This document shows, in pieces, positions 1 to 29,328 of a stretch of 29,328 nucleotides of DNA. The DNA comes from a virus. The DNA lies in IMG/VR virus record IMGVR_UViG_3300028388_003071, positions 1 to 29,328 of that record, one strand, 5' to 3'. The translations under genes and the position numbers were made by a program. A model generated the notes under the pieces. It saw nothing but the letters and a program-made list of their open reading frames with translations, made no database searches and was not told the DNA's origin. Numbering within the stretch: position 1 is the first letter of the stretch; every line of letters begins with the position of its first letter.

Positions 1-540
1 GGCGGCGGAGGTGGCGGCGGAGCCGCGTCCTTCCTGTCGGGGCAGATGGATGACATGACCGACGAAGAAGCGAAGGCCAAGTGGCTTGCGCTCGCCCGCT
101 TCGGTCTGGGCCTCATGGCTGGAGATAGTGGCAACTTCGGTCGTGACTTCGGGCAAGCTGGCCTCATGGCCATGGACAGCCTCGAAGGTGACCTCGACGA
201 AATCGAGCAGCGTCGGCAGCAGATGGCTGCGGCGCACGCGCGCATGCGTGCAGCGGCTTCTGGCGGCGGCGGAGCACCTGCGGGCCCCGAGCCGATCAGC
301 GTCAACAAGTGGGAGTTCGATGTTCGCGCGGGTCCGCTGCAGGGGCAGCTTAATAGGCTGCTCGATCAGCGCTACGCCATTGATGATATCGGTGATCCGG
401 TGTTCCCCGAAGGCGCGCCTGAGACGGCTGCGCTTGACCAGCAGATCATGAGCCTTCAGACTGAACTGCAAAACACTGCAACGCGGTACGGCATTCCCGC
501 CGCCCCTGTGTACGGACTTGCCAGCGAAACTGCGGAGTAA
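1..540 (+). CDS. Virion-associated protein, 3' part (5' end outside window)
   Basis: The frame is open from base 1 through the stop at 538-540 (179 codons visible) and begins in a poly-Gly stretch. The first internal ATG (position 46) lacks an SD, so the real start probably lies upstream and this is a C-terminal fragment. Visible features are a short helix-prone acidic segment, a Glu/Gln/Arg/Ala-rich helix around residues 60-85, another Gly/Ala/Pro linker, and a C-terminal helical part. It ends 3 nt before the giant virion gene. Small Gly/Ala-rich proteins like this commonly precede the large internal virion protein in podoviruses, so a minor structural or ejection role is inferred. No catalytic motif is seen. 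Confidence 0.6.
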   Translation, partial: GGGGGGGAASFLSGQMDDMTDEEAKAKWLALARFGLGLMAGDSGNFGRDFGQAGLMAMDSLEGDLDEIEQRRQQMAAAHARMRAAASGGGGAPAGPEPISVNKWEFDVRAGPLQGQLNRLLDQRYAIDDIGDPVFPEGAPETAALDQQIMSLQTELQNTATRYGIPAAPVYGLASETAE

Positions 541-543
541 ACT

Positions 544-3500
544 GTGGGTGTAATTTACGTCCCTGATCCGGCCACGGGCAGGCCACAGCCGATCCAGATC
601 AGTGGGGCGACACCGACCCCCACTGAGCAGCAGCGCCTTGACCAGTGGATCGCCTCTCGGCAGCCCGTCGCGGCCCCGGCCCCGCCACCGGTAGAAGCCC
701 CGGATGATAACCCCGAGGGCACGGCTTTTGGCAGGGGCCTCTTTTCTGGTGGGTGGAGAACGGCCATTGGCTCCACCCTTGAGGGCGTGGGGATCGACAG
801 CCTCGGCGGCGCTCTCATGGAGAGCGGTGAGCGAGCAGCCCAAGAGGCTGACCTCATGGGCATCTCGGACATCGACGGCCTTGGCAGCCTCGGCAGTTTT
901 ACTGGTGAAGCGCTTGGTTCTTCGGCTGGTATCAGCGGACAGACGTTGGCCGGTGCTGGCGCTGGTGCCTTGGCTGGCGCTCCTCTTGGCCCGCTCGGCA
1001 TGTTGGCTGGCGGCGCGCTTGGTGGCGCTGCCGCAGCGTTTCCGATCTTCTACGGCCAGAACCGCGAAGCTCAGAAGGAGGCTGACCTAGAGGCAGGCCG
1101 TCCCATTGAGGTCGATGAGGGGACAGCTGCCCTCATGGCCATTCCTCAGGCGGCGCTCGACGCCATCCTTGGTGCGGCGACCTTTGGTGTTGGCCGCGTC
1201 CCGGCTGGCATCCTGACGCGCGTCGTCAAGGACGCTTCATCTGGCGCTGTGATCGAAGTGCCGACGGAAGTCGGGCAGCAGGTCCTCGAAGATGTGCAGG
1301 CAGGGCGTGACATCACGTCCGAAGACGCTCTCCTGAGGTACCGTGACGCGGCTATCGCTGGCGGTCTCGTCGGTGGCACAGTTGGCGGCGCGACAGCTCC
1401 GTTCTCAAGCAGGACCCCGGCTGGCCAAGCGCTGGTCAAGACCAGCCAGATCGAGCGCGATCTCAAGGAAGATGAGGAGCGTGCCGCGCAGCAGCAAGAG
1501 TACGCTATGGCGGTCGCCGATCTCGCAGATAAGGAGCTTGCCGAGCAGAACGCAATCGCCATGCAGCTCCCCGGCATCCGGGAGCAGCAGCAGGCTGAGC
1601 GTGAAGAGGCAGAGGCCCGGGTGCAGGAACTCCGTGCCGCCCTGAAGGAGAGCGCGGAACGCCGTGAGGCCGAGCGTGTCGCTTCCGACAGGCGCGCACA
1701 CGATGCCCGCATCCTCGCAGAAGACACGAAGAAGGATGCCATGCTTCAGCGTCAGGCGGCGATAGCAGCTGACAACGCAGCAGCAGAGGCAGAGCGCCGC
1801 CGAGGTCTCGCCAAGGGTGCGAAGGCTCAGCACGAGGCGATGAAGGCTGCGCAGGACAATGCTGCCGAAGCCGCTGTGAAGCGGAACCTTCAGCGTATCG
1901 AGCGTGAAAAGCAGGAGGAGGCGGCGCGTCTTGAGCGAATTGCCAAGAACCAAGAGAAGCTGGCCAAAGAAACCAAAGAGGCAGAGCAGGCTGCCAAGCG
2001 AGCCACCAAGCGACCCAAGCCCGAGGCCGCAAAAGACATCGAAGAAGCCGGGCCGACGGAGATTGAGCCCGTCGGCTTTTCTCCCTCACAAATCACCAGC
2101 CGGGCGGTAAGGGGCAAGGCCACTGCTGACTACGGAACTGACATGAAGTCCATCCAAGTGGTGGACAGTCCGAATGGTGAGTACGTGATTGAGAAGGTGG
2201 ACGGTGCGGGGACCCCGTACCCGACAGGCTTCTATGTGCGCCACGTTGATGACCCCACCAGTGAGGCGGTGTACATCGCCGACCGCCAAAAGGATGCCGT
2301 CGAGGAGGTGAAGACCTCGCTCTCGCGCAACGGGGACATCACGACGTTCAGCGAGATGACAACCGGTCGTGTCCCCCCGACAAAGCAGGCCCGCCAGCGG
2401 CGCTCCATAGCCCAAGAGGCGGACGCCGCAGCTGACAGCCTGTGGGCTCCGAAGCGAAAGTCACAGATTTCCCGGGTGCGTCAGGCTGGGCGGTCGCGTG
2501 TGGTCAGCGCGCCGCCCGGAATTGTTCAGTCCCTGCGTCAGGGCCTTGACCAAGTTGGCCTCAAGGATGTCGGCCTGAGCATGATGGGTGTCATCGACAA
2601 CGATGCGGCCATCGAGGGTGCTGAATACACCCAGCACGAGAAGGGCATGATCGCCCTTGCGCTGGACATCTACGATCCCAACCTCAGCGACACCGAGCTT
2701 GGCGCTCGCCTTGCCGATGTCCTGAACCATGAGATCATCCACTCCCTGCGGACGCTCGACCTGTTTAAGCCGGGTGAGTTTTCTGCTCTGATCAAGGCGG
2801 CTGCCACCCAGAACAAGGTGGGTCGCGACGGCAACCTCAGGAAGTACACCTACCTCGAATACGAGACCGCGAAAAACGAACGCCTCCCCGAGGCGGATCG
2901 CCTCACCCCATCTCAAGTCATGGAAGAGGCCGTGGCCGAGATGTTCCGCGACTACGCCAGCGGCAGGCTCAAGCTTTCTGGCAGGCCGAAGAACATCTGG
3001 CAGCGGATCGTCCGCTTCCTGAAGGGGCTGGCAGTTGGCGCTCAGGACGCAGGCGTGACCGATGCTGCCAGCATCTTCGCTGACATTCAGTCGGGTGCGA
3101 TTGGGGCCCGTGAGCGTGGCCCCCTTCTTGACAGGGGTGCCCAGACAAATTACAGCACAGCGTCTCGCGAAGGAGCGATCAATGACGGACGACGAGAAGT
3201 TGGATATGCGAGCGGAGGCCTTGCGCCGCTTGAAGGTGCGCCGAATGTTCGAGGGGCGTCGGGACCCGACGCAGCCCTTGTCCAAGCAGCCGAGCGGTAC
3301 GCCCGCGAGCAAGGCATACCCCTCGCCCGCCAAGCCGAGTTCGTCGAAGTAGACCCGGAGCGGGCGTCTCGTATCGCTGATGCGTATGAGCAGATGCCCC
3401 ATGATCCAACGGACCCGAAGGTCCGAGAGGCTTACGATGACCTGATCCGCCAGACCATGGACCAGTACCAGACACTGGTCGATGAGGGGTACAGCTTCAC

Positions 3501-6500
3501 CTTCTTCGATGAGGCTTCCGACCCCTATGACGGGAACCCGTGGAACGCGATGCGAGACCTGCGCGCGAACAAGTCCATGGCCGTATATGGAACCTATGAT
3601 GGCTACGGCACCGACGGCATCACCGCAGATGCTGAGCTGGACAATCCGCTGCTGGTGGATACCGGCCTTCGCTGGCCCGACCAGAGTGGCAGGGAGCAGG
3701 TGGTCACGGCGAACGACCTGTTCCGCGCCGTGCACGACGCCTTCGGTCACGGCATCGAGGGCGCTGGCTTCCGTGCGCGCGGAGAAGAGAACGCATGGCA
3801 AGCTCACTCCCGTCTGTTCTACGGCCCCGCCCTTGCCGCGCTGACTACTGAGACACGCGGCCAGAACTCGTGGCTCAACTACGGCCCCTACGGGGAGCAG
3901 AACCGCACCGCGTCTGTCGAGGACACCGTGTTCGCGCCGCAGAAGGCTGGCCTGATGCCTGAGTGGACATGGGCCGAGGGGCGCGCAGGGGACATGCGGT
4001 ACAGCCGCACCGGCGGCTCCAGCCCGATGCAGATCGGCTCGGCGTACGTCAAGAAGGTGGGCGTTGATCCCGGCGTGAGCGCAAACCCCGACCTTGTCGC
4101 GGGCATGGACCTGCTTGGACCGAAGAACATCGAAGCAGCCTCAAAGCTCATCAAGTCCTATAACTTGATGCCGGTAACATCGCGCAGCCCCGCAAGGATC
4201 GTGGAGGAGTTCATCGAGCACGTCCGCGAGAACCTGATGGACGTGTACAACCGCATCCCACCTGAAGTTCAGGAGGAGACGAAGCTCTGGTACGAGGGCG
4301 CTCGGCGCATTACCTCAGAGTTCGCGGATCGCTTCGGCGTGCCAGACCATGTCGTGGCTGCGATGATCGCGCGCACTTCGCCCAAGTCGGACTGGCATGT
4401 GAACGTCGCCCGGGTGGAGCGGATGCTCGACATCCTGACGAACGGTCGCGACATCGTGCTCGACCCCAAGATCAGGGCAGTGATGGAGAGCAACCCTCAC
4501 CTCGCCCAGTCCATCGACGCAGTTCAAGGCCGCACGTTCGGCGAGATGCTTGATGCAGCAAGCCGCAACCCGGATGTCTACTACGATCTGGTGCACTTCA
4601 TGCGCGGCATCGATGAGACGTACAACCCGACGCAGACCCGTCAATCGGACAGCCGGGGGCGCTGGCTGGAAGACACCAGCCAGACTTTCTCGTGGATGGA
4701 GACGAAGTTCCTCGGCGATGCGCTGCGCATCTACAACAATCAGGACTTGAACAGCATCAGCGAACTGATTGGCCAGCAGCACAAGGTTCGGTCGTTCTAC
4801 AACAACATCCTCGCCCCGAATGACCCGCGCGGGAACGCGACCATCGACACTCACGCGGTCGCGGTCGGCATCGTGAAGCCCATCGGCGCTCAATCCATCG
4901 AGGCGGTCCACAATTTCAACGCCCCCGGGGTCAACAACAGAACTCAGGGATCGGTCGGTATGTACCCGGTCTACCTTGAGGCCTATCGCAGGGCGGCTGA
5001 GCAGGCAGGCAGGCTGCCCCGAGAGATGCAGTCCATCACTTGGGAAGGTGCGCGGTCGCTCATGCCAGCCGGTGGCAAGACCAAGGCGTTCAAGTCGTTC
5101 GCTGATGAGCAGTGGGCGTCGTACAAGAATGGGCGACAGACACGAAAGGAGACAGTCGATGCAATCCTCGAACGAGCGGGTGGAAGCACTGAGCCAAACT
5201 GGTGGAGACATCGTATTGGCGAGGATGATCAAGGAGCAGGCTCCTCTTACGAGAGCGGAATATCTGAAGCGGAACGGCGTGACGGAGGAGACGGCCTCGG
5301 CGGAACTCCTCGCCGAGATGGAGGAGATGTTCCCTCTGACGGGGTAGCCAAGCGCTACTCAAAGCCTGCCGCCGTCACCTCCGGGCCGCTGGCCAGTGCC
5401 GAGGTCCGCGCCGAGCGCGAGATCGCCGTCGAGCATGGCGCGGTGCAGCGCAACGTGGCCAAGGTCTTTGGCTACCTGATCAGCCCGACCGATGCGGAGC
5501 GCATCTCTAGCAGGTTCTTCACCCTGACGCAGGACGCCTTCCTCCCCGTGGGGAAGGTGATCGATGAACTGCGTGCGGGCAACATCACGATCCCCGAGGT
5601 GTACGACACCTACGTTCAGGAGAAGCTGAAGCATGGTCGGGTCGGTGCCGCGATGGACCGGAACAGGGAGAACCTGTTTGAGCCAGCACTCATCGGCCTG
5701 AAGGGCCTTGATGTGAACGACGCCCAGATGGACAGCCTCAAGCGGGTGAGCGGATACGCTGCGGCCCGTGAGGATCAGGGCATTGCCGACATCCCCGGCT
5801 GGAAGAAGAGGGTTGGCAAGAAGCCGAGCCGCTCGATGATCGTGGCGGACGCCTACCTCTACGCTCTGCACGCGAAAGAGCGGAACGCCTACGGCGAGAC
5901 GGTCCTTGATACGAAGGACGCCTCAGGCATGACCGATGCTGAGGCGGACGCGATCATCGCATGGGTGAACGCCCTGCCGACGGAGCAAAAAACTCGGCTG
6001 AATGAACTGCGCGCCAACGTGAAGAAGATCGTGCAGGACACCAACAAGCGGCGCGTCGAGAGCGGCCTCATCCCTGAGGGGTTCACCGATCCCCAAGAGG
6101 TAGATGGCGAGACCGTTTACGACAACCGTGTCTTCACCGACTACATCCCGCTGCAAGGCAAGCGCGGCGAGGACATGGAGCTTGACGAGAACACCAAGAC
6201 CGCCGCCCGCCGCCAGCTTACAGGCCGCGAGGACCGCGTCATGCGTGGCCGGAGGGGTGTGTATGCAGGCCAGTCGCCACTGATGATGGTGATGGTGCAG
6301 AACTCGCAGGCCATCAACCGGGCGGAGACGAACAGGGTCATCAGGTCCTTCGCTGACCTCATCGCTCGTGAGCCTGAGGCAATGCAGGACATCGCGACCC
6401 TCACCGACAAGGGACCGAGGTCCCCGACAGATGAGCGCTACGTCGGGTACAAGGTGGACGGTGAGCAGAAGTGGATCGTCGTCGAACGCCCCTCTGTGGC

Positions 6501-8244
6501 AAGGGCCTTCGACAAGGGCCTGTCCCCTGCCAGCCTCGGCAAGCTCTCCGGCTTCATGTACAGTTTGAACCGGATGCTGTCGCAGCTCATCACCACGTAC
6601 AGCCCCGAGTTCCTGCTCACCAACTTCCCGCGAGATGTTGCGACCGCGTTGGTCAATGCATCTCAGTACGAAGTGGACAGCATTGCGAAGGGGATCGGCA
6701 AATCCATGTGGCCGTCCCTCAAAGCGGTCAGGGACTACACGATCCAAAACAAGCGCTCCGACGCGCCCCTCGACTGGTCGGTGAGGGCCGCAGAGGCAAC
6801 GCCTGAGCAACTTATCGCGCGGTATCAGGAGTTCATCGATGCAGGCGGTAAGCAGTTGGTCAACGAGCTATCTGACCTGTCCTCCGCCCGGCAGAAGATC
6901 GACAAGATCATGGCCGACGCTGGCGTCGATGGGGATCGCACACACGCAGGGAAGGTGCTGCGCTTTGCGCAGGACGGCATGGAGAACCTGAACGAGGTGG
7001 GCGAGAACATGTCCCGCTTCGCCTTCTACATGGCCATGCGTGAGAACGGACTTACCGCCACGAGCGCAGCATCTGCGGCGCGTGACCTGACCACCAACTT
7101 CTCGAAGAAGGGTGAGTGGGGCAGCATCATGGGCGCGTACTCGATGTTCTACAACGCATCCCTTCAGGGCTCGATGGCGCTGGTCACGGCAGCCGCCCGG
7201 TCAAAGCGTGTCCGCAAGGCACTCGGCGGTCTGGTCGCCGCTGGCTTCCTGTCGGACATGGTTCTCGGTGCTCTCTCCGAAGAGGACGAGGACGGCGTGA
7301 AGTATTACGACAAGCTCCAAGACTATGAGAAGGAGCACAACATCTTCATCCCCACTTTCGACGGTGGGTACATCTCGATCCCTCTGGCCTACGGCCTGAA
7401 CAACTTCTGGAACATGGGGCGGGCCACGTCAGCCGTCATACGAGGAGCGATGAGCCCGGCCCGCGCGGTCAACTCTGTCGCGGGAACTATGCTGGAGATC
7501 ATCAACCCGATGGGTGATGACCACGACATGTTGGCCCTCGTCTCCCCGACGATCCTCGACCCCTACGTCGCCCTCGCGAGCAACGAGGACTTCACGGGCC
7601 GCGCGATCTTCAAGGAAGGCATGCCGGGTCAGGTCGAGACATCGTCCGCATACCAGCACTGGAACACCACCTCGCCCACGTTCCAAGCGATCACGCAGGC
7701 AGTGAATGACATGACCGGCGGCAACGAGGTCGTGCCCGGTGCCATCGACTTCTCTCCTGATGTGGCGGAGTACCTGTTCAACTACTACACGGGCGGTCTT
7801 GGCCGGTTCATCAGCCGCACTCTCGATGCGCCTTGGACCATCATGCAGCCCATCGCTCAGGGATCATGGGACGGCGAGACAATCGAGGCAACGCCCATGC
7901 TGCGCCGCCTCTACACGATGCCGTCCACCCGTGGCGACCTCGGCTTCTTCCTTGAGCGCTTCGATGTCGTGCGTCTGGCCCGCAAGGAATACCAGACCGC
8001 CGTCGAGGCGGGGGACCGGCAGTGGGCATCCCGGGTGCGGGAAGAGAAGGGCCATCTGCTGAAGAAGTACATGGCAGCCAACGCCGTGAACGGCGCCCGA
8101 AGAAAGCTTGCAAGGCTGCGAGAGGCCGTGCTTGCATCCGACATGCCGGAAGAACAGAAGACAGAAAGGCTCCAGAAGATCGCCGACCAAGAGCGCAAGG
8201 TGGTAAGCCGGGGCATCGAATTGCTGAAGGACATCAACCCATGA
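544..8244 (+). CDS. Giant polyvalent virion protein (2566 aa)
   Basis: A GTG start lies 3 nt after the upstream stop; the SD is weak. The N-terminal ~300 residues are Gly/Ala-rich with a strongly hydrophobic patch near 135-175. Residues ~300-500 form a long charged Ala/Glu/Arg/Gln coiled coil. At 729-733 there is HEIIH, an HExxH zinc-metallopeptidase motif, with Glu794/795/799 as possible third ligands. Module B (~936-1540) contains AVHDAFGHG (1062-1070), seen in phage large polyvalent proteins, then a DUF7178-like helical region from ~1185. Module C (~1600-2566) resembles the LPD38 domain, with a signature near residue 2000 and hydrophobic patches near 2200-2240. Family knowledge: such proteins are ejected with or ahead of the DNA as multi-enzyme cargo. 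The location just before the lysis genes fits a late virion protein. Module names are from memory of families, not a search. Confidence 0.85.
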   Translation: MGVIYVPDPATGRPQPIQISGATPTPTEQQRLDQWIASRQPVAAPAPPPVEAPDDNPEGTAFGRGLFSGGWRTAIGSTLEGVGIDSLGGALMESGERAAQEADLMGISDIDGLGSLGSFTGEALGSSAGISGQTLAGAGAGALAGAPLGPLGMLAGGALGGAAAAFPIFYGQNREAQKEADLEAGRPIEVDEGTAALMAIPQAALDAILGAATFGVGRVPAGILTRVVKDASSGAVIEVPTEVGQQVLEDVQAGRDITSEDALLRYRDAAIAGGLVGGTVGGATAPFSSRTPAGQALVKTSQIERDLKEDEERAAQQQEYAMAVADLADKELAEQNAIAMQLPGIREQQQAEREEAEARVQELRAALKESAERREAERVASDRRAHDARILAEDTKKDAMLQRQAAIAADNAAAEAERRRGLAKGAKAQHEAMKAAQDNAAEAAVKRNLQRIEREKQEEAARLERIAKNQEKLAKETKEAEQAAKRATKRPKPEAAKDIEEAGPTEIEPVGFSPSQITSRAVRGKATADYGTDMKSIQVVDSPNGEYVIEKVDGAGTPYPTGFYVRHVDDPTSEAVYIADRQKDAVEEVKTSLSRNGDITTFSEMTTGRVPPTKQARQRRSIAQEADAAADSLWAPKRKSQISRVRQAGRSRVVSAPPGIVQSLRQGLDQVGLKDVGLSMMGVIDNDAAIEGAEYTQHEKGMIALALDIYDPNLSDTELGARLADVLNHEIIHSLRTLDLFKPGEFSALIKAAATQNKVGRDGNLRKYTYLEYETAKNERLPEADRLTPSQVMEEAVAEMFRDYASGRLKLSGRPKNIWQRIVRFLKGLAVGAQDAGVTDAASIFADIQSGAIGARERGPLLDRGAQTNYSTASREGAINDGRREVGYASGGLAPLEGAPNVRGASGPDAALVQAAERYAREQGIPLARQAEFVEVDPERASRIADAYEQMPHDPTDPKVREAYDDLIRQTMDQYQTLVDEGYSFTFFDEASDPYDGNPWNAMRDLRANKSMAVYGTYDGYGTDGITADAELDNPLLVDTGLRWPDQSGREQVVTANDLFRAVHDAFGHGIEGAGFRARGEENAWQAHSRLFYGPALAALTTETRGQNSWLNYGPYGEQNRTASVEDTVFAPQKAGLMPEWTWAEGRAGDMRYSRTGGSSPMQIGSAYVKKVGVDPGVSANPDLVAGMDLLGPKNIEAASKLIKSYNLMPVTSRSPARIVEEFIEHVRENLMDVYNRIPPEVQEETKLWYEGARRITSEFADRFGVPDHVVAAMIARTSPKSDWHVNVARVERMLDILTNGRDIVLDPKIRAVMESNPHLAQSIDAVQGRTFGEMLDAASRNPDVYYDLVHFMRGIDETYNPTQTRQSDSRGRWLEDTSQTFSWMETKFLGDALRIYNNQDLNSISELIGQQHKVRSFYNNILAPNDPRGNATIDTHAVAVGIVKPIGAQSIEAVHNFNAPGVNNRTQGSVGMYPVYLEAYRRAAEQAGRLPREMQSITWEGARSLMPAGGKTKAFKSFADEQWASYKNGRQTRKETVDAILERAGGSTEPNWWRHRIGEDDQGAGSSYESGISEAERRDGGDGLGGTPRRDGGDVPSDGVAKRYSKPAAVTSGPLASAEVRAEREIAVEHGAVQRNVAKVFGYLISPTDAERISSRFFTLTQDAFLPVGKVIDELRAGNITIPEVYDTYVQEKLKHGRVGAAMDRNRENLFEPALIGLKGLDVNDAQMDSLKRVSGYAAAREDQGIADIPGWKKRVGKKPSRSMIVADAYLYALHAKERNAYGETVLDTKDASGMTDAEADAIIAWVNALPTEQKTRLNELRANVKKIVQDTNKRRVESGLIPEGFTDPQEVDGETVYDNRVFTDYIPLQGKRGEDMELDENTKTAARRQLTGREDRVMRGRRGVYAGQSPLMMVMVQNSQAINRAETNRVIRSFADLIAREPEAMQDIATLTDKGPRSPTDERYVGYKVDGEQKWIVVERPSVARAFDKGLSPASLGKLSGFMYSLNRMLSQLITTYSPEFLLTNFPRDVATALVNASQYEVDSIAKGIGKSMWPSLKAVRDYTIQNKRSDAPLDWSVRAAEATPEQLIARYQEFIDAGGKQLVNELSDLSSARQKIDKIMADAGVDGDRTHAGKVLRFAQDGMENLNEVGENMSRFAFYMAMRENGLTATSAASAARDLTTNFSKKGEWGSIMGAYSMFYNASLQGSMALVTAAARSKRVRKALGGLVAAGFLSDMVLGALSEEDEDGVKYYDKLQDYEKEHNIFIPTFDGGYISIPLAYGLNNFWNMGRATSAVIRGAMSPARAVNSVAGTMLEIINPMGDDHDMLALVSPTILDPYVALASNEDFTGRAIFKEGMPGQVETSSAYQHWNTTSPTFQAITQAVNDMTGGNEVVPGAIDFSPDVAEYLFNYYTGGLGRFISRTLDAPWTIMQPIAQGSWDGETIEATPMLRRLYTMPSTRGDLGFFLERFDVVRLARKEYQTAVEAGDRQWASRVREEKGHLLKKYMAANAVNGARRKLARLREAVLASDMPEEQKTERLQKIADQERKVVSRGIELLKDINP
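3182..3352 (+). CDS. Nested small gene in the +1 frame of the giant virion gene (56 aa)
   Basis: ATG at 3182 is preceded by a perfect AAGGAG (3170-3175) with 6-nt spacing; the stop is TAG 3350-3352. The first ~25 residues form a charged amphipathic helix starting MTDDEKLDMRAEAL, followed by a Ser/Pro/Lys-rich tail. The frame overlaps residues ~880-936 of the giant protein, which there read as a low-complexity Gly/Ala/Pro linker between the metallopeptidase-like module and module B. The SD, placement on a linker, and a second identical arrangement at 5159 favour a real overprinted gene or the relic of a once separate one. No family recognised. Confidence 0.5.
   Translation: MTDDEKLDMRAEALRRLKVRRMFEGRRDPTQPLSKQPSGTPASKAYPSPAKPSSSK
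5159..5347 (+). CDS. Nested small gene in the +1 frame of the giant virion gene (62 aa)
   Basis: ATG at 5159 follows GGAG (5148-5151, within AAAGGAGA) with 7-nt spacing; stop TAG 5345-5347. The product has balanced, protein-like composition: a helix through EALSQTGGDIVLARMIKE, then a TRAEYL segment and an acidic helix ending in a short hydrophobic tail. The giant protein reads this interval (residues ~1539-1601) as a Gly/Asp/Ser/Glu low-complexity linker between module B and the LPD38-like module. The small frame therefore looks more like the selected one here. Function unknown; possibly a small virion or scaffold-like protein made with the giant protein. Confidence 0.6.
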   Translation: MQSSNERVEALSQTGGDIVLARMIKEQAPLTRAEYLKRNGVTEETASAELLAEMEEMFPLTG

Positions 8245-8450
8245 CCGAAGGAAAGCTCTGGTACCAGTCGCGCACCGTGTGGCTCAACATCATGACGGCA
8301 TTCATCGCTTCGATGAATGAACTGCTTCCGCTGCTCGACATCATGGACCCTGAGGCCGCTGAAGGCCTTCGGTCCCTCATCATCATGGCAAACGTGTTCG
8401 GCAACGTGTGGCTACGCGTGCTGACCGCACAACCGCTGAGGCTCAAATGA
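8241..8450 (+). CDS. Small membrane protein, candidate holin (69 aa)
   Basis: The start ATG overlaps the giant gene's stop (ATGA). AAGGA at ~8228-8232 serves as SD with about 9-nt spacing. The product begins MTEGKLWYQSRTVWLNIMTA and has two moderately hydrophobic helices (about 13-32 and 45-62) separated by an acidic turn. Small proteins with the W-x-x-S-x-T-V-W-L-N opening commonly sit directly before the phage endolysin. A holin or holin-like role is inferred from size, hydrophobicity and position, not from a diagnostic motif. The stop overlaps the endolysin start (ATGA), indicating coupled translation. Confidence 0.6.
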   Translation: MTEGKLWYQSRTVWLNIMTAFIASMNELLPLLDIMDPEAAEGLRSLIIMANVFGNVWLRVLTAQPLRLK

Positions 8451-9067
8451 GAAAACTCAGGAGAATTTTTGTCCACACGTCGGCGACCAGCCCAACGTGG
8501 ATGAACGACGCAACCCTCGATGCCAAGATCGCAGAGATCAGGCGCTGGCATGTCGAGGACAATGGCTGGTCCGACATCGGTTACCACTACATCATCGACC
8601 GCAACGGGGCGGTGGGACAGGGCAGGCCCGTCTCCCAGATCGGCGCTCACGTGGGCGGGCACAACCACGACAGCATCGGCATCTGCCTGATCGGCGGCAG
8701 GGGTGGCAACGAGAACGACGAGTTCTTCGACCACTACACCAAGGACCAAGACATGGCCCTGCGCATCCTGCTGGCTGACCTGCAGAACGAGCACGGCACC
8801 ATGTCCATCCATGGCCACAACGAGGTGGCTGCCAAGGCCTGCCCCTGCTTTCAGGTCAAGCGCTGGCTCAAGAAGAAGCCCGCCGTCAAGATGCCGAAGG
8901 AGACCGTTGCTGAGACAGGATTGGCCGGTTCCGTGGCCGGTTCAGTGGCCGCTGCAAGCGGCGCTGCGTGGCAGGTCAGTGGTGAGGAGGGGATGATGTA
9001 CGCCGCCGTTGCTGGCGCGCTCGTCGCCCTTGTTTTCCTTGTCATGTATTTCAGGAACCAGAGGTGA
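8447..9067 (+). CDS. Endolysin: T7-lysozyme-like N-acetylmuramoyl-L-alanine amidase with C-terminal membrane anchor (206 aa)
   Basis: Cleaves the amide bond between MurNAc and the peptide stem of peptidoglycan. The Amidase_2 core spans residues ~5-140. Visible zinc and catalytic residues match T7 lysozyme: H10 (FVHTSAT), Y46, H122 in IHGHNE, K130 and C132 in KACPCF. After the catalytic domain comes a Gly/Ala-rich linker and a hydrophobic helix (about 182-201) ending in FRNQR. This membrane segment is absent in T7 lysozyme and suggests a membrane-tethered enzyme. Start chosen at ATG 8447, overlapping the holin-like stop; an earlier in-frame ATG (8408) lies inside the upstream gene. The stop overlaps the next GTG. 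Confidence 0.9.
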   Translation: MRKLRRIFVHTSATSPTWMNDATLDAKIAEIRRWHVEDNGWSDIGYHYIIDRNGAVGQGRPVSQIGAHVGGHNHDSIGICLIGGRGGNENDEFFDHYTKDQDMALRILLADLQNEHGTMSIHGHNEVAAKACPCFQVKRWLKKKPAVKMPKETVAETGLAGSVAGSVAAASGAAWQVSGEEGMMYAAVAGALVALVFLVMYFRNQR

Positions 9068-9306
9068 AGATGTTCGCGATCCCAAACCCACGCATCATCA
9101 TAGGCGCTGCCTTGGTGGCCGGAGTTCTGGCCGCTTTCTGGTGGGTGTATGAGGAGGGCAAGGATGTCGGCAAGAAGGATGTCGTCGTCGAGATCGAGAA
9201 GGCCCGCACCGAGAGTGCCGAGGAAAAGGAGAAGATCGATGAAGAGGTCAGAGACCTTGATGACGAAGAGCTGCTTCGCCGCGCTCTTGATGCCGTTCGC
9301 CCTTAG
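9064..9306 (+). CDS. Inner-membrane spanin subunit (Rz-like, 80 aa)
   Basis: GTG 9064 overlaps the endolysin stop; an ATG at 9070 is an alternative start. One N-terminal transmembrane helix (~10-28, ending AAFWWVY) is followed by a charged Lys/Glu/Asp coiled coil to the C terminus. This is i-spanin architecture: anchored in the inner membrane and spanning the periplasm to contact an outer-membrane lipoprotein. The next gene starts inside its 3' end in another frame, as is typical for Rz/Rz1 pairs, which supports the call. Together they would fuse inner and outer membranes at the last step of lysis of a Gram-negative host. Confidence 0.7.
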   Translation: MKMFAIPNPRIIIGAALVAGVLAAFWWVYEEGKDVGKKDVVVEIEKARTESAEEKEKIDEEVRDLDDEELLRRALDAVRP

Positions 9307-9484
9307 CGCCTGCATGCAGGCACCAGCCGGGGACTTCTGCGACATCGCGCAGCCGGATGTGTATGCGTCCGATGAGGTGGTGGAGTTCTTGGTGCAGAAC
9401 GACCCGGACCATGTCCGGGCCGACCTTGCTGAGAATGAGTACGGGCGGGAGAACTGCCCGGCGTCTTGGTGGGCGGGACGCTAG
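9260..9484 (+). CDS. Outer-membrane spanin-like lipoprotein (Rz1-like, 74 aa)
   Basis: Starts at ATG 9260 within the i-spanin gene in another frame. The N-terminal signal MTKSCFAALLMPFALSAC ends in a lipobox (L-S-A-C, Cys18), predicting a lipoprotein of ~57 residues after processing. Two further cysteines (residues 26 and 67) could form a disulphide. It is not proline-rich like lambda Rz1, so the o-spanin call rests on the lipobox and gene overlap. The stop TAG (9482-9484) overlaps the stop of the convergent gene on the other strand. Confidence 0.65.
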   Translation: MTKSCFAALLMPFALSACMQAPAGDFCDIAQPDVYASDEVVEFLVQNDPDHVRADLAENEYGRENCPASWWAGR

Positions 9485-9633
9485 GTCTCTTTGAGCCAGT
9501 CGTTCAGGGCTGAGACCTGATCCTCAATGGTCTTCGCGCCCTTCAGCTTCTGCTCCAAAATCTCCTCCGTCGCTTTGATCTTGTCCCTCATCTCCTGCGG
9601 ACCCTTGATATCATCGAGGTTCTGTTTCGGCAT
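9481..9633 (-). CDS. Hypothetical small helical protein (50 aa)
   Basis: Starts MPKQNLDDIKGPQEMRDKIK and continues as a charged, almost entirely helix-prone sequence. GGAGG is placed 5 nt upstream of the ATG, which is strong support for expression. It is the last gene of the leftward recombination block, and its TAG overlaps the o-spanin TAG on the opposite strand. The composition resembles a small coiled-coil protein. No family recognised. Confidence 0.65.
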   Translation of the reverse strand: MPKQNLDDIKGPQEMRDKIKATEEILEQKLKGAKTIEDQVSALNDWLKET

Positions 9634-9654
9634 GGCGTCCTCCGTGGTTTAAGG

Positions 9655-9680
9655 GGGAGGGGCGTTGTGGCACCCCTCCC
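9655..9680 (-). terminator. GC hairpin after the 261-aa gene
   Basis: An 8-bp perfect stem (GGGAGGGG with CCCCTCCC; arms 9655-9662 and 9673-9680, 10-nt loop) lies just downstream of the stop at 9686. No T tract follows, so termination is uncertain; it may stabilise or process mRNA. A very similar hairpin occurs at 18979-19002. Confidence 0.45.
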
Positions 9681-9685
9681 TGCGC

Positions 9686-10471
9686 TCACATGGCCTGAGC
9701 CACCTCTTGAAGCGAGGAGATGAGCTTCTCAAGCTGGCCCTTCGATAGCTCAGGAGCGCTGTCCAGACCGGCGGTGTTCGCCGTCTTTCCGACAACCATC
9801 TTCACGCCCTCCCCATGGGGGCGGATCGATACAGGCACACCGCTCACGTCACCGTTGATGATGGTCGCGATCATCGGGCGTGCGATGATGAGCGGACTGG
9901 CCGGGGGTCGGTTCGAAGTGGGGGCGCTCGACTTCTTTGCGGCCCGCCGCACGATCTTTTGTGCACGCTTGCCACCATTCCCGCCCGCGCGGTTCCGCAC
10001 CTCGACCTTGTCGAGCGTTTGGGAGGCGTATGTGCGAATGTCATAGAGCCCAGCGATATGCTCAGCGATGCGCAGGCACCGACGCTGCACCGACATGCTC
10101 CCATCCTTGTAAGCCGCTGCAGCAGCCCGCCGGAAGGCCCCCTCGATCTGGTTCAGGGACGGGATTGGCTCCCCGCTGGGGCTGTTGGTGTAAAGTGCCG
10201 GGAACATGGTGGGCGGCATCTCGGCGATCAGGTCGGCGGGGTGCGGGGCCCTCAGGCTCTTGTTGTAGCGCCCGTTGCAGTTCCCGTTCGGGCGCACCGC
10301 GTATTTCACGGTCGGGCCCTCGGGATTGTCCGGGTTCCACGCAGTGACGTACGTGTGCGGGGCCAACCTGCCATCCGAGGTCACCAAGCGCCTCCCGTGG
10401 TAGACAACGTCACCACCTCGCGTGAGGTAGAACGTATTCTGCTTCATGTCGTCGATCAGAAAAATATCCAT
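9686..10471 (-). CDS. Hypothetical protein (261 aa)
   Basis: ATG at 10471 is chosen over a GTG at 10477 because GGAGG sits 5 nt before it. The protein starts MDIFLIDDMKQNTFYL, a beta-rich beginning with paired strands. A Pro/Asn-rich middle, an Ala/Arg helix near residues 115-130, a basic Arg/Lys stretch near 170-190 (a possible nucleic-acid contact) and a helical C terminus follow. It has its own promoter with operator-like palindromes (10495-10536), so it can be expressed apart from the block. I do not recognise the family. Confidence 0.7.
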   Translation of the reverse strand: MDIFLIDDMKQNTFYLTRGGDVVYHGRRLVTSDGRLAPHTYVTAWNPDNPEGPTVKYAVRPNGNCNGRYNKSLRAPHPADLIAEMPPTMFPALYTNSPSGEPIPSLNQIEGAFRRAAAAAYKDGSMSVQRRCLRIAEHIAGLYDIRTYASQTLDKVEVRNRAGGNGGKRAQKIVRRAAKKSSAPTSNRPPASPLIIARPMIATIINGDVSGVPVSIRPHGEGVKMVVGKTANTAGLDSAPELSKGQLEKLISSLQEVAQAM

Positions 10472-10494
10472 GTGCACCTCCAGTGCTGGTTAAG

Positions 10495-10536
10495 ACCTAG
10501 TGCTAGGTACTTAGCAGTAGACACTAGCAGTGTCAA
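10495..10536 (-). promoter_or_regulatory. Promoter with two operator-like palindromes
   Basis: On the minus strand a perfect -35 TTGACA (10536-10531) is followed at 17 nt by a weak -10 (TAAGTA). Overlapping it are ACACT-agc-AGTGT (10521-10533) and ACCTAG-tg-CTAGGT (10495-10508), both perfect inverted repeats. CTAG occurs four times in 10497-10544. The -35 uses the stop codon of the adjacent HTH gene. Autoregulation by that HTH protein is an attractive inference, not shown. Confidence 0.55.
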
Positions 10537-10823
10537 CAGTCTAGTGCGCCGATCACGAAGTTAGTGGTCACGCCAACGCGCGCGGCGATCTCCGACACGG
10601 TCAGATCGCTGGTGCGCGCAAGCTCCCTCACCCTCTCAGCCTTGGCCAGAGCTGCATCCCTGCGCTTGGGGTCGGCAGGTTTCTTCTCGCTGCTTCGGGT
10701 CATCTCGTTCTCGATGATCGCCCGGATGTACTTCGCGGTGTCGAAGTCACCCCTCGACTGCAGCTTGTCGGCCACCTCGCGGAGCATCTCCCTCGCCTTG
10801 GGGATGTCACTTTTCCTCGGCAT
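10533..10823 (-). CDS. Small protein with C-terminal helix-turn-helix (96 aa)
   Basis: ATG 10823 follows GAGGAGG with 7-nt spacing. The N-terminal two thirds are helical and very charged (Lys/Arg/Glu). The C terminus, about residues 70-95, reads as a helix-turn-helix with the core LTVSEIAARVGVTTNFVIGA. Such small HTH proteins act as transcriptional regulators or nucleoprotein adaptors. It overlaps the 57-aa gene upstream by 17 nt and its 3' end carries the -35 of the next promoter, whose palindromes are plausible targets. Fold assignment is by eye. Confidence 0.65.
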   Translation of the reverse strand: MPRKSDIPKAREMLREVADKLQSRGDFDTAKYIRAIIENEMTRSSEKKPADPKRRDAALAKAERVRELARTSDLTVSEIAARVGVTTNFVIGALDC

Positions 10824-10980
10824 GGCGGAGCCTCCTCTTCAGGTATGTCGCGACACGCTCGCGCAGCCTGCGGCTCTCCTCCTCCCAGAACTCGGAGTAC
10901 CTGATCTCGGCATCCACGGCAGCACGCTGCTTCTTGTACTTCTCCATGGCAATTCTCTTGATGTCTTCCTCTTCGGTCAT
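10807..10980 (-). CDS. Hypothetical charged small protein (57 aa)
   Basis: ATG at 10980 overlaps the nuclease gene's stop (ATGA), with AAGGAG 5 nt upstream. The product starts MTEEEDIKRIAMEKYKKQ and is a single long charged helix rich in Glu, Arg and Lys with a strongly basic C terminus. It overlaps the HTH gene by 17 nt, so all three genes are probably translationally coupled. No family recognised; a DNA- or protein-binding accessory of the nuclease is possible but speculative. Confidence 0.65.
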   Translation of the reverse strand: MTEEEDIKRIAMEKYKKQRAAVDAEIRYSEFWEEESRRLRERVATYLKRRLRHAEEK

Positions 10981-11423
10981 GACGGCTCCTTCAGCTTCTT
11001 GATGTAGGACGTAGGGATGAGAAACACGGGCTCGATGTCGGCAGGGTCACCGCGATCCTTTCGACCGGTCATCTGGACCTGCCACCCGGGCGATACCCAG
11101 TCGGGCCTGATGGCGAAACCATACAGCCCATCGTCAAAGCACCAGATCATGAGGATCGGCAGGCCTGAGACACGGGCGTAGTTCGCCATGTGAGCAGCCT
11201 TCTCGACAGCGAGGAACACCGTCTCGTACGTGTCGTGGCTGCAGTTCCGCCACTTGATCTCGGCGAGGGATCGCACCCTGCCGTCCTTGATGAGGGTCAG
11301 GTCGGCTTGATGGAACCGGTGGTTCTTCACGACCTCGTCCATGCCAAGCCTGTCGCGCAGGTCCTCGGCTATGGCGCGCTCACGCGCCTCGTCCTGATCG
11401 CTGACGTAGTCAGGCCTCGCCAT
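10977..11423 (-). CDS. Predicted PD-(D/E)XK-fold nuclease (148 aa)
   Basis: Residues 38-59 carry D41-x13-E55-I-K57 (in HQADLTL and SLAEIKWRN), matching the D...(E)xK catalytic core of PD-(D/E)XK nucleases. Strand-like segments flank it, and E20 in the first helix could be the conserved N-terminal acid. The C-terminal half is beta-rich. Small phage enzymes of this superfamily include Holliday-junction and structure-specific endonucleases; the exact substrate is unknown. It overlaps the upstream gene by 14 nt and has no strong SD, implying coupling. It sits in the recombination block, in addition to the larger exonuclease at 14527. Confidence 0.65.
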   Translation of the reverse strand: MARPDYVSDQDEARERAIAEDLRDRLGMDEVVKNHRFHQADLTLIKDGRVRSLAEIKWRNCSHDTYETVFLAVEKAAHMANYARVSGLPILMIWCFDDGLYGFAIRPDWVSPGWQVQMTGRKDRGDPADIEPVFLIPTSYIKKLKEPS

Positions 11424-11703
11424 GCTTCCATCCAGCGAGGAGGATATCCAACTGATCCTTCGGGGCCCCTAGCGAGGGGCGGCTCAGCACCCCTTTCATC
11501 CGCGACCCGTCATAGACGTAGGCCACAGCATCCCACTTGCGAGTTGCCGCTGTAGAGGCGCCCTCACGGGGCTGCGGCTTGCGCTGGATGATCCACTGCC
11601 AGTCCTGCCTGCACCGGATCACCCGCCACGCATCGGTCGAGACCACCGTCCCGGGATAATTCTCCGCCAGCTCACTCACCTGTCTCACCCTCATGGTAGG
11701 CAT
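11410..11703 (-). CDS. Hypothetical protein (97 aa)
   Basis: ATG 11703 (MPTM) or a second ATG at 11694 could start it; neither has a clear SD, and both overlap the tail of the 42-aa gene. The predicted product is a mixed alpha/beta protein with a Trp-rich central strand (WQWIIQRK), a Pro/Arg linker and a C-terminal helix. It overlaps the nuclease start by 14 nt. Function unknown. Confidence 0.6.
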   Translation of the reverse strand: MPTMRVRQVSELAENYPGTVVSTDAWRVIRCRQDWQWIIQRKPQPREGASTAATRKWDAVAYVYDGSRMKGVLSRPSLGAPKDQLDILLAGWKHGEA

Positions 11704-11800
11704 CTACCACCGCCCTCGCCGAGTGCCCGATGCTATCCGGGTCACAGGCGAACACGAAGAACGCCATGAACAGTAAAAGCCCTATCGTGTCGTTACCCAT
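11672..11800 (-). CDS. Micro membrane protein (42 aa)
   Basis: ATG 11800 follows GGAGA with a 6-7 nt gap. Residues 5-19 (TIGLLLFMAFFVFAC) form one transmembrane helix ending in a cysteine, so either a single-span membrane peptide or an atypical lipoprotein signal (F-A-C). The tail is acidic and polar. Overlaps both neighbours. A membrane peptide inside a recombination block is unexpected; role unknown. Confidence 0.5.
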   Translation of the reverse strand: MGNDTIGLLLFMAFFVFACDPDSIGHSARAVVDAYHEGETGE

Positions 11801-12278
11801 CTCGTCTCTCCGTCTTTGATCTGTGTGGGTTCTGGGATCGCCACACCTCGAACTCTGCCTTGACCTCTTCGAGAAGTTTCTGCGCCCTCTCATCATTGGC
11901 AAGGTCGCTTCGGCTCTGCACGCCCAGAAGATCGCGCAGGCCATTGGCGGTGTACATCACCGGGTCACGCTCGACCTCACCGGCACCGGCGTACCCCGCC
12001 GCCACCATAAACTGCTGGAACGCTTCGTTCCTGCACAGCATCCCAGCGGATTGAACTGCTCGCTTACCGAGCTCCGTGGCCGGGTCGATGGCTGGCTCGT
12101 CGTTGTCGTCCAGCTTCACCATCGCGATCTGGTAACGGGACCCCACCCAGTCGGTCATCAGCTGCCGGGGCATGTCGCTCGGATGGATCGCGAGACGCAG
12201 GATCATCCCGTCCTTCGTCTGGCTGAGGCTGGTCTTCACCGCCTCAAACGAAATGGCTGCGTCTCGTGGGTCCTTCAC
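11793..12278 (-). CDS. Conserved phage hypothetical protein (161 aa)
   Basis: GTG start at 12278 overlaps the previous TGA (GTGA), so translation is coupled. The N-terminal ~60 residues are beta-rich and contain ILRLAIHPSDMP and GSRYQIAMVKL, a pattern I associate with small phage proteins found near exonuclease and annealing genes. The rest is helical (GKRAVQSAGMLCRNEAFQQF) with an acidic tail. This suggests a recombination- or replication-linked accessory protein. No catalytic residues identified. Confidence 0.65.
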   Translation of the reverse strand: MKDPRDAAISFEAVKTSLSQTKDGMILRLAIHPSDMPRQLMTDWVGSRYQIAMVKLDDNDEPAIDPATELGKRAVQSAGMLCRNEAFQQFMVAAGYAGAGEVERDPVMYTANGLRDLLGVQSRSDLANDERAQKLLEEVKAEFEVWRSQNPHRSKTERRDG

Positions 12279-12559
12279 TTGTCCGTCACCTTTCCTGTGG
12301 CCTTCGTCGTCTCCGTCGCATCGATGCTGTCGATGGTGTAGTTCTGGTGGTTCTGGGCGTGGAAGTAGTTCGGTGCGTACCGCGCCTCTCTGATCCGAGC
12401 GAACTCCTTGGCTTGCTCTGGGTTCAGCGCCCGCACCCGGCGCACCTTGGTGTACGAAACCTTGAGGGTCACGTCGTACCCCGAGCCCTGCAGGTACTCG
12501 GCCCGTCCCTCAAGCTTGTCTGACTTCGCGGCCAGTTCTTTGATGTCATCGGTCGGCAT
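12275..12559 (-). CDS. Hypothetical protein (94 aa)
   Basis: The frame is open further upstream, but ATG 12559 (MPTDDIKELAAKSDKLEGRA) is chosen because GGAAAG precedes it and the upstream part is antisense to nothing real but overlaps the HNH gene. The product is an N-terminal helix, then an alternating beta segment (YDVTLKVSYTKV) and a polar, Asn/Gln/Thr-rich C terminus. It overlaps the HNH gene by 14 nt and the 161-aa gene by 4 nt. Function unknown. Confidence 0.6.
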   Translation of the reverse strand: MPTDDIKELAAKSDKLEGRAEYLQGSGYDVTLKVSYTKVRRVRALNPEQAKEFARIREARYAPNYFHAQNHQNYTIDSIDATETTKATGKVTDK

Positions 12560-12818
12560 ATTCTTTCCAGTTCTGTTTCGCCCACCCCTTGGGATCGACG
12601 CCTTTGATGTCCCACCATGTCTGCTCATCACCGTACCGGTGAAGCGCATCATGGCACTCGAAGCAAAGGGGAACAGTCCACTCGTCGCCAACCTTGAGAC
12701 CCTGACCCGCAGCCTCCACCATCTTCAGGTGGTGGGCGTGGGCGGATGGCCCTCCACATGACAGGCAGTTGTTCCCCCTGACATTCTTTAGATATCCCTT
12801 GTCACGCACATTCGCCAC
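12546..12818 (-). CDS. HNH-type zinc protein, Ref/DUF968-like (90 aa)
   Basis: C18-x2-C21 near the N terminus, then H27, H29, H30, and a second knuckle VPLCFECHDALH (C52, C55, H56, H60), followed by GDEQTWWDIKGVDP. This arrangement matches small HNH-nuclease-fold phage proteins such as RecA-dependent Ref and DUF968, thought to cut DNA during recombination. The start is GTG 12818 without a clear SD, 8 nt after the upstream stop; reinitiation is likely. The dispersed AAAAACTC motif (12821-12828) lies in this junction. Nuclease activity is inferred from the fold only. Confidence 0.75.
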   Translation of the reverse strand: MANVRDKGYLKNVRGNNCLSCGGPSAHAHHLKMVEAAGQGLKVGDEWTVPLCFECHDALHRYGDEQTWWDIKGVDPKGWAKQNWKEYADR

Positions 12819-12826
12819 AAAAAAAC

Positions 12827-13282
12827 TCAGCCGAGTTGCTGCGACATGACGATGACCTCAAGGTTTTTCACCTCTGTCTCCTTGAACTCAAAGCCAGCAG
12901 ACTTGGCGGCGTTGACCGCATCCAAGAGAGCCTTCGGGCCGGGGTCGCCCCTCACGAAGTGCTTCTGGACAGTGTCGGCATGAGCCGCCCAGCTGAGATT
13001 TTTGCTCACTCCTGTGATCTGCATCTTCACCATCTGCACCCTCCCCCCCGAGTGCTCTACGGAGTAGTCGGTGCTCAGCGTCAGGTGGTGGGCGTCGTCC
13101 TCAAGGTTGTACGAGATACTGATATCGACGATGGGTCTGGGCGCCGGTCCATTCGTGATCGTTGACCATTGGTCGTTTACGGTCAGCTGATCGAGACCGG
13201 TGCCCAGACTGCCGATACTATTGCGAGTGGCAGAGGTGCCTTGGTCCATCATCCCTTGAAAAGCTGTTCCAAAAATTCCCAT
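12827..13282 (-). CDS. Hypothetical protein (151 aa)
   Basis: ATG 13282 is preceded by GAGGAGAGAG. The first 45 residues are Gly/Ser/Thr/Asn-rich and probably flexible. The middle alternates strands (VDISISYNL, HHLTLSTDYSVE, VQMVKMQITGV), and the C-terminal third holds a helix and a final strand (NLEVIVMSQQ). It sits between the SSB-tailed protein and the HNH protein, so a role in the same DNA-processing set is plausible. Family not recognised. Confidence 0.65.
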   Translation of the reverse strand: MGIFGTAFQGMMDQGTSATRNSIGSLGTGLDQLTVNDQWSTITNGPAPRPIVDISISYNLEDDAHHLTLSTDYSVEHSGGRVQMVKMQITGVSKNLSWAAHADTVQKHFVRGDPGPKALLDAVNAAKSAGFEFKETEVKNLEVIVMSQQLG

Positions 13283-13293
13283 TGGCTCTCTCC

Positions 13294-13611
13294 TCAGAAG
13301 GGGATTTCGTCGTCGATGTTCGGGGCGGGGGTGTTGACGACCTGATGCCCGCTACGCGAGGCACCCTGAAGCTCACGAGGCCTCTCGGGCTCAAGCTTGC
13401 CGGAGAAGAACTCACCCTCGACACGGGGCGATTGCTTCGACCACTGCGCCAAACGCATCTTGGCCTCCTTGCCCTCATCGAGCTGCTGCTGCAGCCACCG
13501 CACCGTCTCTGGGCTCACGGTCATGGTCCCGGTGTGGGACGGGGCGTTCGGGTTCTGGGCTTTCTTGTTCGGGAAGACGACGTACGTGTCGCCGTTGTCG
13601 TACTGTGCCAT
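13294..13611 (-). CDS. Candidate ssDNA-binding protein with SSB-type C-terminal tip (105 aa)
   Basis: GGAGG sits 5 nt before ATG 13611. The protein ends in IDDEIPF, nearly identical to the acidic DDDIPF tip by which bacterial SSB recruits partner proteins; a disordered Pro/Gly/Ser linker precedes it. The N-terminal ~75 residues contain beta-strand segments (TYVVFPNKK, HTGTMTV) and a Gln/Lys helix, but no obvious classical OB-fold signature. Located two genes after the annealing protein in the same operon, it would coat single strands or recruit host SSB-interacting proteins. Confidence 0.6.
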   Translation of the reverse strand: MAQYDNGDTYVVFPNKKAQNPNAPSHTGTMTVSPETVRWLQQQLDEGKEAKMRLAQWSKQSPRVEGEFFSGKLEPERPRELQGASRSGHQVVNTPAPNIDDEIPF

Positions 13612-13620
13612 GCTGGCCTC

Positions 13621-13902
13621 CTAATGCTTGGTGCTTTCCACGGCTTCTTCCGCTGCCACCTCGGTCGCGGCGTCGTCGTGGATTTTCTTCAGGTCATCGA
13701 AGTTCCTGTCGAGTTGATCGAGCAGGTTCTGCTTCGACACGCCGCCCTCGGCGGCAACAAGGCTGAGCGCAATGCTCAGGGTCGTCACTGCGTACCCCAC
13801 CGGATTGTGCCCGGTGTCCATGCCTAGCTGCATGCTCGTGTCGATGAGTTCGTAGACGTGCTCCCCGTCCACGGTGATCTTGACGAGCGTCTCATCAGTC
13901 AT
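13621..13902 (-). CDS. Hypothetical protein (93 aa)
   Basis: The frame extends upstream, but ATG 13902 (MTDETLVKITVDGEHVYELI) with GGAG ~10 nt before it is the better start and overlaps the annealing gene by 8 nt. The product starts with a short beta hairpin, then a hydrophobic Ala/Leu/Ser helix (YAVTTLSIALSLVAA) and an acidic helical tail with many Asp and Glu. Probably a soluble small helical protein of the recombination operon. Function unknown. Confidence 0.6.
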   Translation of the reverse strand: MTDETLVKITVDGEHVYELIDTSMQLGMDTGHNPVGYAVTTLSIALSLVAAEGGVSKQNLLDQLDRNFDDLKKIHDDAATEVAAEEAVESTKH

Positions 13903-14530
13903 TCTGGATGATCTCCTGCTTGCGCTTCTTGAAGGCAGCAAGGACCTCGCCGTATGCGGTGCCCCCTTCGGCCTTCATGATCTCGACTGCGGTTGTGTTC
14001 TTCCGCCAGAAGTCTTCGAGCTTCTGGTTCGTGTTCATCGTCGGGATGAACTCGTGGAAAATCTTGGCGATGACCTCAACGCCAGTTCCCTGCTTCTTCT
14101 CGCCATCCGGCCCGACGATCTCTGCAACCTTCGGCAGTGGTGGCAGGTCTTCACCCGCGTAAATGTACGCGCCCAGCCCAAGGTACGAGATCGCCTTGGC
14201 AAGGCAGCGCTGCAGCGCGGTGTTCACGTGGAAGGCCGAGGGGCTCTGGATCGGCTTGTTGCTGTAATCCAGAACCGGGAACACCTCGGTGGCAGATTGA
14301 TCCGATGCCGTCACGGTCACCACCACGTAGGCGGTGCCGGTGTCAGGGTCCTTGAAGAAGGGCAGGCCCGTCGCCTCATTCTGGTGCTTCGTGAACTTCG
14401 CGTCGGGGTAGTTGTCCTTCAGCGTGGACCACGCCCACGCCCATGACAGGTACGTGTACCCGTTCTTGTCCTCGGTGTGCTTCGACACGTCGATCCGAGA
14501 GAGCTTCTCCCATACGGTTTCCTTGGTCAT
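13895..14530 (-). CDS. Single-strand annealing protein, DUF1071/Sak type (211 aa)
   Basis: Anneals complementary single strands during phage recombination and replication. The family signature is clear: WEKLSRIDVSKHTEDKNGY then TYLSWAWAW at ~27-35, a central beta region, and RCLAKAISYLGLGAYIYAGE (~130-150). The C-terminal third is a helical lysine-rich region. The open frame extends to 14623, but ATG 14530 overlaps the exonuclease stop (ATGA), the expected coupling of an exonuclease/annealing pair. A Rad52-like fold is known for related annealing proteins; DNA-contact residues were not assigned. Confidence 0.85.
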   Translation of the reverse strand: MTKETVWEKLSRIDVSKHTEDKNGYTYLSWAWAWSTLKDNYPDAKFTKHQNEATGLPFFKDPDTGTAYVVVTVTASDQSATEVFPVLDYSNKPIQSPSAFHVNTALQRCLAKAISYLGLGAYIYAGEDLPPLPKVAEIVGPDGEKKQGTGVEVIAKIFHEFIPTMNTNQKLEDFWRKNTTAVEIMKAEGGTAYGEVLAAFKKRKQEIIQND

Positions 14531-15417
14531 TCGATTTGTGTCTCCATCTGTGTCATTTCCTGCTGCTCCTTGATCGCCTTGAACTGCTCGCAGAAATCCT
14601 TGAACTGGCACCAGTCCTCGCACCTGACCTGTACCCCCGGGCGGTACTCGACGTGGTCCATGCCACTGACCTTCTCTGCGGCCTCACGTGTCGGGTGAAG
14701 GGACAGGGCTGCCTTCCTGCGCACGGTCCTTGCCGCCCACACGTCCGCCCTCGCCCATCGGTCTTCGCTCGTGCAGTGGACGATCTCTCCGGTCCTGTCA
14801 AAGAGGGCCTGTGCATCCTGATGCAGCTGCACCCTGCGTGACAGGTACGACATGATCTTGATCTCGGGCCATGATGGCACAGGGATCACAACCATCGGGG
14901 TCTGGGGGTATCCCTCGACCTCCCTCGCCTTGGCTGCGATCCAGTCGCGAATGATAACGATGATCTTCGCCTTCGGCCAATGCCCGTATTCCTGCGCATA
15001 GAGCCAGCGGTACAGGTTGAGTTGCTGCGACCACTCGGCCTTCTCATCGACCACGGCACGTGCTGCTGCGAGCTTGTAGTCGTAGATCGTGACGCCCTGC
15101 GCGCCGCTCTCAGCCCTGTCGATCTGCCCACTGATCGACCAGCCCATGTGCTCCGAGAAAATCCTCTCCTCCTTCACGATGTCGGATGGGTCGTCGCCGT
15201 GCTCCATCAGCTTGTGCATCGCAGTACCGAGCAGCGCGAACAGGCGCCTCGACACGTCGATCTTGGCCTCATGCCCATGCTTCTGGTTCATGATGCGCAT
15301 ACGCGGCGGGCCGATCAGGCCCGTCACGGAAATATCTGCACCACCTGCGTCGTACTCATCTGAGTTCACGGCTGCCACGACGGCAGGAGGAAGGTTCAAG
15401 TCGTTCGTGTATATCAT
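14527..15417 (-). CDS. RecB/Cas4-like PD-(D/E)XK exonuclease (296 aa)
   Basis: Likely resects DNA ends to make the single strands used by the annealing protein encoded next. The motifs are in order: GTAMH (H68), E83/E84, GQID (D100), YDYK (D113, K115) and QQLNLYRWL (131-139), the full RecB-family nuclease set. The C terminus has C266-x3-C270-x5-C276, and with C215 these could bind an iron-sulphur cluster as in AddB/Cas4; this is inferred. First gene of the leftward block; no strong SD before ATG 15417, so translation may start on a short leader from the promoter region 15418-15483. Confidence 0.85.
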   Translation of the reverse strand: MIYTNDLNLPPAVVAAVNSDEYDAGGADISVTGLIGPPRMRIMNQKHGHEAKIDVSRRLFALLGTAMHKLMEHGDDPSDIVKEERIFSEHMGWSISGQIDRAESGAQGVTIYDYKLAAARAVVDEKAEWSQQLNLYRWLYAQEYGHWPKAKIIVIIRDWIAAKAREVEGYPQTPMVVIPVPSWPEIKIMSYLSRRVQLHQDAQALFDRTGEIVHCTSEDRWARADVWAARTVRRKAALSLHPTREAAEKVSGMDHVEYRPGVQVRCEDWCQFKDFCEQFKAIKEQQEMTQMETQIE

Positions 15418-15483
15418 CTGTCAGCCTGTACCAGTATCAGCTAACCTATCACCTGCGACACGTTATGCAAGGAGAATTTAACA
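15418..15483. promoter_or_regulatory. Divergent promoter region between exonuclease and rusA
   Basis: This 66-bp gap is the only space between the leftward recombination block and rightward rusA. Leftward TTGCAT (15470-15465) with TAGGTT 16 nt on is a weak promoter candidate; I cannot resolve a rightward -10. TATCA is repeated directly at 15435-15439 and 15447-15451, 12 bp apart, a possible operator. AAGGAG (15469-15474) is the rusA SD. Confidence 0.5.
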
Positions 15484-15870
15484 GTGGGTCTTAAAGAGCA
15501 AGGGGTGATCGGTTTCACCGTCTTCGGTGAGCCTGCGTCGAAGTCGAACAGCCGACGGTTGGTGAAGCGTGGCAGTAGGCCGATGTTCATCAAGAGCCAG
15601 AAGGCTCTCGACTACGGGGAGGCCTTCGCTGCCCAGTGTCCGCAGCTGGACGAGGTGATCGAGCACCCGGTCTACGTTGTGATGACGATCTGGTATGCGT
15701 CGAGACGCCCGGACATCGATGGAGGTGTCTCGCTTGTCCTCGATCTGATGCAGGGAAAAATCTACAAGAACGACCGTCAGGTCCACTGCATCATCGCATC
15801 GAAAAAACTCGACCGAGAAAATCCACGGGTTGAGGTCGAGGTACGGAAGTATGACCCGATGGATGGGTGA
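15484..15870 (+). CDS. rusA: RusA-like Holliday-junction resolvase (128 aa)
   Basis: Resolves four-way junctions by paired nicks. The family pattern is visible: an N-terminal strand FTVFGEPASKSNSRRLV, SRRPDIDGG (D77 and D79, the paired catalytic acids), VLDLMQGKIYKNDRQV (D87, D97), and a C-terminal strand with conserved Lys. Length fits RusA (~120 aa). GTG at 15484 has AAGGAG 9 nt upstream. An AAAAACTC motif copy (15803-15810) lies in the coding region. It opens the rightward replication block, opposite the exonuclease/annealing operon. Confidence 0.85.
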   Translation: MGLKEQGVIGFTVFGEPASKSNSRRLVKRGSRPMFIKSQKALDYGEAFAAQCPQLDEVIEHPVYVVMTIWYASRRPDIDGGVSLVLDLMQGKIYKNDRQVHCIIASKKLDRENPRVEVEVRKYDPMDG

Positions 15871-15921
15871 GGAACGATGTTCTCGTGATGTGCCATATGG
15901 CAGGAAATTGTTCTTCATGTG

Positions 15922-15952
15922 CCAGTTTCTGGAGGAAACTGGTCTTTCTCTT
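15922..15952 (+). terminator. Rho-independent-like terminator after rusA
   Basis: CCAGTTTC (15922-15929), 5-nt loop, GAAACTGG (15935-15942): a perfect 8-bp stem followed by TCTTTCTCTT. Lies 52 nt after the rusA stop, in the right orientation. The tail is pyrimidine-rich rather than a pure T run, so efficiency is uncertain. Confidence 0.55.
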
Positions 15953-16047
15953 CGTACGCAGCCCTTGACAGAAAATGAAACTGCCCCTTCTACGAAGATA
16001 CTCCCCGTAGAGAAGATTTCGAGTATCTGAGAAACCCCCCTCCTATA

Positions 16048-16080
16048 AAGAAAGAGTGTTGAAGAAAGAGTGTTGAAGAA
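16048..16080. repeat. 14-bp purine-rich tandem repeat (2.3 copies)
   Basis: AAGAAAGAGTGTTG occurs at 16048-16061 and 16062-16075, with a partial third copy to 16080. AAGAAAGAG recurs at 16095-16103. It is iteron-like in spacing, next to the replicative primase-helicase. Confidence 0.7.
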
Positions 16081-16218
16081 GAATACTCTGCAGTAAGAAA
16101 GAGCGCGCGCGCGCGAGTAAGGCCGCGAGGCTCACGGGTCAAGGGGTTTTTTGAGGGATCGTGTGCTTGACGTGAGCGTCGGGTTTCTGCATTCTGATCA
16201 GACGCATGGTCAGGGGCA

Positions 16219-17964
16219 GTGGTGGACACCGAGATTGAGCAGATCGTTTCCCGTTTGGGATGGGGGCAGCACCGGGTGCTGTGCCCTTTCTGCGCGCCGC
16301 TTCGCAAGAAGAAGAAAGTCGAAGACCTGTCGGTTAAGGTCGATGCCGATGGAGCCACCTACCTGTGCCATCACTGCGGAGAGAACGGGTCGGTCAAGGC
16401 GCAGGCCGTGAAGGAGCAGAGGAGGCAGAAGCCGGTGAAGAGAGTGAAGGTCGAGAAGGCCGAGCCGAAGAGCGAGGTCGTTCAATACTTCGCAGATCGT
16501 GGGATATCAGAGGCCACCCTGACGGCGGCAGGCGTGGGGCAGGACTTCCGATGGTTCCGAAAGCTTGAGCGCGAAGAGCACTGCGCAGTCTTCCCGTACA
16601 GGGACAAGCACGGCGAGACCTACGCAGCGAAGTACGCCACCGCCAGCGCCACCGACAAGGATCACTCGTGCGATGGGGCACCGCAGAGCCTGTGGCTGGC
16701 AGATCAGGTGGAGGACTGGGAGGAGGTTGTAATCACCGAAGGGGAGAAGGACACGTTGGCCATGATCGAGGCAGGCGTGATCAACCCGATGTCCATCCCC
16801 AACGGTGCGCTGAACCCGGGCACGAAGAACGTCGAGCACAAGCTCCGGTACATCGACAACCACGCGAGCAGCATCGAGAAGTCCAAGCGGATCGTGATCG
16901 CCATGGACAACGATGACCCGGGCAGGTTCACCGCCAAGGAATTGTCCCGCCGCTTCGGCAAGGACAGGTGCTTCCTCATCGAGTACCCCGAGGGGTGCAA
17001 GGATGCGAACGACATCCTCCTGAAGGAGGGCGCGGAGGGCCTGCTGCAGCGCGTGAAGGAGGCCAAGCCGTACCCGGTTGAGGGGGCAATGACCGACGCG
17101 CAGGTGACCGAGCAGGCGCGCAGGATACGGGAGCAGGGGGCCCCTAAAGGGGCTCCTACGGGGCTTCCAGAGCTCGATGCGATCTACAGCGTGCCGACAG
17201 GCAAGCTCACCGTCGTGACCGGGCACCCGGGATCAGGCAAGAGCCAGCTCTTGGACCAGATACTGGTCAACCTCGCGCACAACGACGGCTGGCGGACAGG
17301 GGTGATCGGCTTCGAGAACGACCCGGGCTCACACCTCAATGAGCTGTCTCACATGTGGCTCGGGAAGACGTGTTACCCCGGGCAGTACGGTGCGGCGTCC
17401 GAGTACGAGGCTGAGCGTGCCGAGGCCTTCATCTCACGGCACTTCAAGTGGGCGGAGATCGATGACCAGATGCTGACGGTTGATCGCATCCTTGAGATCG
17501 CGAAGGGCTGGGTCAGGCGCGTGGGGATCAGGGCCTTGGTGGTGGACCCCTTCAACTACATTTCAAAAAACTATGGTGAACAATCCGAGACGGACTGGAT
17601 CAGTACGATGCTGTCACGGTTCAAGCAGTTTGCCATGGCGCATGACGTGCATGTGTTCTTCGTGGCCCACCCGACGAAGATGCAGAAGCATGCGGACGGG
17701 GCTCTGCCCGTGCCCACGGGCTACGACATCTCGGGATCGGCTGCGTGGTTTGCCAAGGCGGACCTCGGCCTCACGGTACACCGGCCCAACCCGGGCGAGG
17801 CACACGAGACGACAGAGCTACATATCTGGAAGGCGAAGCGGTCATGGATGGGGAAGGTGGGCAAGGCAAGCTTCTGGTACTCGCCCGACGCTCATCAGTA
17901 CGTGTCGATGGGATCGCTCCCCAACGTCAGGAAGCTCGTCGAGCCCGTCGAGGTGCCCTTCTAA
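16219..17964 (+). CDS. Bifunctional DNA primase-helicase, T7 gp4-like (581 aa)
   Basis: Makes RNA primers and unwinds DNA at the fork. The zinc ribbon is C22-P-F-C25 and C50-H-H-C53. The TOPRIM core has ITEGEKD (E174) and IAMDNDDPG (D230, D232). A linker follows, then a RecA/DnaB-type helicase with Walker A GHPGSGKS (335-342) and Walker B ALVVDP (D443), plus the FFVAHPTK helicase segment. Both T7 gp4 activities are therefore present in one chain. The start is GTG 16219 or GTG 16222, with GGGG just upstream as a weak SD. The TAA overlaps the stop of the convergent gene. No polymerase gene is in the window. Confidence 0.93.
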   Translation: MVDTEIEQIVSRLGWGQHRVLCPFCAPLRKKKKVEDLSVKVDADGATYLCHHCGENGSVKAQAVKEQRRQKPVKRVKVEKAEPKSEVVQYFADRGISEATLTAAGVGQDFRWFRKLEREEHCAVFPYRDKHGETYAAKYATASATDKDHSCDGAPQSLWLADQVEDWEEVVITEGEKDTLAMIEAGVINPMSIPNGALNPGTKNVEHKLRYIDNHASSIEKSKRIVIAMDNDDPGRFTAKELSRRFGKDRCFLIEYPEGCKDANDILLKEGAEGLLQRVKEAKPYPVEGAMTDAQVTEQARRIREQGAPKGAPTGLPELDAIYSVPTGKLTVVTGHPGSGKSQLLDQILVNLAHNDGWRTGVIGFENDPGSHLNELSHMWLGKTCYPGQYGAASEYEAERAEAFISRHFKWAEIDDQMLTVDRILEIAKGWVRRVGIRALVVDPFNYISKNYGEQSETDWISTMLSRFKQFAMAHDVHVFFVAHPTKMQKHADGALPVPTGYDISGSAAWFAKADLGLTVHRPNPGEAHETTELHIWKAKRSWMGKVGKASFWYSPDAHQYVSMGSLPNVRKLVEPVEVPF

Positions 17965-18239
17965 CGCAGCAGCCTCTCCATCATCTCCACCTCTATGTCC
18001 CCGATGAGCTGAGTGTGCGTGGCGTGATCCATGGCGACTGCGTCGTATGACGTATCGAGCAGATTGCCCAAGCGCCAGCGGCAGTGCTCCACCACCTCTG
18101 CCTCTGTGTCGAACTTTTTCAGGCCCCGCCACGGCGCCTTGATCATACTTCGCGGCCCGACAATCCACTCATGGTCAACGCCAAGGAGGGCGAGAAACGC
18201 GCCCTCTTTTCGGAATACGGCAGCGGCGTACTTGCTCAT
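17961..18239 (-). CDS. Hypothetical protein (92 aa)
   Basis: ATG 18239 (MSKYAAAVFRKEGAFLALLG) overlaps the upstream small membrane gene's stop (ATGA); the frame is open further up but that region belongs to other genes. The product is mixed alpha/beta with HEWIVGPRSM, a Trp/Arg turn, and a helical acidic C terminus. No SD of its own is visible, so translation is likely coupled. Last gene of the large leftward operon; its TAG overlaps the primase-helicase TAA. Family not recognised. Confidence 0.6.
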   Translation of the reverse strand: MSKYAAAVFRKEGAFLALLGVDHEWIVGPRSMIKAPWRGLKKFDTEAEVVEHCRWRLGNLLDTSYDAVAMDHATHTQLIGDIEVEMMERLLR

Positions 18240-18358
18240 TTGTAGAAGAGCGTGGCGATCATCGCCGGGACGCCGACGATCCACAGGATGAACAGGATGA
18301 TGGACACGGTGGGATGCTGCACCATGAGGGCGTGAAGTTCTGACAGGTTGATTTCCAT
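18236..18358 (-). CDS. Single-span membrane peptide (40 aa)
   Basis: AAGGAG lies 7 nt before ATG 18358, an excellent start signal. After a short polar N terminus (MEINLSELHALMVQHP), residues 17-37 form a transmembrane helix rich in Ile, Leu, Val and Phe, ending LFYK. Coupled by ATGA to the 92-aa gene. Could be a superinfection-exclusion or membrane-modifying peptide; no evidence beyond topology. Confidence 0.6.
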   Translation of the reverse strand: MEINLSELHALMVQHPTVSIILFILWIVGVPAMIATLFYK

Positions 18359-18360
18359 GG

Positions 18361-18549
18361 TTATTCTCCTTTGTCGGTGAGGATGTTGAAGAGGAGCGCG
18401 GTCACAAAGATCGGCCAGATCACTGAGAGCGAGAGGAACAAATTTGGGGGGATCGGTTTGTTCAGGTGCTTTTGAAAGCCGTGCTCCACCCAAACGGAAG
18501 TGGTCAGGCCGATGGCAATGTACGCCGCGATGAATGCCTCCAAGATCAT
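18361..18549 (-). CDS. Two-helix small membrane protein (62 aa)
   Basis: ATG 18549 overlaps the preceding gene's stop (ATGA). Two hydrophobic helices (about 2-17, AFIAAYIAIGL, and 40-56, SVIWPIFVTALLF) flank a polar loop with HGFQKHLNKPIPP. The gene follows directly on a probable secreted protein and precedes another membrane peptide, so 18236-18872 forms an envelope-directed trio. Function unknown. Confidence 0.6.
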   Translation of the reverse strand: MILEAFIAAYIAIGLTTSVWVEHGFQKHLNKPIPPNLFLSLSVIWPIFVTALLFNILTDKGE

Positions 18550-18872
18550 GGCCAAGACACCTCGACCCCGACCACTGCGCCGACATCACCATCACCGGTC
18601 ATGGCTGGGGCAAGGAAGAGATCGGTCTGATCGCTGAGGGGCACGGTCACCCGGGCCATGGGCAGAACGGTGCCGCCGCTGTATCCGGTGACGACGCCGA
18701 TCTCGACGAGCCCGAAGTCAAGGCCCACGGCCATGGACAGGGTGCTCTCGCTGTTCAGGTAGGCGGCAGCGAACAGGCCGTTTTCGGCCTGACACTTGGC
18801 ACCGGGGTGAAGTTCGTTCCACTCTCCGGGTAGTAGGTGCAGCGATGCTGCGATCAAAACTTTGCATGACAT
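18546..18872 (-). CDS. Probable envelope-associated beta-rich protein (108 aa)
   Basis: AGGAG is 7 nt before ATG 18872. The N terminus (MSCKVLIAASLHLLPG) is short and hydrophobic, possibly a marginal signal peptide. The rest alternates Gly-rich strands (LFAAAYLNS, SMAVGLDFGLVEIGVVTGY, VLPMARVTVPL), as in small beta-barrel or sandwich proteins. It begins the trio of envelope-type genes that runs to 18236. I recognise the general look of a phage-borne outer-membrane-like protein but cannot name the family. Confidence 0.6.
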   Translation of the reverse strand: MSCKVLIAASLHLLPGEWNELHPGAKCQAENGLFAAAYLNSESTLSMAVGLDFGLVEIGVVTGYSGGTVLPMARVTVPLSDQTDLFLAPAMTGDGDVGAVVGVEVSWP

Positions 18873-18940
18873 GGCGGTTCTCCTAAGCAGATCATTTGTT
18901 CATGGGGGTTGCATCGTGGCTCATGTGGTGGCATATTCAT
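18854..18940 (-). CDS. Possible leader micro-ORF (28 aa)
   Basis: ATG 18940 has GGAGG 8 nt upstream; the 28-codon frame (starting MNMPPHEPRCNPHEQM, Cys/His/Pro-rich) ends 19 nt inside the next gene. Overlap and strong SD suggest a leader peptide or a tiny Cys/His protein, but composition alone cannot prove coding. Confidence 0.3.
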   Translation of the reverse strand: MNMPPHEPRCNPHEQMICLGEPPCHAKF

Positions 18941-18978
18941 TCTCACCACCTCCATGTGGTATGCCTGACCAGCATATA

Positions 18979-19002
18979 GGGGGAGGGTCCCACCCCTCCC
19001 CC
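18979..19002 (-). terminator. GC hairpin after the 242-aa gene
   Basis: GGGGGAGGG (18979-18987) pairs perfectly with CCCTCCCCC (18994-19002), 6-nt loop, just after the stop at 19009. No T tract follows. Near-identical in sequence to the hairpin at 9655-9680. Confidence 0.5.
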
Positions 19003-19008
19003 AGCCGG

Positions 19009-19737
19009 TCAATCCAAGTCCACCCTCATCTCGCGGATTGCTGTCCGCTGGCAGTGGCTCTCGGCCTTCCTGAGGCTGTCACCGATGCCGTAAACGTCGG
19101 TGTTGCGGTATCCGAAGATGTACCCTTCGTGATACGTTGAGCCGTCCCTCGTCGGTGTGAACAGGATCACGCGCCCGGCGTAAGCGTTCTCTTCCCTGAG
19201 GCGCTTGGTGTCGAAGGGGTCGTACGTCACGACGATCATGCGCTTCCCGGCAGAGTGGACGATGGGACTGATGGGCAGCTTATCCACCGTCAGTTGGAAG
19301 CTGATCGGGACGTGAAGGTGATGGCTGTGCGTTTCGCCCTCTCTGGCCCACTCCTCGATGATCTTTCGCCTCTCAACGCGAACCGTCCATGACCGCTTCC
19401 AGAAGCGGTTTGCCACCACCTGACCCCGATACCTTGCCTCGGCATGGGCGCGGTCCTTGGTCTTATCGGTGGCCGTTTCAGGCTTCATTTTGTTCGCTCT
19501 GACCTGATCTCTCAGTGCTGAAGGACAGGACAGCAGCTGTTGTGGGACAGTCTTGCCACCCGTAATCGATTGGACCTGAAACTCCATCACTCGACCCGTA
19601 CTGAGAAGCTTTCGAAACAACCCCATGGCTTCACCCTTGTCCTCGGTGATGGTGGCGAGCGCGTCCTTCACTGGCTCCATGAGCGCACGAGCCAGATCGG
19701 CCCTCGCCCTCATTTCCTTGTATTTCTCTTTGTCCAT
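19009..19737 (-). CDS. Hypothetical protein downstream of the VWA gene (242 aa)
   Basis: AGAGGAG lies 7 nt before ATG 19737. The N-terminal 45 residues are helical (MDKEKYKEMRARADLARALM); the middle is very basic (NRFWKRSWTVRVERRK), and the C-terminal half is beta-rich with PISFQLTVDKL and MIVVTYDPFD. The leader shares AGAGGAGAT with the VWA and MoxR genes, suggesting common control. It may be a partner or substrate of the ATPase/VWA pair, but no motif proves this. Confidence 0.7.
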   Translation of the reverse strand: MDKEKYKEMRARADLARALMEPVKDALATITEDKGEAMGLFRKLLSTGRVMEFQVQSITGGKTVPQQLLSCPSALRDQVRANKMKPETATDKTKDRAHAEARYRGQVVANRFWKRSWTVRVERRKIIEEWAREGETHSHHLHVPISFQLTVDKLPISPIVHSAGKRMIVVTYDPFDTKRLREENAYAGRVILFTPTRDGSTYHEGYIFGYRNTDVYGIGDSLRKAESHCQRTAIREMRVDLD

Positions 19738-19763
19738 GTCTCATCTCCTCTCAGAAAAATCAT

Positions 19764-19804
19764 GTGAGTTTTCTCACGTTGGTGCCGCCCCGGTTTCCCG
19801 GGGC
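19764..19804 (-). terminator. Double hairpin after the VWA gene
   Basis: Read leftward from the VWA stop: a GCCCCGG/CCGGGGC stem (19787-19793, 19798-19804, 4-nt loop), then GTGAG-tttt-CTCAC (19764-19777), followed on the minus strand by ATGATTTTTC. The second stem with its T5 run resembles a weak intrinsic terminator. Confidence 0.5.
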
Positions 19805-19813
19805 AGCGACGGG

Positions 19814-20977
19814 TCACTTTATGACCATGTATGCGGTGTCACCCCACGGTGCGCTCTCCTTGGTGGATGACACCCAGAGAGTGTCCCAAGGTTCAGGCTC
19901 TCCGAAGTCGAAGATACCCATGTCCGTCACCATGATGAGCTTGTCAGGGTTGATGTCGTGCTCCCTGATGTACTCGAACACAGGCTGCACCCTCGTGCCG
20001 CCCCGGCCCTTGACCTTGAGGTCATCGACCCATTCACCGGCCTCGTACTCATCGACCTTCGTGACGACAGCGTCGTGCTGGATCACGATGACCGTGTCGG
20101 GGTTGTACTCCTCGGTCAGGCTCTTGAGCAGGCCACCGCAATACTCCAGCTCCTTGGTGGACATGGAGCCTGAGACATCAAGCCCGATAACGATGGTGCC
20201 GCACCCAACACGCTCGATGCTGGGCTCGATCATACCGCCGTACCAGTGCGGGGCTCGGGCGATGCGCTTGAACGTGTAGCCTTCGGGGTGCTCGCCGCCG
20301 ATGAACCGATGCAGGTGATCCTCAAGGTCCACCTTCGGATCGCGCAGCGACTTGACGTACTCATCGATACCAGCAGGCAGTTTACCCGCACGCTTGGCAG
20401 CCTCGGCTGCGGTGATGACCATCTGGTCGATCTCCACCGACATACGCTCAACCTCGTCGGGGGACATGGGGGAACCATCTTCGTTCTTCATGTCTTCGAT
20501 GTCGCCGATACTCACCATGGAACCGCCCTCACCCGTGTGCTCTTCGTCATCGGGCAGCAGCTCGTAGACATGCTCGGCGGTCTTGCCGTCGTACTGGGTG
20601 TCGTGGTGATGCTCCAGCCCCGGCCCGCCGGGCAGGGTCGGAGGGCTGTCACCGCCGATGCTGAGCACGATGGGGTCGATCACGTAATCGCAGGCGATGT
20701 TCCACTTCCTAGGGTTGCGATCATTCCGGCGCAGCATGTGCTTCAGCACGATATGCAGGACCTCGTGGATCACGACGCCCTCGACCTCTTCGTTGGTGAG
20801 GCCATCGACGAACTCATAGTTCCACCAGATGGTGCGGCCATCGGTGGCCATGGTCGAAACCCGGTGTGGGCTGTTGACCATCTCGAAGTTGGTGCGAGGG
20901 ATGAAGCTTCCGAAGAACGGGTGCTTCATGGTGATGCGCCCCATGGCGCGATGTATTTTCTCTTCGGGTGTTCTCAT
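19814..20977 (-). CDS. DUF2201-like protein: HExxH metallopeptidase-like domain plus VWA domain (387 aa)
   Basis: The N-terminal part has IHEVLH (H71, E72, H75), an HExxH zinc motif, followed by KWNIACDYVID (D97 and D101 are candidate third ligands). A Gly/Asp/His-rich acidic linker spans ~105-190. The C-terminal VWA domain has the MIDAS motif IGLDVSGSMS (D267, S269, S271) and a later VTDMGIFD. This is the two-domain layout of VWA-like putative metallopeptidases encoded beside MoxR ATPases. Such pairs remodel or activate other proteins. The MoxR gene is upstream in the same operon, with two small membrane proteins in between. AGAGGAG, 6 nt before ATG 20977, sets the start. Confidence 0.85.
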   Translation of the reverse strand: MRTPEEKIHRAMGRITMKHPFFGSFIPRTNFEMVNSPHRVSTMATDGRTIWWNYEFVDGLTNEEVEGVVIHEVLHIVLKHMLRRNDRNPRKWNIACDYVIDPIVLSIGGDSPPTLPGGPGLEHHHDTQYDGKTAEHVYELLPDDEEHTGEGGSMVSIGDIEDMKNEDGSPMSPDEVERMSVEIDQMVITAAEAAKRAGKLPAGIDEYVKSLRDPKVDLEDHLHRFIGGEHPEGYTFKRIARAPHWYGGMIEPSIERVGCGTIVIGLDVSGSMSTKELEYCGGLLKSLTEEYNPDTVIVIQHDAVVTKVDEYEAGEWVDDLKVKGRGGTRVQPVFEYIREHDINPDKLIMVTDMGIFDFGEPEPWDTLWVSSTKESAPWGDTAYMVIK

Positions 20978-21009
20978 GTTGATCTCCTCTCAGGAAAAAC
21001 TCGGTTGAT

Positions 21010-21276
21010 TTATTTCCGCAGCTCACGCTCGGCGTGGTAGAGCATGTAGTCGCGGTACTTCTTGCGGATCACGAGCGCTGTGATGCCGATTGGCAGCAGG
21101 CATGCTGTGAGGAAAGCGGCCACCCCTCCGAACACCTCGCCGATCAACATGATGGCCCCGATGCACAGGAGTGTCGCAGGTGCGGCCAAAAAGAAGATGG
21201 CCACGACGACCCAGCCGGGGTGTTCGAGGAGAGCTTCGAGGAAGGCGGTGAAGCTCGGCTCTTTGTTATACCTCAT
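21010..21276 (-). CDS. Small membrane protein between VWA and MoxR genes (88 aa)
   Basis: GGGAG lies 6 nt before ATG 21276, which overlaps the end of the previous membrane gene by 11 nt. Two or three hydrophobic helices (~21-45 with VVVAIFFLAAP, ~50-68) are framed by a polar N terminus and a basic C terminus (RKKYRDYMLYHAERELRK), predicting a cytoplasmic C-terminal tail. Its tight position inside the MoxR-VWA gene pair suggests it anchors or is acted on by that machine; this is inference from context only. Confidence 0.7.
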   Translation of the reverse strand: MRYNKEPSFTAFLEALLEHPGWVVVAIFFLAAPATLLCIGAIMLIGEVFGGVAAFLTACLLPIGITALVIRKKYRDYMLYHAERELRK

Positions 21277-21583
21277 CCCGTTCTCCCTTCATCTCTTCCT
21301 CCATCTTTCTGATGAGGTGCTGCCTGTAGGCCGGGAGAAGTCCGATGAAGCACACTGTGCCCACGAGCAGAAGGAAGATTATGACCCCCCAGAAGACGCC
21401 GACCGCGCCCACCAGTATGAAGATCAGCTTTAAGATCAGCCACGTGCTGGCGAGCGCCAGCGCCAACGCCCCGGCAAGACATCCCAGCGCGGCGAAGCAA
21501 ATCCCAATTCCGTCCCCGGGCATTTCATTGATGAACGTCACGAAGTGGGAGATGCGCTCTCTCAGTGTCAGTTTGTTTCTCAT
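21266..21583 (-). CDS. Small membrane protein directly after MoxR (105 aa)
   Basis: The frame is open to 21634, but ATG 21583 (MRNKLTLRERISHFVTFINE) has GAGGGG 8 nt upstream and avoids overlapping MoxR. Two to three long hydrophobic helices occupy ~30-85 (GALALALASTWLILKLIFIL, GVIIFLLLVGTVCFIG). The C-terminal tail is charged (RKMEEEMKGERDEV). Same topology as its neighbour; the two may be diverged paralogues or a hetero-complex. Confidence 0.7.
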   Translation of the reverse strand: MRNKLTLRERISHFVTFINEMPGDGIGICFAALGCLAGALALALASTWLILKLIFILVGAVGVFWGVIIFLLLVGTVCFIGLLPAYRQHLIRKMEEEMKGERDEV

Positions 21584-21603
21584 ATTCCATTCCCCTCGAT
21601 GGG

Positions 21604-21623
21604 GCGGGGCCCGAAGGCCCCGC
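21604..21623 (-). terminator. UUCG-tetraloop hairpin after MoxR
   Basis: GCGGGGCC (21604-21611) and GGCCCCGC (21616-21623) form a perfect 8-bp stem. On the minus strand, the coding sense, the loop is C(TTCG)G, an exceptionally stable RNA tetraloop. There is no T tract, so it may tune or protect MoxR mRNA rather than terminate fully. Confidence 0.5.
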
Positions 21624-21630
21624 TGTTGGC

Positions 21631-22689
21631 TCACTTGGTGAGCAGGTACTCCCGACCCTCGGTCAGCATCCAGTCGCGGATCGCCGGTATCTTGCCCGCT
21701 TCGTTGTTCATCCGGTATGCCTCTGCGACGATGAAGCCGCCCAGTTCCTGCCGGGGGAGGCGACGGACATACTTGATGATGTTCTCCGCCGTCTTCGAGT
21801 TGATGCGGGGCACGAGGGCTGCGGCGATGGCGTACATGATACCCATCTCGTTCTTCTCGAACTTGGTCGGGGCCTTGGCCTCGTTCGTCGGGTTGGCGAT
21901 GAGCTCATCGATGTCCGGGACCTTGGTGGTCAGCGTCAGGTACGCCGAGAAGTCCACCGCAGCAGGCCGTCCGACCTGACCCTCGATAGCGATCTGGGTG
22001 AGGTGGTTCGGCAGCCCAGCCTTGAGCCACGTGTCCACCCGCTCCCAAGAGCGGGGCGAGGGGCACGCATCTGCGTCCCGGTCGAACTGCGAGAGCATGT
22101 CCGGGCGGAACTTCAGGTACCCGCACAGGCGGGTGTCGATGCCGTTCGCCATGAAGTAGCTGACGACATCATCGACGTTGGCCGAGATCGGCACGTGGGT
22201 GAGCCGGTCCTTCAGGTGCGTCGGCATGCGGGTGGTACCAGCCTTGGCCGACTGCGGGTTGCCAGCGCACACGATGACCGCGTTGTCAGGCAGGGCATGC
22301 GGCCCGACCCGGCGCTCGTTCACGGCCTGCGCCACCACGTTCTGGTTCATGGTGTGGCCCTGAGTGATCTCGTCGAAGAACACCAGCGTGGGCTTGTCGC
22401 CGTCCGGTATCCAGTTCGGCTTGATCCGGGTCATCTTGTCCTTCGCCTCGTTGGGAAGGTTCCACCCGGCCATGTCGCTCGGCTCGTACTCAGCGAGGCG
22501 GACGACCTCCAGTTCCAGACCGAGGTCTTCGGCGACCTGCCGCACGATGGCGGTCTTGCCCAGACCGGGGTCACCGATCAGCAGGGGGATGACCTGCTTC
22601 TCTTCGCGCGCGGCTTCATCCTTCGCCATCTGAAGGTTGATGGTGATCGCGGCCTTCACGACCTCGAAAGCTTGGTTGATTGATGCCAT
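21631..22689 (-). CDS. MoxR-type AAA+ ATPase (352 aa)
   Basis: Walker A is GDPGLGKT (39-46), Walker B LVFFDE (D106, E107) with the following ITQG, and sensor 1 is VCAGNPQ (N144). The C-terminal half is helical and acidic. Family: MoxR AAA+ ATPases act with VWA proteins as chaperones that assemble, insert cofactors into or activate target complexes. Here the VWA partner is two genes downstream. AGAGGAG 6 nt before ATG 22689 sets the start; a promoter with a shared 25-nt box lies just upstream. Presence in phages is known in scattered cases; target unknown. Confidence 0.88.
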   Translation of the reverse strand: MASINQAFEVVKAAITINLQMAKDEAAREEKQVIPLLIGDPGLGKTAIVRQVAEDLGLELEVVRLAEYEPSDMAGWNLPNEAKDKMTRIKPNWIPDGDKPTLVFFDEITQGHTMNQNVVAQAVNERRVGPHALPDNAVIVCAGNPQSAKAGTTRMPTHLKDRLTHVPISANVDDVVSYFMANGIDTRLCGYLKFRPDMLSQFDRDADACPSPRSWERVDTWLKAGLPNHLTQIAIEGQVGRPAAVDFSAYLTLTTKVPDIDELIANPTNEAKAPTKFEKNEMGIMYAIAAALVPRINSKTAENIIKYVRRLPRQELGGFIVAEAYRMNNEAGKIPAIRDWMLTEGREYLLTK

Positions 22690-22714
22690 GGGTATCTCCT
22701 CTTCGGCTAGTAGA

Positions 22715-22757
22715 AAATCATTTGCTCCTGTCTATCAGGAGTTGGTCGTTGTGTCAA
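22715..22757 (-). promoter_or_regulatory. Leftward promoter before MoxR with shared 25-nt box and inverted repeat
   Basis: TTGACA (22757-22752), 17-nt spacer, TAGACA as a weak -10. CTCCTG-tctat-CAGGAG (22725-22741) is an inverted repeat over the -10 region. The box 22715-22739 matches 22 of 25 bases with 24674-24698 at the next promoter. Both also share a GGTCGTTG segment next to the -35. Confidence 0.55.
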
Positions 22758-22846
22758 CGGGCCAGTGCGCTGAGCACCAGCCCGATGAGCAGGACGATAC
22801 CTATCGCGTTCACGATGATGGTGTCGTCCTTGTCTCTCCGGTTCAC
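22754..22846 (-). CDS. Micro membrane protein (30 aa)
   Basis: GTG 22846 lies 7 nt after the stop of the 99-aa gene; there is no clear SD, so reinitiation is assumed. Residues 1-9 are charged (MNRRDKDDT), then IIVNAIGIVLLIGLVLSALA forms one transmembrane helix. Its TGA overlaps the -35 of the MoxR promoter. Hydrophobicity this regular is unlikely by chance, but expression is unproven. Confidence 0.5.
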   Translation of the reverse strand: MNRRDKDDTIIVNAIGIVLLIGLVLSALAR

Positions 22847-22853
22847 CGGGGGA

Positions 22854-23153
22854 TCACGCGGCTACCGGCTTGCGGTGCTCGACGAGGGCGTGGATGTGCC
22901 ACTGCCGGGACGACACGGGCTTGCGGAACCCATCGATCACCTTGTCGGTGAAGGTCGAGCGCACCGCCTTCATGTCGATCCGCATCGACGTGGTCGTCGG
23001 TGCGGCGAACGAGTAGGCGTTGCCCTGCCCGCTCTCGATCCCACGGCGCAGCAGTTCAGCCTTCACGTCGTCGAGCGCACGCTTGGCGTTGACGTATTCA
23101 GCCTGCCGGGCGCCCAGCAGATCGATGAGTGTTTCTGTGCGGTATCTCTTCAT
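22854..23153 (-). CDS. Hypothetical protein (99 aa)
   Basis: GGAGG 7 nt before ATG 23153 (MKRYRTETLIDLLGARQAEY) selects this start over an upstream ATG. The first ~45 residues are a charged helix, followed by beta-prone SFAAPTTTSMRIDM and a basic C-terminal half with several His and Arg. Composition is compatible with a nucleic-acid-binding protein, but no named fold is visible. Confidence 0.6.
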   Translation of the reverse strand: MKRYRTETLIDLLGARQAEYVNAKRALDDVKAELLRRGIESGQGNAYSFAAPTTTSMRIDMKAVRSTFTDKVIDGFRKPVSSRQWHIHALVEHRKPVAA

Positions 23154-23206
23154 GATGCCACCTCCATGTAGCGTTGCGACCCGACGGGATTGTCGTGTCG
23201 GTGTCT

Positions 23207-23374
23207 TCACTTCTGACCTCGAAGCCGTGCGCAGACGGCGTCAAGTTCTGCGCGTTTGGATTGAGGGATCGTGACGGTGACGCGGACCATCCCTTTCTCA
23301 CGAAGCTTTTCCATGTACCGCTCCATCCGTTCTCGACCGGTGAGCGGCGCTTCGGTTTCGTCATTTTTTCTCAT
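23207..23374 (-). CDS. Small ribbon-helix-helix-like protein (55 aa)
   Basis: ATG 23374 overlaps the stop of the zinc-ribbon gene (ATGA) and has AAGGA 9 nt upstream. The N-terminal half is a charged helix (TGRERMERYMEKLREKG). The C-terminal MVRVTVTIPQSKRAELDAVC reads as one strand followed by a helix, as in ribbon-helix-helix proteins that bind DNA as dimers. A small transcription regulator is plausible. A copy of the dispersed AAAAACTC motif sits at its start (23375-23382). Confidence 0.55.
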   Translation of the reverse strand: MRKNDETEAPLTGRERMERYMEKLREKGMVRVTVTIPQSKRAELDAVCARLRGQK

Positions 23375-23622
23375 GAGTTTTTTCCTTTCAGTTTTTCCTC
23401 CATAATTGAGAGTTGAAGTTCGCCAATGGTGTTGGCGCACGGGTAATCGCCCGCGAGCCTCCAGCAATCATCGCATGCGTACCTGTTGGCACGAGTGGGG
23501 CCGGAGCAGACCGGGCATGGCGGGTCGGGTGTCCCATGCTGCTTACGCCCTGCAATCATCGCCTCGCGCAGTTCAGTATCCAGTGCGCTCTCCCCGAATG
23601 CATCTTCGTCATTTATCGACAT
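23371..23622 (-). CDS. Zinc-ribbon small protein, copy A (83 aa)
   Basis: C36-x2-C39 and C50-x2-C53 in PPCPVCSGPTRANRYACDDC form a compact zinc ribbon. An acidic N terminus and a helical C terminus (LQLSIMEEKLKGKNS) flank it. The same CxxC...YACxxC layout recurs in the overlapping upstream gene, suggesting tandem duplication. Small zinc ribbons in phages often bind RNA polymerase or DNA; not shown here. Confidence 0.65.
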   Translation of the reverse strand: MSINDEDAFGESALDTELREAMIAGRKQHGTPDPPCPVCSGPTRANRYACDDCWRLAGDYPCANTIGELQLSIMEEKLKGKNS

Positions 23623-23890
23623 TGATCTGATACTCCATCGCCTTAACCAGTATGTCGTCCCACACCGGGTTTTGTTCGATCCTAGACCGCAGGTTCAAGA
23701 GGACATCACTGCGCATGATGCCGAAGCAGGTATGGCATGCGTAAATCGTTTCGTCCTTCTCGGTCCCGCAGAACAGACACTCTTCGCGCTCTTCGTGCAG
23801 CCTGCGCATCGCGGTTGCGATTGGGTTGCTCCAACTCCAGTCATCTCTCATTTCTTCAAGAAAATGCTTCACTTCCGGTTTTGCTGTCAT
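23609..23890 (-). CDS. Zinc-ribbon small protein, copy B (93 aa)
   Basis: GGAGG is 7 nt before ATG 23890. C38-x2-C41 and C52-x2-C55 in ECLFCGTEKDETIYACHTC resemble copy A, including the YAC before the second pair. An acidic, Trp-containing N terminus (LEEMRDDWSWSNP) and helical C terminus differ. Overlaps copy A by 14 nt. Possibly a diverged paralogue; function unknown. Confidence 0.65.
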   Translation of the reverse strand: MTAKPEVKHFLEEMRDDWSWSNPIATAMRRLHEEREECLFCGTEKDETIYACHTCFGIMRSDVLLNLRSRIEQNPVWDDILVKAMEYQINVDK

Positions 23891-23907
23891 CCCGTCACCT
23901 CCATGGG

Positions 23908-23932
23908 TGGTGCCCCCCGAGGGGGGGCACCA
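23908..23932 (-). terminator. Very stable 11-bp GC hairpin
   Basis: TGGTGCCCCCC (23908-23918) pairs perfectly with GGGGGGCACCA (23922-23932) around a 3-nt loop, just after the stop of the 221-aa gene at 23939. No T tract; probably terminates or stabilises the 3' end. Confidence 0.6.
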
Positions 23933-23938
23933 TCCTGA

Positions 23939-24604
23939 TCACTCAAGGCTTGCGAGCATGGCGTCCATGTCGAAGTTGTCCTTGCCGACCCGCTCGACCT
24001 CGGCCTGCACCGCATCGGAGATGCGCTTGGCATCCTGCAGGCGCTTGATGACCTCGTCGTACTCATCGAGCAGGGCACCGGCCCGCCAGTTGTTCGGGAC
24101 GCGGGTGCCGTCGTCGTTCTTGCGGTAGGTGTAACCACCCACCACCTTGCGGACGATCTGGTCGATGGCGTCCTCGGACTGCGCCGGGAAGGCGGCGGCA
24201 GTGATCTTGCTCTCGGTCGTCAGACCGGCCTCGATCAAGCGAGCCTCGAAGTACCCGGCGGTCGCCTGCGTGGGCATGTCTTCACCCAGCGCGGCCTTGT
24301 AGACCTTCGGGTTGGTCATCGCCACAGCGCCATCGTACAGGCGCTTGCCGGTGCCCTTCGAGATGTCGACCCCACCGGCTGCATCCATCGCATCCTCGAC
24401 GGACTTGCGTGCGGGCCGGGTCAGCTGCCCCTTCTGGCGGGGCGCATCGCGAAGCCCGGCCATCATCTGGGCGTACTGCGAGACCTTGGCGGTGTTGATC
24501 TCTTCGGTCACCTCGGAGCGCGTCTCCTTGTGGCCCTTGATCTCGACCTCCTTGGCTGCAACAGCCTCGGCGGCGGCGATGTCGAACTGAAACTTGTTTG
24601 CCAT
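23939..24604 (-). CDS. Hypothetical protein (221 aa), own promoter
   Basis: GAGGAG 7 nt before ATG 24604 (MANKFQFDIAAAEAVAAKEV) fixes the start; the longer frame upstream overlaps the promoter. The product is soluble and mostly helical. It has an N-terminal Ala/Glu helix, a basic segment near 55-70 (APRQKGQLTRPARKS), and a long C-terminal helix (YDEVIKRLQDAKRISD). It is expressed from a good promoter and ends at a strong hairpin, so it looks like a highly expressed single gene. No family recognised. Confidence 0.7.
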   Translation of the reverse strand: MANKFQFDIAAAEAVAAKEVEIKGHKETRSEVTEEINTAKVSQYAQMMAGLRDAPRQKGQLTRPARKSVEDAMDAAGGVDISKGTGKRLYDGAVAMTNPKVYKAALGEDMPTQATAGYFEARLIEAGLTTESKITAAAFPAQSEDAIDQIVRKVVGGYTYRKNDDGTRVPNNWRAGALLDEYDEVIKRLQDAKRISDAVQAEVERVGKDNFDMDAMLASLE

Positions 24605-24640
24605 GATGTATCTCCTCTTCATGGTTGGTTGTGGGACCAG

Positions 24641-24698
24641 CGTATACACAACGCTCGGTCGTTGGTCAACAGCAAATCGTCTGCTGCTGTCTATCAGG
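24641..24698 (-). promoter_or_regulatory. Leftward promoter with upstream 25-nt shared box
   Basis: TTGACC (24669-24664), 17-nt spacer, TATACG (24646-24641): the best -35/-10 pair in the operon. The box 24674-24698 immediately upstream matches 22/25 with 22715-22739 at the MoxR promoter, where it lies downstream of the -35 instead. A regulator site shared by the two promoters is inferred. Confidence 0.6.
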
Positions 24699-24710
24699 GC
24701 GACTGCCCTA

Positions 24711-24739
24711 CACGACACCCCCTCGTGGAGGGGTGCCGA
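24711..24739 (-). repeat. Intergenic stem-loop repeat, diverged copy
   Basis: Begins CACGACACC and ends GGTGCCGA, around an imperfect GC stem. It matches the layout of the copies at 26211, 26651 and 27778 (CRCGACA - C-rich arm - G-rich arm - TGCCGA). Sits between a gene's stop and the next promoter. Confidence 0.5.
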
Positions 24740-24744
24740 AAAAG

Positions 24745-25011
24745 TCAGTCGAGTTTTTCCCAGTGCATGTCGCATTCGGGGTCGTTGCAAGGGGTGAGCA
24801 TGTGGCTCATCTCCTGCGCCCGCTCGATGGCCTCGGCATCCATCTCGGCGCGCGTGTTGCCGCTGACCGCTAGGCCAGCGCACTCACCACCGATGGACAT
24901 CTTGCCGATGGGGTCGATGGTGCCCGACCAGTAGTAGGTGCGGCACGTCACGTCCTCATCGTATTTGAAGCCGAGGCTGGCCAGCTTCTTGGCCGTCGCC
25001 TTACTGGTCAT
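24745..25011 (-). CDS. Hypothetical protein with C-terminal Cys/His cluster (88 aa)
   Basis: AAGGAGG with 6-nt spacing before ATG 25011 (MTSKATAKKLASLGFKYDED) sets the start. A short beta-rich core follows (CRTYYWSGTIDPIGKMSIGG), and the C terminus TPCNDPECDMHWEKLD has two Cys and one His that could bind metal. A copy of the AAAAACTC motif falls at its 3' end (24751-24758). Function unknown. Confidence 0.6.
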   Translation of the reverse strand: MTSKATAKKLASLGFKYDEDVTCRTYYWSGTIDPIGKMSIGGECAGLAVSGNTRAEMDAEAIERAQEMSHMLTPCNDPECDMHWEKLD

Positions 25012-25132
25012 CGCGCACCTCCTTCTTCTTGTGCTTCTCCTTGCGGGGGATGGCCTTCTTCTTGTCGGCCACCACCCGCTGACGCAGCGCACCCTTCGAT
25101 CTCAGGTGTGCCGCCGGGTCTCTCGGTTTCAT
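25001..25132 (-). CDS. Very basic small protein (43 aa)
   Basis: ATG 25132 (MKPRDPAAHLRSKGALRQRV) overlaps the upstream stop; AAGGAG lies ~10 nt before. The C-terminal half is almost entirely Lys, Arg and Glu (ADKKKAIPRKEKHKKKEVRD), so it is a likely nucleic-acid binder. It overlaps the next gene by 11 nt. No family. Confidence 0.5.
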   Translation of the reverse strand: MKPRDPAAHLRSKGALRQRVVADKKKAIPRKEKHKKKEVRDDQ

Positions 25133-25344
25133 TCGATCATCACTCCTTGCAATCGGTCCACCAGCTTGACCAGCACCGGGCTGGGCCACCAGCAGCGCTC
25201 GTTGTTCACCCACCGCACCTTGGCGAGGCTCTGGAACTCCCCTGCCGTCTCGCAGCAGGACAGGGCGATCATGAGCACCGTCTTGTGCTCGGGTGCGCTG
25301 TTCGCCGTGATCTCGGCGGCGATCCGTTCTCTCGGGTTGCTCAT
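25129..25344 (-). CDS. Hypothetical protein (71 aa)
   Basis: ATG 25344 (MSNPRERIAAEITANSAPEH) is chosen over the longer open frame because GGAAAGG lies upstream and the extension overlaps the neighbour. Mainly helical, with a Trp/Cys/Asn middle (RWVNNERCWWPSP) and a C-terminal helix. Overlaps the basic small protein by 4 nt. Function unknown. Confidence 0.6.
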   Translation of the reverse strand: MSNPRERIAAEITANSAPEHKTVLMIALSCCETAGEFQSLAKVRWVNNERCWWPSPVLVKLVDRLQGVMIE

Positions 25345-25348
25345 GTCT

Positions 25349-25555
25349 CTACCTTTCCGCGTGGTCCTGCCACGTCCATTGGCTGGGGTTGTCGGGGTCC
25401 TGCCCGTTGGCGAAGACCACGGTGTCGTTGTCGGCGTCGATGTCGCCCCACATTCTGGCATCGTGCCACTTGTGCACGAAGTCGGGCCGTCCCCACACCT
25501 TCACTGCGCTCCAGAACTCATCGCCCCGGAAGCCCACGAAGTGCACGTGCGCCAT
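25349..25555 (-). CDS. Hypothetical protein, Trp-rich (68 aa)
   Basis: GAGGAG is 6 nt before ATG 25555. The product (MAHVHFVGFRGDEFWSAVKV...) is a small alpha/beta protein with several Trp, Asp and His residues; the segment FRGDEFWSAVKVWGRP recalls small proteins I associate with alphaproteobacterial phages and prophages. Ends 4 nt before the next ATG. Function unknown. Confidence 0.65.
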   Translation of the reverse strand: MAHVHFVGFRGDEFWSAVKVWGRPDFVHKWHDARMWGDIDADNDTVVFANGQDPDNPSQWTWQDHAER

Positions 25556-25582
25556 CGCTCTCTCCTCTTGCTGCATGGGATG

Positions 25583-25600
25583 CCAGCCCCGCAGGGCTGG
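25583..25600 (-). terminator. GC hairpin between small genes
   Basis: CCAGCCC (25583-25589) and GGGCTGG (25594-25600) pair perfectly with a 4-nt loop, directly after the DUF6011-like gene's stop at 25612. No T run. Confidence 0.45.
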
Positions 25601-25611
25601 TCACCGATGCA

Positions 25612-26172
25612 TCACAGGCCCCACCGGTCCTTGCAGACCGGCCCGATGCCCAGTTCGACCGACCGGGGGTCGGTGAGCAGGCGTCCGCAGCATGCGCAGT
25701 TCCCGGTCTCACGACCGTACTGCACGGCGGCGTCGAGCGGATCGCGCACGACATGGGCCAGCGTCTCGGCCACGTCAGGCGTGCACCGTGCGACCGGCAT
25801 GAACTGGCCGTTCATGACCTTGCCCACGTACTCGCCGTCGCTCTTGACGTAGATCGCCCCGGCGTTGCGCCCGGTGTCGGGTGCAAGCGAGAGCATCAGG
25901 CTGCCAGCCCGGAAGCGAGGCTTCTTCAGGCCGTTGCCCCTCGCGACAGCGAACAGCGCCTCGACCTTCGAGGCATCGACCTCGCGCTTGCAGGCCTCTT
26001 TCGCCTTGCGGGTGGCCGCGACCTTCTGGATCATCCGCTCGGCGGCGTCCCACTGGCGCTCGGACAGCGCGCCCTTGCGCTGGTACTGGGTCACGAGCGA
26101 GGCGGCGAAGTCATTCCACGCCGTCATCTCCTTGAGTTCATTGAAGATTTCTTCGTATTCCATGTATGCCAT
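25612..26172 (-). CDS. DUF6011-type zinc-finger protein (186 aa)
   Basis: GAGGAG ~9 nt before ATG 26172. The N-terminal ~70 residues form charged helices; a beta-rich middle follows (MLSLAPDTGRNAGAIYVKSD). The C terminus carries the DUF6011 signature: C159-x2-C162-GRLLTDPRSVELGIGPVC (C180)-KDRWG, predicted to bind zinc. Proteins with this domain are common in phages and actinobacterial or proteobacterial genomes; their function is not established. Confidence 0.75.
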   Translation of the reverse strand: MAYMEYEEIFNELKEMTAWNDFAASLVTQYQRKGALSERQWDAAERMIQKVAATRKAKEACKREVDASKVEALFAVARGNGLKKPRFRAGSLMLSLAPDTGRNAGAIYVKSDGEYVGKVMNGQFMPVARCTPDVAETLAHVVRDPLDAAVQYGRETGNCACCGRLLTDPRSVELGIGPVCKDRWGL

Positions 26173-26210
26173 GGCTCAGTTCTCCTCTGGTTCAGGGTTC
26201 AACTACCCTA

Positions 26211-26236
26211 CGCGACAGCCCCGATGGGGCTGCCGA
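26211..26236 (-). repeat. Intergenic stem-loop repeat
   Basis: CGCGACAGCCCCGATGGGGC then TGCCGA: a GGGGC/GCCCC stem inside a conserved frame, preceded on the plus strand by CTACCCTA. Same element as 26651 and 27778, between a gene's stop and the next gene's SD. Confidence 0.65.
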
Positions 26237-26241
26237 CTAGG

Positions 26242-26454
26242 TCAGTCGATGAGGCGATCAGCTTCGAGCGCCTCGATCAGGTACTCGCGGGGTGCCGTGT
26301 CCATCGCCCGCAGCGCGCGGTCGAGCGCCTTGTCGTCGTTGCAGAGGGCAGCGACGATGGCGTTTCCGGCCTCGACGAACGTGGCGTGTGGCTCATCTTT
26401 CGCGCGGAATTCGGCGATGACCCGACGGGTGGCTGGGAACAGGCTCTCAGTCAT
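26242..26454 (-). CDS. Hypothetical small helical protein (70 aa)
   Basis: ATG 26454 overlaps the end of the basic 55-aa gene by 8 nt and has GGAG 7 nt upstream. The sequence starts MTESLFPATRRVIAEFRAKD and is mostly amphipathic helices rich in Ala, Leu, Asp and Glu. It looks like a soluble protein-binding helical bundle. Function unknown. Confidence 0.65.
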   Translation of the reverse strand: MTESLFPATRRVIAEFRAKDEPHATFVEAGNAIVAALCNDDKALDRALRAMDTAPREYLIEALEADRLID

Positions 26455-26614
26455 TGGCCCACTCCATCGAGCGGATCATGTGCTTGGCAGCTTTGCGCTC
26501 GGCCCGCGCCAGTGCCTTGCGGTAGCCCTTCATGGACACCGTTTTGACGAAGGCGCGTTCGACCTTCGCGTACTTGAGCGCCGACTGGGCGCTCTTGGTC
26601 TTGTCTCTCTTCAT
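26447..26614 (-). CDS. Very basic small protein (55 aa)
   Basis: GGAG 7 nt before ATG 26614, with the recurring leader GGAGAGAGACC. The product starts MKRDKTKSAQSALKYAKVER and has a large excess of Lys/Arg over acidic residues in continuous helix-prone sequence, as in nucleoid- or RNA-binding phage early proteins. Stop overlaps the next gene by 8 nt. Function unknown. Confidence 0.6.
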   Translation of the reverse strand: MKRDKTKSAQSALKYAKVERAFVKTVSMKGYRKALARAERKAAKHMIRSMEWAND

Positions 26615-26650
26615 GGTCTCTCTCCAAGGTTTCGAAGCTTGAGTGCTTCA

Positions 26651-26675
26651 CGCGACAGCCCCGCAGGGCTGCCGA
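26651..26675 (-). repeat. Intergenic stem-loop repeat
   Basis: CGCGACAGCCC-cgca-GGGCTGCCGA: copy of the element at 26211 and 27778 with a shorter G arm. Sits after the stop at 26685, before the leader of the basic 55-aa gene. Confidence 0.65.
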
Positions 26676-26684
26676 CTGAAAAAC

Positions 26685-26879
26685 TCAGGTGAACTCTTCG
26701 TACTTGACGCCCCAGACAGGGGCGCCCGGGCGGTTGGCGAACCGCATACCCTCGACGACGTGCGCGCCGATCAGGATGTACACGTCGCCCCAAGGCTGGC
26801 GGCTGTTCTCGGCTATGCCGCGCTCGAATGTGCGGGCGTCCGCTTCGGTCTCGAAGTACCGGGTTTCCACGGTGTGCAT
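26685..26879 (-). CDS. Hypothetical protein (64 aa)
   Basis: GGGAGAGACC precedes ATG 26879. The product has a strand, a charged helix (EADARTFERGIAENSRQ), and a C-terminal beta part with IGAHVVEGMRF and PVWGVKYEEF. The first dozen residues (TVETRYFETEADARTF) resemble the next gene's start (RRYFETTDLAVF), so the pair may be diverged paralogues. An AAAAACTC motif copy overlaps the stop (26679-26686). Function unknown. Confidence 0.6.
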   Translation of the reverse strand: MHTVETRYFETEADARTFERGIAENSRQPWGDVYILIGAHVVEGMRFANRPGAPVWGVKYEEFT

Positions 26880-26889
26880 GGTCTCTCCC

Positions 26890-27030
26890 TCAGTAGCCGA
26901 GGATCAGGACCGTGAAGGCCCCGTCATCGGGGTTGTGGCTGGCCTCGAAGGCCAGCCCAAGTTCGGTGAACTCACGCAGCATTTGCGCGAAGACGGCGAG
27001 ATCGGTGGTCTCGAAGTAGCGGCGGCTCAT
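26890..27030 (-). CDS. Hypothetical small protein (46 aa)
   Basis: ATG 27030 overlaps the upstream stop (ATGA) with GGAGG 7 nt before. The protein (MSRRYFETTDLAVFAQMLRE...) has a helix and a C-terminal strand FTVLILGY, a compact alpha/beta pair. Its opening resembles the gene that follows it downstream. Function unknown. Confidence 0.6.
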   Translation of the reverse strand: MSRRYFETTDLAVFAQMLREFTELGLAFEASHNPDDGAFTVLILGY

Positions 27031-27188
27031 ACCTTGACCTCCAGATCGATGCTCTGGCTGTACCGGGCGAGCAGTATCTCGGCCCGGGCGTACAGGTCAT
27101 CGTGAAGCTTCACGTCGCCCCGGTCAGCGGCGGCGCGAGCCTGCCGCAGGCAGGCGAAAGCATTGATGCGAAGTTGATCGATGTTCAT
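27027..27188 (-). CDS. Hypothetical small helical protein (53 aa)
   Basis: ATG 27188 (MNIDQLRINAFACLRQARAA) is preceded by a purine-rich GAGAGAGAACACC. Ala/Arg/Leu-rich amphipathic helices fill the whole length, ending IDLEVKV. The frame extends upstream to an earlier ATG but without an SD. Function unknown. Confidence 0.6.
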   Translation of the reverse strand: MNIDQLRINAFACLRQARAAADRGDVKLHDDLYARAEILLARYSQSIDLEVKV

Positions 27189-27223
27189 GGTGTTCTCTCT
27201 CTCTTTGGCTGCCATCATCAGGC

Positions 27224-27262
27224 CCTGCCAGCCACGGCAGGACGACGCCCCCGGGGGGGCGT
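27224..27262 (-). terminator. Two successive GC hairpins
   Basis: CCTGCC-6 nt-GGCAGG (27224-27241) and ACGCCCCC-gg-GGGGGCGT (27245-27262), both perfect, directly after the 104-aa gene's stop at 27269. Tandem stems without T tract; likely 3'-end protection or a pause or terminator. Confidence 0.5.
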
Positions 27263-27268
27263 TTCGGC

Positions 27269-27583
27269 TCAGTGTATCGCGGCGCTCATCACACCGCGCT
27301 CGACCGCGCGTTTCTGGTCCATCCGGTGGGCGCTCTTCTGGAAGAACTGGCAGGCCTCGTATGAGAACTGGACCTCGAAGTCCGTCTCAGGGTTCAGCTT
27401 GCGGGTGAGCCTCACGAAGGCCTGCAGCCGCAACTCCGCGAGCGTACAGAAAACCGCTGGGTTGTCTGTGTACACCTCGCAGCTACCCACGATCTCCCTG
27501 CCCTCGTAGAGGTAGGCGCGGCATTGAAGGTGGCGTTCACCTTGGCGGGGGATGTCGTCGATGTAGAGTTTGATGGTGGTCAT
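27269..27583 (-). CDS. Hypothetical protein (104 aa)
   Basis: GGAG 7 nt before ATG 27583 (MTTIKLYIDDIPRQGERHL). Beta-rich N-terminal half with CRAYLYEGREIVGSCEVYTD, then a helical C-terminal half ending in MDQKRAVERGVMSAAIH. Overlaps the upstream gene by 4 nt. No catalytic pattern or named family recognised. Confidence 0.65.
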   Translation of the reverse strand: MTTIKLYIDDIPRQGERHLQCRAYLYEGREIVGSCEVYTDNPAVFCTLAELRLQAFVRLTRKLNPETDFEVQFSYEACQFFQKSAHRMDQKRAVERGVMSAAIH

Positions 27584-27744
27584 GCGTCTTCTCCATCGAG
27601 GCGGGCCGCGTAGGCGATGGCTGCTGCCTCGGTCGGGAAGCCCGGGGCCTCGTAGCGGCTGCGACCGGTGCGGTCGTTTGCGACCCCCCAGTATCCGTCG
27701 TCGCGCTGGGCCGCGTAGTGATTGTTCTGTGCGTTGAGGTTCAT
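27580..27744 (-). CDS. Hypothetical small protein (54 aa)
   Basis: GGAGAGAGACC directly precedes ATG 27744 (MNLNAQNNHYAAQRDDGYWG). The sequence VANDRTGRSRYEAPGFPTEAAAIAYA reads as two short strands and a helix, a compact DUF-like fold often seen in phages. Overlaps the 104-aa gene by 4 nt. Function unknown. Confidence 0.6.
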   Translation of the reverse strand: MNLNAQNNHYAAQRDDGYWGVANDRTGRSRYEAPGFPTEAAAIAYAARLDGEDA

Positions 27745-27777
27745 GGTCTCTCTCCGTAGAAGGGCGGGATTGCCCTG

Positions 27778-27802
27778 CACGACAGCCCCTCGGGGCTGCC
27801 GA
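27778..27802 (-). repeat. Intergenic stem-loop repeat
   Basis: CACGACAGCCCC-t-CGGGGCTGCCGA: copy of the element at 26211 and 26651, preceded on the plus strand by TGCCCTG. Lies between the 76-aa gene's stop and the next leader. Confidence 0.65.
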
Positions 27803-27807
27803 TCAAG

Positions 27808-28038
27808 TCAATCCTTCAGGACCAGCTTCGTGTTCACGACGCTGGGGTAGAACTGGCTGCGGACGCCGTTGGCATCCTCGACGTACACCCTGCCGGTGGA
27901 CCCCGGCTTGTGCGGGGGCTGCCAGCTGAGCAGTGTCACACGCTCGCCCCGGAGGGTCTCGCGTTGAGTGTCGAGCGCGACCGGCTCGCCTGTGATGTTG
28001 TCAACCAGCGTCCATGCGTTCGGGTTGTTGTAGGCCAT
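27808..28038 (-). CDS. Hypothetical beta-rich protein (76 aa)
   Basis: GGAGAGATAACC precedes ATG 28038. The product (MAYNNPNAWTLVDNITGEPV...) consists mainly of short strands and turns: RGERVTLLSWQPPHKPGS, GRVYVEDANGV, NTKLVLK. This suggests a small SH3-like or OB-like barrel. First confident gene of the large leftward operon. Family unknown. Confidence 0.65.
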   Translation of the reverse strand: MAYNNPNAWTLVDNITGEPVALDTQRETLRGERVTLLSWQPPHKPGSTGRVYVEDANGVRSQFYPSVVNTKLVLKD

Positions 28039-28052
28039 GGTTATCTCTCCTG

Positions 28053-28232
28053 CTAACCAGAGCGCCGGGACATCCGACGCTCAGGAAGACAGGATGCAGG
28101 CCCGAGGGCCTGCCTGTCTTGTCCCTGCCAGCATCGCCGAGGTGGGCCGCTTCTCCGGCGCCCGTGCCGCCTCTTAGCTGACTGGGTTCTTCCATCCCGA
28201 TGCAAGGATCGAGGTTCTTTACTGGTCTTCAC
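28053..28232 (-). CDS. Possible basic small gene (59 aa), uncertain
   Basis: GTG 28232 with GGAG 6 nt upstream; the stop lies 14 nt before the next gene's ATG, operon-like spacing. Starts MKTSKEPRSLHRDGRTQSAK and is Arg/Lys/Pro-rich. Against it: third-position GC is lower than in neighbours and a perfect hairpin crosses the frame, so it may be noncoding. Confidence 0.3.
   Translation of the reverse strand: MKTSKEPRSLHRDGRTQSAKRRHGRRRSGPPRRCWQGQDRQALGPASCLPERRMSRRSG
28086..28120 (-). other. Long bulged hairpin in the 5' leader of the leftward operon
   Basis: GCAGGCCC-ga-GGGCCTGC (28096-28113) is extended by AAGACAG/CTGTCTT (28086-28092, 28114-28120) with a 3-nt bulge: 15 bp in all. It could protect the 5' end, be an RNase III-like processing site, or act as a terminator. 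Confidence 0.5.
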
Positions 28233-28329
28233 TCGCATCTCCGGGGTTCGCGCCTCGCCGCGCCGCGTCCCTTAGCTTCCTCGCGCTGGCCACCTCATCC
28301 TGTACCGTGTCGAACCCTCTGGCCTGCAT
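28219..28329 (-). CDS. Possible micro-gene (36 aa), uncertain
   Basis: The frame from ATG 28329 reads MQARGFDTVQDEVASARKLR and continues as a charged helix with GC-rich third positions, like neighbouring genes. Its stop overlaps the GTG at 28232. There is no properly spaced SD (AAGG abuts the ATG), so the start may differ or the frame may be fortuitous. Confidence 0.3.
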   Translation of the reverse strand: MQARGFDTVQDEVASARKLRDAARRGANPGDASEDQ

Positions 28330-28665
28330 CCTTGTCGAGCACTGGCGGGGCGGCGCTTGCGATACTGGGGAGAGGAGAGGCGCTGGCCTTGCCCTGCGCG
28401 TCTCATCCCGGTCTCTGCTACCGGTCCCTGTCTCCGAGGATGCAGATCATCGGCCTACGCCTACTGCGGGAGTGATGGGGTGGTGCTGCGATGTCAAAGA
28501 GCGTCCCTGCCGGTAGGTGGCCGGGGCAACGTCGCCGTTGCACAACAGGAGATATGGCAAGGCCCCAGCCCAGACAAGAACCCATCTGAGTTTTTTTCTG
28601 ACAAAGTGTCTAAGTGTATGGAAAGACGGGGAAACTTTTTCATGCGGGCCACCCTCGATCTCGGC

Positions 28666-28671
28666 TAGAAT
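28666..28671 (+). promoter_or_regulatory. -10-like TAGAAT before terS
   Basis: TAGAAT matches the -10 consensus in 5 of 6 positions, 33 nt before the terS ATG. No good -35 is seen at 16-18 nt upstream, so this is only a candidate. Confidence 0.35.
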
Positions 28672-28703
28672 GGGCTGAACCCCAGCAAAACAAGGCCCCG
28701 ACG

Positions 28704-29225
28704 ATGACCGACGACCAGCGCCCCGAAACCGATGCCCCGCCCAAGCGTCCGAAGACGAGGGTGAGGACAGCGCCAACTGCCCCCAGCGGACTGACAGTCA
28801 AACAGGAGGCATTCGCACAGGCAGTAGGGAGGGACGGTAAGTCCTACAGTGACGCCTACCGGGAGGCATACGACGCAGAGGGGATGGCACCGGGCAGTGT
28901 ATGGACCGCAGCCAGTGAACTGGGCAGGCATCCTGCCGTGTCCCTCAGGATCGAAGAGATTGTGCAGGAGATACGTGAAGAGCACAGCGCGAGCGAGGCC
29001 ACGAGGGCGGCGCGGATCATCAAGACCCTCGAAGAGATGATGCTGAACGCGAAGACCGACAGCGGGCGGCTCAGGGCTGCCGAACTGCTGGGCAAGACCG
29101 TGGGCTTGTACCGGGACGTGACCGAGAACCGGGACGACCAGCGCCCCGGCGTGGCAGAACTCGAAGCCCGGCTGCAGCGCATCATCGAGCGAAACAGGCC
29201 CCCCTCGTCAGAGACCCCAAAATAA
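28704..29225 (+). CDS. terS: Terminase small subunit (173 aa)
   Basis: Recognises phage DNA and regulates the large subunit during packaging. A disordered Pro/Arg/Thr-rich N terminus (1-35) precedes the HTH-type DNA-binding part with LTVKQEAFAQAVGRDGKSYS and DAYREAYDAEGM, a typical TerS opening. A helical oligomerisation region follows, with the C-terminal helix ELEARLQRIIERN. ATG 28704 (MTDDQRPETD) has only AAGG upstream; the longer frame to 28614 runs into noncoding DNA. TerL is expected just beyond. Assignment rests on pattern and position. Confidence 0.75.
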   Translation: MTDDQRPETDAPPKRPKTRVRTAPTAPSGLTVKQEAFAQAVGRDGKSYSDAYREAYDAEGMAPGSVWTAASELGRHPAVSLRIEEIVQEIREEHSASEATRAARIIKTLEEMMLNAKTDSGRLRAAELLGKTVGLYRDVTENRDDQRPGVAELEARLQRIIERNRPPSSETPK

Positions 29226-29328
29226 GCCCCCCTCGCTGGCATCTCTGGGATCGACGGGGGTCAGGTGCCCGGCGGAGAGATGCCCGCCCAGAGGGGCGCT
29301 CAGGACGGCTCCGGGGTTTGGCCGATAA
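29226..29328 (+). other. Unassigned 103 bp after terS
   Basis: Several frames stay open to the window end; a GTG at 29265 and an ATG at 29280 share one frame, but neither has a well-spaced SD. This should contain the start of the terminase large subunit, which cannot be fixed from so little sequence. Confidence 0.3.

Follow-up and report, generated by a model that had tools for sequence, protein, structure and literature searches.

A small phage gene predicted within the +1 frame of a giant polyvalent-type gene accompanies the DUF7178 module in other phages and prophages

We analysed a stretch of viral DNA of 29,328 bases (an IMG/VR virus record, hereafter the window) and conclude with high confidence that a 62-codon open reading frame (ORF), small1, nested in a giant gene in the +1 frame, is a real gene initiated separately from the one around it. 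Judged from sequence comparison, small1 represents an undescribed phage protein family, and nearly wherever the DUF7178 module (module B) occurs, a gene of this family overlaps its 3' end. The bases 5145-5165 read AAAGGAGACAGTCGATGCAAT, with GGAG at 5148-5151, the spacing of 7 nt to the start codon being that given by the first-pass annotation. The ORF ends with the stop TAG at 5345-5347, has a start and a stop of its own and lies wholly inside another ORF of the same strand (GTG 544-8244), in the +1 frame. Across small1 the host frame encodes GSTEPNWWRHRIGEDDQGAGSSYESGISEAERRDGGDGLGGTPRRDGGDV, a linker of Gly, Asp, Ser and Arg, in line with the linker character previously ascribed to it. Read in the +1 frame, 5159-5344 has G+C contents of.62/.43/.74 at the three codon positions, compared with.65/.46/.76 in typical coding sequence of the window; read in the host frame, the values are.74/.62/.43. 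When the giant gene was scanned with sliding segments of 62 codons, the two largest phase flips fell on small1 (0.323) and on a second nested ORF starting at 3182 (small2, 0.306), while elsewhere the flip reached at most 0.21 over 2259 segments. The flip in codon-position G+C indicates more than chance, and the homologues that occupy this position in other phages decide the matter; both agree with the earlier reading of the ORF as protein-like. Coordinates of the features are collected in the table.

Table. Features of the giant gene and its predicted nested genes; positions refer to the window.
Feature	Position	Strand	Remarks
Giant polyvalent-type gene	544..8244	+	2566 aa, GTG start; LPD38 at aa 2255-2432, DUF7178 at aa 1225-1297 and beyond
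small2, second predicted nested +1 ORF	3182..3352	+	56 aa; tied to the 5' end of A2; profile matches and phase flip
Module A2 region	3352..4149	+	64-79% identical among 80 contigs listed of 311 confirmed relatives
Module B (DUF7178, phrog_3842)	4150..5163	+	carries nested small1 at its 3' end
Shine-Dalgarno AAAGGAG	5145..5151	+	7 nt upstream of ATG 5159; read from the sequence, SD-like motif before most homologous ATGs
Host Asp codon GAT followed by G, creating the nested ATG	5158..5161	+	
small1, predicted nested gene	5159..5347	+	62-aa protein MQSSNERVEALSQTGGDIVLARMIKEQAPLTRAEYLKRNGVTEETASAELLAEMEEMFPLTG; +1 frame of the giant gene; phase flip, profile match, homologues
Host-frame SSY	5242..5250	+	same bases encode the start of small1 PLTR

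As a lone query, the 62-aa product found no match by tblastn against phages or in viral contigs, and the family surfaced only through loci fetched with the neighbouring module and through profile searches. One of the alignments was too diverged to be scanned for patterns. Module B (query aa 1203-1556) retrieved 80 viral loci at about 35% identity, whose six-frame translation gave 14,083 ORFs. Among these, each of the best matches of the 62-aa query is a small ORF on the plus strand, located where B ends on its 3' side. An iterated HMM then settled on a single ORF in each of 78 of the 80 loci, and no further ORF passed the threshold. All 78 are situated at the 3' end of B and 77 of them lie in the +1 frame relative to B; the sole viral locus with the small gene in the other frame (+2), L051:2341-3001, likely reflects a frameshift or a sequencing error. 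In most homologues from the 80 loci the ATG is preceded by an SD-like motif. The profile of the relatives, with the window row excluded, matched the window ORF with E=3.7e-9, and the same profile detected a +1 ORF within a giant 'methyltransferase' gene of the isolate Rhodobacteraceae phage LS06-2018-MD07 (E=4.5e-5). Since the profile was seeded with the window ORF as query, independent samples matter. Genome contigs provided one such sample, with small1 in 14 out of 20 loci, including Jannaschia, Pseudofulvimonas and Bradyrhizobium. Among loci fetched through module A2, small1 was found in 10 of the 12 that have B and in none of the 68 that lack it (Fisher p=4e-11). Of the 124 loci in which B is clearly matched, 109 carry the small gene at the same spot, contradicting the possibility, named in the first-pass annotation as grounds for rejection, that homologues are absent everywhere; the 15 loci without a detectable small gene are mostly divergent or truncated.

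Members of the family, present in more than 100 other phages and prophages, are 55-73 aa long, mostly helical and share the motif G...PLTRxxYLxxxY..G.P....AE.EA.LPE. Some of their genes lie within giant polyvalent genes, others where a stand-alone virion gene ends, and yet others in prophages. Pfam, PHROGs and NCBIfam yielded no credible match for the family, plausibly because gene callers suppress genes inside genes, and a literature search found no paper that describes the nested gene. Other small proteins gave nothing or weak matches only in tblastn against isolate phages. Searches for a close DNA relative of the window returned none, its B being at most 39% identical to those found, and a search for closer relatives of this B in 397 genomes of the family of the Jannaschia locus recovered the Jannaschia locus alone.

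As the window is without a close DNA relative, selection was measured in the relatives and not in the window genome. Substitutions were counted in 21 disjoint pairs of nested relatives, the rows of which are related. Per site, at B positions 1/2/3, they change from.052/.025/.231 upstream to.148/.052/.066 in the overlap, where the first positions of B are the third positions of the small gene. In the overlap of these pairs, residues of the small frame change at 0.107 and those of the host frame at 0.174, compared with 0.052 in upstream B. The shift of substitutions to small-frame third positions, together with the lower residue change, implies that the small frame dominates the overlap. Hence the nested frame is both conserved and constrained in the relatives, and 12 deep relatives are likewise more identical in the small frame (0.36) than in the host frame (0.27). 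The start is retained as well: among the 29 distinct start contexts listed, which come from loci with an identified ATG (as nearly all have), the host codon giving rise to this ATG is AAT, GAT or CAT before G and never NAC, and this choice persists even at GC3 of about 0.9.

The host frame is supported as being constrained too, in relatives whose rows are related. Its identity among the 12 deep relatives is 0.265 versus 0.186 ± 0.006 after synonymous shuffling, and no stop interrupts it along the small gene in 50 of 53 distinct cases (related rows), where chance predicts 4.1 of 53 from host codon usage or 13.7 of 53 when its own codons are shuffled. In the window alone, an open host frame across small1 is unsurprising (p 0.16-0.20) and no host-frame test is decisive. 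Nine giant-type or related loci encode PLT of the small protein by CCT-CTT, which the host frame reads as SSY or ASY (the window and L031, L079, L001, L095, L061, L127, L166 and L093). These codons are rare, with frequencies of 0.056 and 0.008 in L079, and GC3 is 0.75-0.92 in several of the nine loci, reaching 0.92 in the giant type. The SSY pattern counts as support and not as proof, as the motif was spotted post hoc and four of the loci form one clade.

The giant protein combines several unrelated domains, among them an LPD (LPD38) and DUF7178, and thus falls among the polyvalent proteins; the order in the window is A1-small2-A2-B-small1-C. Module B scores above the gathering score of Pfam PF23802. 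Its distant relatives in S-CRES3 and Cece carry a DNA glycosylase/lyase annotation; an HhH-GPD glycosylase reading found no PDB fold match at E<=0.001, and B had neither a PDB sequence match nor a Pfam glycosylase match. Module A2 is far more conserved than B, and its relatives (80 viral contigs listed of 311 confirmed) are mostly inside giant ORFs of 2000-4000 codons. No relatives emerged from a scan with module C. The giant protein has NYS/RYS motifs close to the borders of its modules, namely NYSTAS, RYSRTG and RYSKPA (at 3151, 4000 and 5356; aa 870, 1153 and 1605), which are possible processing sites. Directly 3' of the giant gene lies an amidase endolysin (8408-9067), and a primase-helicase is encoded at 16219-17964.

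The arrangement of B and small1 varies among the loci. About 50 of the 80 viral loci have a stand-alone B whose 3' end spans the entire small gene, the stop of B usually lying 38 nt beyond that of the small gene. Elsewhere B stops early within the small gene (the L038 type, L057, L059, L077 and L099), the short overlap being in the +1 frame in the L038 type and L099; L098 and L107 have a short +2 overlap. The small gene is not nested in L101 and L110. Finally, B can be part of a giant ORF that continues for hundreds to thousands of bases, as in the window, L031, L053, L061/L075, L079, L095, the L172 group, Bradyrhizobium and others. On a quick tree of B, in which many forks are uncertain and the window sits on a long branch, the layouts require at least about 20 changes, suggesting that nesting and fusion were gained or lost several times; given those forks and that branch, the tree does not settle the direction of change.

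Sequence comparison shows that the ORF at 3182 represents a second nested family of the same sort. The small2 profile, with the core ETEEDGIRAEALRRLKVR, matched 73 ORFs from other loci; each of them is +1 and nested in the ORF that bears A2, immediately upstream of this module. As A2 is itself well conserved, some of the similarity towards the C-terminus may stem from it. In L188:5618-5938 and L145:5567-5929, small1 and small2 are joined as one nested ORF between B and A2, and L096:8947-9333 is probably such a fusion too. The first-pass annotation had placed both nested genes between modules and attributed the giant gene to a fusion of three genes that kept the small genes once between them. 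The placement is upheld, since both ORFs are conserved, +1 and at a module border. The fusion origin stands in part: the modules are separable and carry their small genes with them (L031 has the order B-small1-small2-A2), but the overlap does not need fusion, as it is the same where B stands alone. The number of three fused genes is not established, for in the window A2 runs into B with no nested gene between them, yet the two are separate modules elsewhere. We tentatively propose, as a possibility and not as the probable case, that giant polyvalent genes are built from cassettes of a module plus a nested partner gene in the +1 frame of the linker. If so, modules could shuffle or fuse into ever larger proteins with the partner retained, and the nested genes themselves could fuse in the hidden frame, as in L188, L145 and probably L096.

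Several other explanations of the +1 ORF were weighed. Long open shadow frames are common in GC-rich genes, and the ORF list of the window holds many open frames of 50-120 codons, thus small1 could be a chance open frame or its conservation a shadow of the host-frame sequence. The chance of this is negligible in our estimate, as small1 shows the largest phase flip of the giant gene, recurs in loci sampled through another module, changes less per residue than the host frame with substitutions gathering at its own third positions, and is the more identical frame in the deep relatives; for the small1 family this explanation is refuted. A flip of codon phase would also be expected from two compensating frameshifts, natural or due to assembly errors, with the +1 frame being the ancestral linker of the giant protein. 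Here the flip starts at the Shine-Dalgarno sequence and ATG and stops at the stop codon, the layout recurs in more than 100 contigs including an isolate genome, and some relatives have the +1 product as a separate gene after B; we set this explanation aside as least credible of all. Programmed frameshifting out of B, in place of an own start, would fit the +1 relation in nearly all loci and the small frame that is open well upstream in L031, L060 and L093. The conserved ATG with SD-like spacing, the host codon choice that preserves it and the +2 or non-overlapping arrangements in L098, L107 and L101 make it highly unlikely, and it was likewise set aside. It is also conceivable that translation of the giant frame does not extend across the linker, with B and C made as separate products and the frame open across small1 by chance, as the low-complexity linker and the 16-20% chance of openness in the window alone would permit. 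We consider this improbable given the host frame open in nearly all distinct cases of the relatives and the retention, in giant-type loci with GC3 up to 0.92, of the rare CCT-CTT codons giving host SSY.

We thus favour a nested gene with its own start. Some ribosomes would enter at the internal Shine-Dalgarno sequence of the giant mRNA and produce the small1 protein, while others would read the giant frame straight through, and the linker would, through internal entry and read-through, be dual-coding. Concerning function, linkage suggests that the small1 protein may be a partner of module B, since its gene follows B and not the rest of the genome; we hold this to be slightly short of an even call. 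It would serve B as a chaperone, an assembly or holding factor, or an inhibitor, and would act while B is produced and loaded into the virion. A structure model of small1 is weak (pLDDT 72), and a fold search in BFVD returned no informative match, the best being A0A516LVL4 (E 0.24). The somewhat less probable alternative is a free-standing phage protein, either a host-directed effector or a small component of the virion, its gene being only a passenger at the 3' end of B. In favour of this, small1 comes with start signals of its own, can follow B un-nested (L101, L110), and in L188 and L145 is fused in the nested frame with small2, which accompanies another module, so its role need not be specific to B. 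On the other hand, small1 was never found without B in the A2-fetched loci and tracks B through module rearrangements. With a partnership in mind, small1 is a candidate partner for an abundant virion-associated module, and the linkers of polyvalent proteins are a place to seek further hidden genes.

The giant gene product resembles the polyvalent proteins (Iyer et al. 2017, PMC5512222) in being a giant multidomain phage protein with LPD38, encoded near virion or lysis genes; a word search of the main text of that paper gave no sign of nested genes. The L012 locus, with B and a nested gene between gp14-like and gp16-like genes, is similar to the T7-type cassette of internal virion (ejection) proteins, differing in that the nested small gene matches no PHROG family. 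The classic nested +1-frame pair of phages is that of the Rz/Rz1 spanin genes of phage lambda. As in Rz/Rz1, a small gene with its own start lies inside a larger one in the +1 frame, with both frames here predicted to be in use. An Rz1-type spanin is a proline-rich outer-membrane lipoprotein; in the small1 translations, read by eye, no lipobox, signal peptide or membrane segment is evident, and the product (P0001) contains neither Cys nor a hydrophobic signal stretch. In contrast to Rz/Rz1, the host of small1 is a virion or polyvalent gene, and small1 goes with one module, DUF7178, across many layouts. It is a clear case of dual coding that has persisted while genes were repeatedly fused and modules shuffled.
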